Assembly (NCBI GenBank): GCA_013003075.1
Contig: JABDLJ010000017.1
Coordinates: 1-64,000 of the forward strand
Direction: 5' to 3'
Source: Paracoccaceae bacterium
GTDB taxonomy: Bacteria > Pseudomonadota > Alphaproteobacteria > Rhodobacterales > Rhodobacteraceae
Length of the DNA stretch: 64,000 nucleotides
The position numbers were made by a program, and so were the translations under genes. The notes beneath the pieces are model-generated. The model was not told the DNA's origin, made no database searches, and saw nothing but the letters and a program-made list of their open reading frames with translations. The first letter of the stretch is position 1. Each line of letters starts with the position of its first letter. Positions 1 to 64,000 of this stretch are shown piece after piece.

Positions 1-966
1 GGTAAGCGCGCTGGCTTGCGGCAGCGCACGCGCCACATCGCGCAGCCGTTGCCGGCGCTGCGCCACGCCTTGCGTTGCGGCGCGCGCCAGTCGGCCGCCT
101 TGCGCCTCGGTCCAGGCCAAAAGCTCCATGCGCACCGGCACCGCCATCTCGGCCGCCGCGGTCGGGGTCGGGGCACGGCGGTCCGAGACGTAGTCGATCA
201 GCGTGGTGTCGGTTTCGTGGCCCACAGCAGAGATCAGCGGTATCTCGGACGCCGCCGCCGCGCGCGCCACGATTTCCTCGTTGAAGCCCCAAAGATCCTC
301 GATCGAGCCACCGCCGCGCGCCACGATCAGCAAGTCCGGCCGCGGGATCGCCCCGCCGGGGGCCAGCGCATTGAAGCCGTCGATGGCCGCGGCGACTTCG
401 GCGGCGCAACGCTCTCCCTGCACGGTCACTGGCCACAGCAGAACCTTGCGCGGGAACCGGTCGCGCAGACGGTGCAGGATATCGCGGATCACAGCGCCCG
501 ACGGCGAGGTCACAACGCCGATGATCTGCGGCAGGTAGGGGATCGGCTTTTTGCGCGCCTCGTCAAACAGCCCCTCTGCCGCGAGCGCCTTCTTGCGCTT
601 CTCCAGCATCGCCATCAGCGCGCCAACGCCGGCCGGGCGCAGATCGTCGACGTTCAGCTGGTACTTGGATTGCGACGGGAAGGTCGTCAGCTTGCCGGTC
701 GCGACGATCTCCATGCCCTCTTCCGGCATCACCGGGAAGCGCGCCACCTGGCCCTTGAAAGACACCGAGGCCAGTACGGCCCGGTCGTCCTTGATATCGA
801 AATAGAGATGCCCGGAGCGCGCTGCGAAGACCCGGCCTACCTCGCCGCGCACGCGGACCCGGCCAAACTCGCCCTCGACGATGCGTTTGACGGCGCCGGA
901 GATCTCCGAGACGGTGTATTCGTGGGCGTTCTCGCCCGGCATGGGATCATCGATCAGATCGGACAT
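1..966 (-). CDS. xseA: Exodeoxyribonuclease VII large subunit, 3' end outside window
   Basis: Catalytic large subunit of exonuclease VII, which with the small subunit XseB degrades single-stranded DNA into acid-soluble oligonucleotides. The minus-strand reading from ATG at 966 stays open for 322 codons to the window edge, so the C-terminal coiled-coil part is missing. The N-terminal OB-fold (about residues 1-115, with GHLYFDIKD) is followed by the catalytic region with [14 protein letters not shown] and the [15 protein letters not shown] and [13 protein letters not shown] blocks that mark the family. It is divergent from purD. Identification is secure; only the length is unknown. Confidence 0.96.
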
Positions 967-1003
967 GGCCGGACCGTAGCGCCGCCCATTCCAAAGCGCC
1001 AGA

Positions 1004-1282
1004 TCAGAAGCCGCCCACTGCGGAAATATGACCGGTGGCCCCGCCGCGGCTGTCGCAAGAGCGATGCGGCAAGGCAAAAGTCGCGCAGCCTGGCGCCAGC
1101 GCACCTGTTGCGGCCGAAACGACCAGGGCACCGGTGCCGGCGTGGGAATGGACCTTGCGGTACCCGGCGACGACGGCTTGCGCCTGATCCTGCGACAAGC
1201 GTTCGAAGGCGGCGAGACGTTTGGCGAAGGTCCGGCCCGGTCCGAACGGCACCCGCGCGCGCCATTCGCTTTGCCAGCGCAT
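1004..1282 (-). CDS. Possible small hypothetical protein, doubtful
   Basis: A 92-residue open frame in the 420-base gap between the divergent xseA and purD. It begins [16 protein letters not shown] and includes [17 protein letters not shown], which looks protein-like, but the C-terminal half is Cys- and His-rich without a recognisable family. Competing open frames exist on both strands here, as expected in GC-rich DNA. I do not recognise it. It may be a short Rhodobacteraceae orphan or chance; if it is not real, the gap simply holds the xseA and purD promoters. Confidence 0.25.
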
Positions 1283-1386
1283 GATCGGCCAGCGTCGTGC
1301 CGTGCAGCATACTTGTGGCCCGATCTTTCAGCGGCTATTCGCATCTGAGGTTCTATCGGTTGATCGCGACAGAAAAGGGCGGGCAC

Positions 1387-2655
1387 GTGAATATCCTTAT
1401 CCTCGGCGGCGGCGGGCGCGAGCACAGTCTCGCCTGGGCGGTCAAGCAGAACCCCAAATGCGACCGGCTTATCGTGGCGCCCGGAAATGCAGGCATCGCG
1501 CAGATCGCCGATTGCGCCGATATCAACATCGAAGATGGCTGCGCGGTGGCGACCTTTGCCGAGGAAAATGCAGTGGATTTCGTGATCATCGGGCCCGAGG
1601 CACCGCTGGCGGCCGGGGTTGCGGACGATCTGCGGGCGGCCGGGATCCTGGCGTTTGGCCCCTCGGCGGCAGCCGCGCAGCTTGAGGCCTCCAAGAGCTT
1701 TACCAAGGAGATCTGCGACGCAGCGGGCGCGCCGACCGCCGCCTGGGCGCGCTTCACCCAGCCGGCCCCGGCGCGGGCCTATATCGAGGCGCAGGGCGCG
1801 CCGATCGTGGTGAAGGCCGACGGGCTGGCCGCCGGAAAGGGCGTGGTTGTGGCCATGACCGAAGATGAGGCGCTGGCGGCGGTGGACGAGATGTTTGCCG
1901 GCGCCTTTGGCGGGGCCGGCGCCGAGGTCGTCATCGAAGAGTTCATGGACGGCGAAGAAGCCTCTTTCTTTGTGCTTTGCGATGGCGAGACGGTGCTGCC
2001 GATCGGCACTGCGCAGGATCACAAGCGTGTCGGCGAGGGCGACACCGGGCCCAACACCGGCGGCATGGGCGCCTATTCGCCTGCGCCGGTTCTGACCGGC
2101 GCCGTGGCAGAGCGCGCCCTTTCGGAGATCGTGCGACCGACGATGGCCGAGATGGCGCGGCGCGGCATGCCTTATTCGGGCGTTCTGTATGCCGGTTTGA
2201 TGATCAAGGACGGAGCGCCGCGGCTTGTCGAATACAACGTGCGGTTCGGAGATCCCGAAGCGCAGGTCCTGATGATGCGGCTGGGCGCGCAGGCGCTGGA
2301 TTTGATGCAGGCGGCAGCGGACGGGACGCTGGCGGATGCGCAGGTCAATTGGGCCGACGATCACGCCCTGACCGTGGTCATGGCCGCGAAAGGCTATCCC
2401 TGGGCTTACGAGAAAGGCTCGGGTATTCGCGGTCTCGATGATCTGCCCGAAGACAGCGCGCATATGGTGTTTCACGCCGGTACCCGCGCCGCCGGCGGCG
2501 GTATTTCCGCCAGCGGCGGGCGGGTTCTCAACGTGACTGCGCGAGCGGATACCTTGGCCGCCGCCCGAGAGGCCGCCTACGCGATGATCGATGGTATCGA
2601 CTGGCCGGAGGGCTTTTTCCGGCGGGACATCGGCTGGCGCGCATTGCCTGACTGA
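1387..2655 (+). CDS. purD: Phosphoribosylamine-glycine ligase (GARS)
   Basis: Second step of purine synthesis: ATP-dependent joining of phosphoribosylamine and glycine to GAR in the cytosol. The 422-residue product starts with the N-domain signature [17 protein letters not shown]; the ATP-grasp segment [12 protein letters not shown] lies near residues 141-152 and the conserved [10 protein letters not shown] follows. The length matches the family. I chose the GTG at 1387 because the family starts directly at [12 protein letters not shown]; an upstream ATG at 1297 would add 30 unrelated residues. It is monocistronic as far as seen, with a short spacer to the convergent FG-GAP gene. Confidence 0.97.
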
Positions 2656-2743
2656 CGTCACATGTGGGCGGTGCGGGGGCGGTCTGCCCCCCGCAGGCCG
2701 TGCCTGCTCCCCCCGAAGGTATTTTTCGGCCAGGTGAACCGGG

Positions 2744-3468
2744 TCAGTTGCAGGCCATGACGGCTTCGATCGATGCGGGGCCCTTGTAATCGGCCACGCT
2801 TTTCGCCTCGATCCGGTCGCCAGTCAGCCGCGAGATGACCACCCGGGACCAATTGCCGTTGGCGGTCACGATTTCCGGTCCGTCGCCGCAATCGCGAATG
2901 CCGCCCACGATCGTATCCGATCCGTTGCGATGGTTGGTCAGCCCGTCGAATTTTCTCAAGTAGACCAGCTTGCCGTCCCGGTACTTGTAGATGTTCAGCG
3001 ACTTGGCCAGGTGCGGTCGGTCGATGAAGGCCACCTCGATGAGGCCGTCGCCGTCTAGGTCGGCCACGCCCACCGGCGCAAGCCAGCGGAACCGGCGCCC
3101 GATATGCGGGGTCGATGCGATCTTGCCGGTCTCGTCGTAGATCGCCAGTTGCGCGCCGAGGCGGAAATCGCTTTCCACCACGATCACCTCGGCGTCGCCG
3201 TCGCCATCGACATCGGCCAGCCGGGGGCTGAGGTCTTCGAAGACGCGGGTCATCGGATCCTGGGGCAACTGGAAAAGCGTCGTGGTGCCATCGTCGAGCG
3301 TTATCCGAAGTGCGGAGTACTCGATATCGTCGCCAAGGGCCCCGTGCGGATAGGCGGTCGTCTCGCCACCGTATTCGGCCGCGACGATCTGCGGCGCATT
3401 CTGAGCTTGCGCTGCGCTGCCTGGCACCACCGCAAGCAGCGCCGCAACGTGGACCAACGCGCGGGCCA

Positions 3469-3469
<1 letters not shown>
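2744..3469 (-). CDS. Secreted FG-GAP/VCBS-repeat protein
   Basis: A 241-residue protein with a signal peptide (hydrophobic residues about 5-22, ending AAQAQ), so probably periplasmic. The body carries beta-propeller-type Asp-rich loops, [16 protein letters not shown] and [18 protein letters not shown], typical of calcium-binding FG-GAP/VCBS repeats. The C-terminal Cys pair (RDCGDGP and MACN) could form a disulfide. The start codon overlaps the stop of the upstream ferredoxin gene by one base (TGATG), so the two are likely translated from one mRNA. The function is unknown; a link with the ferredoxin is inferred from the overlap only. Confidence 0.8.
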
Positions 3470-3828
<359 letters not shown>

Positions 3829-3894
3829 CTATCTAGCGCAGGGCCGTGTGCCCTGCCAGCCCCTGGCAAAACGATCTTGTGATCGGGTGGTTTT

Positions 3895-3909
3895 GTTCTT
3901 TGTTTGTTC
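3895..3909 (+). promoter_or_regulatory. LexA (SOS) box
   Basis: The sequence reads GTTC-TTTGTTT-GTTC, an exact match to GTTC-N7-GTTC, the LexA operator known in alphaproteobacteria such as Rhodobacter, Caulobacter and Rhizobium. It lies 29 bases upstream of the ATG of the DnaE2-like OB-fold gene at 3939, in an otherwise AT-rich promoter-like stretch. The same operator class controls the imuA-imuB-dnaE2 mutagenesis cassette in these bacteria, which fits the content of the downstream gene. Confidence 0.8.
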
Positions 3910-3938
3910 TTTGCTTCGCTCTGGTGTAGCGTTCGCCC

Positions 3939-4331
3939 ATGTCCACCCGGCTGACACGCAATCCCGACGCCTGGCCGCACCCGCCGGCATGCCTGCCGCA
4001 TAGCCTTCTGGAGCTGCCGCCCAATGGCGCCCGGATCGCGGTTGCGGGGCTGGTGCTGGTCCGGCAGCGGCCCGGTACCGCCAACGGGGTTATCTTCATC
4101 ACGCTGGAAGACGAGACGGGCGTGTGCAACGTCATCGTCTGGCGCGCGCTGTACGAGCGGTTTCGCCGTGCCGTGATTGCCGGGCGCTGTCTGCGGGTCA
4201 CCGGACGGTTGCAGCGCGAGGGCGGAGTGTCGCATGTGATCGCCGAGGAAATAGAAGATATCTCGTGGATGCTGGACGATCTGCTGCGCGTGGCCGGCGA
4301 CGCCGCGCCTACGCCCAGAAAAACCGCGTAA
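3939..4331 (+). CDS. Orphan DnaE2-like OB-fold protein
   Basis: A 130-residue protein whose residues about 33-105 match the C-terminal OB-fold of error-prone polymerase DnaE2: [33 protein letters not shown] and [21 protein letters not shown]. DnaE2 is over 1000 residues long; the polymerase and PHP domains are absent and the upstream DNA holds the ferredoxin gene on the other strand. The ATG at 3939 sits 29 bases after a LexA box, so the gene is probably SOS-inducible. It overlaps the convergent cdsA-like gene by 23 bases. It could be a remnant of a deleted imuAB-dnaE2 cassette or a free-standing DNA-binding accessory protein. Confidence 0.8.
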
Positions 4332-5244
4332 CGTAGAAAAAGACCGGCGCGGCGAAGAAGACGGAATCCAGCTGATCGACGATACCGCCCTGGCCGGGTA
4401 TGATGTGCCCCCAGTTCGTGACGCCGCGGTCTTTCTTGATGGCGTCCAGCACCAAAGCGCCGCCGGTTCCGATCAGGAACGAGATCAGGGCCATGAGTGC
4501 TGCGCCAGCCGTGCCGAAGGGCGTGATCCAGGCCACCGAAGCGCCGATCAGAGCCGCAAAGACCGCGCCGCACGCCACCCCTTCCCAGGATTTCGGAGAT
4601 ATACTCGGCGCAACGCGGTGGCGGCCGATCCGGCGCCCCGCGAAGTAGACCATCAGATCGCCCAGTTGCACCACCAGCACCAGAAACGCGATCAGCAGGA
4701 CACTACGGGCCGAATACTCACCGAGGTCGATCACCAGTAGCGCCGGCACGTGGCTGGCACAGAAGACGCAGATCATCAGCGCCCATTGGGTCTCTGAGAT
4801 CCGCGCCAGAAACGACGCCCCCGCCCCGCGCATCATCGACAGGATCGGCAAAAGCAGAAAGGCGTAGACCGGGATGAACGAGGTGAATAGCCCCTCCTGC
4901 CCCCACCAGACCAGGACGTATTGGACGGGCAACACCACGTAGAACGAGGCCACGAGCGCCCAGTGGTCGGCGCGTGTCTTGTGGGTCAGCGTCATGAATT
5001 CGCGCAAGGCGGCGAATGAGCAGAATGCAAAAAGCATTAGCGTCACCACCTTGCCCAGCAGCAGCGCAACCGACAGCGTGACCGCCATCACCCACCAGGA
5101 ATTCACCCGCGTGATGTAGATATCAAGCGTCTGGCGGGACGCCACACCGCGCATCCGAAGCGCCTCGCCAATCAGGGTCGCCAGCAGCAAGAGCCCCAGC
5201 ACCCCGCCGATGATCAGCGTCAGATCGTCGGCGCCCGCGCTCAT
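4309..5244 (-). CDS. cdsA: Phosphatidate cytidylyltransferase (CDP-DAG synthase)
   Basis: Integral membrane enzyme making CDP-diacylglycerol from phosphatidate and CTP. The 311 residues contain about eight hydrophobic segments and the C-terminal family block [27 protein letters not shown] and GGIVDQLDS, a variant of the CDP-alcohol cytidylyltransferase signature with the KKD, GH and DQLD positions kept. It is longer than the housekeeping E. coli-type CdsA and belongs to the subgroup often encoded next to acyltransferases. The start overlaps the stop of the plsC-like gene by four bases (ATGA), so the pair is translationally coupled. Confidence 0.88.
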
Positions 5245-5906
5245 CCTGTCTGACCCGTCGATACGCTGTAATCTGTCGATGCATTCGGCCGCAGCGTGCG
5301 CAGGGCGTCCGCCGCGCGCTCCAGGAAAGCCTCGATACTTTCGCCCTCGCGCAAGTGTATGGGCGCGCCGAAGATCACAGAGCAGGACAGCGGCACCGGG
5401 ATGATCTCGCCCTTGGGCATGATGTTCGAGATATTCTCCACCCAGGTCGGCACTAGGTCCACTTCGGGCCGCAGCTGTGCAATGTTGTAAAGACCGGCTT
5501 TGAAGGGCAGCAGGGGCTCTTCGCCCATGTTGCGCCCGCCTTCGGGAAACAGGATGAGCGAGCTGCCCTCGTCAAGCGCGGCGGCCATGGCGGCGATCGG
5601 GTCTTCGGTGCGGTGTTCGGCGCGACGGTCGATGAGGACGGCCTTGAAGATGTCGCGCCCGGCAAACGCGCGCAGTTTTGTCTTGAGCCAGTAATCAGCC
5701 GCCGCGACCGGGCGGGTCTCGCGGCGCAGCACCGGCGGCAGAACCGTCCAGATCAGCGGCATGTCGGCGTTGCTGGTGTGGTTTGCATAGTAGATCCGGC
5801 GGCGGCGCACCGGCTCGGTCCCGCGCCATTCGGCGCGCGCGGCGGTGATGAAGCGCGCAAAAAGCACCAGGAACTGGCCCGAGATGGTCGCCAAAATCCT
5901 GATCAT
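5241..5906 (-). CDS. 1-acyl-glycerol-3-phosphate acyltransferase (PlsC-like)
   Basis: A 221-residue membrane-associated acyltransferase. It has one N-terminal hydrophobic helix (MIRILATISGQFLVLFARF), the catalytic H-x4-D motif in NHTSNADMP, and the substrate-binding FPEGGRNMG block. The probable reaction is acylation of lysophosphatidate, giving the phosphatidate used by the coupled CdsA-like enzyme downstream. The ATG at 5906 is preferred; an in-frame ATG 40 codons upstream adds a segment with no family character. Coupling to a CDP-DAG synthase suggests a dedicated phospholipid module, possibly a second set beside the main plsC/cdsA. Confidence 0.87.
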   Translation of the reverse strand: MIRILATISGQFLVLFARFITAARAEWRGTEPVRRRRIYYANHTSNADMPLIWTVLPPVLRRETRPVAAADYWLKTKLRAFAGRDIFKAVLIDRRAEHRTEDPIAAMAAALDEGSSLILFPEGGRNMGEEPLLPFKAGLYNIAQLRPEVDLVPTWVENISNIMPKGEIIPVPLSCSVIFGAPIHLREGESIEAFLERAADALRTLRPNASTDYSVSTGQTG

Positions 5907-6107
5907 GATCGCTTTGCGTCCCGCATCCGGACAGTTGATACCAGTGCTGCGGTTTTGTGAAGCCCTTAGAGTACATGGAAAAAACCGGGGCGCGGCACCA
6001 TCTTTATCGTTTTGGAGCGGCAGCACGGCCCGCTGCCTTTACGTGCCTTGCGCGCCACTTTGCCCAGGCAGGCTGCTGGCGCGGTGCGGCGCACGGGCTT
6101 GCGCAGG

Positions 6108-6145
6108 GCGCAAAAGAACAAAGGGCGGCCACTGGGGCCGCCCTT
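6108..6145 (-). terminator. Rho-independent terminator after htrA
   Basis: A perfect 10-base stem (AAGGGCGGCC at 6121-6130 with GGCCGCCCTT at 6136-6145, loop of five) is followed on the minus strand by the T-rich run TTTGTTCTTTTG. It lies 25 bases after the htrA stop codon and is oriented to end the htrA transcript before the plsC-cdsA pair. Confidence 0.8.
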
Positions 6146-6169
6146 CGAAAACGGTGCAGATGAAGGCGC

Positions 6170-7627
6170 CTAGTCTTCCAAAGACAGCGCCACGAACCGC
6201 GGATCGCCGCCCCGGCGCACCAAAAGCAGCAGTGATTTGCGGCCCGCGTCGCGCGCGCTGGCGATGCGGTCTTCCAGATCGCCGACGTCGGTGACAGCCT
6301 CTTGGCCCGCTTCCGTGATCAGATCGCCGGCGCGCAGGCCCTTCTTGAAGGCTTCGCTGTCTTCGGCGACATCGGTCACGACAAGCCCCTCGGCGCCATC
6401 CGCAATGCCCAGTTGCTCGGCCAGTTCGGCGGTGATCGGGCTGATGGTCAGGCCGAGAATATCGCGCTCGATCGGCTCGTCCGCCGGAGCAGAGGCCGGG
6501 AATGTCCGCTCTGCGTCCTCGCGGCGGCCAAGCGTCACCAGAAGGGTCTGGGTCGCGCCTTCGCGGAAGACCACGATGCGCACGGCCTTGCCGACCTCGG
6601 TGTTTCCGACCCGCGCCACAAGACCGCGGGTGTCTTCGACATCCGCGCCATCGAAGGACAGGATCACGTCACCGGACTGGATGCCGGCCTCGGCAGCCGG
6701 CCCTTCGGGCACATCCGTCACAAGCGCGCCCGCCGTGCGCTCGAGCCCCAGGGCTTCGGCCACATCGTCGGTCACGTCCTGAATACGCACGCCAAGCCAG
6801 CCGCGGCGGGTCTCGCCGAACTCACGAAGCTGGTTGATCACGTTGGTCGCCACCCGGCTCGACATTGCGAACCCGATGCCGATCGATCCCCCATTGGGCG
6901 ACAGGATCGCGGTGTTCACGCCGATCACCTGGCCATCCATGTTGAAAAGCGGCCCACCCGAGTTGCCCCGGTTGATAGCGGCATCTGTCTGGATGTAGTC
7001 GTCATAGCTGCCCGAAAGCGCACGGCCGCGCGCCGATACGATACCGGATGAGACCGAAAAGCCCTGTCCAAGCGGGTTGCCCATCGCCATGACCCAGTCG
7101 CCGACCCGCGACTCGTCGCTGTTGCCCCAAGGCACGTAGGCCAGCGGCGTGTCGCTTTGAACCTTCAATAGCGCAAGGTCTGTGTTGGGGTCGGTGCCGA
7201 TCACCTCTGCCTCCAGCTCTCCGCCCTCGAAGAACTCGATCAGGATCTCATCGGCGCCCTGAATGACATGGTTGTTGGTCACGATGTACCCGTCTTCGGA
7301 AATCACGAAGCCCGAGCCCAGTGCCTGGCTGCGCCGCGGACGGCTTGGGCCGCCTTCGTTGCGATCCAGGAAATCCCGAAAGAAATCCTCGAACGGGGAT
7401 CCTTCAGGAACGACCGGTGCCGGACCCGTGGACGTGGCCACCGTGGTCGAGGTCGTGATGTTCACAACCGCGGGGCTGACCTGCTCGGCCAGATCGGCAA
7501 AGCTTTCAGGCGCAGCGCGCGCCGCGATCGCCTGGGCCATAAGAAGCGCGAGCCCAAGAAACAAGGCCCAAAGGGCACGCACCGATCGCACCTCGTGCGA
7601 AGAGACTGCAATTGCTTTTGATTTCAC
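6170..7627 (-). CDS. degP: Do-family periplasmic serine protease
   Basis: A 485-residue HtrA/DegP protease for misfolded envelope proteins. An N-terminal hydrophobic segment (about 16-38) ends at ARAA and acts as signal peptide or anchor. The trypsin-like domain carries the triad His120 (TNNHV), Asp150 (NTDLALLK) and Ser223 (GNSGGPL). Two PDZ domains follow, beginning near GWLGVRIQDV and LGLTISPITAE. It sits downstream of hflK-hflC-DUF2065 but after a 164-base gap, so it may have its own promoter. Co-location of two inner-membrane and periplasmic quality-control systems is common in alphaproteobacteria. Confidence 0.95.
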   Translation of the reverse strand: MKSKAIAVSSHEVRSVRALWALFLGLALLMAQAIAARAAPESFADLAEQVSPAVVNITTSTTVATSTGPAPVVPEGSPFEDFFRDFLDRNEGGPSRPRRSQALGSGFVISEDGYIVTNNHVIQGADEILIEFFEGGELEAEVIGTDPNTDLALLKVQSDTPLAYVPWGNSDESRVGDWVMAMGNPLGQGFSVSSGIVSARGRALSGSYDDYIQTDAAINRGNSGGPLFNMDGQVIGVNTAILSPNGGSIGIGFAMSSRVATNVINQLREFGETRRGWLGVRIQDVTDDVAEALGLERTAGALVTDVPEGPAAEAGIQSGDVILSFDGADVEDTRGLVARVGNTEVGKAVRIVVFREGATQTLLVTLGRREDAERTFPASAPADEPIERDILGLTISPITAELAEQLGIADGAEGLVVTDVAEDSEAFKKGLRAGDLITEAGQEAVTDVGDLEDRIASARDAGRKSLLLLVRRGGDPRFVALSLED

Positions 7628-7791
7628 TGCGAACTCCTATTCTTTTGCCTGAAGCGGATCTGCTCGGACCGCCCGCGTCTTTGGATATCGTTTAGATAGG
7701 TTGCCAATCAAAGAACGCAAAGTGCGTTCGCCCGCCCTCAACTGAACGTGAGCGACACCAACCACCCGTACCGCGTTCGACACTGCGCAAT

Positions 7792-7986
7792 TCATACGCC
7801 GATCATCCGGGCGACGGCAACCAAGCAGACGCCCAGCGCCACCGCGGCCAACCCTATGAGGCGCCGCGTCTCGGGAGGGATCGCGCGCATCATCTCAAGG
7901 ATGTCGTCAAGACGAGAAGGGGCCAGTGCGAACACCAGCCCCTCCAAAACTAAAACCAGACCGAGGCCCAGAAAAAGCCAGCCCAT
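7792..7986 (-). CDS. DUF2065 small membrane protein
   Basis: A 64-residue protein with two hydrophobic helices (about 2-22 and 41-62) separated by a short basic/acidic loop containing RAIPPETRR. This is the DUF2065 (YjeT-like) family, which is regularly found next to hflC. Its start codon shares one base with the hflC stop (TGATG), so it is the third gene of the hflK-hflC operon. Function is unknown; a role in the HflKC membrane complex is inferred from conserved linkage. Confidence 0.88.
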   Translation of the reverse strand: MGWLFLGLGLVLVLEGLVFALAPSRLDDILEMMRAIPPETRRLIGLAAVALGVCLVAVARMIGV

Positions 7987-8861
7987 CAGTCGAGACCGTC
8001 ACTCTTCAGGAATTCGAAGAACTCGCTGTCCGGCGTGATGACCAGGGTCGAGTTACTGCCTTGAATTGCCTGCTCATATGCGGCCAGCGAGCGATAGAAC
8101 TCGAAAAAGTCTGGGTCCGCTCCGAAGGCCTGCGCAAAGATGTTGTTGCGCTCGGCATCGGCCTCACCGCGTGTGATCTGGCTTTCGCGATTGGCTTCCG
8201 AGACAAGCTCGACCACGGTGCGGTCAGCCTGTGCGCGCACACGCTGCGCCGCCTCTTCGCCGCGCGCGATCTCATCGGCGGCTTCTCGCTCGCGCTCGGC
8301 GCGCATCCGGGCGAAGGTGGCATCGAGGTTCTGCTCGGGCAAGTTCGTCTGCTTGAGGCGCACGTCCACCACATCAAGGCCAAGGTCCCCCGCCGCAGCA
8401 TCCGCCATCGTCCGGATACGGTTCATGAGCGAGGCGCGCTCGGGCGACAGGATTGTGTTCGATGTGACACCGTCCGAACCCAGAACCGCCCGGATCGAGT
8501 CGACGAGAATGCCATCAAGCCGGCTTTCAGCCGTTGAAAGCCCTCCGACGCCCAGCGCCTGGCGGAACTGCACCACATCGGCGATCCGGTAACGTGCGAA
8601 CGCATCGACCACGAGCCGGCGATCGTCCGACGGCGTGACTTCGATGGTCTGCGTGTCGAGCGACAGGATCCGGTCGTCATAACGAACGACCTCTTGGATC
8701 AGCGGGATCTTGAAACCAAGACCTGGCACTTCCTTGACCTGCTTGATCTGCCCGAATTGCAGCACCAGCACCTTTTCGCGCTCGTCCACGATGAAGATCG
8801 ATGACAGCGCCGCCGCAATGGCCACGACAACAATCGGGATCAGGATACTTGCTTTTCGCAT
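7986..8861 (-). CDS. hflC: HflC, SPFH-domain modulator of FtsH
   Basis: A 291-residue subunit of the HflKC complex that encages the FtsH protease at the inner membrane. It has an N-terminal anchor (residues 5-24), the SPFH domain with REKVLVLQFGQIKQV and IEVTPSDDRRLVVDAFARYRI, and the long charged helix MRAEREREAADEIARGEEAA typical of stomatin/prohibitin relatives. It begins one base after the hflK stop and overlaps the next gene, so hflK-hflC-DUF2065 is a tightly coupled operon. Confidence 0.96.
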   Translation of the reverse strand: MRKASILIPIVVVAIAAALSSIFIVDEREKVLVLQFGQIKQVKEVPGLGFKIPLIQEVVRYDDRILSLDTQTIEVTPSDDRRLVVDAFARYRIADVVQFRQALGVGGLSTAESRLDGILVDSIRAVLGSDGVTSNTILSPERASLMNRIRTMADAAAGDLGLDVVDVRLKQTNLPEQNLDATFARMRAEREREAADEIARGEEAAQRVRAQADRTVVELVSEANRESQITRGEADAERNNIFAQAFGADPDFFEFYRSLAAYEQAIQGSNSTLVITPDSEFFEFLKSDGLD

Positions 8862-8862
8862 A

Positions 8863-10017
8863 TCAGTTGCCTCCGCCGCTTGTCGGCTGACGCCGAAGTT
8901 CGTTCAGGGGAAGATAGGGCACGACGCCCTGTCCGCTCGCGCCGCCTGTGCTTTCATCGAGGATGATCTTGTCGACATCGCTTAGGACCCGCTCGATCGT
9001 TTCGATATAGAGGCGTTTGCGGGTCACTTTCGGAGCGGCCAGATATTCGGTCAGAACCGCGCTGAAGCGACTTGCCTCACCGCGCGCCTCGTTGACCACC
9101 CGGGCCCGATAGCCTTCGGCTTCTTCCAGAACCTGCGCCGCTTCACCGCGCGCCCCGGCCAGGACCCGGTTCGCGTAGGCATCTGCCTGCCGTTCCAGCC
9201 GGTCCCGTTCCTGTTCGGCCGCCTGCACGTCGCGGAAACTGTCGATCACCTGCACCGGCGGGTCGGCCTTGTTGAGGTTGACGCGGACGATGCGAATGCC
9301 GGAATCGTAGTTGTCCAGCGTGCGCTGGATCAGCTCCTCGGCGCGCTGCGCCACGATCCCGCGGTCACGGTTCAGAAGCGGGGCCAGCTCGCTGCCGGCC
9401 ACGATCTCGCGCATCGCGCTTTCCGACACGGCGCGCACTGTCTGCGGCCCATCGCGCAGGTTGAACAGGTACCTGGCCGCATCGCTGATGACCCAGACCA
9501 CCTGAAAGTCGATATCGACAATGTTTTCATCCGTGGTCAGCATCAAGCCGTCGCCGCCCGAAGAGCCAGACCGTCCAAGCCCGATGTTCTCGGAGTTTTC
9601 CCGCGTCACCGGCAGGACCTCTGCGGTGACCAGCGGCCAAGGCGCAAAGTTCAGGCCCGGCTCGCCGGTCGAGCTGAACTCGCCCAGGAAAAGCTCTACC
9701 GACTGCTCTTCGGGGCGGACGGTATAAAACGACATGAAGGCCCAGAGCGCGGCCAGCGCCAGCAGGCCCAGACCGAAGGTGCCGCGGGTCAGTTTCGGGC
9801 CCTCGCCGCCGGGACCTCCGGCGCCACGGCCTCCGCCGCCCCTGCCGCCCATCAGGACGCGCAGTTGCTCTTGGCCTTTCTTAACGATCTCATCGATCTC
9901 AGGAATTTGCGGCCCGTCGCCGCCCGGTCGGCGGTCACCGCGGCGATCGTCGTCGCCACCGTTGGATCCGCCGCCTCTGGAGCCACCGCCCCAGGGTCCG
10001 CCATTGTTGCCGGCCAT
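8863..10017 (-). CDS. hflK: HflK, SPFH-domain modulator of FtsH
   Basis: Partner of HflC in the FtsH-regulating membrane complex. The 384 residues start with a Gly-rich, charged cytosolic tail (about 1-75, GGPWGGGSRGGGSNGG), followed by the transmembrane helix LGLLALAALWAFMSF and the SPFH domain containing YTVRPEEQSVELFLGEF and TTDENIVDIDFQVVW. The C-terminal third is a long coiled-coil helix ending in a short low-complexity tail. It is separated from gor upstream by 68 bases, so it may share the rpiA-gor transcript or use a local promoter. Confidence 0.96.
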   Translation of the reverse strand: MAGNNGGPWGGGSRGGGSNGGDDDRRGDRRPGGDGPQIPEIDEIVKKGQEQLRVLMGGRGGGGRGAGGPGGEGPKLTRGTFGLGLLALAALWAFMSFYTVRPEEQSVELFLGEFSSTGEPGLNFAPWPLVTAEVLPVTRENSENIGLGRSGSSGGDGLMLTTDENIVDIDFQVVWVISDAARYLFNLRDGPQTVRAVSESAMREIVAGSELAPLLNRDRGIVAQRAEELIQRTLDNYDSGIRIVRVNLNKADPPVQVIDSFRDVQAAEQERDRLERQADAYANRVLAGARGEAAQVLEEAEGYRARVVNEARGEASRFSAVLTEYLAAPKVTRKRLYIETIERVLSDVDKIILDESTGGASGQGVVPYLPLNELRRQPTSGGGN

Positions 10018-10085
10018 TTAGGTATCTTTCCCTTGTTTGGTCTTGTTACATCTTACGATGCTAAGTGTGGTCCCGCGCGCCGAAT

Positions 10086-11447
10086 TCAAGCCGTGCGCAT
10101 GGGGGTTCGCATTGTCACAAGCTCTTCCGATATTGTGGGGTGAACTGCAACCGTGCGGTCGAAATCCTCTTTTGTCGCGCCCATCTTGATGGCAATGCCC
10201 GCAAGCTGGATCAGCTCGCCCGCCCCATCTGCGACGATATGACAGCCCAGGACCTTGCGCGTTTCCTGATCGACGATCAGTTTGAAAAGCACACGCTCGG
10301 GCTTGTCGATGAAGGCGGTCTGCATCGGCCGGAACGACGTACAATAGACCTCGATCTTGTGGTTCTCGGCCGCTTGCTCTTCGGTCTGCCCCACCGCGCC
10401 GTATTCCGGCTGGGTGAAGATGGCGCTTGGAACAAGCTCGTGATCCACCGGCGTCTGCTTGCCGCCGAAGACCGTATCGGCAAAGGCATGGCCTTCGCGG
10501 ATCGCAACCGGCGTAAGGTTGATGCGGTTCGTGACGTCACCCACGGCAAAGATCGACGGCACATTGGTCTGGCTGAACTCATCCACGACGATCTCGCCCT
10601 TGCGGCCCAGCTCGACCCCGGCTTCTTCAAGCCCGATATCGGAGGTGTTCGGAGCGCGGCCGGTGGCTAACATCACCTTGTCGAAGACCGCCTCGCGCCC
10701 GTTCGACGATTTCACCCAGATGCCCTCGTCGTGCTGCTCTATCTCGATGATGTTGGTGCCCAGGTGCAGCTCGATGCCCTTGTCGGTCATCGCTTCGGCA
10801 ATCAGGCCGCGGGCCTCGTCGTCAAAGCCGCGCAGGATCTGCGCGCCGCGATAATACTGCGTGACATGGGTGCCGAGCCCATTGAAAATACAGGCAAATT
10901 CGCAGGCAATGTAGCCGCCGCCAATGATCAGGAGACGCTTGGGAAGCTCTTCGAGATGAAAAACATCGTTGGACGAAATCCCAAGCTCTACCCCTTCAGG
11001 ACCCTCGGGGAACGAGACGTGCCCGCCGGTGGCGACAAGGATGTGGCGCGCGGTGCAGGTCTTGCCGTCCGCAAGCTTGACCGTGTGCGGATCGACGATC
11101 ACCGCCCGGCAGTCGAAGATCTCGACCCCGGCCCTGGTCAGGTTGTCGCGATAGATCTGCTCAAGCCGGTCAAGCTCATTGTGCAGATGATCGCGAAACG
11201 CCGGCCAGTCGAACGCGCCGCTTTTGACCTGCCAGCCGTATTGCCTTGCCGCGTCTATCGCGGCCGGATACCCGCTGGCGAAAACCATGAGCTTTTTCGG
11301 AACGCATCCGCGGATCACGCAAGTGCCGCCCATCCGGCTCTCTTCGGCCAGCGCGACCTTGGCCTCGCCTTCGGATGCGGCGATCCGCGCCGCGCGCACC
11401 CCGCCAGAGCCGCCGCCAATGACAAACAGATCGTAATCGAAAGACAC
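10086..11447 (-). CDS. gor: Glutathione-disulfide reductase
   Basis: A 453-residue FAD flavoprotein that reduces glutathione disulfide with NADPH. It contains the FAD-binding GGGSGGVRAARIAA, the redox-active disulfide in GGTCVIRGCVPKK, the NAD(P)-binding IIGGGYIACEFA, and the C-terminal catalytic His-Glu in HPTISEE. The length matches the family and the RGCVPKK variant is typical of proteobacterial Gor. It starts five bases after the rpiA stop, so rpiA-gor form an operon and couple NADPH-yielding pentose metabolism to thiol redox control. Confidence 0.96.
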   Translation of the reverse strand: MSFDYDLFVIGGGSGGVRAARIAASEGEAKVALAEESRMGGTCVIRGCVPKKLMVFASGYPAAIDAARQYGWQVKSGAFDWPAFRDHLHNELDRLEQIYRDNLTRAGVEIFDCRAVIVDPHTVKLADGKTCTARHILVATGGHVSFPEGPEGVELGISSNDVFHLEELPKRLLIIGGGYIACEFACIFNGLGTHVTQYYRGAQILRGFDDEARGLIAEAMTDKGIELHLGTNIIEIEQHDEGIWVKSSNGREAVFDKVMLATGRAPNTSDIGLEEAGVELGRKGEIVVDEFSQTNVPSIFAVGDVTNRINLTPVAIREGHAFADTVFGGKQTPVDHELVPSAIFTQPEYGAVGQTEEQAAENHKIEVYCTSFRPMQTAFIDKPERVLFKLIVDQETRKVLGCHIVADGAGELIQLAGIAIKMGATKEDFDRTVAVHPTISEELVTMRTPMRTA

Positions 11448-11452
11448 CCGGC

Positions 11453-12241
11453 CTACTCCGCCATGTCCGAAAAGAGGTTCTCGGTGTCGAGAAACTCGAT
11501 CACCTCCTGCTCGGTGGTGCCCGCGGTGATGTCCTTGACCTCGACCCGGCCGTCGCCATGCCCGATGACGACAACGTCGCAGATATCGATGAAAAGCCCG
11601 TTCTCCACCACGCCGGGGATCTGGTTGATCACCATTCCGAACTGCCGCGCGTTGCCGATTCGGCCCAGGTGCAGGTCCAGAATATAGTTCCCTTCATCGG
11701 TCACATATGCGGCATCGCCATTCATCCGCAGGCTCGAGCTGTCGCCGAGCACCTCCAGCGAGGACAGCGTTTCTTCGATCAGCGCCTTGGTGGTCTGCCA
11801 GCCGAACGGCACGACCTCGACCGGAAGGGGAAACCCGCCCAGCGTTTCGACCTGCTTGGTCTTGTCGGCGATCACGATCATCCGGTCCGAGGCGGTCGCG
11901 ACGATCTTTTCCTGCAACAGCGCACCGCCGCCCCCCTTGATGAGGTTGAGCTCGGCATCGAACTCGTCCGTGCCGTCGATCGTGACATCGAGCCACTTGG
12001 CCTCGTCAAGGCTGACAACCTTGATCCCCACGTCGCGCGCCAGTTCGGCCGTCCGGGTCGAGGTCGGAACCCCGACGATTTCCAGCCCGTCCTCGCGCAC
12101 CATCTCGCCCAGGCAACGCACGAGCCATGCCGCGGTCGAGCCCGTGCCCAGCCCCACGCGCATCCCGCTTTCCACGAATTCGCAAGCCCGCTTGGCGGCC
12201 ACGAACTTTGCAGTGTCGATCGGAGAGAGGTTTTCGGACAT
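11453..12241 (-). CDS. rpiA: Ribose-5-phosphate isomerase A
   Basis: Interconverts ribose-5-phosphate and ribulose-5-phosphate in the non-oxidative pentose phosphate pathway. The 262-residue product has the phosphate-binding GLGTGSTAAWLV, the active-site DGTDEFD and the LIKGGGGALLQEKIVA block that define the family. The ATG at 12241 (MSENLSPIDTAKF) is preferred over an in-frame ATG six codons upstream because it gives the usual family start. It is the first gene of the rpiA-gor unit and is divergent from sdaA. Confidence 0.97.
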   Translation of the reverse strand: MSENLSPIDTAKFVAAKRACEFVESGMRVGLGTGSTAAWLVRCLGEMVREDGLEIVGVPTSTRTAELARDVGIKVVSLDEAKWLDVTIDGTDEFDAELNLIKGGGGALLQEKIVATASDRMIVIADKTKQVETLGGFPLPVEVVPFGWQTTKALIEETLSSLEVLGDSSSLRMNGDAAYVTDEGNYILDLHLGRIGNARQFGMVINQIPGVVENGLFIDICDVVVIGHGDGRVEVKDITAGTTEQEVIEFLDTENLFSDMAE

Positions 12242-12517
12242 ATCAAAGGCCGCCTGCACTGATTGCGTTGGCGGTGGTTATAGGCAAGTTGGCAAAGCGG
12301 CGCGAGTGCCAATTGCGCTGCCATGGTCGCGTTGCGGGCGCGCGCCGAAGATCGGCACGGCACAGAATGTCGACTTGGGCGCGTGATGCGGCGTTTTTCT
12401 CATACGGCCGCCCGGCCCGCGATGCTCTTTTCACATCCGCCAGCCACCGTTATGTGAGTGGAAGCCGTGTGCATCTGGCCTGCAAATGCGGGGCCAGGCC
12501 AATGAGGGAACGCGCCC

Positions 12518-13891
12518 ATGTTTTTGTCGGTTTTCGAGATGTTCAAGGTGGGGATCGGGCCCTCGTCGTCCCACACCATGGGTCCGATGGTCGCGGCGGC
12601 GCGGTTTCTGGACCAACTTCGCGCGCAGCCCTTCACGGCGCGCGGCTTGCGGGGGCGTCTGCATGGTTCGCTGGCCTTTACCGGTGTCGGGCATGCAACC
12701 GACCGGGCCGTGATACTCGGGCTTGCGGGCTTTGATCCCGAAACCTACGAAAAGACCCGGGCCGAGGCGGCACTGAACGCTATACGCACTGAAAAAACCG
12801 TGACGCCGGAGGGGCTTGGCCCCTTGTCCTTCGATCCCGCGACGGACCTTGTGTTCGACTACGAGGTTGCGCTTGCCGGCCACGCAAACGGCATGGTGCT
12901 GTCGGCGACCGACGCGCAGGGCGACGTCATATTCGAAGAGACCTTCTACAGCGTGGGCGGCGGCTTCGTGCTGACCGCCGCAGAACTGGCCGCGGGCAAG
13001 GATACCGATGACGGCCCGCCGGTGCCCTACCCCTTCAAATCGGCTGCCGAGATGCTCCGGATGTGCGCAGAAACCGGCCAGACGATTGCCGGGCTGAAGC
13101 GCGCCAACGAGCTGTCCCGGATCGGCGTGGGGGCGCTCGACCAGGGGCTCGCCCGGATCTGGGAGGTCATGTCCGGCTGCATCGACCGCGGCCTTGAGAC
13201 GCCCGGAACGCTGCCCGGCGGGCTGAATGTCAAGCGCCGCGCCCACGGCATCCACCAGGCGCTTTTGGCCGAACGCGGCATGAACCTGTCGGCGCCGCAC
13301 ACGATCAATGACTGGATTTCCACCTATGCGATGGCGGTGAATGAGGAAAACGCCGCCGGCGGCCAAGTGGTCACCGCCCCGACCAACGGCGCGGCCGGTG
13401 TCGTGCCGGCGACCATCCGCTACTGGCTCGATCACGTGCCGGGCGCGGTGCCATCGCGCGTGGGCGAGTTCCTTCTGACCTCCGCCGCGATTGGCGGCCT
13501 GGTCAAGCACAATGCCTCGATTTCGGGCGCTGAATGCGGTTGCCAGGCCGAGGTGGGATCGGCCAGCGCCATGGCCGCCGCCGGCATGTGCGCGGTCATG
13601 GGCGGCTCGCCCGAGCAGATTGAAAACGCAGCGGAAATCGCGCTTGAGCACCATCTTGGCATGACCTGCGATCCGGTCAAAGGCCTGGTGCAGGTGCCCT
13701 GCATCGAGCGCAACGGGCTTGGCGCGATCAAGGCTGTGTCGGCGGCCTCGTTGTCTCTGCGCGGTGACGGCACGCATTTCGTACCGCTCGACGCAGCCAT
13801 CGAGACGATGCGCCAGACCGGCGAGGACATGAGCGAGAAATACAAGGAAACTGCTCTGGGCGGGCTTGCCGTGAACATCCCCAATTGCTGA
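12518..13891 (+). CDS. sdaA: L-serine ammonia-lyase, iron-sulfur type
   Basis: Deaminates L-serine to pyruvate and ammonia using a 4Fe-4S cluster. The single 457-residue chain combines the N-terminal beta domain ([19 protein letters not shown]) with the alpha catalytic domain, including [14 protein letters not shown] and the cluster-binding region with [27 protein letters not shown] and VPCIERN. A GAGGGAA Shine-Dalgarno element precedes the ATG. The gene stands alone between rpiA (divergent) and nadD (same strand, 56 bases downstream). Confidence 0.97.
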
Positions 13892-13947
13892 TTTGCGCGC
13901 CGCCGCGCTTCTGATAGCACCGCAAATGACATGAGACGCCCAACCCG

Positions 13948-14556
13948 ATGATGCGCGCCGGCCTGCCCTGCGCCCGCCCCGGCATGACCGTTGGTCTTCT
14001 GGGAGGATCGTTCGATCCGGCCCATCGCGGCCATGTGCATATCACGCGCGAAGCGCTGAAGCGGTTCGGGCTCGATCAGGTCTGGTGGCTCGTCAGTCCG
14101 GGCAACCCCCTGAAATCCAAAGGCCCAGCCCCACTGGAGCGCCGCATGCAGCAGGCCCGCGCGGTTATGCGGCATCCGCGCGTGCGCATCACCGATATCG
14201 AGGCGCGCCTGGGAACGCGGTTCACCGCCGACACCCTGCGGCACCTCTTCGCGCTTTATCCCGGTGTGCGCTTTGTCTGGCTTATGGGCGCCGACAATCT
14301 GGCCGGTTTTCACCACTGGGAGGACTGGGAGTGGATCGCCGAGGCGCTGCCCATCGGCGTACTGGCCCGGCCCGGCCAGCGCATCTCGGCGCGCCTGTCG
14401 GTGGCCGCCAGCCGTTTTCACACCGATAAGCTGAGGGGCCGCGACGCGCGCCGCCTGGCCCGCCTCAGGGCGCCGGCCTGGTGTTTTGTGAACGTGCCGA
14501 TGGACGACACCTCTTCGACCGCGCTGCGCGCCTCGGGCCAGTGGCCAAGCCCCTAA
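13948..14556 (+). CDS. nadD: Nicotinate-nucleotide adenylyltransferase
   Basis: Adenylates nicotinate mononucleotide in NAD synthesis. The 202-residue product contains the nucleotidyltransferase H-x-G-H region [14 protein letters not shown], the substrate-binding [11 protein letters not shown], the central [13 protein letters not shown], and the C-terminal ISSTxxR equivalent [14 protein letters not shown] start at 13948 adds a short leader [12 protein letters not shown] that is also common in related Rhodobacteraceae; an internal ATG at 13984 is the alternative. The usual rsfS neighbour is absent; dacB follows after about 100 bases. Confidence 0.95.
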
Positions 14557-14655
14557 GTCGCCTGAGTGGATAGAATGTCACTATGGCGTGACGTCTCCGA
14601 TTGAAGATGTTTTGCCGCTTGTCTGGGATGGGCGGCGGGGGTTTAGATATCGGCG

Positions 14656-16137
14656 ATGTCTGGTGTGATCTCACGTCGCGCGCTTCTGGGGGGGCTGCTA
14701 GCAGGGGTTGCGTTGCCCGCCACTGCGGGCGCTCCGCTCACGTCGCTGCGGCCGGTGCCGCGCGGCGCCAAACCGCCTGCGATGCCGCCGCCGGCGGCCG
14801 CGAAGATCATACGCGACGCGCGGCTCGGTGGATCGGTCGGCTATGCGGTAGCCGACGCCAAGACCGGCAAGCTGATCGAGGCATACAACGCGGACGCGCG
14901 GATGCCTCCGGCGAGCGTGGCCAAGGCCGTAACCGCCTATTACGCCCGCACGCATCTTGGGCCAGATCACGTCTTTTCGACGCGGCTCATCGCCATGGGC
15001 CCGATTACCAACGGCAGGCTGGAGGGCGATCTGGCGCTTGTGGGCGGCGGCGATCCGACCCTGGACACCGATGCTTTGGGCGGACTTGTCGAGGCACTTC
15101 GCGATACCGGCATCCATACCGTGACCGGCCGGTTGCGGATCTTCGCGGGCGCCTTGCCGCAGTTGCGCCATATCGATCCCGAACAACCAGACCATGTGGG
15201 CTATAATCCCTCGGTCAGCGGGCTCAACCTGAATTTCAACCGCGTCCATTTCGAATGGAAGCGCGTCAAGGAAGACTACGCGGTGACGATGCAGGCGCGC
15301 GATCTGCGGTTTCGGCCGTCTGTGGAAGTGGCGCAGATGAGCATCGACGCAGAGCGCCGGTTTCCGGTATTTTCCTACAACGGCGGGGCTGGCATCGATC
15401 GCTGGAGCGTTGCGCGCGCCGCGCTTGGCCGCGAAGGCGCGCGGTGGCTTCCGGTGCGCCGCGCGGCCCGCTATTCCCGTGAGGTCTTCATCTCGCTGGC
15501 AAGATCCTACGGGCTGGTCCTGAAACCGGGTCCCGATCTGGAAGCGCCGCCGCGCGGCGAGGTTCTGGCGGTGCACAACAGCGCGCCACTGGAAGAGATC
15601 ATCGGCTCGATGCTGCGCTATTCCACCAATCTGTCGGCCGAGGTTCTGGGGCTTGCCGCGACCAAGTCCCGAGGCACCGATCCGCACAGTCTGATCGCCT
15701 CGGCCCGCGACATGAACCGCTGGATCCGAAATGATATCGGCCCGCGCACGACCGGGTTCGTGGATCACTCCGGTTTGGGCGATGGCTCACGGATCACGCC
15801 TTCGGACATGGTGCGGATCTTGGCCCATGCCGGACCTGATGGCCCGATCCGCCCGCTTTTGAAGACCTTCGCGATCGGAAACGACAGACTTGCGACAAGC
15901 GCCGAGGTGCGCGCCAAGACCGGCACGCTGAATTTCGTCTCGGGGCTTGCCGGCTATATCCGCGCGAACGAAAACCGCGAGCTTGTCTTCGCCATCTTCA
16001 CCGCCGACCCCGAGCGCCGCGATGCGATCCGCATCGAGGATCGCGAGCGCCCGCCCGGGTCGCGCAGCTGGTCGCGCCGGTCGCGCGCTATGCAAAAGCA
16101 ACTCATCCGCCGCTGGCTGGAGCTGAAACCCGCCTAG
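14656..16137 (+). CDS. dacB: D-alanyl-D-alanine carboxypeptidase/endopeptidase (PBP4, family S13)
   Basis: Periplasmic peptidoglycan hydrolase. The 493 residues begin with a signal sequence containing SRRALLGGLLAGVALPATA, whose double arginine may mean Tat export. The active-site triad motifs are visible: SxxK in PASVAKAV, SxN in YSTNLSAE and KTG in AKTGTLN. The length suits an S13 enzyme with its inserted domains. The product cleaves D-Ala-D-Ala ends or cross-links, with a housekeeping role in wall remodelling. It is monocistronic or the last gene after nadD. Confidence 0.93.
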   Translation: MSGVISRRALLGGLLAGVALPATAGAPLTSLRPVPRGAKPPAMPPPAAAKIIRDARLGGSVGYAVADAKTGKLIEAYNADARMPPASVAKAVTAYYARTHLGPDHVFSTRLIAMGPITNGRLEGDLALVGGGDPTLDTDALGGLVEALRDTGIHTVTGRLRIFAGALPQLRHIDPEQPDHVGYNPSVSGLNLNFNRVHFEWKRVKEDYAVTMQARDLRFRPSVEVAQMSIDAERRFPVFSYNGGAGIDRWSVARAALGREGARWLPVRRAARYSREVFISLARSYGLVLKPGPDLEAPPRGEVLAVHNSAPLEEIIGSMLRYSTNLSAEVLGLAATKSRGTDPHSLIASARDMNRWIRNDIGPRTTGFVDHSGLGDGSRITPSDMVRILAHAGPDGPIRPLLKTFAIGNDRLATSAEVRAKTGTLNFVSGLAGYIRANENRELVFAIFTADPERRDAIRIEDRERPPGSRSWSRRSRAMQKQLIRRWLELKPA

Positions 16138-16185
16138 GGCTTTGGACGTATTGCCAGTGGGTTACCGGGCCCATAGGCTTGGCGC

Positions 16186-17106
16186 ATGACCACCGACCGT
16201 CCGCCCGTCGGCATCGCGCTGATGCTTGGCTTTTGCTGTCTCATCCCGTTCAGCGATGCGATCGCGAAGATACTGGGCGCGCGGTTCCCCATTGCAGAGC
16301 TGGTAGCGGTGCGCTTTTCCGCGCAGTTTCTGCTGCTGGCGCCGATTGCCTGGCTTTCGGGGCAAAGCCTGCGCCTTGAGGGCCGGATCCTGTGGCTTGC
16401 GGTGTTGCGTACCCTTCTGCACATCCTTGGCCTTGGCGGCATGTTTCTCGCCCTTCGGTACCTGCCACTGGCCGATGCGGTCGCAATCGCCTTCGTGCTG
16501 CCGTTCATCTCTTTACTGCTGGGGTGGCTGGTTTTGAACGAGACCGTGGGCACCCGCCGCCTTGTGGCCTGTGCGGTCGGTTTCTGCGGCACGCTATTGG
16601 TGGTCCAGCCCAGCTTTGCCGAGGTCGGCGCCCCAGCGCTGTTGCCGCTTGGTGTGGCGCTGGTCTTTGCTCTTTTCCTGCTGATCACCCGGCAGATCAG
16701 CCAAGCAGCCGATCCCGTCGCCCTGCAGGCCACCAGCGGCGCGATCGCATGTGCGCTTCTCGCGCCCGTCTTTCTCTGGGGCGCGCAGTCGGGACACGAG
16801 CCGCTGGCTCTTTTGATGCCTGCGGGGGGCGATCTGGCTCTTTTCGCGCTTTTGGGGCTTTTCGGCACCGGCGCGCATCTTTTGATGACGTGGGCCTACC
16901 GGTTCGCCCCGACCGCCACGCTGGCGCCGATGCAATATATCGAGATCCCGGTCGCCACGAGTGTCGGATGGCTGGTGTTCCGGGACTTCCCGAACGGCCT
17001 GGCGTTCATGGGGATCGCGATCACCATTGGCGCGGGGCTTTACATCATCGCCCGCGAGCGGTCTGTCAGTCGGGCGATGAAGCGGGCCAGCGCGGCGACA
17101 GGCTAA
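16186..17106 (+). CDS. EamA-family (DMT) transporter
   Basis: A 306-residue inner-membrane protein with about ten hydrophobic helices arranged as two EamA repeats (roughly 8-140 and 150-290). The first repeat ends with the typical LPLADAVAIAFVLPFI and LNETVGTRRLVACAVGF; the second has TWAYRFAPTATLAPMQYIEI. DMT carriers export metabolites such as amino acids or drugs; the substrate cannot be read from sequence. Its 3' end overlaps the convergent thiamine diphosphokinase gene by 41 bases. Confidence 0.9.
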   Translation: MTTDRPPVGIALMLGFCCLIPFSDAIAKILGARFPIAELVAVRFSAQFLLLAPIAWLSGQSLRLEGRILWLAVLRTLLHILGLGGMFLALRYLPLADAVAIAFVLPFISLLLGWLVLNETVGTRRLVACAVGFCGTLLVVQPSFAEVGAPALLPLGVALVFALFLLITRQISQAADPVALQATSGAIACALLAPVFLWGAQSGHEPLALLMPAGGDLALFALLGLFGTGAHLLMTWAYRFAPTATLAPMQYIEIPVATSVGWLVFRDFPNGLAFMGIAITIGAGLYIIARERSVSRAMKRASAATG

Positions 17107-17743
17107 GCGCGGCCATCGCCGCGGCAAGGTGATCGCGGGCCAGGATCACAAGCATGCCCGGTCGCTCGAATTGCAGGTTGACCGCGCCGGTTGCTTCGTT
17201 GGAGGTGCCGATTTTCCGGTCAGGTGCAAAGCCCAGCCCCGCGATGGGCCAGCGCAACCCACGCGACGCGCCTTGCACCCGCCGCATCGGAAACAGCGAC
17301 ACCCGCGCGCCCACCGGAAGATCCAGCGACATGTCCGGCGGCGCGGCAAAGACGATGTCGTGATCCCCCACGACGATGCACTTTGTTTGCGGGTGCTTAA
17401 CCAACGCGCTGTAGACGGCAAGCTCATGATCAATTCGCCCGCCGGCGAAACCAAGGCAGAGAATCATGGGCGCCTCGATACGAGCCAGGCATTTCTCGAA
17501 ATCGGTGCTGTCCTGTTCATCGATCTGGAAGACGATTTCGGGCGGAAGGGCGGCGCGCGCCGATTGTGGCAGCGAGTCGAGATCGCCGAGAACCGCTTTC
17601 GGTATCAGCCCCTTATCGAGCGCCTGCGCGGCCCCGCCATCGGCCGCCACCACAAATGGTGCGAGCGTCAAAATGTCGTCAAGATCGTGTGCTTTAACCT
17701 TAACAGGGCCTAAGAGTGTAACCTTTTGGTCTGTCTCAACCAT
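17066..17743 (-). CDS. Thiamine diphosphokinase
   Basis: Transfers pyrophosphate from ATP to thiamine, giving thiamine diphosphate. The product of about 225 residues has the catalytic-domain motifs PFVVAADGGAAQAL, VLGDLDSLP, DEQDSTDFEKCL and GFAGGRIDHELA, then the thiamine-binding domain with LRWPIAGL and GTSNEATG. The start is uncertain: ATG at 17743 (MVETDQK) fits the family, while ATG at 17776 would add 11 polar residues; neither has a strong Shine-Dalgarno element. It converges on the EamA gene and diverges from the acidic-protein gene. Confidence 0.92.
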   Translation of the reverse strand: MVETDQKVTLLGPVKVKAHDLDDILTLAPFVVAADGGAAQALDKGLIPKAVLGDLDSLPQSARAALPPEIVFQIDEQDSTDFEKCLARIEAPMILCLGFAGGRIDHELAVYSALVKHPQTKCIVVGDHDIVFAAPPDMSLDLPVGARVSLFPMRRVQGASRGLRWPIAGLGFAPDRKIGTSNEATGAVNLQFERPGMLVILARDHLAAAMAALSLSPRWPASSPD

Positions 17744-17896
17744 AGATTTTTCGGCCCCGGTATTTGTATTCGCCATGGAAACAGACCACACTAAACCCCA
17801 AGTTAAATCCACCGAATTGCCACAGTCTGTTCCTATTCTGGAACCATTAAGCAGGAATGTTGGTTCGGCTGGATCGGGGGAGAAAGCGAAGTAACG

Positions 17897-20170
17897 ATGG
17901 TAGGCGCAAGCAAAATCCTTACCGTCTCGTACGGGACGTTCTCTTGTACGCTTGAAGGATTTGATGAACCGTTTTCGACGATGAAGTCGATCGCGGAGTA
18001 CTTCCGCGACCTCGCGGCCGATGATCGGTATTTCGGGGCAGAGCCTCCGACGCCGGATGCCGAGATGTTGCATCGCATCGCGGAACGTGAAGTGCAGCGC
18101 CGCGTCGAAGCCCGCGTCGGCGACGACGGTATCGTATTGCGCCAGATGGAACATGCCGAGACGGCCGAGCCTAGCGCGGTGCCGACACCTGCGCCCACAC
18201 TTGCGCCCACCAAGGTGCCCGTCGCCGCAACGCTTGCCGATCTTGCGGCCGCGCCGCAGCCCGATGAGACGCAGGCTGACAGCTATGCAAGCGCCGGGGC
18301 CGAGACCGCCGCGCCTGCGGCTTACGAAGCGCCTGAATATACCGCACCCGAAGCGGATTTTTCGGCCGCCGGTTTTGAGCCCTCAGAGGAACTGCAGGAG
18401 ACCGAAGAGGTAGCCGCCGCGGAAGACGCGGCGACTGAGGAGCCCCTGCTCGAAGCCGGCGCAGAAACCGAAACGCCTGCCCCGCAGACCTATGAGGAGA
18501 CCTATGAAGAGATCTCTGAGACCTATGAGCAGACGTACGAGGAAGTCGCCGGGGCCTATCCTGCTGAAGAGCCGGCCGAGGACGCCGCCGAAGCTGCGTA
18601 CCAGACCGGACCTGCTGCAGAGGCTTATGAGGACGAAGAACAGGATGTCGCGGACACGCCCCTTGCCGCTGACGCCGCGGCAGAGCCTGCCCCGGTGGAA
18701 GATGACAACAGCGTCGCCGCCAAGCTAAGCCGTATCCGCGCTGTCGTGGGCGCCGCCGACGCCGCAGACATCACCGACGAGGCAGACACCGCCGACGAGG
18801 CAGACCAGCCGGTCGCCCAGGCTGCCAATATCGATGCTTCCTTCGCCGAGGCCTTCGAAGATCTCGATGCACAAGACGACGAGACCGAACTTTCGGGTGA
18901 GCCGGAGGTTGAAGACGCCGAGCTGACGGAATTCTGCGAGACTTTCGAGGCCGATCTTGCCGCGCTCGATGGCGAGATGCCGCACGAGACCTACGCAAGC
19001 GAAGACGACGAGACCGCCGAAGACATGGCCGCCGAGCATTCGCCGGCCGATGAAAGCGAAGACGAAGCAGATGCGCTTGACCTGTCTGCCTACATTGCCC
19101 AGCCCGGCGAGGTTGCACAGGACGATGTCGAACCCGAGATCGTCGAAGTGCAGTCGGCTGCCGCAGAGCCATCCGCGGACGAAGACCACGGTGCAGAAAT
19201 CAGCGCCGAGGATGAGGCCGCGCAGGACGTTCTTGAGGATGATGTGGATTCCTCGCTTTCGGACCAGGACGAAGCCGAACTGGTTGCATTGCTGCGCAAG
19301 GCGGAAGCCGCACGCCAGGACAGCGACAGCTACAGCACCGAAGAAGAGCTGGACCAGGACGAGGAGCTCCTTCAGGAGACTGCCGAAGCAGACGAGTACG
19401 AGGCCGAGCAATCCGCCGCCGATACGAGCAAAAGCGGCGACAGCTCTTTCGACCGCATCCTGGAAGAGACGAACTCGAAGCTCGACGACACCGAGGGCAC
19501 GCGCCGCCGTTCTGCGATAGCGCATCTCAAGGCCGCCGTCGCCGCAACCAAGGCAGACCGCCTTCTGGGGCGCAATCGCAAGGACGATGAAGAAGCCGAA
19601 GAGCAAAGCCAGTATCGCGACGATCTGGCCAAGGTCGTGCGCCCGCGCCGCGAGTTCGAGAAGACCGAAACCTCAAGCGCACGTCCGGTTCCCCTTGAAG
19701 AAAAACCATCGCCGCTGGTGCTGGTCTCCGAGCAGCGGGTCGATCACGCCGAAACTGAAGACGCCGCCCCGCAGCCCAGCACAGCTTCGGTTCTGCCGCG
19801 CCGCGTGTCGATGGCCGCCCGCGACGCGGAAGACGAGGACGCCGGCGACAATGGCATGGGCAGCTACGCCGATGTCGACACCTCCTTTGCTGAATTCGCC
19901 GAGGAAATGGGCGCCGTAGAGCTTCCCGATCTGCTGGAAGCCGCCGCTGCGTATTCGGCCTTCGTAGAGGGCAACAAGCACTTCTCGCGCCCGCAACTGA
20001 TGCGCAAGGTCGCGACTTACGAGAAGACCGAAGAGTATAGCCGCGAGGCCGGTCTGCGTTCGTTCGGACAACTTCTGCGCCAGGGCAAGATCCAGAAACT
20101 GCGCCGCGGCCAGTTCACGATCCGCGAAGACACCCGCTTCAACCCCGAGGCCCGTCTCGCCGGCGAATAA
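17897..20170 (+). CDS. Large acidic low-complexity protein with conserved ends, unknown function
   Basis: A 757-residue protein with a distinctive conserved N-terminus (KILTVSYGTFSCTLEGF, then STMKSIAEYFRDLAADDRYF, about residues 1-75) and a conserved C-terminal part (about 655-757, with FAEFAEEMGAVELPDLLEAA and FSRPQLMRKV). Between them lie some 500 residues extremely rich in Glu, Asp and Ala, including imperfect EETYEE-type repeats near 195-215 and QDEAELVALLRKAEAARQD near 455. No signal peptide or membrane helix is seen, so it is probably cytosolic and largely disordered. I recognise it as a Rhodobacteraceae conserved protein but know no function. Confidence 0.85.
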   Translation: MVGASKILTVSYGTFSCTLEGFDEPFSTMKSIAEYFRDLAADDRYFGAEPPTPDAEMLHRIAEREVQRRVEARVGDDGIVLRQMEHAETAEPSAVPTPAPTLAPTKVPVAATLADLAAAPQPDETQADSYASAGAETAAPAAYEAPEYTAPEADFSAAGFEPSEELQETEEVAAAEDAATEEPLLEAGAETETPAPQTYEETYEEISETYEQTYEEVAGAYPAEEPAEDAAEAAYQTGPAAEAYEDEEQDVADTPLAADAAAEPAPVEDDNSVAAKLSRIRAVVGAADAADITDEADTADEADQPVAQAANIDASFAEAFEDLDAQDDETELSGEPEVEDAELTEFCETFEADLAALDGEMPHETYASEDDETAEDMAAEHSPADESEDEADALDLSAYIAQPGEVAQDDVEPEIVEVQSAAAEPSADEDHGAEISAEDEAAQDVLEDDVDSSLSDQDEAELVALLRKAEAARQDSDSYSTEEELDQDEELLQETAEADEYEAEQSAADTSKSGDSSFDRILEETNSKLDDTEGTRRRSAIAHLKAAVAATKADRLLGRNRKDDEEAEEQSQYRDDLAKVVRPRREFEKTETSSARPVPLEEKPSPLVLVSEQRVDHAETEDAAPQPSTASVLPRRVSMAARDAEDEDAGDNGMGSYADVDTSFAEFAEEMGAVELPDLLEAAAAYSAFVEGNKHFSRPQLMRKVATYEKTEEYSREAGLRSFGQLLRQGKIQKLRRGQFTIREDTRFNPEARLAGE

Positions 20171-20177
20171 GCGAGGG

Positions 20178-20216
20178 ACATCAAAAACATAGCAAAGGGC
20201 GCCCGCGGGCGCCCTT
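20178..20216 (-). terminator. Terminator of the purA-DUF2842 unit
   Basis: Stem AAGGGCGCCC (20195-20204) pairs with GGGCGCCCTT (20207-20216) around GC. On the minus strand it is followed by the T-rich TTTGCTATGTTTTTGATG, so it suits transcripts coming from purA-DUF2842. The hairpin may also help end the plus-strand acidic-protein transcript, though no T-run follows on that strand. Confidence 0.7.
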
Positions 20217-20251
20217 CGTCGTTCGGCGTAACGAAAAATTCGACCGGCGCC

Positions 20252-20493
20252 CTAGCCGTCGTCGCGCTCGTCCTCTGGCGCCTTGTCCGGATCTTCGCGT
20301 CCGATGCCGCGAAACACCGCGCGAAACGGCAAGGCCCAGACGATGCCGAGACCGACATATACCGCAAGCTCCACCCAGAGGCTGGGTCGGCCAAGCCAGT
20401 TCAGCACGGTGACGCAGGCAACGATATAGGCGGGCAGTCCGACCAAGAGAATGATCAAGGACCAGCGGCGGCGGGCTTTGTAAGATAGGGCCA

Positions 20494-20494
<1 letters not shown>
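20252..20494 (-). CDS. DUF2842 membrane protein
   Basis: An 80-residue protein with two hydrophobic helices (about 11-33 and 41-60), the second followed by ALPFRAVFRGIGREDPD, and an acidic tail. This matches DUF2842, a small alphaproteobacterial inner-membrane family regularly encoded just after purA. Its ATG shares one base with the purA stop codon (both at 20494), so the genes are translationally coupled. Function unknown. Confidence 0.85.
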
Positions 20495-21786
<1,292 letters not shown>

Positions 21787-21916
21787 GAGAATTCCCCTCG
21801 GTATGCAAACCCGCGCCGGTATAGCGGCACCGATCCCGCAGGGAAACCATTAATCGTGCGGCCGGACTGGACAGAGCGCCCGGTTCGCGGCAACCCTTGG
21901 CAAAACGGAGTTTGTC

Positions 21917-22312
21917 ATGAGCTTTTTCTTTCGCTGGCTGATCGCGTTCGTGCTGTTGTCGCTGACCTTCAATCCCACGCAATTCAACTATATGCGGTGG
22001 GCACGCGAAGGCTGGAACGGTCAACTTCCGCTGGTCATCCTGGCCGGGCTTTTGCTTTTGACGGGCTACGTGATCTACCTTCGGGCGACGCTCCGTTCGA
22101 TTGGCGCGTTCGGGATGCTGCTGGTCGCGGCGATATTCGCTGCCCAGATCTGGGTGCTGTACGATATCGGACTCCTAAGCATCGAAAACCGAAGCGTGAA
22201 TGTCTGGCTGGGGCTTCTTGCCCTATCGCTGGTGCTTGGTGTCGGCCTGTCCTGGAGCATCATCCGGCGCAAACTTTCTGGTCAGCTGGACGTGGACGAC
22301 GTCGAGGAATAG
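21917..22312 (+). CDS. DUF6524-like four-helix membrane protein
   Basis: A 131-residue integral membrane protein with about four hydrophobic helices (roughly 4-20, 38-56, 61-84 and 99-118), a short acidic C-terminal tail and an N-terminal FNPTQFNYMRW motif. I associate that motif with the DUF6524 family of marine proteobacteria, from memory only. The gene is divergent from purA and has no evident operon partner (secG starts 122 bases downstream). Function unknown. Confidence 0.72.
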   Translation: MSFFFRWLIAFVLLSLTFNPTQFNYMRWAREGWNGQLPLVILAGLLLLTGYVIYLRATLRSIGAFGMLLVAAIFAAQIWVLYDIGLLSIENRSVNVWLGLLALSLVLGVGLSWSIIRRKLSGQLDVDDVEE

Positions 22313-22434
22313 CCCCGCAACCGCACGGCGCTGAAAGTTGCCGCAAGACCAACCCGGACGGCAGCTTCGGGGTTGCGGCGCGGCCGATGAGGCTCTAGAT
22401 ACCCACAGTCCACCAAGCAAGGCTTCGATAGCTC

Positions 22435-22788
22435 ATGGAAAACGTCGTTCTGATCGTCCACCTGATTTTGGCCCTGTGCCTGATCGCTGTTGTTCTGCTG
22501 CAGCGCTCGGAAGGCGGCGGGCTGGGCATGGGCGGTGGTGGCGGCGCGATTTCCTCGCGCGGCGCGGCCACGGCGCTGGGCAAGCTGACCTGGGGCTTTG
22601 CCCTTGCATTCATCGCGACCTCGATCACATTGACGATCCTGGCGGCCTCCAATTCCGCCGACACCTCGGTCATCGACCGCTTGGGCGTGCCGTCCCAATC
22701 GGAGACCGCACCGGCGGTCCCCTCGGCAGATGAGCTTTTGCCGCCCACGCTGGATACTGACACTCTGGCCCCGCCGCCAGTGGAGTAA
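22435..22788 (+). CDS. secG: Preprotein translocase subunit SecG
   Basis: Small inner-membrane subunit of the SecYEG channel. The 117 residues contain two helices (about 2-22 and 52-74) separated by the family loop LLQRSEGGGLGMGGGG and the FSSR-like ISSRGAATALGK. The C-terminal tail is Pro/Asp-rich and longer than in enterobacteria, as is usual in alphaproteobacteria. It is upstream of the methyltransferase and pyrG on the same strand, a common alphaproteobacterial order (secG-pyrG). Confidence 0.93.
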   Translation: MENVVLIVHLILALCLIAVVLLQRSEGGGLGMGGGGGAISSRGAATALGKLTWGFALAFIATSITLTILAASNSADTSVIDRLGVPSQSETAPAVPSADELLPPTLDTDTLAPPPVE

Positions 22789-22940
22789 AGCGCCGAGCCC
22801 TTTGCGCGCCAAGCCCGACCTGTTGCCTCGATTGCACATTGCGCCTTTGCGATGCCTGCGTCACTTCGCGGATTGCTGACAGTGCACCGCGTCGCAGTTA
22901 CGTTTCGCCGATATGCGTCCGCGCGTGAAAGGAGCGTGCC

Positions 22941-23675
22941 TTGAACGACACCAGGATCCGAGGCGGCCATGTGGCGGGCGATCAGCACTCGCGCAATCTG
23001 AAGGCCAAGAAGATCGAGACGATCTTGTCGCGGCGGTTGGATCTGTCGAAGCTGGACATGCTTGATTTCGGCGCGGGATCGGGCCTGCTGTCGGCACATT
23101 TCCAGCCCCTTGTGCGCAGCGTGATCGCGACGGACCGCGATGTCTCGGAGTTTGCCGTTGATGGCATGGATATCCACCAGACCCCGGACGCCACGCTTCC
23201 GTTCGCCGATCGAAGCTTTGATCTGGTGCTGCTGAACCACGTGATAGAACATGTCGGCACGCGCGACGAGCAAGCCTTGTGCCTGTCCGAGATCTTGCGC
23301 GTCTTGCGCCCCGGCGGGGTGCTCTACCTGTCCGTTCCAAGCCGCTTTGCGCTGATCGAACCGCACTACCGGCTGCCGTTTCTCAGCTGGCTGCCGCAAA
23401 ACCTTGCTGACGCATGGGTGAAGGCAAGCGGCAAGGGGGAATGGTATGACTGCAATCCCTTTTCCCTGCCAGGTATCCGCCGCCATGCGCAAGACGCCGG
23501 ATTTGCCGTAACCAGCGCTACGGACGAAGCGTTCTTTGATCTTCTGGCAATCGAGAAACCTGACAGCTTCGCGGCAAAGCTGTTGCGGCGTATCCCGCGC
23601 TTCATCGTCCGGGCCGCATCGGTCGCCATGCCGACCTTCATACTCGTTTGTTCGCGCCCGGCCCGCGATCTATAG
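22941..23675 (+). CDS. Class I SAM-dependent methyltransferase
   Basis: A 244-residue protein with the SAM-binding motif I LDFGAGSGLLSAHF, the acidic ATDRDVSEF, and the post-motif FDLVLLNHVIEH and ILRVLRPGGVLYLSVPS typical of Methyltransf_11/23 families. The TTG at 22941 is the start because AAAGGAG lies eight bases upstream and no ATG gives a complete domain. The C-terminal part is hydrophobic, so it may touch the membrane. It is inserted between secG and pyrG; substrate unknown. Confidence 0.85.
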   Translation: MNDTRIRGGHVAGDQHSRNLKAKKIETILSRRLDLSKLDMLDFGAGSGLLSAHFQPLVRSVIATDRDVSEFAVDGMDIHQTPDATLPFADRSFDLVLLNHVIEHVGTRDEQALCLSEILRVLRPGGVLYLSVPSRFALIEPHYRLPFLSWLPQNLADAWVKASGKGEWYDCNPFSLPGIRRHAQDAGFAVTSATDEAFFDLLAIEKPDSFAAKLLRRIPRFIVRAASVAMPTFILVCSRPARDL

Positions 23676-23825
23676 CCGCCGACGCAGCGGAAACCACAAG
23701 ATACTGTGCTTTATCGGCTGGACCTCAATCACCGAATCCGCTAAGGCTTAAATCCCGTGGGATGCGTGTCTTGGCCTTGCCGCCGCACCCGATAACAAAC
23801 ACCGACCACGGGGAAATCATCGAGT

Positions 23826-25469
23826 ATGGCACGTTTCGTTTTCATCACCGGCGGTGTTGTATCTTCGCTTGGTAAAGGCCTTGCGTCCGCAGCCCTGGGC
23901 GCTCTGTTGCAGGCCCGCGGATTTTCCGTGCGGCTGCGCAAGCTTGACCCCTATCTGAACGTCGATCCCGGCACCATGTCGCCCTTTGAGCATGGCGAGG
24001 TCTTCGTCACCGACGATGGCGCAGAGACCGACCTCGACCTTGGCCATTACGAGCGCTTCACCGGCGTCGCCGCTCGGAAAACGGATTCGGTGTCTTCGGG
24101 CCGCATCTATTCCAACGTGCTCGAAAAAGAGCGGCGCGGCGATTATCTGGGAAAAACCATCCAGGTCATCCCGCATGTGACGAACGAGATCAAAAACTTC
24201 ATCTCGATCGGCGAAGACGAAGTCGATTTCATGCTGTGCGAAATCGGCGGCACGGTCGGCGATATCGAGGGACTGCCGTTCTTCGAAGCCATCCGGCAAT
24301 TCGCTCAGGAAAAAGAGCGCGGCCAATGCATCTTCATGCACCTGACGCTATTGCCCTGGATTGCCGCGTCGGGCGAGCTGAAAACCAAGCCCACGCAGCA
24401 CAGTGTCAAGGAATTGCGTTCGATCGGCCTGGCGCCCGATGTGCTGGTCTGCCGGTCCGACAAGCCGATCCCTGAAAAGGAACGCGCGAAGATCGCGCTC
24501 TTTTGCAACGTGCGAAAAGAGGACGTGATCGCGGCCCCTGATCTGAAATCGATCTACGAGGCGCCACTTGCCTATCACCGCGAGGGCCTTGACCAGGCGG
24601 TTCTCGACGCCTTCGGGATCTCGCCCGCGCCAAAGCCGAATCTGGCTCGCTGGGAAGACGTTGCCGACCGGATATTCAACGCCGAGGGCGAAGTGAAAGT
24701 CGCCATCGTTGGCAAGTACACCCAGCTGGAGGATGCGTACAAATCCATCGCCGAAGCTCTCACACATGGAGGAATGGCCAACCGGGTTCGCGTTAAGGTT
24801 GAGTGGATTGACGCCGAGATCTTCGAGCAAGGCGATCCGGCACCCTACTTGGAAGGATTTCACGCGATTCTCGTGCCCGGTGGTTTTGGCGAGCGCGGGA
24901 CCGAAGGAAAGATCCGCGCCGCAGAATTCGCCCGCACCCGGAAGATCCCGTACCTGGGGATATGCCTGGGCATGCAGATGGCTGTCATCGAAGCCGCGCG
25001 CAACCTGATCGGGGTCAAGGATGCCGGATCGGAGGAATTCGACCACGAGGCCGGCCATAAGCGCTTCACACCGGTTGTCTACCATCTCAAGGAATGGGTG
25101 CAGGGAAACCACACCGTGGCCCGCAAGGTTAGCGACGACAAGGGCGGCACCATGCGGCTGGGCGCCTACACGGCCAATCTGGCAAAGGGCTCCAAGGTCG
25201 CAGAGGTCTATGGCGAGACCGTGATCGAAGAGCGCCACCGCCATCGCTACGAGGTCGACATCGCGTATCGCGAAAAACTGGAAGAGAAAGGCCTGTGCTT
25301 TTCCGGAATGTCACCGGACGGCCGCCTGCCCGAGATTGTCGAGGTCACGGACCACCCCTGGTTTATCGGGGTGCAATTCCACCCAGAGCTAAAATCAAAG
25401 CCGTTCGCGCCGCATCCGCTGTTTGCCGACTTCGTGCGCGCGGCCAAGGAAATCTCGCGACTCGTTTGA
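23826..25469 (+). CDS. pyrG: CTP synthase
   Basis: Converts UTP to CTP with ATP and glutamine. The 547 residues have the N-terminal synthetase domain ([39 protein letters not shown]) and a C-terminal class I glutaminase domain with nucleophile Cys in [10 protein letters not shown] and His-Glu in VQFHPELKS. The length and motifs are complete. It is the last housekeeping gene before the 525-base intergenic region. Confidence 0.98.
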
Positions 25470-25994
25470 TTCTCTGACGAACACCCGAACCAGAGCGACT
25501 ACCCGGAGCCGAGAAAAAATCTCGGAGTCTCACACGCATAACGCGAGTGAACAGACTGTTCCGCATTCGCAAACAGTAAAATGTGGCAACAAAATCGGGC
25601 GCAGGGGCGCTTTCAAAGCTCCTGTACTGTTTGCCGTGTGCGTACAGTACCGCTCTGCGCGCTTGGTTTGTACACGGCCTATGCGGGTTTTGTTAAGGCT
25701 TTCGCCCGATCAGACGAAGTTTTGCCCAAGTTCAAAAAACTCTCATTTCATCAAATTGTCACAACTTGCAGCATTGTCGTCCGAGTGTCGCCGCTTCGGT
25801 TCTGTCTAACGATACCTGTAGTGGCGGACGTAAGAGAGTTTTTCGAACGTCTGTGTAGTGAGTGGAACGGTGCACGCCGGAACAGCCCCTGAAAAGGCCG
25901 TTCCGGCGTTGTGCTGTCCGGCGCATCGACATGCAATGTGCCGCGCGGCGCCGCGCCTCTTTGCACCCATCGCCGCCCGCCCTATATCTGAGGC
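25470..25994 (+). other. Long intergenic region with two inverted repeats
   Basis: No supported gene in 525 bases. The stretch has lower GC than its neighbours. It contains a GTACTGT...ACAGTAC inverted repeat (25624-25630 with 25644-25650) and, nearer the next gene, a strong hairpin CGCCGGAAC...GTTCCGGCG (25875-25883 with 25900-25908) with extra inner pairing but no T-run. It may hold a small RNA or a leader of the downstream terB-like operon; neither can be shown from sequence alone. Confidence 0.4.
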
Positions 25995-26432
25995 ATGTTT
26001 GCAGATTTCCTGAACCGCCTGACCCGCCCGGACCCAGATCCGCTCGAGCAGCCCGACGCCCGGCTTGCTCTGACGGCGCTTTTGGTGCGCATCGCCCGTA
26101 GCGACGGAGACTACGCGCCAGAAGAGGTGCGCCGGATCGACCAGATCACGCAGCGCCGCTTCGGCTTGTCCTCTGGCGAGGCCGAAGATCTGCGCGGCGA
26201 GGCCGAGATGCTGGAAAGCGAAGCGCCCGACACCGTGCGGTTCACCCGCGCAATCAAGGACGCGGTCGTCTACGAAGAGCGCGAGGGCGTCATAGAGGCA
26301 CTGTGGGAGGTCGTTCTTGCCGATGGCGAGCGCGCGCATGATGAAGACAGCCTTTTGCGGCTTGTGGCCAACCTTCTGGGCGTGAACGACCGAGACAGCA
26401 ACCTGGCCCGCCAGCGTGTCGAAAATCGCTGA
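25995..26432 (+). CDS. TerB-family protein
   Basis: A 145-residue soluble helical protein with the TerB pattern: LTALLVRIARSDGDYAPEEV, then a second copy-like LWEVVLADGERAHDEDSLL, each an acidic helix pair around a D-G metal-binding-like loop. TerB-like domains bind divalent metal and occur in stress and membrane-associated complexes; tellurite resistance itself is not implied. Its stop codon is immediately followed by the ATG of the PhnD-like gene, so both are in one operon. Confidence 0.8.
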   Translation: MFADFLNRLTRPDPDPLEQPDARLALTALLVRIARSDGDYAPEEVRRIDQITQRRFGLSSGEAEDLRGEAEMLESEAPDTVRFTRAIKDAVVYEEREGVIEALWEVVLADGERAHDEDSLLRLVANLLGVNDRDSNLARQRVENR

Positions 26433-27182
26433 ATGATCGCCTCGTTGCCGATGTACGACCGACCCGAGACGGCGTCGGCAAACGATCGGTTCTGGGCCCT
26501 GATCCGCGAGGGTCTTGGCACCAAGGCCCCGCAAAACCTGACCAGGGACGGCGATGTCTGGGCGCAGTGGGAAAGCCCCGAATTGCTGCTGTCCCAAACC
26601 TGCGGCCTGCCCTTCGGCCAGCGCCTTCATGGACGCGTGACCCTGATCGGATCGCCCGTCCATGGCGGTCTGGATTGCCCGCCGGGGCAATACTATAGCG
26701 TTCTTGTTGTACGAACCGAGGACGACCGTACGAACTTGGAAGACTTCGCCTCTGCCCGGCTTGGCTATAACGATGAACTGTCCCAAAGCGGCTGGGCGGC
26801 GCCATGGTCCATGGCGCAACAGCGCGGATTTGCGTTTGAGCGCGGCCTGAAGACCGGCAGCCACCGGGCTTCGGCCAGGGCCGTCGCCGAGGGGCGCGCA
26901 GACATCGCGGCCATCGATGCAGTTAGCTGGGCGATGATCAAGCGCTGGGACGGTTTTGCCAGTGCGCTGCGCGAATTCGGGCGCAGCCCGCCGGCGCCCA
27001 GCCTGCCGTTCATCGCGGCCCTTGGTCGCGATAGCGAAGGCCTCCGTAGCGCGATAACCGGGGCCATCAGCCGCCTTGAGCCCGCGGACCGGGATATGCT
27101 GAACCTTACTGGTTTCACGGTGCTTCCGGCAGAGGAATATATGGCGCTTGCGGTCCCGCCTCGGCCGCCGATGGACAGCTGA
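26433..27182 (+). CDS. PhnD-like periplasmic-binding-fold protein without signal peptide
   Basis: A 249-residue protein of the phosphonate/phosphite binding (PhnD, PBP2) type: IASLPMYDRPET at the start, a central ARLGYNDELSQSGW lobe hinge and ASARAVAEGRADIAAIDAVSW ligand-site region. It starts directly at the first beta strand with no hydrophobic leader, so export by Sec is not evident. It abuts the terB-like gene with no spacer and precedes an ABC importer, but its family differs from that importer's own binding protein. It may be a cytosolic sensor; ligand unknown. Confidence 0.75.
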   Translation: MIASLPMYDRPETASANDRFWALIREGLGTKAPQNLTRDGDVWAQWESPELLLSQTCGLPFGQRLHGRVTLIGSPVHGGLDCPPGQYYSVLVVRTEDDRTNLEDFASARLGYNDELSQSGWAAPWSMAQQRGFAFERGLKTGSHRASARAVAEGRADIAAIDAVSWAMIKRWDGFASALREFGRSPPAPSLPFIAALGRDSEGLRSAITGAISRLEPADRDMLNLTGFTVLPAEEYMALAVPPRPPMDS

Positions 27183-27268
27183 AGCCACACATTCCGCTGC
27201 GTAAAGACCCGCTAGACCGTTGCATTTGTCGGAAAATCGCGCCTAACTCCGTGGCTGATATTCCTCTT

Positions 27269-28060
27269 ATGGGAAAACCCGTGACCGACGCTGCCGCACC
27301 CGTCATCGAAATTCGCAATCTCCACAAGTCCTACGGCGCGTTGGAGGTGCTCAAAGGCGTCGATATGGTGGCGCCCCGCGGCCACGTCGTATCGCTGATC
27401 GGATCCTCGGGATCGGGCAAGTCCACGCTGCTGCGCTGCGCCAACCTTCTGGAAGACAGCCAGGAGGGAGAGATCATCTTCGAGGGCGAGCCCATCGCCT
27501 GGCGCGGTGCGGGCACAAACCGGCGCCCGGCGGACAAGGCGCAGGTGACGCGCATTCGCACCAACCTGTCGATGGTGTTTCAGCAGTTCAACCTATGGGC
27601 CCACATGACGATCCTGCAAAACGTCATGGAAGCGCCGGTGTCCGTTCTGGGCCGCAACAAGGCCGAGGCCGAGACCGCAGCGCGTGGCTATCTCGACAAG
27701 GTCGGGATCGGCGACAAATGCGACGTCTTCCCCGCACAGCTGTCCGGCGGTCAACAACAGCGTGCCGCGATCGCGCGTGCGCTGTGCATGGAGCCTCGGG
27801 CGCTTTTGTTCGACGAGCCGACCTCGGCGCTCGACCCCGAACTGGAACAAGAGGTGATCCGCGTCATCAAGGATCTGGCAGCCGAAGGCCGGACCATGAT
27901 CATCGTCACACATGACATGCGGCTTGCGGCGGATGTCTCTGAGCATGTCGTTTTTCTTCACCAAGGCCGCGTCGAGGAAGAGGGTGCACCCAAGACCCTC
28001 TTCGGCGCGCCCAAAACCGAAAGGCTGCAACAGTTCCTGAGCGCGACTGCGCCAGCCTGA
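27269..28060 (+). CDS. Polar amino-acid-type ABC transporter ATP-binding protein
   Basis: ATPase of a PAAT-family (HisP/GlnQ-like) importer, about 263 residues. It shows Walker A GSSGSGKSTLLRC, the Q-loop FQQFNLWAHMT, the signature LSGGQQQRAAIARAL and Walker B LLFDEPTSALDPE. The start could be GTG 27251, ATG 27269 or GTG 27281; all precede VIEIRNLHKSYG and none has a clear Shine-Dalgarno element. It is the first gene of a nine-gene plus-strand run (ABC importer, two ligases, amidohydrolase, oxidase, aminotransferase). Confidence 0.93.
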   Translation: MGKPVTDAAAPVIEIRNLHKSYGALEVLKGVDMVAPRGHVVSLIGSSGSGKSTLLRCANLLEDSQEGEIIFEGEPIAWRGAGTNRRPADKAQVTRIRTNLSMVFQQFNLWAHMTILQNVMEAPVSVLGRNKAEAETAARGYLDKVGIGDKCDVFPAQLSGGQQQRAAIARALCMEPRALLFDEPTSALDPELEQEVIRVIKDLAAEGRTMIIVTHDMRLAADVSEHVVFLHQGRVEEEGAPKTLFGAPKTERLQQFLSATAPA

Positions 28061-28089
28061 AAACAAGCGTTCTATACGGGAGTATACTG

Positions 28090-28806
28090 ATGAAAAAACT
28101 GATCCTTTCAACTGCGGCGCTGGCGTTGTCGGCCAGCTTCGCCATGGCACAGGACGTTGTGCGCATGGGCACCGAGGGCGCCTACCCTCCGTGGAACTTC
28201 ATCAATGACAACGGCGATGTCGACGGGTTCGAGCGAGAGCTGGGCGATGAGCTTTGCATGCGCGCAGAGCTGAAATGCGAGTGGGTCACCAACGAGTGGG
28301 ACTCGATCATCCCCAACCTGGTGTCCGGCAACTACGATGCGATCATCGCCGGCATGTCGATCACCGACGAGCGTGACGCCGTAATCGACTTCACCCAGGC
28401 CTACACGCCGCCCGATCCCTCGCTGTATGCCGCGGCTTCCGACGATGTTGACCTAAGCGGCGGTGTGATCGCGGCCCAGACCGGCACCATCCAGGCCGGC
28501 TATGTGGCCGAAAGCGGCGCGATGCTGGTCGAATTCGCAACGCCGGACGAGACCATCGCAGCGGTCCGCAACGGCGAGGCCGACGCTGTTCTGGCAGATG
28601 CCTCCTTCCTGCAGGCGATTGCCGATCAGGATGCCGACCTTATGATCGTCGGCGATCCGGTCGCGCTTGGCGGCGGTGTCGGCATGGGCATTCGCGAATC
28701 GAACGGCGATCTGAAGGCCACCTTCGATGCGGCCATCCAGTCCATGAAAGACGATGGAAGCCTCAACGCACTGATCGAAAAGTGGGAGGTTTCCAGCCTT
28801 TGGTAG
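28090..28806 (+). CDS. PAAT-type ABC transporter substrate-binding protein
   Basis: A 238-residue periplasmic binding protein with a clean signal peptide (MKKLILSTAALALSASFAMA, cleavage before QDVV). The mature part begins RMGTEGAYPPWNF with the family's ligand-binding aromatic/acidic pattern, then VDGFERELGDELC, DAIIAGMSITDER and DFTQAY. Two Cys (DELCMRAELKCEW) may form a disulfide. The fold is that of cationic or polar amino-acid binders, whereas classical putrescine binders (PotF) belong to another family; the neighbours suggest an amine or amine-derived amino acid. Confidence 0.9.
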   Translation: MKKLILSTAALALSASFAMAQDVVRMGTEGAYPPWNFINDNGDVDGFERELGDELCMRAELKCEWVTNEWDSIIPNLVSGNYDAIIAGMSITDERDAVIDFTQAYTPPDPSLYAAASDDVDLSGGVIAAQTGTIQAGYVAESGAMLVEFATPDETIAAVRNGEADAVLADASFLQAIADQDADLMIVGDPVALGGGVGMGIRESNGDLKATFDAAIQSMKDDGSLNALIEKWEVSSLW

Positions 28807-28855
28807 GTTGGGGCCAGTAAGAGCGGCGCAGCGCGCCCTCTGACAACAAAACCAA

Positions 28856-28883
28856 TCTGGCGGCGGGCGTCTTCGCCGCCAGA
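28856..28883 (+). promoter_or_regulatory. Stem-loop between binding-protein and permease genes
   Basis: A perfect 10-base stem TCTGGCGGCG (28856-28865) with CGCCGCCAGA (28874-28883) and an eight-base loop, in the 98-base gap after the binding-protein gene. No T-run follows, so it probably limits transcription or protects the upstream mRNA end, keeping the binding protein in excess over the permeases, as is well known for ABC operons such as malE-malF. Confidence 0.6.
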
Positions 28884-28904
28884 TCACCCGGGGGAGGGCG
28901 GCTA

Positions 28905-29786
28905 ATCTTTTCCTTTTGCACCGATCCTGCGACGCTGGACAATTTCCGCTGGTTTGCCTGCTACCTGACCAACGGCAAGCACATCGCGTTCTACACGTCC
29001 TTCGTGACGGTGATGGTGCTTTTGCTGATCACCGCGCCCACCGCGCTTGCCTTCGGCTTTGGCGGGGCGATGGCCGCACGCAGCAAGATCGCGCCGGTGC
29101 GCTGGATCGGCATGGGCTATACCGGGATCGTGCGCGGCGTTCCCGACATCGTGTTCTTTCTGTTCTTCGTGATCGCGCTCGATCAGGGGTTCGAGTGGCT
29201 GCGGCACAAGGTCAAATGCCCCGACTGGGACCAGCCCGTGCGCCAGGGCAGCGATTTCGTGGTCTGCGAGGCGGCAAAGCTGCCGCTATCGAGCAGTCCC
29301 CAATGGGTGCATGAGACCTACGGTTTCACGCTTGCGGTCCTGACCTTCGCCATCGTCTTCGGGGCTTTCACGGCCAATGTGATCTTCGGCGGGATGCGCG
29401 CCGTTCCGCGGGCGCAGCTGGAGACCGCGGAAGCCTATGGCATGACCCCGCGCCAGACGTTCTGGCGCATCCTGGTGCCGCAGATGTGGATCTTCGCGAT
29501 GCCGGGGCTGTCAAACCTTTGGATGATTCTGATCAAGGCGACCCCGTTGCTCTTTTTGCTGGGCGTCGAGGACATCGTCTACTGGGCGCGAGAGCTGGGC
29601 GGATCGAAAACCAACGTCTTCGCCTACCCGCATCCCGACTGGCGGCTTTGGTACTTCCTGGGGCTCTTGGTGTTCTACCTGGCCATCACGCGCATCTCGG
29701 AGGTGGTCATCGTGCGGCTGACGCGCCGGCTGTCCCATGGCCAGGCGACAATGGGCGGTGAAGCCCAGCGAAAGGCGGCGGCATGA
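28905..29786 (+). CDS. PAAT-type ABC transporter permease, probable ATC start
   Basis: A 293-residue (if begun at 28905) inner-membrane permease with the EAA-type cytoplasmic loop ETAEAYGMTPRQTFWRILVP. The conserved N-terminus reads FSFCTDPATLDNFRW, then FACYLTNGKHIAFYTSF, and has no upstream ATG, GTG or TTG in frame. The codon ATC at 28905 lies seven bases after a GGAGG element, ideal spacing, so an ATC start (or a sequence error in the start codon) is likely. The first in-frame GTG at 29004 would remove 33 conserved residues. It overlaps the next permease gene by four bases (ATGA). Confidence 0.85.
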   Translation: MFSFCTDPATLDNFRWFACYLTNGKHIAFYTSFVTVMVLLLITAPTALAFGFGGAMAARSKIAPVRWIGMGYTGIVRGVPDIVFFLFFVIALDQGFEWLRHKVKCPDWDQPVRQGSDFVVCEAAKLPLSSSPQWVHETYGFTLAVLTFAIVFGAFTANVIFGGMRAVPRAQLETAEAYGMTPRQTFWRILVPQMWIFAMPGLSNLWMILIKATPLLFLLGVEDIVYWARELGGSKTNVFAYPHPDWRLWYFLGLLVFYLAITRISEVVIVRLTRRLSHGQATMGGEAQRKAAA

Positions 29787-30622
29787 GTTGCTGGCAGACC
29801 GTTCAGGATTACGCCTTGCGCTCGATCGGGTTCGGCGAGCGTCTATTGCCCCGCAGCGATTTCACGCTGTGCGAGCATTTCACCCTGATCGGATCGGGCC
29901 TGATCTGGAACGTCTATTTCGGGGCAGTCGCCCTGGGCCTGGGCTTCTTTCTGGCCACCGCCGTGGCGCTCGGGAAAGCTTCGCACCGTTTCTGGCTGCG
30001 CAAGCCTTCCGAGCTTTTCATCTTCGTCTTCCGCGGATCACCGCTCTTCATCCAGTTCTTTCTGGCCTACGAGGCTTTCGTGTTGCTGCCCAAGGTCGGG
30101 ATCGACATCAACCTGGGTTTTGCCGAGATCACCGCAGAGACGCGCTGGCTGACCCGGGCCTGGCTGGGAGCTGTGTTCGTGCTGTTCCTAAACACCGCCG
30201 CCTATACCGGCGAGATCTTCTATGGCGCACTGCAATCAATCCCCAAGGGCGATATCGAGGCGGCGGACGCCTACGGGCTGACCGGCTTCACGCGGTTCCG
30301 CCGGGTGGTCTGGCCGACGATGCTGCGCCTCGCCTGGCCGGCCTACACCAATGAGGCGATCTTTCTGTTCCACGCCACCGCGCTGGTCTTCTTCTCGGGC
30401 TTTCCGGCCTGGCAACAGCGTGGAGACGCGCTCTATTACGCCAATTACTTCGCCGACAAGACGTTCAACCCGTTCGTCGCCTACCCGATTGTCGCGCTGT
30501 ATTTCATCGCCCTGACGCTTAGCGTGATCGCAATCTTCAACGCGGTGAACCGGCGGCTTAACCGCCACCTGCCCCAGGACCAGAGACGCCGCTTGCGCAT
30601 CCGCCCGCAAGTCATACGGTAG
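29783..30622 (+). CDS. PAAT-type ABC transporter permease, second subunit
   Basis: A 279-residue HisM/HisQ-like inner-membrane permease. Several hydrophobic helices flank the family loops: FRGSPLFIQFFLAYEAF near the middle and the EAA-like DIEAADAYGLTGFTRFRRVV before the last helices. The start overlaps the first permease stop as ATGA. It forms a heterodimeric channel with the preceding gene product and is energised by the ATPase at 27269. Confidence 0.93.
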   Translation: MSCWQTVQDYALRSIGFGERLLPRSDFTLCEHFTLIGSGLIWNVYFGAVALGLGFFLATAVALGKASHRFWLRKPSELFIFVFRGSPLFIQFFLAYEAFVLLPKVGIDINLGFAEITAETRWLTRAWLGAVFVLFLNTAAYTGEIFYGALQSIPKGDIEAADAYGLTGFTRFRRVVWPTMLRLAWPAYTNEAIFLFHATALVFFSGFPAWQQRGDALYYANYFADKTFNPFVAYPIVALYFIALTLSVIAIFNAVNRRLNRHLPQDQRRRLRIRPQVIR

Positions 30623-30626
30623 CACC

Positions 30627-31958
30627 ATGAGCGACTGGCTGACCGACCATCCCGACATTCGCGCCGTGCGCACGGCTGCGGTGGACCTCAACGGTCTGAC
30701 CCGCGGCAAGCGGATGCCGCGCGCGCTGGCCAGCAAGGCGTTCGAGGCCGGTGTCCGGATGCCGCTTTCGGTGCTGAACGTCGACATCAAGGGCGAGGAT
30801 ATCGAGGCCAGCCCGCTTGTCTTTGAGACCGGGGACCGCGACGGCGTGCTGTGGCCGACCGAGCGCGGCTTCGTGGCAATGCCCTGGCTGGAGACGCCCA
30901 CCGCTCTTTTGCCGATGTGGATGTCCACCGACGCCGGAGTGCCTTTCGAGGGCGACCCACGCCACGCGCTGCGCCGCGTGCTGGATCGATACGCCGCCAA
31001 GGGGCTTAGGCCCGTTGTCGCCACCGAACTGGAGTTCTACCTGGTCGATGACAGCGGCAAGCGGTTGCGGCCGCCGGCATCGCCCCGCTCGGGCAAGCGG
31101 CATACCGGCGGCGAGGTTCTGTCGATGCGGGTTCTCGACGCCTTCGATACTTTTTTCACGGAGCTCTACGACGGCTGCGAGGCGATGGATATTCCCGCTG
31201 AGACCGCAATCTCGGAAAGCGGCGCGGGCCAGTTCGAGATCAATCTGACCCATGGCGACGCAATGAAGGCGGCCGACGACACCTGGCTGTTCAAGCTCTT
31301 GGTGCACGGGCTTGCGCGAAAGCATGGCTTTGCCGCCAGTTTCATGGCCAAGCCCTATCCCGATCAGGCCGGCAGCGGGATGCACGCGCATTTCTCGATC
31401 CTCAACGCCTCGGGGCACAACATCTTCAACGACCGCACCGATGCCGGCACACCAGCCTTGAAGCACGCCATTGCCGGATGCCTGGCGGCGATGCCGGGCT
31501 CTACCCTTATCTTTGCGCCGCACGGCACAAGCTACGACCGTTTCGTCTCGGGCGCTCATGCACCGACCGGGATCGGATGGGCCTACGAGAACCGCACTGC
31601 TGCGATCCGCGTACCGTCGGGGCTGCCCATCGCGCGCCGGATCGAGCACAGGGCCGCGGGCGGCGACATCAACGCCTACCTGTTGCTGGCCGCAATGCTG
31701 GGCGCGGCGCTGATCGGCCTTGAGGACAAATTGCAGGCGCCCGAGCCGATCACAGGCAATGCCTACAGCCAGGATCTTCAGCAGATCCCGAAGACCTGGG
31801 AGGACGCCATCGAAACCTTTGAACGCGACCCGTTCATCGCACGGATCTTTGCCAAGGCGTTGATCCGCAATTACGTTCTGACCAAGCGCCAGGAAGCCGC
31901 GTTTTTCGGCGATCTCACCAGCACCGAGCGGCTTCGTCTCTATCTCGACACCGTTTGA
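30627..31958 (+). CDS. Glutamine-synthetase-family ligase, PuuA-like (copy 1)
   Basis: A 443-residue type III glutamine-synthetase homologue, a probable gamma-glutamyl-amine synthetase (PuuA) joining glutamate to putrescine or a similar amine with ATP. GS active-site blocks are present: the metal-binding TELEFYLV and ESGAGQFEINL, the AKPYPDQAGSGMHAHFS nucleotide loop and ENRTAAIRVPSG arginine region. It starts four bases after the permease stop. A second paralogue lies two genes downstream, so the two may use different amines or form a hetero-oligomer. Confidence 0.85.
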   Translation: MSDWLTDHPDIRAVRTAAVDLNGLTRGKRMPRALASKAFEAGVRMPLSVLNVDIKGEDIEASPLVFETGDRDGVLWPTERGFVAMPWLETPTALLPMWMSTDAGVPFEGDPRHALRRVLDRYAAKGLRPVVATELEFYLVDDSGKRLRPPASPRSGKRHTGGEVLSMRVLDAFDTFFTELYDGCEAMDIPAETAISESGAGQFEINLTHGDAMKAADDTWLFKLLVHGLARKHGFAASFMAKPYPDQAGSGMHAHFSILNASGHNIFNDRTDAGTPALKHAIAGCLAAMPGSTLIFAPHGTSYDRFVSGAHAPTGIGWAYENRTAAIRVPSGLPIARRIEHRAAGGDINAYLLLAAMLGAALIGLEDKLQAPEPITGNAYSQDLQQIPKTWEDAIETFERDPFIARIFAKALIRNYVLTKRQEAAFFGDLTSTERLRLYLDTV

Positions 31959-32008
31959 CGCCCCGGCCATTCGCAGCTAGGTTCGCGCCGTCAACCATCT
32001 GGTGTTCC

Positions 32009-32692
32009 ATGAAAATCGGTATTCTGCAGACCGGCCATCTTCCTGATGAAATGCAGGAAAAGCTGGGCGATTATTCTGAGCTGTTCCACCGGCTTCTGGC
32101 GTCCGAGGGGCTCGATCTGACCACCTACAACGTGGTCGATATGCAGTTCCCCCAAAGCGTCCATGACGCCGAGGGCTGGCTCGTAACCGGCTCCAGGCAT
32201 GGTGTTTATGACGATCTGCCCTTCATCGCGCCGCTCGAAGAGTTCATTCGTTCGTGCTTTTCAGAGGAAGTGCCGCTGGTGGGAATCTGCTTTGGTCACC
32301 AGATCATCGCGCAGGCCCTGGGCGGGCAGGTCGAGAAGTTCCGCGACGGCTGGGCTGTCGGACGGCAAAGCTATGCGTTCGGGGGCGAAGCGCTGGCGCT
32401 CAACGCCTGGCACCAGGATCAGGTGATCCGCGCGCCCCAGGGCGCAATGCAGGTTGCCACGCACCCATTTTGCGAAAACGCGGCGCTGCTTTACGGCAAG
32501 CGCGCCTTCACTGTTCAGGCGCATCCAGAGTTCGACGATGCTGCACTCGATTTCCTGATCCGGGTACGCGGGCCGGGCGTGGTTCCCGGCGACCGGCTGG
32601 CAGAGGCCTCGCGTACGCTGAAAGACCCGGTCGACAATGCAAAGCTCGCCCGGCGCATCGGCACCTTTTTCAAAGAGGCACAAGATGGCTGA
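32009..32692 (+). CDS. Class I glutamine-amidotransferase-like hydrolase
   Basis: A 227-residue GATase1 domain protein with nucleophile Cys94 in GICFGHQ and the His172/Glu174 pair in QAHPEF. In the gamma-glutamyl pathway a GATase-fold hydrolase (PuuD) releases glutamate from gamma-glutamyl-GABA; this protein is a plausible counterpart, though its motif order is of the GMP-synthase-like kind rather than classical PuuD. The ATG at 32009 (MKIGILQTGHLP) begins the first beta strand. The gene is nested between the two GS-like ligases and overlaps the second by eight bases. Confidence 0.82.
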   Translation: MKIGILQTGHLPDEMQEKLGDYSELFHRLLASEGLDLTTYNVVDMQFPQSVHDAEGWLVTGSRHGVYDDLPFIAPLEEFIRSCFSEEVPLVGICFGHQIIAQALGGQVEKFRDGWAVGRQSYAFGGEALALNAWHQDQVIRAPQGAMQVATHPFCENAALLYGKRAFTVQAHPEFDDAALDFLIRVRGPGVVPGDRLAEASRTLKDPVDNAKLARRIGTFFKEAQDG

Positions 32693-34046
32693 CTGGATCA
32701 CAAAGCTGCCAGAGGTCACGCAGCAATACCTCAGCGGACACACTCTGGACGAGGTGGAGTGCATCATAGGTGATCTGCCGGGGATCGCGCGCGGCAAGGC
32801 GATGCCGGCGACGAAATTCGCCAAGCAAAGCCAGTTCTATCTGCCCAACTCGATCTTCTTTCAGACCATCGCCGGCGGCTGGGCTGAAGCGGCCGGGGAC
32901 GAGGGCTTCACCGAGCCCGACATGGTGCTGAAGCCCGATTTTTCGACCGCCAGCGCTGCACCGTGGACCGCCGACTATACCGTTCAGATCATCCACGATG
33001 CGTTCGATCAAAAAGGCCGCCCCGTGGCCATGTCGCCGCGCAACGTGCTGCGCCGGGTGGTCGAGCTTTATCGCAAGAAAGGCTGGCGGCCGGTCGTCGC
33101 GCCCGAGATGGAATTCTACCTTGTCGCGCGCAACACCGATCCCGCGCAGCCGATCGAGGCGATGATGGGCCGCTCGGGCCGGCCCGCCGCGGCGCGGCAG
33201 GCCTATTCGATGTCTGCCGTTGACGAGTATGGCCCAGTGGTCGACGACATCTACGATTTCGCCGAAGCGCAGGGGCTCGAGATCGACGGGATCACCCAGG
33301 AAGGCGGCGCCGGCCAGGTCGAGATCAACCTGCGCCACGGCAACCCGATCAAGCTGGCTGACGAGGTCTTCTTCTTCAAGCGCCTGATCCGCGAAGCCGC
33401 GCTTCGGCACGACTGTTTTGCCACCTTCATGGCTAAGCCGATATCTGGCGAGCCGGGCAGCGCGATGCACATCCATCACTCGGTGACCGACATGGGGACC
33501 GGGCAAAACATCTTTTCCGGCCCACAAGGCGGCGAGACCGAGGCCTTCTTCAACTTCATCGGTGGCCTGCAGACGCACTTGCCGTCGGCCATCGCCGTGC
33601 TGGCGCCCTACGTGAACAGCTACCGGCGCTACGTGCGCGATCATGCTGCCCCGATCAACCTGGCCTGGGGACGCGACAATCGAACGACCGGGCTGCGCAT
33701 CCCCATCGCCGGACCCGAAAGCCGCCGCGTCGAGAACCGTGTCGCGGGCATGGACTGCAACCCGTACCTCGGCATCGCGGCCTCTCTGGCTTGCGGCTAT
33801 CTTGGATTGATCAGCGGCGAACGGCCGTCCGCAAGCTTCAAGGGCGATGCCTACGAGACGTCCGAATCCGACCTGCCGCAGTCCTTGCACGAGGCGCTGG
33901 CCCTTTTTGCCGAGGCCGACGGGCTTCGCGATGCGCTTGGAGAGGAATTCTGCCGGGTCTACGAGATCGTCAAGCGCACCGAATACGATGAGTTCCTCGA
34001 AGAGATCTCTCCCTGGGAGCGCGAGCATCTGCTCTTGAACGTATGA
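32685..34046 (+). CDS. Glutamine-synthetase-family ligase, PuuA-like (copy 2)
   Basis: A 453-residue PuuA-like ligase with EMEFYLVARNTDP, TQEGGAGQVEINLRHGNP, the AKPISGEPGSAMHIHHS nucleotide loop and DNRTTGLRIP. The ATG at 32685 lies within the end of the amidotransferase gene and follows AGAGGC. The C-terminal helix contains EYDEFLEEISPWEREHLL, typical of roseobacter PuuA homologues. It differs enough from copy 1 that the two are unlikely to be a recent duplication. Confidence 0.87.
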   Translation: MADWITKLPEVTQQYLSGHTLDEVECIIGDLPGIARGKAMPATKFAKQSQFYLPNSIFFQTIAGGWAEAAGDEGFTEPDMVLKPDFSTASAAPWTADYTVQIIHDAFDQKGRPVAMSPRNVLRRVVELYRKKGWRPVVAPEMEFYLVARNTDPAQPIEAMMGRSGRPAAARQAYSMSAVDEYGPVVDDIYDFAEAQGLEIDGITQEGGAGQVEINLRHGNPIKLADEVFFFKRLIREAALRHDCFATFMAKPISGEPGSAMHIHHSVTDMGTGQNIFSGPQGGETEAFFNFIGGLQTHLPSAIAVLAPYVNSYRRYVRDHAAPINLAWGRDNRTTGLRIPIAGPESRRVENRVAGMDCNPYLGIAASLACGYLGLISGERPSASFKGDAYETSESDLPQSLHEALALFAEADGLRDALGEEFCRVYEIVKRTEYDEFLEEISPWEREHLLLNV

Positions 34047-35347
34047 ACCCGCTTTTTCGCAACGACCGGCCGGGCGCGTATCCCGATAGCTGGTATGCCG
34101 CCTCGACCGAGTTGCCGCCGAAACGAGCGCCGCTGACGACAGCGCGCACGGCCGATGTCGCGATCGTCGGCGCCGGGTTCACCGGGCTCTGGGCCGCGCT
34201 GGAGCTGGCGCGCCGGGGTGTGGATGTCGTGGTCCTGGAAGCCCACCGCGCTGCCTTCGGCGCCTCTGGGCGCAATGGCGGACAGGTCGGCAGCGGCTTC
34301 AACAAATCGCAAAGCTGGCTAGAGGCGCGGCTGGGCGCCCCCGCTGCGCGCGCCTTGTGGGAGATGGCAGAGGAGGCCAAGGCGCAGCTGCGCGATTTCT
34401 GCGCCAGCCATGCGCCCGAGGCGCGATACCTGCCCGGCGTGGCCGATTGCGAATACACCGCGAAAGACACTGAGGCTTCGCACGAAGAGGCTGCCTTCCT
34501 GCATAAGCGTTATGGCTACGACCAGATCACGCCGCTGGACAAGGCCGGGGTCCGCGATCTGGTGCGCACCGAGCTATACGGCGGCGGGCGGCTGGATATG
34601 GGCGCCGGACACCTGCACCCGCTGCGCTACGGCCTTGCGCTGGCGCGCGAAGCGGAACGGGCCGGAGCGGTGATCTTCGAAGGCAGCGCGGTGACCGCCA
34701 TTGCAGAAGGCGATCCGGCGACCCTGACGACCGGGAACGGGCACGTCACGGCGCGGCACGTGATCCTGGCGGGCAATGGCTATCTGCCGGGCATTGCGCC
34801 GCCCGTTGCCGCGCGGGTCATGCCGATCAACAGCTTCATTGCCGCGACTGCGCCCCTCGGCGCGCACGCAGGCGACGTGCTGGGCCGCGACATCGCCGTG
34901 GCCGACAGCAAGTTCGTGGTGAACTACTACCGGATGTCGGAAGATCGCCGCCTCTTGTTCGGCGGCCGCGAGAGCTATTCAATCGGGTTTCCAAGCGACA
35001 TCAAGACCAAGCTGGTCGCACGGATGACCCATCTCTTCCCGCAGCTTGAGGGCGTGAAGATCGACTATGTCTGGGGCGGCACGCTTGGCATCACGATGAC
35101 CCGCCTGCCCTGCGTCATGCGGATCGGCTCCAACATTCTAAATGCTTCGGGCTTTTCGGGACACGGCGTTGCGCTGTCAGGGTTTGCCGGCAAGGTCATG
35201 GCCGAGGCGATTGTGGGGCAGACAGCGCGCTTCGACATCCTAAGCACGCTGCCTATCCCGCGTTTTCCGGGCGGCGCCGCGGCCCGCGCGCCTTTGCTGA
35301 CACTGGCGATGACGTGGTACGCCCTGCGGGACCGGCTGGGGGTCTAG
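34043..35347 (+). CDS. FAD-dependent oxidoreductase, gamma-glutamylputrescine oxidase-like
   Basis: A 434-residue DAO-family flavoprotein (PuuB/OrdL-like), expected to oxidise gamma-glutamylputrescine to the aldehyde. The N-terminal FNPLFRND-like PLFRNDRPGAYPDSWY is typical of the subfamily, then the dinucleotide-binding VAIVGAGFTGLWAALELARR and GASGRNGGQVGSG. The C-terminal SGFSGHGVALSG contacts FAD. The start overlaps the ligase stop by four bases (ATGA), showing coupled translation. Confidence 0.9.
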   Translation: MNPLFRNDRPGAYPDSWYAASTELPPKRAPLTTARTADVAIVGAGFTGLWAALELARRGVDVVVLEAHRAAFGASGRNGGQVGSGFNKSQSWLEARLGAPAARALWEMAEEAKAQLRDFCASHAPEARYLPGVADCEYTAKDTEASHEEAAFLHKRYGYDQITPLDKAGVRDLVRTELYGGGRLDMGAGHLHPLRYGLALAREAERAGAVIFEGSAVTAIAEGDPATLTTGNGHVTARHVILAGNGYLPGIAPPVAARVMPINSFIAATAPLGAHAGDVLGRDIAVADSKFVVNYYRMSEDRRLLFGGRESYSIGFPSDIKTKLVARMTHLFPQLEGVKIDYVWGGTLGITMTRLPCVMRIGSNILNASGFSGHGVALSGFAGKVMAEAIVGQTARFDILSTLPIPRFPGGAAARAPLLTLAMTWYALRDRLGV

Positions 35348-35501
35348 GCCCGTCGGCAATGTGACGCCTCGTGCGCCTTTCCGGGACGCAGATCGCCAGA
35401 CGGATCGCCAGTTTGTAGCGGCCCTGCGCGAAGGTGATTGAACCGCAAACGGCCGGCAGCTACGCTTTACGCAACGCTTTTTTCCTGCAGGATACGTTCC
35501 G

Positions 35502-36869
35502 ATGCCAGATGATGCCCCCAACAGCTGGGAATCCCGCGCTGACGCCTACTCGTTCTATGGGTTCACCGACCTTCCGACGATCCACGATCGCGGAGCGGTG
35601 GTCCTGACCCATGGCAAGGGCCCGTACGTCTTCGACGTGCACGGGCGCAAGTATCTCGACGCCAATTCGGGGCTTTGGAACATGGTCGCCGGCTTCGATC
35701 ATCGCGGGCTGGCCGAGGCCGCCAAGGCGCAGTACGACCGCTTCCCCGGCTATCACGCGTTTTTCGGCCGGATGGCGGACACGACCGTGATGCTGTCGGA
35801 AAAACTGATCGAGATCTCGCCCTATGAAAGCGGCAAGGTCTTCTACACGAACTCTGGCAGCGAGGCGAACGACACGCTGGTCAAGATGCTGTGGTTCCTG
35901 TCAGGCGCCGAGGGCAAGCCGGACCGGCGCAAGATCCTGACCCGCAAGAACGGCTACCACGGGGTCACGGTCGTCGCGGCATCGATGACCGGCAAGCCCT
36001 ATAACGAGGTCTTCGGCCTGCCGCTGGAAGGCTTCATCCACCTTACCTGCCCGCATTACTGGCGCGAGGGCGAGGATGGCGAGAGCGAAGAGGCCTTTAC
36101 CGCCCGCATGGCGCGAGAACTGGAAGCTACGATCAAGAAAGAGGGTGCCGACACGATTGCCGCGTTTGTGGCCGAGCCTGTGATGGGCGCTGGCGGCGTG
36201 ATCCCCCCATCGAAAGGGTATTTCCAGGCTGTCCAGCCGATCTTGAAGAAACACGGCATTCCCCTGATCGCCGACGAGGTGATCTGCGGGTTCGGCCGCA
36301 CCGGAGAGATCTGGGGCTGCCAGACCTACGACTTCATGCCCGATGCGATCATCGCGTCAAAGGCGCTCACCGCCGGCTATTTCCCGATGGGCGCCGTCAT
36401 CCTGAGCCCGGACCTGGCCGACCGCCTGCAGCAGGCAACCGAAGAGATCGAAGAGTTTCCACACGGTTTCACCGGATCCGGCCACCCTGTCGGCTCGGCC
36501 ATCGCGCTGAAAGCGATTGAAGTCATCCTCAACGAGGGCCTTCTGGACAATGTGCGCAAGCTGACCCCCCGCTTCGAGGCCGGGCTGGCCGAGATCGCCA
36601 AGAACCCGAACATCGGAGAAGCGCGCGGCAAAGGGCTTATGGGCGCGTTGGAGGCGGTCAAGGATAAGGCCACAAAGACGCCCTTCGACGGCGATCTGTC
36701 GGTCAGCGAGCGCATCGCCAACACCTGCACCGATCACGGGCTGATTTGCCGCCCGCTTGGCCAATCGATCGTGCTCTGCCCGCCGTTTATCATGACCGAC
36801 GCGCAGATGGACGAGATGTTCGAAAAGCTCGATGCTGCACTGAAGAAAGTATTCTCGGAAGTCGCGTAA
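35502..36869 (+). CDS. Class III (omega) aminotransferase
   Basis: A 455-residue PLP enzyme of the omega-amino acid/putrescine-pyruvate transaminase type. Features seen: the substrate-pocket LDANSGLWNMVAGFDH, the PLP phosphate-binding YTNSGSEANDT, DEVICGFGRTG and the Schiff-base lysine in IIASKALTAGYFPMGA. It probably removes the amino group of an amine or of the GABA product made by the upstream enzymes. It follows the oxidase after 154 bases, so it may have its own promoter. No aldehyde dehydrogenase (PuuC) is found next to it. Confidence 0.92.
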   Translation: MPDDAPNSWESRADAYSFYGFTDLPTIHDRGAVVLTHGKGPYVFDVHGRKYLDANSGLWNMVAGFDHRGLAEAAKAQYDRFPGYHAFFGRMADTTVMLSEKLIEISPYESGKVFYTNSGSEANDTLVKMLWFLSGAEGKPDRRKILTRKNGYHGVTVVAASMTGKPYNEVFGLPLEGFIHLTCPHYWREGEDGESEEAFTARMARELEATIKKEGADTIAAFVAEPVMGAGGVIPPSKGYFQAVQPILKKHGIPLIADEVICGFGRTGEIWGCQTYDFMPDAIIASKALTAGYFPMGAVILSPDLADRLQQATEEIEEFPHGFTGSGHPVGSAIALKAIEVILNEGLLDNVRKLTPRFEAGLAEIAKNPNIGEARGKGLMGALEAVKDKATKTPFDGDLSVSERIANTCTDHGLICRPLGQSIVLCPPFIMTDAQMDEMFEKLDAALKKVFSEVA

Positions 36870-36967
36870 GGCGAAATCATTTCGCCGGCGGACTGACTGA
36901 CAACTGCGATCTTCCGGTGCCCGCAAAGGTGCGCCGAACGCGACCGCCCGGCCGGTGGCGGCCGTCT

Positions 36968-37531
36968 TTACTTGGACATTTTACCAAGCTGTTTCTGCAG
37001 ATCAGCAAGCTGTTTCTTGATCGCCTCAAGATCGCTTTCCTTGCCCTCTTCCTTCGCGTCCTCATCCTCGCCGGCAGGTCCTGACCAGTTCTGCATTCCG
37101 CCGGTCATCGCTTTCATGAACGCTTCTTGCTGCTTTTTCAGCGCATCATAGCCCGGCATCCCGGCCATCGGATTTGGAAAGTTTTCCAAGACCTTGGACT
37201 GCCCATCGCGCAGCATCTCAAAGCTCATGGCCAGGAACTGCGGCACCACGGACTGCGCCTGCGTTGTGTAGCTGCGCACCAGGTCGGTCAGCACATCAAG
37301 CGGCAACACATTTTCGCCCTTGCTTTCGTGCTCGGCCACGATCTGCAGAAGGTATTGCCGGGTAAGGTCGTCGCCTGACTTTAGATCGACGATCTGGACA
37401 TCGCGCCCGTCGCGGATGAAGCCGGCGATGTCGTCGAGGGTCACGTAGTCGCTGGTCTCGGTGTTGTAGAGCCGGCGGCTTGCATAGCGTTTGATCAGCA
37501 GGGGTTCAGAGCCTTTTGCCACGAGACGCAT
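36968..37531 (-). CDS. phaR: Polyhydroxyalkanoate synthesis repressor PhaR
   Basis: A 187-residue repressor that senses PHB granules and controls phasin expression. The N-terminal DNA-binding PHB_acc_N domain (LLIKRYASRRLYNTETSDYV, then TLDDIAGFIRDGRDVQIVDL) is followed by a PHB_acc helix region and a C-terminal Glu/Lys-rich coiled tail (KKQLADLQKQLGKMSK). The ATG at 37531 fits the family start; an in-frame ATG eight codons upstream would lie inside the predicted operator. In Paracoccus the protein represses phaP and its own gene; the operators found here support the same control. Confidence 0.95.
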   Translation of the reverse strand: MRLVAKGSEPLLIKRYASRRLYNTETSDYVTLDDIAGFIRDGRDVQIVDLKSGDDLTRQYLLQIVAEHESKGENVLPLDVLTDLVRSYTTQAQSVVPQFLAMSFEMLRDGQSKVLENFPNPMAGMPGYDALKKQQEAFMKAMTGGMQNWSGPAGEDEDAKEEGKESDLEAIKKQLADLQKQLGKMSK

Positions 37532-37540
37532 ACCTTTTTT

Positions 37541-37554
37541 GTTGCAGTGCAGCA
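37541..37554 (-). promoter_or_regulatory. Probable PhaR operator upstream of phaR
   Basis: Read on the minus strand it is TGCTGCACTGCAAC, a TGC-rich half-palindrome TGCTGC-N3-GCA, ten bases before the phaR start codon. It resembles the sites in front of phaP and phaC/phaZ. Binding here would give autoregulation, as known for PhaR of Paracoccus denitrificans. Confidence 0.6.
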
Positions 37555-37570
37555 AAGTTTAGGTCAGCCC

Positions 37571-37608
37571 CGGACAAAAAGAAAGGGCGGGCTATGAAAA
37601 GCCCGCCC
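37571..37608 (-). terminator. Rho-independent terminator after phaP
   Basis: Stem GGGCGGGCT (37585-37593) with AGCCCGCCC (37600-37608), loop of six, followed on the minus strand by TTTCTTTTTG. It ends the phaP transcript about 50 bases past the stop and isolates it from phaR, which is on the same strand. Confidence 0.85.
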
Positions 37609-37660
37609 AAGTTATGATGCCGACAGGGAGGAAGCGGCAATCATGAACCTTGAAAAACGC

Positions 37661-38110
37661 TTACTTGGCAGCGGCAGTCGCTTTCTTCGCAGCTGCGGTC
37701 ACATCGGCAGTTGCTTTCTTGACGGCGGCCGAAGCGTCTTCCGACATGTCTTTGCCAGCGGCGAGCATCAGCTCGACGGTTTCCATCTGAACCTTTTTCG
37801 CAACTTCGGCGAAGGCGGCCATGTTCTCGGCGGCCAGCTCGGCTTGGGCCGACGCGAAGTCGGTCATTGCTTTGGAGTAGTCAGCCGGCTCGTCCTTGAC
37901 GGTGGCGACAGAACCCATCTTGCCGATGGTCTCTTTGGTCCACTTGGCGGAAATCTCGCTCGACTTTTCGGCGGCTTCCAGAGCGACACGCGACATCTTC
38001 TCGCCAAACGCGGCTTGCGATCTGAAGGCGTCCTGCATGGCGGTCATGTCGACCGGGAATGCGCCCATCATGTCTTTCATTACTTTGGTGTAGTCTTGTG
38101 CTTTAGCCAT
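37661..38110 (-). CDS. phaP: Phasin
   Basis: A 149-residue granule-coating protein. The sequence is almost entirely amphipathic helix without Cys, containing MMGAFPVDMTAMQDAFRSQA and FASAQAELAAENMAAFAEVA, and ends in an Ala/Lys tail (KKATADVTAAAKKATAAAK), the usual phasin layout. It coats PHB granules and limits their size. It is transcribed separately from phaC, with its own TGC-rich operator about 90 bases upstream and a terminator downstream. Confidence 0.93.
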   Translation of the reverse strand: MAKAQDYTKVMKDMMGAFPVDMTAMQDAFRSQAAFGEKMSRVALEAAEKSSEISAKWTKETIGKMGSVATVKDEPADYSKAMTDFASAQAELAAENMAAFAEVAKKVQMETVELMLAAGKDMSEDASAAVKKATADVTAAAKKATAAAK

Positions 38111-38171
38111 TTCAAATTCTCCTGATATCCAAGCGGGTCATCCCGCCGTTGTGTTCTGAACATAATATGCA

Positions 38172-38215
38172 TGCTGCGGCGCGGCATTTCAAGTGCTTTT
38201 TGCTGCGTTGCAGCA
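38172..38215 (-). promoter_or_regulatory. Probable PhaR operators upstream of phaP
   Basis: Two related sites: a perfect palindrome TGCTGC-GTT-GCAGCA at 38201-38215 and an imperfect copy TGCTGC-GGC-GCGGCA at 38172-38186, spaced 29 bases start to start. They lie in the 125-base gap between phaC and phaP, 62 to 105 bases before the phaP start. The pattern matches the TGC-rich sites known for PhaR. Confidence 0.68.
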
Positions 38216-38235
38216 TTATTTTTTAGATAATGATT

Positions 38236-40029
38236 TCAGGCCTTTGGATTCGAAGTCACGTAGGTTCCGGGTGCAGGCCCCAAGATCGGGTGTTGCGAAT
38301 CGCCCGGCTCGCGCGCCTTTATCTTCGCCCCCGACCGCTTGGAGAGCCACCCATCCCAGTGCGGCCACCAAGAGCCCTGGTGGAAATCGGCGCTCTGCTC
38401 CCACGCATCGGGTTCAAGGTCCATATCGGGGTTCAGGTAGTGCCCGTATTTCTTCTTGCTCGGCGGGTTGACGATCCCCGCGATATGGCCCGATTGCGAC
38501 AGGATGAACGTCCGGTCCTTGGCGCCCATCTGGCGCACACCGTTGAAGCTCGATTTCCAGGCCGCAATATGATCGGTCTCGCAAGCGACGGCGCAGATGG
38601 GAATGGTCACATCCTTCAGGCCGAGCGTTTCGCCGCATATCTTGATCGAGCCCTTGGCGAACTTGTCGTCCTGGCACAGCTCGCGCAGGTACTGCACCGA
38701 CATCTTTGCGGGCAGATTGGTGCTGTCGCCGTTCCAGAACAGCAGATCGAAGGCGGGCGGGCTTTCGCCCATCATGTAGCTTCTGATCGCCGGCCCGTAG
38801 ATCAGATCGTTGGAGCGCAGAAAGGAAAAGGTCCGGCTCATGAAAAAAGAGCTAAGATAGCCGTGGTCCTTCACTTCGCGTTCGATCCCGTCCACGAAAT
38901 CGTCGTTGAGAAACACACCGACTTCGCCCTGATCCGAAAAATCAGTTAGCGTCGTGAAGAATGTCGCCGATTTGATCGACTTGTCGCCGCGCTTTTTCAT
39001 CAGCGCCAGCGTCAGCGCCAGCGTGGTTCCGGCAATGCAGTAGCCAACCGTGTTGATCTGACGCTCGCCGGTGATCTTCTTCACCTCGTCGATCGCGGTC
39101 AGGTATCCTTCCTCGATATAGTCATCGAGCGCGACATCCGCGTAGCTGGCATCGGGGTTCACCCACGAGACCACGAAAAGCGTGTACCCCTGCTCGATGA
39201 TCCAGTTGATCAGGCTGTTGGCTGGCTTCAGATCGAGGATGTAGAACTTGTTGATCCAGGGCGGGAAGATGACCAGCGGCGTCTTGTGAACCTTATCGGT
39301 TTTCGGCACATACTGGATAAGCTCGAAAAGGCGATTGCGATAGACGACAGAGCCTTCCGTAGTCGCCAGGTTTTCGCCCACCTTGAAGGCGTCCTTGTCG
39401 GCCAGTGTGACCAAAAGCTCACCATCGTGCGCGTCGATATCGCGCACCAGGTTCTCAAGCCCTTTCACCAGGCTTTCGCCCTCGGTTTCGACCGCGCGGG
39501 TCAACGCCTCGGGATTGGTCGCCAGGAAATTCGTCGGGCTCATCATATCCATGATCTGCTGGGTGAAGAACTCCACCCGCTTGCGCTCGCTGTCATCAAG
39601 CCCTTCAAGGCCCTGCACCGCCTCGCGCATCGCTTCGGTGCTCATCATGTATTGCTGCTTCACGAAGTTGAAATAGGGGTGCGTCTGCCACAGCTCGTTC
39701 TGAAAGCGGCGATCCGGCGGGGTTTCGTCCACTGGCGGGGTGAATTTCCCTTGCGCCAACTGTTGCTGCGCTTCGACAAAGTGTTTCAGGGCTTTTCCCC
39801 AGTATCCGACCTGCTGCTCGATCAGTTTTGAGGGGTTTGCCATGATGTTCGACATGTAAGCGGCCGCTGCGGTCGCAAAAAGGTCCTGGTCTGGTCCCTG
39901 CAGGCTGGGACGGACCGTTTTTTTGCGGGACAGGGCGGTGACCAGGCGCTGAGACAGTTCCTCGACCTTCGCCAGATTGTCATTCATCCGGTCAAGTTGC
40001 GCGGCCTTATCGCTTTCTTCAGTTGTCAT
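38236..40029 (-). CDS. phaC: Class I polyhydroxyalkanoate synthase
   Basis: A 597-residue class I PHA synthase polymerising 3-hydroxyacyl-CoA. The lipase-like box GYCIAGTT places the catalytic Cys at residue 331; the alpha/beta-hydrolase core shows PLVIFPPWINKFYILDL (substrate pocket), FVVSWVNPDASYADVALDDY, and the late catalytic His in LSQSGHIAGIVNPP. The N-terminal domain (about 1-200) is helical and granule-directed. It is divergent from phaZ and shares with it a 120-base promoter region that holds another TGC-rich site. Confidence 0.97.
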   Translation of the reverse strand: MTTEESDKAAQLDRMNDNLAKVEELSQRLVTALSRKKTVRPSLQGPDQDLFATAAAAYMSNIMANPSKLIEQQVGYWGKALKHFVEAQQQLAQGKFTPPVDETPPDRRFQNELWQTHPYFNFVKQQYMMSTEAMREAVQGLEGLDDSERKRVEFFTQQIMDMMSPTNFLATNPEALTRAVETEGESLVKGLENLVRDIDAHDGELLVTLADKDAFKVGENLATTEGSVVYRNRLFELIQYVPKTDKVHKTPLVIFPPWINKFYILDLKPANSLINWIIEQGYTLFVVSWVNPDASYADVALDDYIEEGYLTAIDEVKKITGERQINTVGYCIAGTTLALTLALMKKRGDKSIKSATFFTTLTDFSDQGEVGVFLNDDFVDGIEREVKDHGYLSSFFMSRTFSFLRSNDLIYGPAIRSYMMGESPPAFDLLFWNGDSTNLPAKMSVQYLRELCQDDKFAKGSIKICGETLGLKDVTIPICAVACETDHIAAWKSSFNGVRQMGAKDRTFILSQSGHIAGIVNPPSKKKYGHYLNPDMDLEPDAWEQSADFHQGSWWPHWDGWLSKRSGAKIKAREPGDSQHPILGPAPGTYVTSNPKA

Positions 40030-40050
40030 CTCAGGATTTCCGGTCTATTT

Positions 40051-40063
40051 TGCAGCTGCAGCA
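40051..40063. promoter_or_regulatory. TGC-rich palindrome between phaC and phaZ
   Basis: TGCAGCTGCAGCA, containing the palindrome TGCAGCTGCA, in the 120-base divergent promoter region. On the minus strand it reads TGCTGCAGCTGCA, sharing the TGCTGC half with the phaP and phaR sites. It is a candidate PhaR site that could affect both genes. Confidence 0.5.
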
Positions 40064-40149
40064 TTTTGGGGTTGAGACAGTGTACTCGTTGTCGCTTCAA
40101 GACGCAAAGCGAGGATGCGAACCGGTTTCGGACCGGGGAAGGAGTTCCA

Positions 40150-41418
40150 GTGCGGTACATGGCGACCTACGATATTTACGAGACGATCCGCAATACCAAC
40201 CAGTGGCTTGGTGCGTCGGCTCAGGCTCTTGCGTCCTACCCGGTGACCGGGCTGATGCCGTTTCCGGGCTTTCAGATGATGGCTGCCTGGGGTGAAGTGA
40301 CAGAGCGCGCGTTCGCGCGGATGGTGTCCAAGCCCGACTGGGGGATCGACACTGTCGTCGGCGAAGATGGCCGCGATCACGTCGTAACCATTCATGCCGA
40401 GGTCAAGCGCCCATTCGGCGATCTGATTAAGTTCGAAGTTGCGGGCCGCGCCCCGAAACGGCGCCGGATACTGCTTGTCGCTCCGATGTCGGGCCACTAC
40501 GCCACGCTGTTGCGCTCGACCGTGAACAGCCTTCTGCCCGAGGCCGACGTCTGGATCACCGACTGGCACAACGCCCGCGACATCCCGGTCAGTATCGGCA
40601 AATTCGACATCGAGGATTACACGCTCTACCTGATGGACTTCTTGCGTCACCTGGGCCCTGACACCCACGTGATCGCGGTCTGCCAGCCGGTGCCGCTTGC
40701 GCTGGCGGCAACGGCGTACCTGGCCGAGTTGGAACCCGCCGCGCAGCCCAAGACGCTGACCCTGATCGGCGGTCCTGTCGATCCCGACGCCGCGCCGACG
40801 GACGTGACCGACTTCGGTCGCCGCGTGACGATGGGCCAATTGGAAGAACTGGCGCTTCAAAGGGTTGGGTTCAAGTACCCCGGGGTCGGGCGCATGGTCT
40901 ATCCCGGTCTTGCACAGCTGTCGTCTTTCGTCTCGATGAACGCCGAGCGGCACACCAAAGCATTCTATGACCAGATCTTCCGGGTCGCCAAGGGCGAGGC
41001 TTCGGACCACGACAAGCACAACAAGTTCTACGATGAGTATTTCGCGGTGATGGATATGACCGCCGAGTTCTATCTGTCCACCGTCGAGCGGATCTTCAAA
41101 GAGCGCGAGATTGCGCGAAACGAGTTCGTCGTCGCGGGCCATAAGGTCGACATGGGAAAGATCACCTCTGTGGCGGTCAAGGTGGTCGAAGGCGAGAAGG
41201 ACGATATCAGCGCACCGGGCCAGTGCCTTGCGGCGCTGGATTTGCTGACGGGACTTCCCGACGACCGCAAGGCATCCTACGTGCAGGCCGGGGCCGGCCA
41301 TTACGGCATCTTCGCGGGACGCAGCTGGCGCCAGAACATCCGTCCGCTTGTGCTGGATTTCATTGACAGTCATTCTGCGGGCCGCCGCCGCAAGCCCAGG
41401 ATACAGGCCGTTTCCTGA
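40150..41418 (+). CDS. phaZ: Intracellular polyhydroxyalkanoate depolymerase
   Basis: A 422-residue alpha/beta-hydrolase-like enzyme that mobilises stored PHB. The conserved N-terminus YDIYETIRNTNQWLG and the nucleophile Cys near residue 178 (VIAVCQPVPLALAA) are typical of intracellular PhaZ, which uses Cys in place of Ser; the late AGAGHYGIFAGRSWR holds the catalytic His. I chose the GTG at 40150 because AAGGAG lies five bases upstream; the ATG at 40159 would be 14 bases away. It is divergent from phaC and abuts the convergent VOC gene. Confidence 0.95.
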   Translation: MRYMATYDIYETIRNTNQWLGASAQALASYPVTGLMPFPGFQMMAAWGEVTERAFARMVSKPDWGIDTVVGEDGRDHVVTIHAEVKRPFGDLIKFEVAGRAPKRRRILLVAPMSGHYATLLRSTVNSLLPEADVWITDWHNARDIPVSIGKFDIEDYTLYLMDFLRHLGPDTHVIAVCQPVPLALAATAYLAELEPAAQPKTLTLIGGPVDPDAAPTDVTDFGRRVTMGQLEELALQRVGFKYPGVGRMVYPGLAQLSSFVSMNAERHTKAFYDQIFRVAKGEASDHDKHNKFYDEYFAVMDMTAEFYLSTVERIFKEREIARNEFVVAGHKVDMGKITSVAVKVVEGEKDDISAPGQCLAALDLLTGLPDDRKASYVQAGAGHYGIFAGRSWRQNIRPLVLDFIDSHSAGRRRKPRIQAVS

Positions 41419-41880
41419 TCAGCCCTCGGTTGCCCCGAGCCACTGAAACGACCCGTCCTTGCCAAGCTGAGAGAACGGGTTATGCGCCAGTTCCCACACA
41501 TGGCCATCGGGATCCGCGACGTAGGCGTGATAGCCACCCCAGAACACCTCTTGCGGTGGCTTGATCTCTTTTGCACCTGCAGCAATCGCGCGTGCGAACA
41601 GCGCGTCCACCGCGTCGCGAGAGCGAAGGTTATGTGCCAGCGCAAGCCCGGAAAACCCGCCAATCGAATTGGGATCAAGACCCAGCTCTTCGGCCAGCGC
41701 CGCCTTGGGGTATAGCCCCAGCGTCTGGCCGATCAGGTCAAAGGCCACCACGCCGTCGGGGCTCTCGACAGGGCGCCAGCCCAACGCCTTGTAGAATGCA
41801 GCGGATGCCTCGATGTCGGCCACGCCAAGCGTGATGAGGCTGACGCGCTGCTCCATCGGGGGCGATCCGGTGTCGGTCAT
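41419..41880 (-). CDS. VOC/glyoxalase-family protein
   Basis: A 153-residue protein with two beta-alpha-beta-beta-beta modules of the vicinal oxygen chelate fold: RVSLITLGVADIEASAAFYKAL and then the metal-site-like YHAYVADPDGHVWELAHNP. It resembles resistance- or glyoxalase-like VOC proteins whose substrate is unknown. Its ATG overlaps the stop of the upstream hydrolase gene (ATGA). It ends exactly at the base after the convergent phaZ stop. Confidence 0.85.
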   Translation of the reverse strand: MTDTGSPPMEQRVSLITLGVADIEASAAFYKALGWRPVESPDGVVAFDLIGQTLGLYPKAALAEELGLDPNSIGGFSGLALAHNLRSRDAVDALFARAIAAGAKEIKPPQEVFWGGYHAYVADPDGHVWELAHNPFSQLGKDGSFQWLGATEG

Positions 41881-42857
41881 AGGCTCTCGATCCACTTCAG
41901 AATTTGCGTTGCGACCTTGGACGTCATGCCGGGGCTGAGGATATCACCGGCCAGAACGTGAGAATAGGGATCGTCGCCTTCCCCAAGGACCTGCGGCGCA
42001 AGTGTCACCGGCCCGCCCCAGTATCCGGCGATCCGCCGAGTGGCGTCCGGGTCGACGACCATGTCGCTTTCGGAGAACATGAACAGCGCCGGCTGGCTGG
42101 CCGCGCTGTAATCAAGCCCGGCCGCGTAATCCACGAGCGCCGACATCGGCAGAAGCGCAATTGTTGGATATCGCAGCGTCCAGAACCGGTCATGCTCGGG
42201 GTTAAGCGCCTTGAACCGGCGCTCGGGTCCGGCCACGACGGGCGCCCAGTAGCGCCCGCCCGGCCAGTTCAAAATGGGCGCGGCAAAGCTGTTGAGGCCG
42301 AAATTCGGCGACATGAAAACGAACGCCTCGACATTCTGCGACATCTCGGGACGCAGTGCAGCGATGGCCGATAGCGTGCCGCCGGTCGAGTTCGAGATCA
42401 CGATGACCCCCTCGCCCACCGCGCGCGCCACGGCCAGCGCCTCGGCCGCATCCTCGATCCAGTCGCCGGCCTCGGGTTCGGCCATAGCGGCACTGCCGCG
42501 CCCGTGGCCTGCCAGCCGCGCGAAGACCAGGTTGGCGCCCAGCGCCTCTGCCACGAGGTCGGGAACAGGCCATACCTCTTCGGAGGTCGCCGAAAAGCCG
42601 TGGATGAACAGCACGGACTGCCGCGTACGCGCGTTCGGCGCGCCGGCCCAGATGACGCGCTTTTGCGTCCCCGGCACAATATCGTCGAACCGAGCCTCTT
42701 GAGCCGCTAGGTAGGCGTCCACATCGGACCCGACATCGGCAGGGTCGAATTCAACGGTGGTGTCGACCGCTTCCCTCGGACCGAATAGCACAAGCACCAA
42801 AGCTGCAAGGACAAGAAGGGCGAGACCGCGCGCTGCCCATGTGAGCGCCGTCATCAT
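41877..42857 (-). CDS. Membrane-anchored alpha/beta hydrolase
   Basis: A 326-residue hydrolase with an N-terminal hydrophobic anchor (about 5-26). The core shows VLFIHGFSATSEEVWPV, the HGRGSAA loop and the nucleophile elbow VISNSTGGTLS, where the usual first Gly of G-x-S-x-G is Ser. Candidate Asp (SDMVVDPDATRR) and His (PYSHVLAGD) complete the triad. The substrate is unknown. It overlaps genes on both sides by four bases, forming a three-gene operon with the second hydrolase and the VOC protein. Confidence 0.82.
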   Translation of the reverse strand: MMTALTWAARGLALLVLAALVLVLFGPREAVDTTVEFDPADVGSDVDAYLAAQEARFDDIVPGTQKRVIWAGAPNARTRQSVLFIHGFSATSEEVWPVPDLVAEALGANLVFARLAGHGRGSAAMAEPEAGDWIEDAAEALAVARAVGEGVIVISNSTGGTLSAIAALRPEMSQNVEAFVFMSPNFGLNSFAAPILNWPGGRYWAPVVAGPERRFKALNPEHDRFWTLRYPTIALLPMSALVDYAAGLDYSAASQPALFMFSESDMVVDPDATRRIAGYWGGPVTLAPQVLGEGDDPYSHVLAGDILSPGMTSKVATQILKWIESL

Positions 42858-43597
42858 GACGCCGCACTGACCTCTTCTATGGCCGCAACGATCAGTTCCA
42901 GGCAGGCGGGTTCCGAGAACCTGTGATCGGCGCCTTTCACCAGCGTCAGCCGGATATCGGGGCCACTTGCGTGGTCGAGAAGACGCAGCGCGACGGACAG
43001 ATCGACATCCGCGTCAGCGGTCCCCTGAAGCAGCCGCACCGGGAACGGCAGTTCAAGCGGCGCGCGCAGGACCAGTTGCGCGCGGCCGTCCTCGATCAGG
43101 CGCCGCGTAATGATGTAGTCGTCGCCATAGTCCGAAGGCTGACTGTACTGCCCCGTCGACATCAGATCGGCCCGCTCGGCCTCGGTGGCTTTCGCCCACA
43201 TGCTGTCTTCCGTGAAGTCCGGCGCTGCGGCGATCCCAACAAGCCCCGCGACCCGCTGTGGCATCGCGCGCGCCAAAAGCAGCGCGATCCAGCCCCCCAT
43301 CGACGATCCGATGAGGATTTGCCGGCCCTCGGTCAATGTGGTCACCGCTGCCCTGGCATCCTCGGCCCAGTCGCCGATCGAGCCGTCGGTGAACGCGCCG
43401 GATGACTGACCGTGACCGGAATAGTCGAAGCGCAGAAAGGCGCGGCCAGACGTTCTGGCCCAATCTTCGAGAAAGACCGCCTTGGTGCCGTCCATGTCGG
43501 ACGCAAACCCGCCGAGAAATACGATGCCCGGCCCCCGTCCTTGGGTCTTGTGATAGGCGATCCGGCGCCCGGTATCCGTTGTCAGCGTCTCGGCCAT
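42854..43597 (-). CDS. Alpha/beta hydrolase, ABHD10/thioesterase-like
   Basis: A 247-residue soluble hydrolase with GIVFLGGFASDMDGTKA, the FDYSGHGQSSG loop and nucleophile motif IGSSMGGWIALLLA; a late DHRFSEP supplies the His. The pattern resembles ABHD10/palmitoyl-protein-thioesterase-like bacterial proteins. The ATG at 43597 starts MAETLTTDTGRRIAY, a natural first strand; an in-frame ATG 25 codons upstream is less likely. First gene of the three-gene unit. Confidence 0.83.
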   Translation of the reverse strand: MAETLTTDTGRRIAYHKTQGRGPGIVFLGGFASDMDGTKAVFLEDWARTSGRAFLRFDYSGHGQSSGAFTDGSIGDWAEDARAAVTTLTEGRQILIGSSMGGWIALLLARAMPQRVAGLVGIAAAPDFTEDSMWAKATEAERADLMSTGQYSQPSDYGDDYIITRRLIEDGRAQLVLRAPLELPFPVRLLQGTADADVDLSVALRLLDHASGPDIRLTLVKGADHRFSEPACLELIVAAIEEVSAAS

Positions 43598-43673
43598 GAA
43601 ATCCTCGGCAATAATTTTCCAGAACGCTAGCGCCGCTGCGGAAAAGTGCAATGCCGGCCAGTGGCCTGCCACG

Positions 43674-44975
43674 CTAACCCTTCTGAACTTCGTCCAGCGT
43701 CCAGGCAGCTATAGCGCCACCGATCGACATCACGGCGAACAGGGCGATCGTCAGCTCGGCGCCGAAGCTCGACGCGATCGCGCCGAATATGCCCGAACCC
43801 AGAAGTACGATACCGATTACCGTGTTCGACACCGCCGTGTACTGCGCGCGTGCATCTTGCGGCGACATGTCGACAAGGTAGGTTGAACGTCCCTGGCGCA
43901 CGCCATTGTAGGAAATCATCAGGAAAAACAGGATCACCGGGGCCGCCCAGAACGTGCCCATTACCCCGGCCCAGGCTGCAAGCAGTGCAAGGCCCAGCGC
44001 CAGCGCCGCGGCGAGACCGGCCAGCATCAACACCTGCCGGCTGGAGCGATCAGCCAGCCGGCCCCAGATGTAAGAGCTCAGGAACGAGGCGATCGACGAG
44101 GCCAGGACCAATGCGCCAAGTGCGTCGAAGGCCGCCTGCCCCGACTGGCTGGCAAGGATCACCAGATAAGGCGGCGCAAGAGCTGTGCCGACCAGCAAAC
44201 CACGGGCCACGATGAACCGCACAAGTTGGCCGTCTTCGCGCAGAACCCGCATCTGACCGATGGCTTCGCGCCAGCCGCCCGCTGCCTCGGCGCTCTCTGT
44301 CGGCTCTTCGCGCAATGTCGAAAACAACGCCGCTGCGGCAATCCACAGCAGGCTTGCAAGGCCGATCGCGCCCACCACCAGAGAAAAGCGCGGAACCCAT
44401 GCGAACATCAGCGTCAGGGCAAAGACGATGACCGCAGCAGACGAGACGCTGCTGGCCAGCCCCGTGGCCGAGCCGCGGCGCGATTTGCCGACGGTTTTTC
44501 CCAGGATGTCCTTGTAGCTGACCGAACAGACTGACCGGGCCAGCGCCAGGACGCCAAGAAGCGCAACCACGGTCATGCCGGCGGCAATCCCGCTTAGCGT
44601 CACGGCGGCTATCGCGATTCCCAGCGCGGCGATCCCCTGAACCGCGCTGCCGCCGACCCAGGCCCATTTGCGCCGCGCCATCCGCTGGATCGGGCCGCTG
44701 GTGAAAAGCTGCGGTAAAAGCGCCCCGGCCTCGCGCACTGGCACCAACAGACCGGTCAGCGCCGCAGGTGCGCCGACCGCCGTCAGCATCCATGCCAGAA
44801 CCAATTTGGGATCAATCAGACCATCTGCCGTCTTGGTCATCGCAAGCGACGCGGAATGACGTAGAAAACTGCCGGCCTCGTGCCGGCTTGCATGGTCCGA
44901 CAGGTCCCCTTCGGCAGAGGTATCGGCCAGCGTTTCGAACAGCTTTTGGTTCAGTGCGGTGTCTTTGGTCTCCAT
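43674..44975 (-). CDS. MFS-family membrane transporter
   Basis: A 433-residue protein with about 45 polar N-terminal residues and then 11-12 hydrophobic helices. Between helices 2 and 3 lies RMARRKWAWVGG, a major-facilitator-type basic loop, and the central loop is long and charged (LREEPTESAEAAGGW). The ATG at 44975 (METKDTALNQKLFETLAD) is preferred; the upstream in-frame region overlaps the thrS promoter. Substrate unknown. Divergent from thrS. Confidence 0.85.
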   Translation of the reverse strand: METKDTALNQKLFETLADTSAEGDLSDHASRHEAGSFLRHSASLAMTKTADGLIDPKLVLAWMLTAVGAPAALTGLLVPVREAGALLPQLFTSGPIQRMARRKWAWVGGSAVQGIAALGIAIAAVTLSGIAAGMTVVALLGVLALARSVCSVSYKDILGKTVGKSRRGSATGLASSVSSAAVIVFALTLMFAWVPRFSLVVGAIGLASLLWIAAAALFSTLREEPTESAEAAGGWREAIGQMRVLREDGQLVRFIVARGLLVGTALAPPYLVILASQSGQAAFDALGALVLASSIASFLSSYIWGRLADRSSRQVLMLAGLAAALALGLALLAAWAGVMGTFWAAPVILFFLMISYNGVRQGRSTYLVDMSPQDARAQYTAVSNTVIGIVLLGSGIFGAIASSFGAELTIALFAVMSIGGAIAAWTLDEVQKG

Positions 44976-45123
44976 GACAACAAGAAGTAGCGGAATCCTG
45001 CGCCAATCAAGGCCCTTTGAGCCCCGGGCCCGCTTGACACGCATTCTTCGCCACGCCATCTGTGGCGCAACATAACCCGCAACCGGGCGTTCCGTGGGCG
45101 CCAAACCGACGAGGAGACAGGCC

Positions 45124-47085
45124 GTGGCCGAGATTTCCCTTACATTCCCCGATGGCAATTCGCGTAGCTACAACGCTGGCGTGACTGCAGCCGATGTCGC
45201 GGCCGATATCTCCAAGTCGCTGGCAAAGAGAGCAATTTCGGCGCAACTCGACGGCGCCCACTGGGACCTGCAATGGCCGATCGAGCGCGACGGCTCAATC
45301 GCCATCAACACGATGCAGGACGATGCCGCAGCCTACGAGCTGATCCGCCACGATCTGGCGCATATCATGGCCCGTGCGGTGCAGGAGATCTGGCCGGACG
45401 TGAAGGTCACGATCGGTCCGGTGATTGCCAATGGCTGGTATTACGATTTCGACCGTGCAGAGCCGTTTACGCCCGAAGACCTCGGTGCGATCGAAAAAAA
45501 GATGAAGGAAATTATCAATGCCCGCGACCCCGTGCGCACGGAGGTATGGGAGCGCGCGCGCGCGATCCAGCACTACAAGGACACCAAAGAGCCCTACAAG
45601 GTCGAGCTGATCGAGACCATTGCAGGCGGCGAGCCGATCCGGATGTACTGGCACGGCGACTGGCAGGATCTTTGCCGCGGCCCGCACTTGGCGCATACCG
45701 GCCAGGTCCCGGCCGACGCCTTCAAGCTGATGAGCGTCGCCGGCGCCTATTGGCGCGGCGATTCTGATCGCGCGATGCTGCAGCGCATTTACGGTGTCGC
45801 TTTCAAGAACCGGGGCGAGTTGAAGGATTACCTTACTTTTCTCGAGGAGGCCGAAAAACGCGACCACCGCCGGCTTGGCCGCGAGATGGACCTTTTTCAT
45901 ATGCAGGAAGAGGCGCCCGGTCAGGTGTTCTGGCATCCCAACGGCTGGACCGTCTACACGACGCTGCAGGATTACATGCGCCGCCGGCAGCGCGGCGGCG
46001 GCTATGTCGAGGTGAACACACCGCAACTCGTCGACCGAACCTTGTGGGAGCAATCTGGCCACTGGGAGAAGTTCGGCGACCACATGTTCGTCGTCGAAGT
46101 CGAAGAAGAAGCGGACGCCAAGAAAGGCGTGAACCACCAACGCATCAACGCGCTCAAGCCGATGAACTGCCCCTGTCATGTGCAGATCTTCAACCAGGGG
46201 CTCAAATCCTATCGCGACCTGCCGCTGCGAATGGCCGAGTTCGGCTCTTGCAACCGCTACGAGCCCTCGGGCGCGCTGCATGGGATCATGCGGGTGCGCG
46301 GGTTCACGCAAGACGACGGGCATATCTTTTGCCGCGAAGACCAGATCGAAGCCGAAACGGCGATGTTCATCGACTTCCTTGCCGCCGTCTACAAGGACCT
46401 GGGCTTTGAAAGCTTCAAGGTGAAATTCTCGGACCGGCCAGAGACGCGCGCCGGCTCGGACGAGGTCTGGGACCGCGCCGAGGCGGCGCTGTTGTCGGCC
46501 ACGCGGGCGGCCGGGATCGAGCCCGAGATGAACCCCGGCGAAGGTGCGTTCTATGGGCCCAAGCTGGAGTTCGTTCTGACCGACGCCATCGGGCGCGACT
46601 GGCAATGCGGCACGCACCAGGTCGATTTCGTGCTGCCCGAGCGGCTGGACGCCAACTACATCGCCGAGGATGGCGCAAAGCACCGTCCGGTCATGCTGCA
46701 TCGGGCCACGCTGGGCTCGTTCGAGCGCTTCATCGGCATCCTGATCGAGAACTTTTCGGGCCGCCTGCCATTCTGGCTGGCGCCGCGGCAGGTCGTGGTG
46801 GCCTCGATCGTCTCGGATGCCGACGCGTACGTTGGCGAAGCGGTGGCGCAATTGCAGGCCGCCGGTGTCCGCGCCGAGGCCGATATCCGGAATGAAAAGA
46901 TCAACTACAAGGTGCGCGAGCATTCGGTTGGTAAGGTGCCCGTGATCCTTGCGATCGGGCAACGCGAGGTCGAAAACCGGACCGTGACGCTGCGCCGGCT
47001 GGGTGAGAAACAAACCCACACGTTGCCGCTTGACGAGGTCGTCGCCGCGCTTGCGGCCGAGGCGCTGCCGCCAGACCTGGCCTAG
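45124..47085 (+). CDS. thrS: Threonyl-tRNA synthetase
   Basis: A 653-residue class II synthetase. It has an N-terminal TGS domain (about 1-62), an editing domain with the metal-site-like [11 protein letters not shown] and [10 protein letters not shown], the catalytic core with [10 protein letters not shown] and [20 protein letters not shown] (motif 2) and motif 3 [17 protein letters not shown], then the anticodon-binding domain. The start is GTG at 45124, preceded seven bases by GAGGAG; the upstream ATG at 45094 would add ten residues without similarity. Confidence 0.97.
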
Positions 47086-47094
47086 GCCGCCCGG

Positions 47095-49086
47095 TCAGCC
47101 TGACTGCGCGTGGTCCGGCGACGCGGCGTTTGTCGCTTTTAGCAAGGCCTCGGCGGCCGGCAAAGGGCGGCCAAACAGATAGCCCTGCGCCTTGCGGCAG
47201 CCAAGGTTCCTCAGCACCTCGGCCTGCCTGTGCGTCTCGACCCCTTCCACGACCACATCCATGCCGAGACTGTGCGCAAGGTCGATGACCGCATCGATCA
47301 CGAACCTGTTCTGGTCTGAGTTTTCGATCCCGTCGGACAGCGATTTGTCGATCTTCAGCTCGTCCGCCATCATCGCCCTGAGATAAACGAGCGACGAATA
47401 CCCCGTGCCGAAATCGTCGATCGATATCCGGCACCCCAACTCGCGCAAGCCCGACAGGATCTCGCTGACCTGGGTCCAGTCATCAAGCTGAATCGTCTCG
47501 GTTATCTCAAGCGTCAGGGAGGGCGCCGGGCAGCCGGACCGCTTCAGCGCACCGGCAACCTCGGCCACAATGTCATCGGATTTGAAGTTCAGGGCCGACA
47601 GATTCACGCTCAGGCCATAGCTCGTTGCATAGCGCCGGTTCCAGTCGGCGATGCCATCAAGAGCAGCGCGCAGGGCGTAGCGGTCGATATCGGTGACGGT
47701 TCCGCTTTCTTCGGCGAGCCGGATCAGCTCATCCGGCGGCACTTTGCGCGCCTTGTGCTCCCAGCGTACAAGCGCTTCGAACCCGTAAATCGCGCCGCTT
47801 TCCAAAACGACTTTCGGCTGCAGGTAGACCTCAAGCTCTTCGTTTTGGATAGCGTCCGGCAGCGCATCGAGAATGACGCGGCGCTCTGTGAAGGTCTTCT
47901 GCAGCTCGGCATCGAAGAACGAGAAGCTGCCTTTTCCCTGAGTCTTTGCCGCATAAAGCGCGAAATCGGCGAACCGGCAGAGCACCTTGTAGCTGACATC
48001 AAGAATATTGGCGGCCTGGCCCGTCGTCACGATGCCTATGCTGACGCCGGGCGTGACGGTCTTTTGGTCAAACTCAACCAGAAGTGCGCAGTCGCCGACC
48101 AGCCGCGTGGCGAAATCTGCAAGCGCAGCTTCATCTTGCTGCGGCAGGAAAACGGCGAATTCGTCTCCTGACAGGCGCGAGGCAATACCGCCCATTTGGC
48201 GGGTCTGCGCTTCGATGCGCCTTGCCACAGCGACCAGCACGGCGTCGCCCATCGCATGGCCCATCGTGTCGTTGATCCCCTTGAAGTTATCCAAATCGAG
48301 AAACAAAAGCGCGCCGCCTTGGTACGCCTGCAACTTGCTGTGGACGGTTTCGTGGAACTGCACCCGGTTCGGCAGCTCGGTCAGCGGATCGAAATAGGCA
48401 AGGAAATCGGCGCGATTCTCCGCCTGTTCGCGTTGTTGGCGCTCAACGACTTCTCGTCGCAGAAGAAACAACACGCCGGCCCCGCCGATCAGCACCAGCA
48501 ACAAGAACCCCCAAAGAAAGTTTGTCCGCCGATCGAGGGTCGCGCCATGCTCTTCGATCAGATCGTCATCGGATGTCCGCAATGCCTCCAGCAGGTCGAC
48601 AACGGCGACACGCGCGGCCTCCGACAGCACGACAAAGCGTCCTGCGAAAACATTCAGATCGCCAAAGCCACTGGCCGCGGACTGGTCGATGAAATCCACA
48701 AGGGCGCGCAGCGAGCCGATCGCCTTTTCGCCGACATCGCCGATGCCGTCACGGGACAGGCTGTTGTCTATTGTCTAGGCGCGCACGTGTAGGTAATCGC
48801 TCAGCCGGTGCAGCCGGATCTCATTTTCGGAACTCATTGCCCCTTCCCGCAGGGCCTGGATCAAGACGTTCGAGACCCGCTCGACGTCGCTGATCGCGAC
48901 AAAGCCGTTTCGGACCTGCCGTTGCTGCAGTAAATCCTGCCGCTCATGCAGGCGGTCGCTGGTCACTTTCAGATAATAGGCAGCCCCGGCGCATGACATG
49001 CACAGTGCCGCGAGGGCAAACGCAGTGCCAATCCGCGTCGAGACCAGATCGACCGCTTGCAGAAGAGTTGAACGAAGGCGCCCCAT
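47095..49086 (-). pseudogene. GGDEF-EAL membrane protein split by an in-frame TAG
   Basis: One reading frame of 664 codons runs from ATG at 49086 to 47095 but contains a TAG at 48777-48775 (codon 104). Before it: a transmembrane helix (about 20-40) and part of a periplasmic helical sensor ending YLHVRA. After it the same frame resumes TIDNSLSRDGIGDVGEKA, a second membrane helix (about 192-212), a diguanylate cyclase domain with SGDEF (about 306-310) and an EAL phosphodiesterase domain with FEALVRW and the DDFGTGYSSL metal site. Both domains look intact. It is either a recent nonsense mutation, a sequence error, or low-level readthrough; internal initiation at GTG 48699 could still make a truncated protein. 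Confidence 0.85.
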
Positions 49087-49495
49087 ATCAGGCGTACCTC
49101 AGCACTCGGGCGGCAGACCGCTCAGCCAACGGCCCGCTTAGCGCGCGCCGCGCCACGGGGCGCTTTCCGCCGACCTGCCCGGATCTTGCCTGTGCGACCA
49201 TCACACCGCCTTCGACGCCTTCATGATTTATGGCGGCTTATAGGCCGTGACGCTTAAGCTTCTCTTTCGGCAACCCCGCGAAAAGGCCTTTCCAGAAATG
49301 CTGGTAAATACCGCGTTGCAGTCGCACCTTTGAAAAGACGCGGAAATCTGCCGACTGCCGCGTGGCATGTTTCAACCGAACACGGCTGCGTTAACCCACG
49401 AGCCTGTGATTAGCCTGTTATCGCCTCGCTCGCCTACTAACGCTTCATCGCACTACGCGATTTCAGTTATGAACTTTCAGAAGGAAACAAATCCG
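49087..49495 (+). other. Intergenic region upstream of the bufferin-type cluster
   Basis: No gene supported in 409 bases. It must hold the promoter of the bufA-like gene; a strong sigma-70 pair is not evident. An ACGCGG...CCGCGT inverted repeat (49338-49343 with 49358-49363) is the only clear symmetric element. No extracytoplasmic sigma factor or anti-sigma gene is adjacent, unlike some known bufferin loci, so regulation is likely from elsewhere. Confidence 0.35.
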
Positions 49496-49801
49496 ATGTC
49501 CAATCACGCTAAATCTATTGCCGTTGCCGGCGCCGTGGCCGCTGCATTTGCCGCTCAGATGACCGTACCTGCACATGCGCAGGCAAAAGAGAAGTGCTTC
49601 GGCGTTTCGCTTGCCGGAAAGAACGATTGTGCAGCAGGCCCGGGCACAACCTGTGCCGGAACGTCTACAGTTGACTACCAAGGCAACGCCTGGACGCTGG
49701 TCGATGCCGGCACCTGCGCCGAGATCGAACTGCCCGAAATGGCCGACGGCAGCGCGCGCCAAGGCGCGCTTGAGGCGCTGGAACGCGACCTGCCGGCATA
49801 A
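49496..49801 (+). CDS. DUF2282 precursor peptide, bufferin-like (BufA)
   Basis: A 101-residue exported protein of the DUF2282 family. A signal peptide (about 1-30, cleaved near PAHAQA) is followed by a core with Cys34 (EKCFGV), Cys45 (KNDCAAG), Cys53 (TTCAGTS) and Cys74 (AGTCAEI), the spacing of BufA1-type bufferin precursors, whose Cys are modified by the DUF692 enzyme to bind copper. The ATG at 49496 has AGAAGGA upstream and starts the signal peptide. First gene of a four-gene cluster with the modifying enzyme. Confidence 0.87.
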
Positions 49802-49901
49802 CGGGCACGCCGCATTACCGGCCCCAAGGCTGCGTATCACAAGATCTACCAAAGCCCTCCGACGAACTCGCCGGGGGGCGCGCAAGACAGGAACACCGGC
49901 C

Positions 49902-50762
49902 ATGCTCGATGCATCAACCCATGCCTTTGACCGCCTGCCGAACGCGGTGGGAGTTGGCTATAAACCCCAGCATTTTCGGGATATTCTGGCTGATCCCGCA
50001 CCCGTTGAATGGCTGGAGATCCACGCGGAGAACTACATGGGCGACGGAGGCCGGCCTTTGGCGCAGCTGCGCCACCTGTCAGAGCGCTTCGCAATATCGG
50101 TTCATGGGGTTGGCTTGTCGATCGGCGGCGAAGGGCCGTTGGACACCGAGCATCTGGCCCGCCTGAAACATCTTGTCGGCTGGCTGAACCCGGCCAGTTT
50201 TTCCGAGCATCTGGCTTGGTCCACCCATGACAGCGGCTTTCTGAACGATCTTCTGCCGCTGCCCTACACCGAAGCAACGCTCGCCCGGGTCGCGGCCCAT
50301 ATCGATCAGGTGCAGGACACAGTTGGGCGGCGGATGCTGCTTGAGAACCCCTCGACATATCTGGCCTTCGACGAAAGCGAGATGTCCGAGATCGAATTTC
50401 TGGACGATATCACGCGCCGCACCGGCTGCGGGTTGCTGCTGGATGTAAACAACGTATTTGTCTCGGCGACCAACCAGAACACCGACCCGGTCAGCTACAT
50501 AGAGGCCTTCCCGATCCAGAAGGTTGGCGAAATTCATCTGGGCGGACATGACGAAGACGAGGACGAAACCGGCGCGCCCCTCTTGATCGACAGTCATGGC
50601 CGCGAAGTCGTGGATCCGGTCTGGACGCTCTACGCACACACCATTGCGCGCGGCGGTCCACGGCCGACCCTGATCGAATGGGACAATGACGTGCCGGATT
50701 GGCAGGCCTTGGCCGCCGAGGCGCGCCGTGCGGCCGATACCCTGGCCCCGGCTCTGGTATGA
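49902..50762 (+). CDS. DUF692 multinuclear iron oxidative enzyme (BufB-like)
   Basis: A 286-residue MNIO (DUF692) enzyme, the family of MbnB that rewrites cysteines of RiPP precursors. The TIM-barrel shows the conserved metal ligands: His68 (VHGVGLS), Glu102-His103 (FSEHLAW), Glu149 (LLENPSTY), Asp181/Asn183 ([11 protein letters not shown]), His212 and His216 (EIHLGGH), His232 (DSHGR) and Glu259 (IEWDND). It should oxidise Cys residues of the DUF2282 peptide encoded just upstream. The ATG at 49902 is the family start. It is coupled to the next gene by ATGA. Confidence 0.93.
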
Positions 50763-51520
50763 GCGGGCACCCGGTCAGCCAGGGCGCTTTCACTGCGGCG
50801 CTTCTGTCGCCGGACTTGCCGGTTCCCGAAGGCCTGAGCAACCCCGACGGCGGCCCGGCCACCAAGCGGTTCGACGTCTACCGCAACAACGTGATCGTCA
50901 GCCTGACCGACGCGCTGAAAACAGGCTTTCCGGTGACCCTGAAGCTTTTGGGAGAGACGTTCTTCACCGCCATGGCAGGCGTATATGTTCGCCAGCACCC
51001 GCCGCAATCACCCCTGATGATGTTCTATGGTGCCGAGATGCCAGGCTTCCTGGAAGGGTTCGAGCCGGTCGGCAAACTGGGCTATCTGCCAGATATCGCG
51101 CGCCTGGAACTTGCGCTGCGCGAAGCCTACCACGCCGCCGATGCCGCGCCGCTCGATCCCGCGGCGTTGCAGGCGCTTGACCCCGAACAACTCGTGGCAA
51201 GCCGCCCGCGTCTGGCGCCCGCCGTTCGCGTCCTGAGATCGCGCTGGCCGATCCACGCGCTCTGGCGCTTCAACATGGCCGAGGGCGCGCCCAAGCCGCA
51301 AATGGCGTCAGAGGACGTTCTGATCAGCCGCGCCGAGTTCGACCCCGAGATCACGCGGCTTGCCCCCGGCGCGGCCGCGTTTTTCGAAAGCCTCGCCCAG
51401 GACGCGAGCCTCGGCGATGCGGTCGACGCCGCCACCGCAGAGGCGACCGATTTCGACCTGACAACCACCCTCGGCATCGCGCTTTCCAGCGGCGCCCTGA
51501 CAGAACTGAGAGCCCCCTGA
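50759..51520 (+). CDS. DUF2063 partner protein (BufC-like)
   Basis: A 253-residue protein with the N-terminal DUF2063 domain: [20 protein letters not shown] then [20 protein letters not shown] and [20 protein letters not shown]. In MNIO systems such a protein binds the precursor leader and delivers it to the DUF692 enzyme, as MbnC does for MbnB. The ATG at 50759 overlaps the bufB-like stop, and its stop overlaps the DoxX gene start, so the whole unit is tightly coupled. Confidence 0.9.
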
Positions 51521-52068
51521 TGATCGCCCTTGCCAATCTTCACAGCGCCATCTTCACTCGGATCGAAGCCTTTGCGCCCGTCCTGATCCCGACGCTGGCC
51601 CGAGTGGTCTTTGCCGGAACGCTCTTTGTCTACTACTGGAATTCGGCGCTGACCAAATTCGGAGACGGCGCAGCGGGGCTCTTGCAGCCGTCCGCCGGCG
51701 CCTATATCCAGATCTTCCCCAAGGCGGTTGAGGCCGCCGGCTACGATGTCTCGCAGCTTTCGGCCCTTCACACCCTTATCGTGATCGCCGGCACTTGGGC
51801 CGAGGTGCTTTTGCCAATCCTGATCGTGGTGGGGCTTCTGACCCGCCTTGCGGCACTTGGAATGATCGGTTTCGTGATCGTACAAAGCATCGTCGACATC
51901 ACCGGCCACGGGCTGGGCGCAGCCGACATAGGGGCATGGTTCGACGGCCTGCCCTCGGCACTGATCCTCGACCAGCGCGCATTCTGGCTGTTCCTGCTGC
52001 TGGTATTGGTGCTGCGCGGTGCGGGGCCTTTATCGCTGGACCGGCTTCTCTCTAGAAGTGCGACTTAG
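51520..52068 (+). CDS. DoxX-family membrane protein (BufD-like)
   Basis: A 182-residue inner-membrane protein with four helices of the DoxX type (about 22-42, 75-90, 97-118 and 146-162), including RVVFAGTLFVYYWNSALTKF and AEVLLPILIVVGLLTRLAAL. DoxX proteins often close MNIO/bufferin operons and may act in redox or export. It begins TGATG with the DUF2063 stop. The 3' end overlaps the convergent membrane-protein gene by 17 bases. Confidence 0.87.
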   Translation: MIALANLHSAIFTRIEAFAPVLIPTLARVVFAGTLFVYYWNSALTKFGDGAAGLLQPSAGAYIQIFPKAVEAAGYDVSQLSALHTLIVIAGTWAEVLLPILIVVGLLTRLAALGMIGFVIVQSIVDITGHGLGAADIGAWFDGLPSALILDQRAFWLFLLLVLVLRGAGPLSLDRLLSRSAT

Positions 52069-52423
52069 GCTCGTCAGGCCGTCCCGCCGCAATCGCAAGA
52101 ATACCGCCCAAGGCGCAGAAAGCCATTGGAAACACGGTGAAAACGCTGAAGCCGAAGGCCCAGTAGACACCGGCCGTCGAGGCCAACATCAGAACTCCGC
52201 CCCAAAGGGCCCGGTACCGGGCCATCGCGCCGCCGGCAATGCCCAAAAGCGGCGCGACCACGGCCATTGTGCGAATAAAACCGACATTGTCGACTTGCCG
52301 CAAAACCTCGGGCAGATGCTCTCCCCAACGGTCCACGGCCTCGGTATAGCCAAAGCTGAAGAAGCCCACGATCAGGGCTAGGCAGCCACCCAGAATTCCA
52401 AGAACAGTTGCCGCGTTTCGCAT
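52052..52423 (-). CDS. Four-helix membrane protein, unknown
   Basis: A 123-residue membrane protein with four hydrophobic stretches (about 4-25, 52-69, 74-86 and 90-112). It begins MRNAATVLGILGGCLALIVG and has GYTEAVDRWGEHLPEVL in the first loop. The pattern recalls DUF4064-like membrane proteins but the match is not firm. It converges on the DoxX gene with a 17-base overlap, so it is unlikely to belong to the same transcript. Function unknown. Confidence 0.7.
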   Translation of the reverse strand: MRNAATVLGILGGCLALIVGFFSFGYTEAVDRWGEHLPEVLRQVDNVGFIRTMAVVAPLLGIAGGAMARYRALWGGVLMLASTAGVYWAFGFSVFTVFPMAFCALGGILAIAAGRPDEPKSHF

Positions 52424-52464
52424 GAGGAGCGTTCCTTTTTGCTTTTGCTTATGTAGACAAAGGC

Positions 52465-52794
52465 TTAGCGATTTCCAAGAAGAGCTGACCTTACGTCGGG
52501 CGTCCAGCCCAGATAGAGCGTGCCGCCAGCCTCGATCACCGGGCGTTTCATCAGCGCAGGCTTGCTTGCAAGCGCGTCCAGCGGGGTCGCCGAGCGCGCG
52601 GCATCATCCATCGACCGCCACGTGGCCGAGCGCCGGTTGACCAAAGCCTCGCCGAACGCATCCAGAAACGCAGCAAGCCGGTCGCGGGGCAGCGGCGATG
52701 CCCGTACATCGACGAATTCCACTTCATTTCCGTCACTTAGCGCCTTCACAGCTGCCCGGCACGTATCGCAATTCTTCAATCCGTAGACAATCAT
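52465..52794 (-). CDS. ArsC/Spx-family thioredoxin-fold protein
   Basis: A 109-residue protein of the arsenate-reductase-like (ArsC/YffB/Spx) family: MIVYGLKNCDTCRAAVKAL with a CxxC motif (Cys9, Cys12), a charged middle and the substrate-binding LMKRPVIEAGG. Arsenate reduction is one possibility, but many YffB-type members have other thiol roles, and no ars genes lie nearby. It is divergent from the cold-shock gene. Confidence 0.85.
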   Translation of the reverse strand: MIVYGLKNCDTCRAAVKALSDGNEVEFVDVRASPLPRDRLAAFLDAFGEALVNRRSATWRSMDDAARSATPLDALASKPALMKRPVIEAGGTLYLGWTPDVRSALLGNR

Positions 52795-52924
52795 GGCGCC
52801 TCCCTATTGGGCGGAATCTACGCAATTTGATCGTTCGCGAAACCGAAATCCTTGATTTCTTCCGAAAATCTCCAATCCTGAGATGGACGCTGTTTCTTGG
52901 CGTCACGTTAAGAGGAGAAGCGGC

Positions 52925-53131
52925 ATGCCGACTGGCACCGTCAAGTGGTTCAACACCACGAAAGGATATGGCTTCATCGCACCGGATGATGGGGGCAAAG
53001 ACATATTCGTGCACATATCTGCTGTGGAACAGGCCGGACTGACCGGTCTTGCGGACAATCAGAAGATCAGTTTCGAGATGATCGAGGGCCGGGACGGGCG
53101 GCAGTCCGCGGGTGAGCTGAAACCGATCTGA
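52925..53131 (+). CDS. Cold-shock protein
   Basis: A 68-residue single cold-shock domain with the RNA-binding motifs KWFNTTKGYGFIAPD (RNP1 KGYGFI) and IFVHISAVEQAGL (RNP2 VHIS). The ATG at 52925 has AGAGGAG upstream and gives the exact family start; a GC-rich hairpin follows the gene. It acts as an RNA chaperone, for stress or general growth; a cold-specific role cannot be told from sequence. Confidence 0.95.
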   Translation: MPTGTVKWFNTTKGYGFIAPDDGGKDIFVHISAVEQAGLTGLADNQKISFEMIEGRDGRQSAGELKPI

Positions 53132-53448
53132 GCCGCGCGAAGGACGCCCGCGCGGGCGCGTCTTCGCCACCCAAGCGCTTGAAGACACGGCGAATATCCT
53201 GGGCCGCTGTCCCGCGGCGCAGGGGCAAAGCCGCACTGTCACATCTCTGCCAGACGCCGCTGCAAACGATCGCCGGGCCCGCACGCGGGCGGCACCGTAC
53301 GCCCGATAGCGCCGCGCGGCCTTCGCGATTGCCGGACTGTACGCCGATCAGGACGGTCAGCGGCGGCTTTGTACAGCCCCTGCACGGGACCGGCGCGCGG
53401 TCTGTGCCGCGTGCCTGGCCGGACCCTGGCGGGGGGCCAAACTGGCGC
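53132..53448 (+). other. Intergenic region after cspA-like gene, with hairpin
   Basis: No gene supported in 317 bases. Just after the stop, GCGAAGGACGC pairs with GCGTCTTCGC around the palindrome GCCCGCGCGGGC (about 53136-53168), a strong hairpin without a T-run that may end or protect the cold-shock mRNA. The remainder is GC-rich with no clear signal. Confidence 0.45.
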
Positions 53449-53835
53449 CTAAAAGATGCCCTGCACCACGATCATTAGCACCACCGCCACCAGCCAGTAG
53501 CCGGCATCGGTGCGCGCGGCGTAGGCCGATTTCTTGGTGAACAGCGATCCCGAATAACCCAGGACGGTAAAGGCGACGGTGGCCAGAAGCACGGTTGCCA
53601 GAAGGTTCGACGCGGCGGTCACGCCAACGAACCAGCTGAGCAACAACAGCCCCAGCGCCTGGGCGCCCATCGCGGGCAGCGGCATGTCCGAGGCGGTGCC
53701 CATCTCGACGCCCACGCCCTCGGCCCATTTCGGCCCGAACAGCATCGGCGAATACCAAAGCCAGCCGGCCAGAAACGCCACGACGGCGCCGATGATAACC
53801 GCGAGCCAGCTGACATTTGCAGTGAGTTCGGTCAT
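53449..53835 (-). CDS. DUF1761 membrane protein
   Basis: A 128-residue membrane protein with four helices (about 9-31, 54-74, 78-96 and 110-126). The N-terminal VSWLAVIIGAVVAFLAGWLW, then YSPMLFGPKWAEGVGV, is the DUF1761 hallmark. Function unknown. It stands alone, divergent from the small gene at 54040. Confidence 0.83.
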   Translation of the reverse strand: MTELTANVSWLAVIIGAVVAFLAGWLWYSPMLFGPKWAEGVGVEMGTASDMPLPAMGAQALGLLLLSWFVGVTAASNLLATVLLATVAFTVLGYSGSLFTKKSAYAARTDAGYWLVAVVLMIVVQGIF

Positions 53836-54039
53836 TGAAGTACCTCCCCTCTCACGATGGATCCCGCGACCCCACTATGCGCCTTTTCCCGCTGTCGGCA
53901 AAGCGTCTGCAACATGGCTGCCTTTTGTCGGACCCCTGAGGGCAGCGCGGCCGCGGCGGCCATTTCCCGCCGCCCGGTCAGAAGGCACGGCCTGAATATG
54001 CTACAGTGAGAGACTCAATCACCAAGGGAGGATGGTACA

Positions 54040-54345
54040 ATGGCTTTTGCGATTACACATTTTTTCAAGGGTGCGACGAAAGAGCAGTACGACAGGTCGC
54101 TTCGCGCGGTACACCCCGCGGGCGGTCTTCCGAAAGGGCAGATCTATCACGTGGCGGGCACCTCGCCCGGCGGCGTGACGATCTTCGCGGTCCATGACAG
54201 CAGGAAAAGCTGGGAGACGTTTCGCGACACGATCCTGACGCCGGCCATGCAAAAGGGCATCGAGGGCGGCATGCAGGGCGCGCCGGCCGAGACCGATATC
54301 GAGGTCTTCAACCTGCAAGCGGCCAAGGCGCCCGAAACAGCCTGA
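54040..54345 (+). CDS. Small dimeric alpha/beta-barrel-like protein
   Basis: A 101-residue soluble protein: MAFAITHFFKGATKEQYDRS, a central GQIYHVAGTSPGGVTIFAVHDSRKSWETF and an acidic tail. The beta-alpha-beta pattern recalls stand-alone antibiotic-biosynthesis-monooxygenase-type (ferredoxin-like) domains. The strong SD AGGGAGGATGGTACA precedes the ATG. No partner gene; function unknown. Confidence 0.75.
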   Translation: MAFAITHFFKGATKEQYDRSLRAVHPAGGLPKGQIYHVAGTSPGGVTIFAVHDSRKSWETFRDTILTPAMQKGIEGGMQGAPAETDIEVFNLQAAKAPETA

Positions 54346-54709
54346 GGCAACAAACGGGGGGACGGAAGCGGGCCGGGGCGCGGAACCGGCCTGTTTTGGC
54401 GTGCGCGATGGGGACAGGACCGATGCGATCTCGCGCGCGAGCGGGCATTTGGCTGGCGCATCGGGATCGGTGTGGGGGGCCGTTCGGGTGTGGGATTGGC
54501 CGGGCAGGTCGCCGACATCCATTTCATGCCGGAGGATTACTCGGCGAAGTGCGGGATGCTCTTCACGGCGACTGGCGGCCGGACCGAAGTGTGGGCGAGA
54601 AGCGCCCGCGTCGTGCCACAGGCACGCCTTTGGCGTGACGGAGGGGACGGTTCGGGCGCTGCCCAATCGGAGATTGGGCATGGCGTTATTCAAGTTGGAT
54701 GTGAGAACT
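54346..54709 (+). other. GC-rich intergenic stretch next to AT-rich insertion
   Basis: No gene supported in 364 bases. It contains two short hairpins, CACGCC-TTT-GGCGTG (54623-54637) and the stable GCCCAATC-GGA-GATTGGGC (54661-54679), the latter just before the composition changes from GC-rich to AT-rich near 54685. The second hairpin may mark the junction of the inserted gene. Confidence 0.4.
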
Positions 54710-55903
54710 TTACCCACGCAGACGCAATTGGTAATCCATCAATGATATGTTTTCACGCTTTGGAATAACCAGATAAATATCTCCATTCCTCATTTCGTTG
54801 AGATGAATGTGCCAATATATTTTCTCACCTTCCCCAGTAGTATTCAAATACTCCAAGTTTTCAACCAAGTGATCCAGAGGAATTGCGAAGGCGTCATCAC
54901 GACCTATGCATCCCAACACAAGAAATGAATTGTCTGCGTCACCTAAGAAGCTTTGCCATTTTGGATGAAATGCATACCAGTAGCCCGGTCCATTTTCATA
55001 CCGCTTGGAAATCGTACAAGCAATCCGCAACGATCGGTCTGCCGACCAATACATCGCCCTTGTGCGCTTCAATAGATTGCTGCCCAACTTTTCAGACATC
55101 GCAGCAATAATTTGAGATCGCTTTTTATTTAATAGTTCAACGCCTGTGGCTTCATTCGATCTATCCACTTTGGCTTCAACGATAAACTCGGAGTCTTTTA
55201 CAGCGTCGTCAAATTCGCTTTCTATGTCCGTTGCTGTTGTGAAAACCACATCAACCAAAGCGTCTACTCTTGTGTACTCTACCGGAGTAAGAATTTGCCT
55301 GATTTTTCGACCAGTTTCTTCTTCATCCGAATTTTCTTTCTATATAACCATTTTGGTCAACGCATCCGCACTTATCAGCCGAATATCCCAAGCATGGCGA
55401 GACCCTCGAACTTGTGCTTCTAATTCACCCGTATCTTCTCTGCCGACAACGATCAAAATGGAAGAATTATCGTCAATCTTGTTTTCCCGAATAAGTTTGT
55501 CTCGGTATCCAGCTAGGGTGCCCATGGACATACGATACGCGCCAGTCGTTTTAACTTCCAAGACGATTTTATTGCCCTCAGGAGCCAACCAAAGTCCGTC
55601 GTTTCCAATCTGATTTCTTTTACCTGAATATAGTCCATCCTCGACCGAAAAATCCAAACGTCGACCAAGCTCGTTGACCAAGTCTTGGAGAACTAAACCG
55701 CTTTTTTCAAAACTTTCTGCAAGGCAGTGTTCAACATAGGATCGAACTTTTTCGGATGGAATGGCCGATAAATATTCTCGAAATTCCCGAGAGCACTCAG
55801 AGCCGTCTTTTAAACTGCCATCGCCAGCGAATGAAACTACCTGCTTTACCGAGAAGCTATTTACAGTTCCAGGATCAGTTTTCCATAACGCTATTAATGG
55901 CAT
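54710..55903 (-). pseudogene. AT-rich PD-(D/E)xK nuclease-like gene split by in-frame TAG
   Basis: A single frame of 398 codons from ATG 55903 to TAA at 54710, interrupted by TAG at 55342-55340 (codon 188). The N-terminal part has the nuclease-like metal site Asp102...Glu116-x-Lys118 (GNDGLWLAP then VLEVKTTGAYRM), recalling restriction-endonuclease-fold proteins. After the TAG the frame continues KENSDEEETGRKIRQILTPV, then EYTRVDALVDVVFTT, a stretch that in homologues I know runs on from such an N-terminal domain. Composition is much more AT-rich than neighbours, suggesting transfer. The ATG directly follows the thyX stop. Likely a recently inactivated nuclease/defence gene; readthrough or a sequence error are alternatives. 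Confidence 0.8.
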
Positions 55904-56809
55904 CTACCCAACCACCTCACTAAACTCCCGCCATTCCCCCTTGCTCATGCCGGAGGTTTCCTGCGTCACTTTCTCACCCTTAAGCATACGGCGCAGGCAA
56001 TCAATCGCTTTTGACGAGAGCGTGGCGCCACCCATGCGGTAATCCTCGAAGGCGCCGTAGGCGGCCGGCACCCAGTCCTTGACCACGTTGCAGATCGTGT
56101 CGGCATAGACCCGGATCTCGTATTGCGCGTGCGCGTCGGCGCGCAGGCGCAGGAAGTGGAACAGGTTGTGCAGGTCCACCTTCCAGTACCACTGGGTGTA
56201 GATGTTGGCGGGCAGGTTCATGCGCGCCAGCTCTCGCGCGAGGCCCTGCTGGCCGTCCTGGCTGAGCATCTCTTCGTAGTGGTCATAGCTGCGCCCGGCG
56301 TCGGACTTGAGGATTTCCAGCACGCGTTCGGCCTCGGCCCCGGTCAGCACCTCGCCCCGGCCCTGGTTGTTGACCGAGGATTGCGCGGCAAGGGCGTCGG
56401 GCTGGGGAATGTAGAACTCGCGGTCCAGGATCGAGTAGCGGGCGGAGTATTCGTTGACGTTGGCGGTGCGGTGGCGGATCCACTGGCGGGCGACGAAGAC
56501 CGGCAGTTTGACGTGCAGCTTGATCTCGCACATCTCGAACGGGGTAGAGTGCCAGTGGCGCATCAGGTAGCGGATCAGCCCCTCGTCGTTCTGCACCGAT
56601 TTCGTGCCCTTGCCATAGCTGACGCGGGCCGCTTGCGTGATCGCGGCGTCGTCGCCCATATAGTCGATGACGCGGACGAAGCCGTGGTCGAGCACCTGGT
56701 GCGCGCGGTAGAGATGCGCCTCCATCCCCGGCGCGACGGTGCGCAGGGTGGGCTGCGGGTTGGCGCGCAGGGCGTCGATTTCGGCCTGCTGTTCGGGCGA
56801 GAGGGGCAT
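55904..56809 (-). CDS. thyX: FAD-dependent thymidylate synthase
   Basis: A 301-residue ThyX converting dUMP to dTMP with FAD and NADPH. The ThyX motif is visible as [15 protein letters not shown], with the FAD-site WIRHR and the following [15 protein letters not shown]. The ATG at 56809 ([12 protein letters not shown]) is used; an in-frame ATG 51 codons upstream adds only Arg/Pro-rich residues. The last 100 bases, coding for [20 protein letters not shown], are less GC-rich than the rest, next to the AT-rich gene. No thyA is seen in the window. Confidence 0.96.
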
Positions 56810-56976
56810 GGGGCGCGTCCTTGTCTGATCCGTGAGTCGCAGGCCACTATATCTATGGGGCAAAGGCGTGGGAACCACGATATGAGGGGTTTTGCGATTG
56901 CGAAGGCGCGGGGCTGGCCGGGGGCGGCGTGGCGGCCTAGGTTTGGGGGGAACACGCAGCAAGGGAGGTGCGGCCA

Positions 56977-57405
56977 GTGTCGCTGAAATATCTGCATACG
57001 ATGGTCCGGGTGAAGGATCTGGAGAAATCGATGGCGTTCTACGAGCTTCTGGGCCTGAAAGAGACCCGGCGGTGGGACAACGAGAATGGGCGCTTTTCGC
57101 TGGTCTTCATGGCGGCGCCGGGGGACGAGGATTGCCCGCTGGAGCTGACCCATAACTGGGATGGCGACGAGGGGCTGCCCTCGGACAGCCGGCATTTCGG
57201 GCACCTTGCCTACAGGACCTCCGATATCTACGCGCTGTGCCAGCACCTTATGGACAACGGCGTGACGATCAACCGGCCGCCGCGCGACGGGCACATGGCC
57301 TTCGTGCGCTCGCCCGACAACATCTCGGTGGAGCTTTTGCAGGAGGGCGACGACCTGCCGCCGCAAGAACCCTGGGCCAGCATGCAGAACACCGGCCATT
57401 GGTAA
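56977..57405 (+). CDS. gloA: Lactoylglutathione lyase (glyoxalase I)
   Basis: A 142-residue VOC enzyme isomerising the methylglyoxal-glutathione hemithioacetal. It carries [20 protein letters not shown] with the metal His, [24 protein letters not shown] and the final Glu ligand in NISVELLQ. The GTG at 56977 is used because GGGAGG lies eight bases upstream. The DUF1194 gene that follows starts within its last codons. Suits methylglyoxal detoxification. Confidence 0.93.
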
Positions 57406-58103
57406 GTGCATGGGCCAAAGCGGCGGTACTGGCAGCGCTTTTCGCGCTGCCGGGTCCGGCTTTGGCCTGCCGGCTGGCGCTATTGCTGGCGCTCGATGTG
57501 TCGTCCTCGGTGGATTCGCGCGAGGACCGCTTGCAGCGCGCCGGTCTGGCCGCGGCGCTTCTGGATCCAAAGGTGCAGTCGGCTTTCCTGGCGATACCGG
57601 GCGAGCCGGTGGCGCTGGCGGCCTTTGAGTGGAGCGGCAAGTCGCAGCAGCACCCGGTTCTGGGCTGGACACTGATCGAAGGCGCCGGTGACCTTTTGCG
57701 CGCGGCCGAGACCATCGAGGCCTCGGAGCGGCGACAGGACGCGTTTCCCACGGCGCTGGGCTATGCGCTGGGCCATGCGGCAGGGGTTTTCCAGTCCGCA
57801 CCTTCCTGCGGCCGACGGGCGCTGGATGTCAGCGGCGACGGGGTCAACAACCACGGCTTCAAGCCGGTGCACGCCTATCGCCATTTTCCGCTGGACGGCA
57901 TTACCGTGAACGCGCTGGCGATCGGCGGGTCGGTTCCCACCGATTACCTTCTGTCCTATTTCGAGCGCGAAGTCATTCGCGGCCCCGGCGCCTTTGCGAT
58001 TGAGGCGGCCGATTACGACGATTTCGCGCGCGCCATGAAACGCAAGTTGCTGCTGGAGCTGTCCGACCGGGTCGTCAGCGACGCCGGCGAGGCGCGGCCA
58101 TGA
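57399..58103 (+). CDS. DUF1194 VWA-like secreted protein (copy 1)
   Basis: A 234-residue protein of the DUF1194 (VWA-like) family. A signal peptide (AVLAALFALPGPALAC) precedes a von Willebrand A fold with the metal-dependent adhesion-site motif DxSxS in LALDVSSSVDSRED, and later RALDVSGDGVNN. The TTG at 57399 overlaps the gloA stop by seven bases; no ATG yields a complete signal peptide. The stop overlaps the second copy (ATGA). Function unknown; periplasmic protein-protein interaction is inferred. Confidence 0.85.
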   Translation: MVSAWAKAAVLAALFALPGPALACRLALLLALDVSSSVDSREDRLQRAGLAAALLDPKVQSAFLAIPGEPVALAAFEWSGKSQQHPVLGWTLIEGAGDLLRAAETIEASERRQDAFPTALGYALGHAAGVFQSAPSCGRRALDVSGDGVNNHGFKPVHAYRHFPLDGITVNALAIGGSVPTDYLLSYFEREVIRGPGAFAIEAADYDDFARAMKRKLLLELSDRVVSDAGEARP

Positions 58104-58921
58104 GCCTGGCGCGCACCCGGCCCGGTACGCGCGCCTTCTGCGCGGCGCTCATCTGGGCGGCGGTGGGGCTGTCGAGCCTGGCCACGCAGGGCCAGGCGGC
58201 ATGCCGGCAGGCGCTGGTGATAGCGCTCGATGTCTCGGGCTCGGTCGATGAGGCCGAATACGTGCTGCAACTGGCGGGGCTGGCCACCGCGCTGGAGAAC
58301 CCCGCCGTGCAGGAGGCGCTGTTCGCGATGCCCGACGCGCCGGTGTGGCTGTTTGTCTTCGAGTGGTCCTCGGGGCGCTATCAGCGCGATATCGTGGACT
58401 GGACCGCGCTTGCGAGCGCCGCGGATCTGGCGCGCGTCTCGGCGCAGCTGCGCTTGTGGCGCCGTGCGCCGGCGCCCGAAAGCACCGGGATCGGCGCGGC
58501 GCTGCAATATGCCGCCGGGGTGTTCACGCGCGGGCCGTTCTGCTGGCGCAACACGCTGGATGTGTCGGGCGATGGCAAGAACAACGACTGGCCGGTGCCG
58601 CGCGATGTGCTGGAAAGCGGCATCCTGGAGCCGGTCACCATCAACGGACTGATCATCGGGCAGGAACTTTTCCGCGGTGACGATGAACGCGCGGCCAGCG
58701 TGGCCGAATTATCCGCCTACTATTCCGCCAATGTCATCCGGGGGCCGGGCGCATTCGTCGAGGTGGCGCTTGGATATGAGGACTATGCAAATGCAATGAC
58801 GCGCAAGCTTTTGCGCGAGCTGAACGCGCCGCCGATGGGCGCCCTGCCTCCGCAGACAGCGCCGCAGCGCCGGGCGGTGATGGGCCTTCGGCGCGCCGCC
58901 TTCGGTGGGGCCGGTCAGTAG
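58100..58921 (+). CDS. DUF1194 VWA-like secreted protein (copy 2)
   Basis: A 273-residue relative of the preceding protein: signal peptide about 1-34 ending GQAAC, MIDAS motif IALDVSGSVDEAEY, DVSGDGKNND and the common VIRGPGAFVEVA near the end. The two copies share these blocks but differ elsewhere, so the pair is an old tandem duplication retained as an operon. The 3' end overlaps the convergent MarR gene by seven bases. Confidence 0.87.
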   Translation: MSLARTRPGTRAFCAALIWAAVGLSSLATQGQAACRQALVIALDVSGSVDEAEYVLQLAGLATALENPAVQEALFAMPDAPVWLFVFEWSSGRYQRDIVDWTALASAADLARVSAQLRLWRRAPAPESTGIGAALQYAAGVFTRGPFCWRNTLDVSGDGKNNDWPVPRDVLESGILEPVTINGLIIGQELFRGDDERAASVAELSAYYSANVIRGPGAFVEVALGYEDYANAMTRKLLRELNAPPMGALPPQTAPQRRAVMGLRRAAFGGAGQ

Positions 58922-59412
58922 ATGTAGCGGATCTGGTCGGTCCAGTAGCGCTCGACCCGTTGCAGCGAGGTGATGATCGTCTCCATCCCTTTCTGGTCGA
59001 TCGCGCCTTTTTCCTGCAGCCCGGTGGCGTGGCGTTCGAAAAGGTCCTTGACCATCTGGCGGATCTTCTGGCCGCGCTCGGTCAGGCTGACACGCACAGA
59101 GCGGCGGTCCACATCGCAGCGCTGGTGATGCATGAAGCCCATTTCGACCAGTTTCTTCAGGTTGTAGGAGACGTTCGAGCCCTGGTAGTAACCGCGGCTT
59201 TTCAGCTCTCCGGCGGTGACCTCGTTGTCACCGATGTTGAATAGCAAGAGCGCCTGCACCGGATTGATCTCCAGCACGCCGACGCGCTCGAACTCATCCT
59301 TGATGACATCCAAAAGCAACCGGTGTAGCCGTTCGACCAGAACGAGGTTTTCCAGGTAAAGCGACATGAAACTGCGATCGGCCTCAGCCTCAAGCGCTTG
59401 ATACATACTCAT
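58915..59412 (-). CDS. MarR-family winged-helix regulator, LdtR-like
   Basis: A 165-residue transcription factor with a winged helix: INPVQALLLFNIGDNEVTAG, recognition helix RGYYQGSNVSYNLKKLVEMG, and the wing CDVDRRSVRVSLTERG, framed by helical dimerisation segments. The pattern resembles the LdtR subgroup of alphaproteobacterial MarR proteins, which control cell-wall and stress genes. Its own promoter region is 59413-59504. The target genes are not evident. Confidence 0.88.
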   Translation of the reverse strand: MSMYQALEAEADRSFMSLYLENLVLVERLHRLLLDVIKDEFERVGVLEINPVQALLLFNIGDNEVTAGELKSRGYYQGSNVSYNLKKLVEMGFMHHQRCDVDRRSVRVSLTERGQKIRQMVKDLFERHATGLQEKGAIDQKGMETIITSLQRVERYWTDQIRYIY

Positions 59413-59504
59413 TTACCGTCTCCGATACTTGCTGCTCGGAGATGGAAATCGCAGCAAAACCCCAAAATTCAGTTAAACTTGGCGAGGATTATTTCAGCGC
59501 GATT

Positions 59505-59761
59505 TCACTGCGAATTGGCGTGTGCGGCGATATTTGCGACAAGCGGCGCAAACCGCGCCGGGGCGTCGGCCTGACCCGACACCCACTGGTAGAGATCGTG
59601 GTCGTTTTCCGACAAAAGCGCTTCGTAAAGCGCGATATCCTCGTCCCCCAGATCGCCGCGCATCGCATCGAACCAGCCGCCCAGGATCAGGTCCATTTCC
59701 TTGATGCCCCGGCGCCACGAGCGAATCTTGAGCCGCTTCAGGCGATGCTCGCGCGCCTCGC

Positions 59762-59765
<4 letters not shown>
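59505..59765 (-). CDS. sdhE: Succinate dehydrogenase flavinylation factor SdhE
   Basis: An 86-residue SdhE/Sdh5 (DUF339) protein that helps attach FAD to SdhA. The family core is clear: RLKIRSWRRGIKEMDLILGG, then GWFDAMRGDL, YEALLSENDHDLYQW. The ATG at 59765 overlaps the end of the upstream XRE-regulator gene as ATGA. No sdh genes are in the window. The length is typical. Confidence 0.93.
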
Positions 59766-61457
<1,692 letters not shown>

Positions 61458-61466
61458 GAGGCAGTC

Positions 61467-61862
61467 ATGGCCGGGGAGTTGCCGGAGTATTACTTCAGGA
61501 TCCGCGAAAACGGCGCGGCGGTCTTCCGGGTGGATACCGAGAACCGCCACCGCCGGATCGAGATGGACCAGATCGCGGTCGTCAACGTCAAGAACGGCGA
61601 TATCAAGCCGCATGGCCAGCGCGAACTCAGCGACGCTGACAGTGCCCGGATCGAGACCTGGCTGGCGGACCGCCAGGCGCTTCTGGCACAGCGTGATGTC
61701 GATGACATTCACCGCACGATCGATCATCTGAACCTGACGGCGCAGTGGGCGCAGCAGCGCGCCAGCGAGGAGCAGCTTGAAGACGTCACCGACGCGCTGC
61801 TGCTGGCAATGCACGACCTGCGCTCGGTGCTGGTGCGCAAGAAGGCCGACCGGCTGGGCTAG
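61467..61862 (+). CDS. Conserved hypothetical protein
   Basis: A 131-residue soluble protein with an N-terminal beta-rich part (YYFRIRENGAAVFRVDTENR, then HRRIEMDQIAVVNVKNG) and a helical C-terminal half (QLEDVTDALLLAMHDLRSVL). It begins nine bases after the aminotransferase stop, so it is in the same operon. I recognise it only as a family of alphaproteobacterial unknowns; no motif gives a function. Confidence 0.78.
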   Translation: MAGELPEYYFRIRENGAAVFRVDTENRHRRIEMDQIAVVNVKNGDIKPHGQRELSDADSARIETWLADRQALLAQRDVDDIHRTIDHLNLTAQWAQQRASEEQLEDVTDALLLAMHDLRSVLVRKKADRLG

Positions 61863-61997
61863 ACGCTTCGGCCGATCTTCGCCTGCCCCGATCTGCCGCG
61901 ACAGGCAGGGTCTTGCGCAGTGCGCGTTGTGACGCAGTTGTCAGCACTTGCAGGCGCGCTTAGGTGTGGTGCGATCAAAGTTCGAAGGAGCTCTTTT

Positions 61998-63302
61998 GTG
62001 AAACGCCGAAGTTTCCTGGCCGCCACTGGCGCGGCCCTTCTTGCCCCGCGTGTCAGCTTTGCCAGCAGCACGGTGCTAAGCGCCGGGCCGGTGGTTGCGC
62101 AGATCCTGCCCGAAGGCGACGGGACCACGGCGACTTGGGGGCTGAATGGCTCGACCCCCGGGCCGGCGTTGCGATTGGCGCAGGGCGAGCGGGCCGAGAT
62201 CACCTTCGAGAACGGACTGATGCAACCCTCGGCGCTGCACTGGCACGGCATCCGGCTGGAAAACGCGATGGACGGGGTGCCCGGGCTGACCCAGGACGCG
62301 GTGCCGCCGGGTGGCCGCTTCGACTACAGCTTTGTCCCGCCCGATGCCGGAACCTACTGGTATCATTCGCATAACCGGTCATGGGAGCAGGTGGCGCGCG
62401 GCATCTACGGGCCACTGATCGTCGAAGAGACGACGCCGCCGGATGTCGATCACGACGTGATCGTGATGGTGGATGACTGGCGGCTGAGCGAGACCGGCGA
62501 GCAGTTGGGGGGCTACGACGACCTGCACGACCGGGCCCATGCCGGGCGGATGGGAAACTACGCTCGGGCGCTCGTCGATCCCGCCGTGCAGTTACGCCAG
62601 GGCGAACGGGTGCGGCTGCGGCTGATCAACGTCGCCACCGACCGGGTCTTCCCGGTGCAGATAGACGGGATCAAGGGCCGCATCGTCGCGCTGGACGGGA
62701 TGCCCCTGCCCGCGCCCGCCCCGATCGGCGATATCCTGCTGGCGCCGGCGCAGCGCATCGACATCATCGCGGACGTGACCGGCGCCGAACAGCTTGGCTT
62801 TGTATTTCCGACCCGCGATGGGCCTTACGATCTGGGCGCGATCCCGGTCTCAGGCGTGCGCAGCGGTCCGGCGCGGGGCGATATCGCGGCGCTGCCGGGC
62901 AATCCGGGCCACAGCCTCGATCTGGAGGCGGCGAGCGAGGTTCCGCTGCGCATGGAGGGCGGCGCGATGGGCGGGCGGCACTCCGGCAGCGATGTCTGGG
63001 CGTTCAACGGCGTCTCGGACCTTCTGGAGGCGCCGCTGCGACGCTTTGAGCGGGGCGAGACGGCGCGCTTCAGACTGGTCAACGACACCCGCTGGGCGCA
63101 TGGCATCCACCTGCACGGGCATCATTTCCACGAACTGGGCCCGGACGGCGCGCCGGGCGCGCTGCGCGACACCACGCTGGTCGAGCCGGGCGCCAGCATC
63201 GAGATTGCCGCCGTGATGGACAATCCCGGAAAGTGGCTTTTGCATTGCCACATGCTGGGCCACCAGGCGGCGGGGATGCGCACCTGGGTCGAAGTGGCCT
63301 AG
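61998..63302 (+). CDS. Multicopper oxidase, Tat-exported
   Basis: A 434-residue multicopper oxidase. The start GTG at 61998 has AAGGAG seven bases upstream and gives a Tat signal MKRRSFLAATGAALLA. Copper ligand blocks: HWHG at 81-84, YHSH at about 122-125, HGIHLHGHHFHEL, and the C-terminal HCHMLGHQAAGM with the axial Met of type 1 copper. Family members include copper-detoxifying cuprous oxidases and laccase-like enzymes; no copper-resistance neighbours are nearby, so the substrate is open. The signal and ligands are complete. Confidence 0.93.
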   Translation: MKRRSFLAATGAALLAPRVSFASSTVLSAGPVVAQILPEGDGTTATWGLNGSTPGPALRLAQGERAEITFENGLMQPSALHWHGIRLENAMDGVPGLTQDAVPPGGRFDYSFVPPDAGTYWYHSHNRSWEQVARGIYGPLIVEETTPPDVDHDVIVMVDDWRLSETGEQLGGYDDLHDRAHAGRMGNYARALVDPAVQLRQGERVRLRLINVATDRVFPVQIDGIKGRIVALDGMPLPAPAPIGDILLAPAQRIDIIADVTGAEQLGFVFPTRDGPYDLGAIPVSGVRSGPARGDIAALPGNPGHSLDLEAASEVPLRMEGGAMGGRHSGSDVWAFNGVSDLLEAPLRRFERGETARFRLVNDTRWAHGIHLHGHHFHELGPDGAPGALRDTTLVEPGASIEIAAVMDNPGKWLLHCHMLGHQAAGMRTWVEVA

Positions 63303-63318
63303 GGCGCGCATCGGCGGA

Positions 63319-64000
63319 CTAGCCGTCGGATTGCAGATCGCGGCGGATCGCACTCTCTGCCAACGCGGCCCATTGGGCATACATCAGCGGGCCGGGATGC
63401 ACCCCGTCGCTGGCCATCGCCTCGGGGCCAAGGCTGAACTCCATCGGCAGGTAGTGGGTGCCCGGCGTTTGGTCCAGCAATGCCTGCAGCGCGGCGTCGA
63501 AGCGCAGCGTGCGGGCCGAAAGCGCGCCGCGCAAGGGCTCTGGCAGCCGGGCAAGCTCGCGCACCGGCGGGAAACCCGAATAGTAGACCTCGCGAACCGA
63601 AAAACGTTTGTGCAGCAGCGTGATCACCTGGCGCGTCGCCTTCATCCAGCGGGCCTGCGGAATGCCATTCTTGGCATCGTTGATCCCAAGCGCGACGAGC
63701 GCGATATCGAAGGCTGCGGGCGGGGTTCTCTGCAAGCGGCGCACCGCCTGCGAAGTGGTCTCGCCCGAGCGCGCGATCAGTCGCCAACGCACCAGGTAAT
63801 CGGTGGCAAGCCGGCTGCTAAGTTGGCCCGAAAGCGCTTCGCTTTGATCCCTAGCGCCGACACCCGCCGCGCCGCTGTCACCGACGATCAAAAGCCGCAA
63901 AGGGGGGCCATTTCCGATCTCGCCGGCGCGCAGGCCAGCCGCTTCGGGCAGACGTTCGACGCGCAGCGAGACATACGCGGCCTGCGCGGCCACGAAAGGT
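63319..64000 (-). CDS. SGNH/GDSL hydrolase, 5' end outside window
   Basis: A GDSL-family esterase read on the minus strand, open to the window edge (GTG at 63993 is unlikely to be the true start because the upstream frame PFVAAQAAYV looks like a hydrophobic N-terminus). The conserved blocks are present: LLIVGDSGAAGVGA (nucleophile Ser), LVALGINDAKNG (Asn/Asp) and SDGVHPG (Asp-x-x-His). It converges with the multicopper oxidase gene. Substrate unknown. Confidence 0.9.
   Translation of the reverse strand, partial: PFVAAQAAYVSLRVERLPEAAGLRAGEIGNGPPLRLLIVGDSGAAGVGARDQSEALSGQLSSRLATDYLVRWRLIARSGETTSQAVRRLQRTPPAAFDIALVALGINDAKNGIPQARWMKATRQVITLLHKRFSVREVYYSGFPPVRELARLPEPLRGALSARTLRFDAALQALLDQTPGTHYLPMEFSLGPEAMASDGVHPGPLMYAQWAALAESAIRRDLQSDG

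Follow-up and report, generated by a model that had tools for sequence, protein, structure and literature searches.

Bufferins are copper-binding RiPPs that form a large class, described in recent years; in the cited parts of this literature their regulators are ECF sigma factors. A close counterpart of the locus considered here is the Buf1 operon of Caulobacter vibrioides (CC3254-CC3257), which agrees with it in all four gene families and in their order and has a DUF2282 precursor with four Cys (PMC3511200, PMC12452194), and the bufferin operons of this bacterium possess the SigF promoter GTAACC-N16-CGAA (PMC3511200). In other Buf1 bufferins BufB and BufC turn the central Cys into thiooxazoles, as described for the Caulobacter homologue, a disulphide links the first Cys to the last, and the exported peptide binds copper (PMC12452194). 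The same source gives preliminary results for a Sec signal peptide that doubles as the leader, and this is also stated by the title of Junger et al. 2026, a reference in PMC13419390.

Another related system is the operon SMb20530-20527 of Sinorhizobium meliloti, which unites DUF692 and DUF2063 genes and is controlled by RpoE7 from the promoter TGTAACA-N16-CGAAT, the spacing being counted in this analysis (PMC6180224). The HvfABCX/oxazolin clusters of Haemophilus also combine an MNIO enzyme, a DUF2063-type partner, a membrane protein and an exported Cys precursor. Outside the bufferins, the response regulators CusR and CopR bind TGACA-N4-TGTCA inverted repeats (PMC12428095), and CusR is reported to have very few target sites per genome (PMC12428095, PMC11195947).

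The bufferin cluster and its predicted product

In the window, i.e. the whole stretch of 64,000 nucleotides that was analysed (a Paracoccaceae bacterium, contig JABDLJ010000017.1), the segment 49496-52068 is, judged by its sequence, a Buf1 bufferin cluster with canonical gene order, to which a copper function is assigned by homology alone. The four genes which an earlier note had read in this segment were confirmed, all on the forward strand: bufA (49496-49801, 101 aa), the DUF2282 (Buf1) precursor (PF10048, E=4.7e-24); bufB (49902-50762), the MNIO (DUF692) bufferin maturase (PF05114, E=5.9e-106); bufC (50759-51520), a DUF2063 (PME-type 1) partner protein (PF09836, E=1.9e-26); and bufD (51520-52068), a DoxX-family membrane protein (PF07681, 25.9 bits with a cut-off of 23.6). 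The ATG of bufC overlaps the bufB stop codon (ATGA), and bufC and bufD likewise overlap at their stop and start codons. A hairpin between bufA and bufB was considered and rejected (fold z -0.72, not notable), no riboswitch or RNA of another known class was found by Rfam search of 48700-52500, and the PDB sequence search with bufC gave none at E<=0.01. The bufferin-type layout proposed in the earlier note is supported by the precursor family and its Cys pattern, the BufB equivalog, the invariant candidate ligand motifs, the DUF2063 partner, the DoxX protein and the gene order. The HvfB, HvfC and HvfX models match the window proteins below their cut-offs (HvfC versus bufC, E=3.4e-13), and the Hvf precursor, unlike the window BufA, has EGKCG repeats. 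The cluster itself is a further member of an already known kind, and its promoter arrangement is a variant absent from the literature searched.

The four Cys contexts of the precursor, EKC-FG, KNDC, TTCAGT and AGTC, had been read correctly, and all four Cys are at 1.00 in an 84-row precursor alignment. The N-terminus is signal-peptide-like: by eye it has a charged start, an Ala-rich hydrophobic stretch and an A-H-A site, and these are kept in relatives. The tail after the last Cys (49718-49801; loci L033-L112) follows an RxGSLExLxRDLPA-like pattern common to Rhodobacteraceae precursors, where R, G, R and D are at 1.00 and one L at 0.99 (84 rows), while outside the family it is mostly reduced to "GSL". 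This conserved tail is a possible lineage-specific recognition element (follower). Two bufA copies in tandem occur in L024, L039, L064 and L066, and two DUF2282 matches were also found in G007 and G100.

BufB scores 381.5 bits against NF050167 MNIO_BufB ("MNIO family bufferin maturase"; cut-off 310), and its sequence can be aligned with PDB 3bww (E=2.9e-46) and with MbnB chains. The residues H68, E102/H103, E148, D181/N183/N184, H212/H216, D230/H232 and E259/D261 do not vary across 79 MNIO rows, and we take the metal ligands to lie among them. The candidate metal-ligand motifs HG, SEH, EN, LDVNN, IHLGGH, DSHG and EWD align to 3bww and partly to the MbnB chains; a DUF692 protein devoid of metal ligands had been named in the earlier note as an argument against the function, and these motifs proved to be invariant in the 79 rows. 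The D230/H232 pair forms a DxH motif like D242/H244 of HvfB, a likeness judged by motif and without alignment; in the cited part of the HvfB study N175, D242 and H244 are predicted third-iron ligands (PMC13419390).

From homology with other Buf1 bufferins we infer the thiooxazole chemistry and the copper binding of the window BufA: the iron-dependent MNIO BufB together with BufC would oxidise the two central Cys, and the mature peptide would be exported via Sec and then chelate excess copper. It is rather unlikely that the mature product protects mainly against another stress, i.e. gold, chromium, cadmium or a DoxX-linked oxidative or sulphur stress. Such a role is suggested by the response of Caulobacter SigF to chromium and cadmium (PMC3511200), by the homologous GIG operon, which responds to gold and copper (PMC5413113), and by other metals raised in the discussion of PMC12452194; however, according to the latter source Caulobacter Buf1 binds copper via thiooxazoles formed from its Cys and helps growth when copper is in excess.

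In the same family (Rhodobacteraceae-type, with a single genome for each genus) 106 of 149 genomes contain DUF2282, and so do 65 of 190 taken from the class. Ranked by MNIO sequence, the 80 closest named loci carry Rhodobacteraceae-type genus or family labels, except for one each labelled Rhodobacterales, Alphaproteobacteria and Proteobacteria only; their genera are taken to belong to Rhodobacteraceae. The upstream neighbour, which from its sequence we take to be thrS, is present in 77 of 81 loci (the 80 nearest and the window), a figure biased upwards by the choice of nearest relatives. On the reverse strand downstream are an ArsC-family gene (52465-52794), with counterparts near the operon in 70 of the 81 loci, and a small membrane protein gene (52052-52423), with counterparts in 51. 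The thrS and ArsC-like neighbours suggest a stable chromosomal place of the bufferin locus in the family. The multicopper oxidase reported about 10 kb away in the operon neighbourhood was also confirmed (61920-63302). A GGDEF-EAL gene (47095-49086, reverse strand) is split by one in-frame stop, which points to a pseudogene, a mutation of recent date or an error in the sequence.

Operator and promoter before bufA

The motif search in 90 non-redundant bufA upstream regions of the family resulted in the 40-bp pattern TnACrsnnnyGTGnnnCACrssnnyGTGAnTnGnnnnnnn. In 73 aligned upstream regions the half-site positions A18, C19, G26, T27 and A29 reach 0.99 identity, and T1 and A3 reach 0.85 and 0.88, respectively; further elements are T.AC (position -9), a weak GTNA (37-40) and TAnnnT, which resembles a -10 (55-60). 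Of the 149 family genomes 49 contain the strict tandem operator TNACRNNNNYGTGNNNCACRNNNNYGTGA, and none matches the reversed-pattern control. In the loci read it lies nearly always 190-267 bp upstream of the first bufA Cys codon, with the exceptions L092 and L113, where it is 294 bp after this codon.

The window has a conserved operator and promoter of this kind at 49368-49440, upstream of bufA, which the first reading had missed; all its elements are on the forward strand. An upstream outer half-site TGTTTCA (49368-49374) is located at the place of the conserved T.AC and is followed by the first palindrome ACACG-GCTG-CGTTA (49380-49393; TNACG-N4-CGTGA in relatives) and the second palindrome CCACG-AGCC-TGTGA (49396-49409), both palindromes being indicated by the motif search, the alignment and a profile match. 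Then a downstream outer half-site TGTTA (49416-49420) is found near the place of the GTAAC -35 of SigF-type relatives, and column conservation points to a sigma70-like -10 TACTAA (49435-49440; TAnnnT in relatives). Transcription would start from a sigma70-type promoter with a weak -35, preceded by the tandem palindromic operator. A hairpin ATCGC-ACTAC-GCGAT (49447-49461, forward strand) lies where the bufA mRNA is predicted to begin and is possibly a 5' stabiliser; in the window and 62 relatives the sequence varies and the pairing is kept, with a mean fold z of -1.37 (63 sequences including the window) versus -0.34 in a control stretch (64 sequences).

The window operator is a weaker variant, in which the first palindrome is shifted by 1 bp and contains GTTA for GTGA, the palindrome-to-palindrome spacing is 16 bp versus 15 bp in most relatives, and both palindromes deviate from TNACR-N4-YGTNA at the first base. 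Its PWM score of 19.3 bits is just below the 20-bit threshold, and the strict tandem pattern has no match in the window even with 3 mismatches. Profile R1, a sequence-only profile built from 61 upstream regions with the window excluded, ranked 49374-49437 (20.2 bits, E=0.0012) first among the sites listed for the genome of the window. Three single operator boxes occur elsewhere in the window (40659, 55198 and 61930).

R1 was run against all 149 genomes in full, and the matches listed at E<1e-4 were all at the bufA locus, under the stricter Infernal filters, by which weak sites elsewhere may have been lost. According to these data the operator is almost exclusive to bufA genome-wide. The lone case of a strict operator in a genome with no DUF2282 match (G112; L114, 1501-1529) is flanked by L,D-transpeptidase-like and semialdehyde dehydrogenase-like ORFs, named by eye.

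Candidate regulators of the operator

Judged at the sequence level, the operator geometry TNACR-N4-YGTNA is the same as that of the CusR/CopR box, and such inverted repeats upstream of the promoter, as in CusR/CopR operons, are present as a family-wide pattern. The CusR/CopR operators of E. coli and Pseudomonas are also similar in combining an inverted repeat with multiple half-sites (PMC12428095, PMC11195947), whereas the half-site here is TNACG/CGTNA with two palindromes in tandem, compared with TGACA-N4-TGTCA. An activator of the CusR/CopR (OmpR) response-regulator type is most likely to bind the operator and would be the best supported candidate, though not an established one.

Of the 149 genomes, each with 18 candidates scored, 43 contain CopR-like regulators (TIGR01387, E<=1e-62), none of these being above the family cut-off. 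Their presence across the 149 genomes does not track the operator, and no regulator was tied to it; the CopR-like response regulators of this survey were set aside as its binder, since their occurrence does not follow that of the operator. Upstream of the regulator genes themselves 3 boxes were found against 0.34 expected, two of them in one genome; this count covers 20 of 30 genes, the 10 loci whose start was not located being left out. The best TIGR01387 match of the window genome reaches 245.9 bits (cut-off 279.2) and adjoins genes for a DegP-like protease and a histidine kinase, as named by eye.

A Crp/Fnr-type site is also a 14-bp 5-4-5 inverted repeat. The TNACG-N4-CGTNA geometry alone does not single out the OmpR type, and together with the failure of CopR-like regulators to track the operator this leaves some room for a real bufferin cluster whose operator is bound by another regulator, for example a Crp/Fnr-type protein or a metal-released repressor. 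We regard this as unlikely, although it deserves consideration: the six half-sites in one array, with only 15 bp from palindrome to palindrome and 10-11 bp to the outer half-sites, would fit a multimeric response regulator better than two Crp-type dimers, and the place just upstream of a weak -35 would suit an activator.

SigF-NrsF and a probable change of promoter

The earlier note had found no ECF sigma factor pair adjacent and suggested that regulation may differ, which was borne out: the Caulobacter-type SigF promoter was sought before the window bufA with GTAA[CT]-N16-18-CG[AT]A and gave no match, and the conserved tandem operator is present instead. Caulobacter has SigF-NrsF and GTAACC-N16-CGAA; neither was found here, where they are replaced by the tandem palindromes and a sigma70-like -10. 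Likewise the S. meliloti operon is ECF-driven, with a promoter as in the SigF-type relatives of the family (PMC6180224), while the window promoter is not. No NrsF (negative regulator of SigF) was found in the genome of the window, but this genome is 65% complete and NrsF could be in the missing part; the operon is probably without SigF-NrsF drive in this bacterium.

Across the family NrsF was detected in 22 of 149 genomes, two of these being weak. The relation between NrsF and promoter type was examined in 103 genomes, i.e. the 106 with DUF2282 minus the window's own, G098 (match at a contig start) and G130 (precursor not located; this genome has NrsF), with G118 (34.9 bits, partial) and G129 (below the cut-off, two stops) counted as NrsF-negative. 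The SigF-type promoter GTAA[CT]-N16-18-CG[AT]A precedes bufA in 12 of 14 NrsF-positive and 0 of 89 NrsF-negative genomes, while the tandem operator (PWM at least 20 bits) precedes it in 0 of 14 and 73 of 89, respectively; 16 of the 89 match neither promoter type. The genomes are related, and the Fisher values for this exclusion are therefore too small. The PWM was trained on 90 upstream regions, among them that of the window and those from as many as 30 of the 103 tested genomes. In the 73 genomes outside the training set L003-L032, some of which are possibly of the same species as named loci used in training, the operator was found in 0 of 6 NrsF-positive versus 54 of 67 NrsF-negative genomes and the SigF-type promoter in 5 of 6 versus 0 of 67. 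Even with all 22 NrsF genomes counted as positive, none of them has the strict operator pattern. Thus, the operator and NrsF are mutually exclusive across the family genomes.

Of the 81 named loci 76 were classified by promoter. All five with an NrsF ORF in the stretch have a SigF-type promoter, and the operator score is at least 20 bits in 62 of the 76; 4 of 76 match the loose SigF pattern and have no NrsF in the stretch, and three of these (Ruegeria) carry the tandem operator too. In the four NrsF loci with thrS the distance from the thrS end to the bufA ORF is 1256-1427 bp with nrsF between, versus a median of 225 bp (range -119 to 2379) in 73 other loci; the thrS-bufA stretch with nrsF seen in SigF-type loci is missing from most operator-type loci. 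The simplest reading, based on nrsF and the stretch length, is a loss of sigF-nrsF between thrS and bufA together with a promoter change. Outside the family 11 of 28 inspected DUF2282 loci show GTAA[CT]-N16-18-CG[AT]A, which supports, without proving, the SigF-type promoter as the older state; on this basis we infer the direction of the evolutionary change, in which the present arrangement most likely replaced an ancestral SigF promoter in Rhodobacteraceae upon loss of the sigF-nrsF stretch.

The SigF-type promoters of the family contain a single box CAC-N5-YGYG 4-7 bp before GTAAC in 9 of 12 cases, against 0.022 expected from shuffled sequences, and a similar box was seen by eye before GTAAC in all five named SigF-type loci and, outside the family, in L283 and L286. 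As this box is common to SigF-type promoters, the activator may be older than the promoter change. The box also bears on the view that the tandem array is a phylogenetic by-product, carried over neutrally in a related set, and not a functional operator. All sequences belong to a single family, which speaks for this view, but the genomes were sampled one per genus, the core half-sites keep up to 0.99 identity while the flanks differ freely (73 upstream regions), and the matching single box precedes the SigF -35 in the NrsF genomes far above the shuffled expectation; neutral carry-over is thus very improbable.

The overall account is probable: bufABCD would encode a periplasmic copper-buffering RiPP, and a sigma70 promoter with a tandem operator, likely served by a CusR/CopR-type activator, would have replaced the SigF promoter. 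More tentatively, and with somewhat more doubt than confidence, it can be considered that bufA control was rewired in Rhodobacteraceae, the lost SigF-NrsF being offset by doubling of a pre-existing activator box and by an ECF-to-sigma70 promoter change, which would give a copper-type two-component regulator with the bufferin operon as its only strong target.

In the literature searched, with most subscription journals outside it, no paper was found that deals with this operator or with how Rhodobacteraceae regulate their bufferins. The near-bufA-specific operator that excludes SigF-NrsF provides a handle on bufferin control in most genera of a major marine family, and the bufferin locus serves as a worked example of a likely replacement of regulation at a fixed position linked to thrS.
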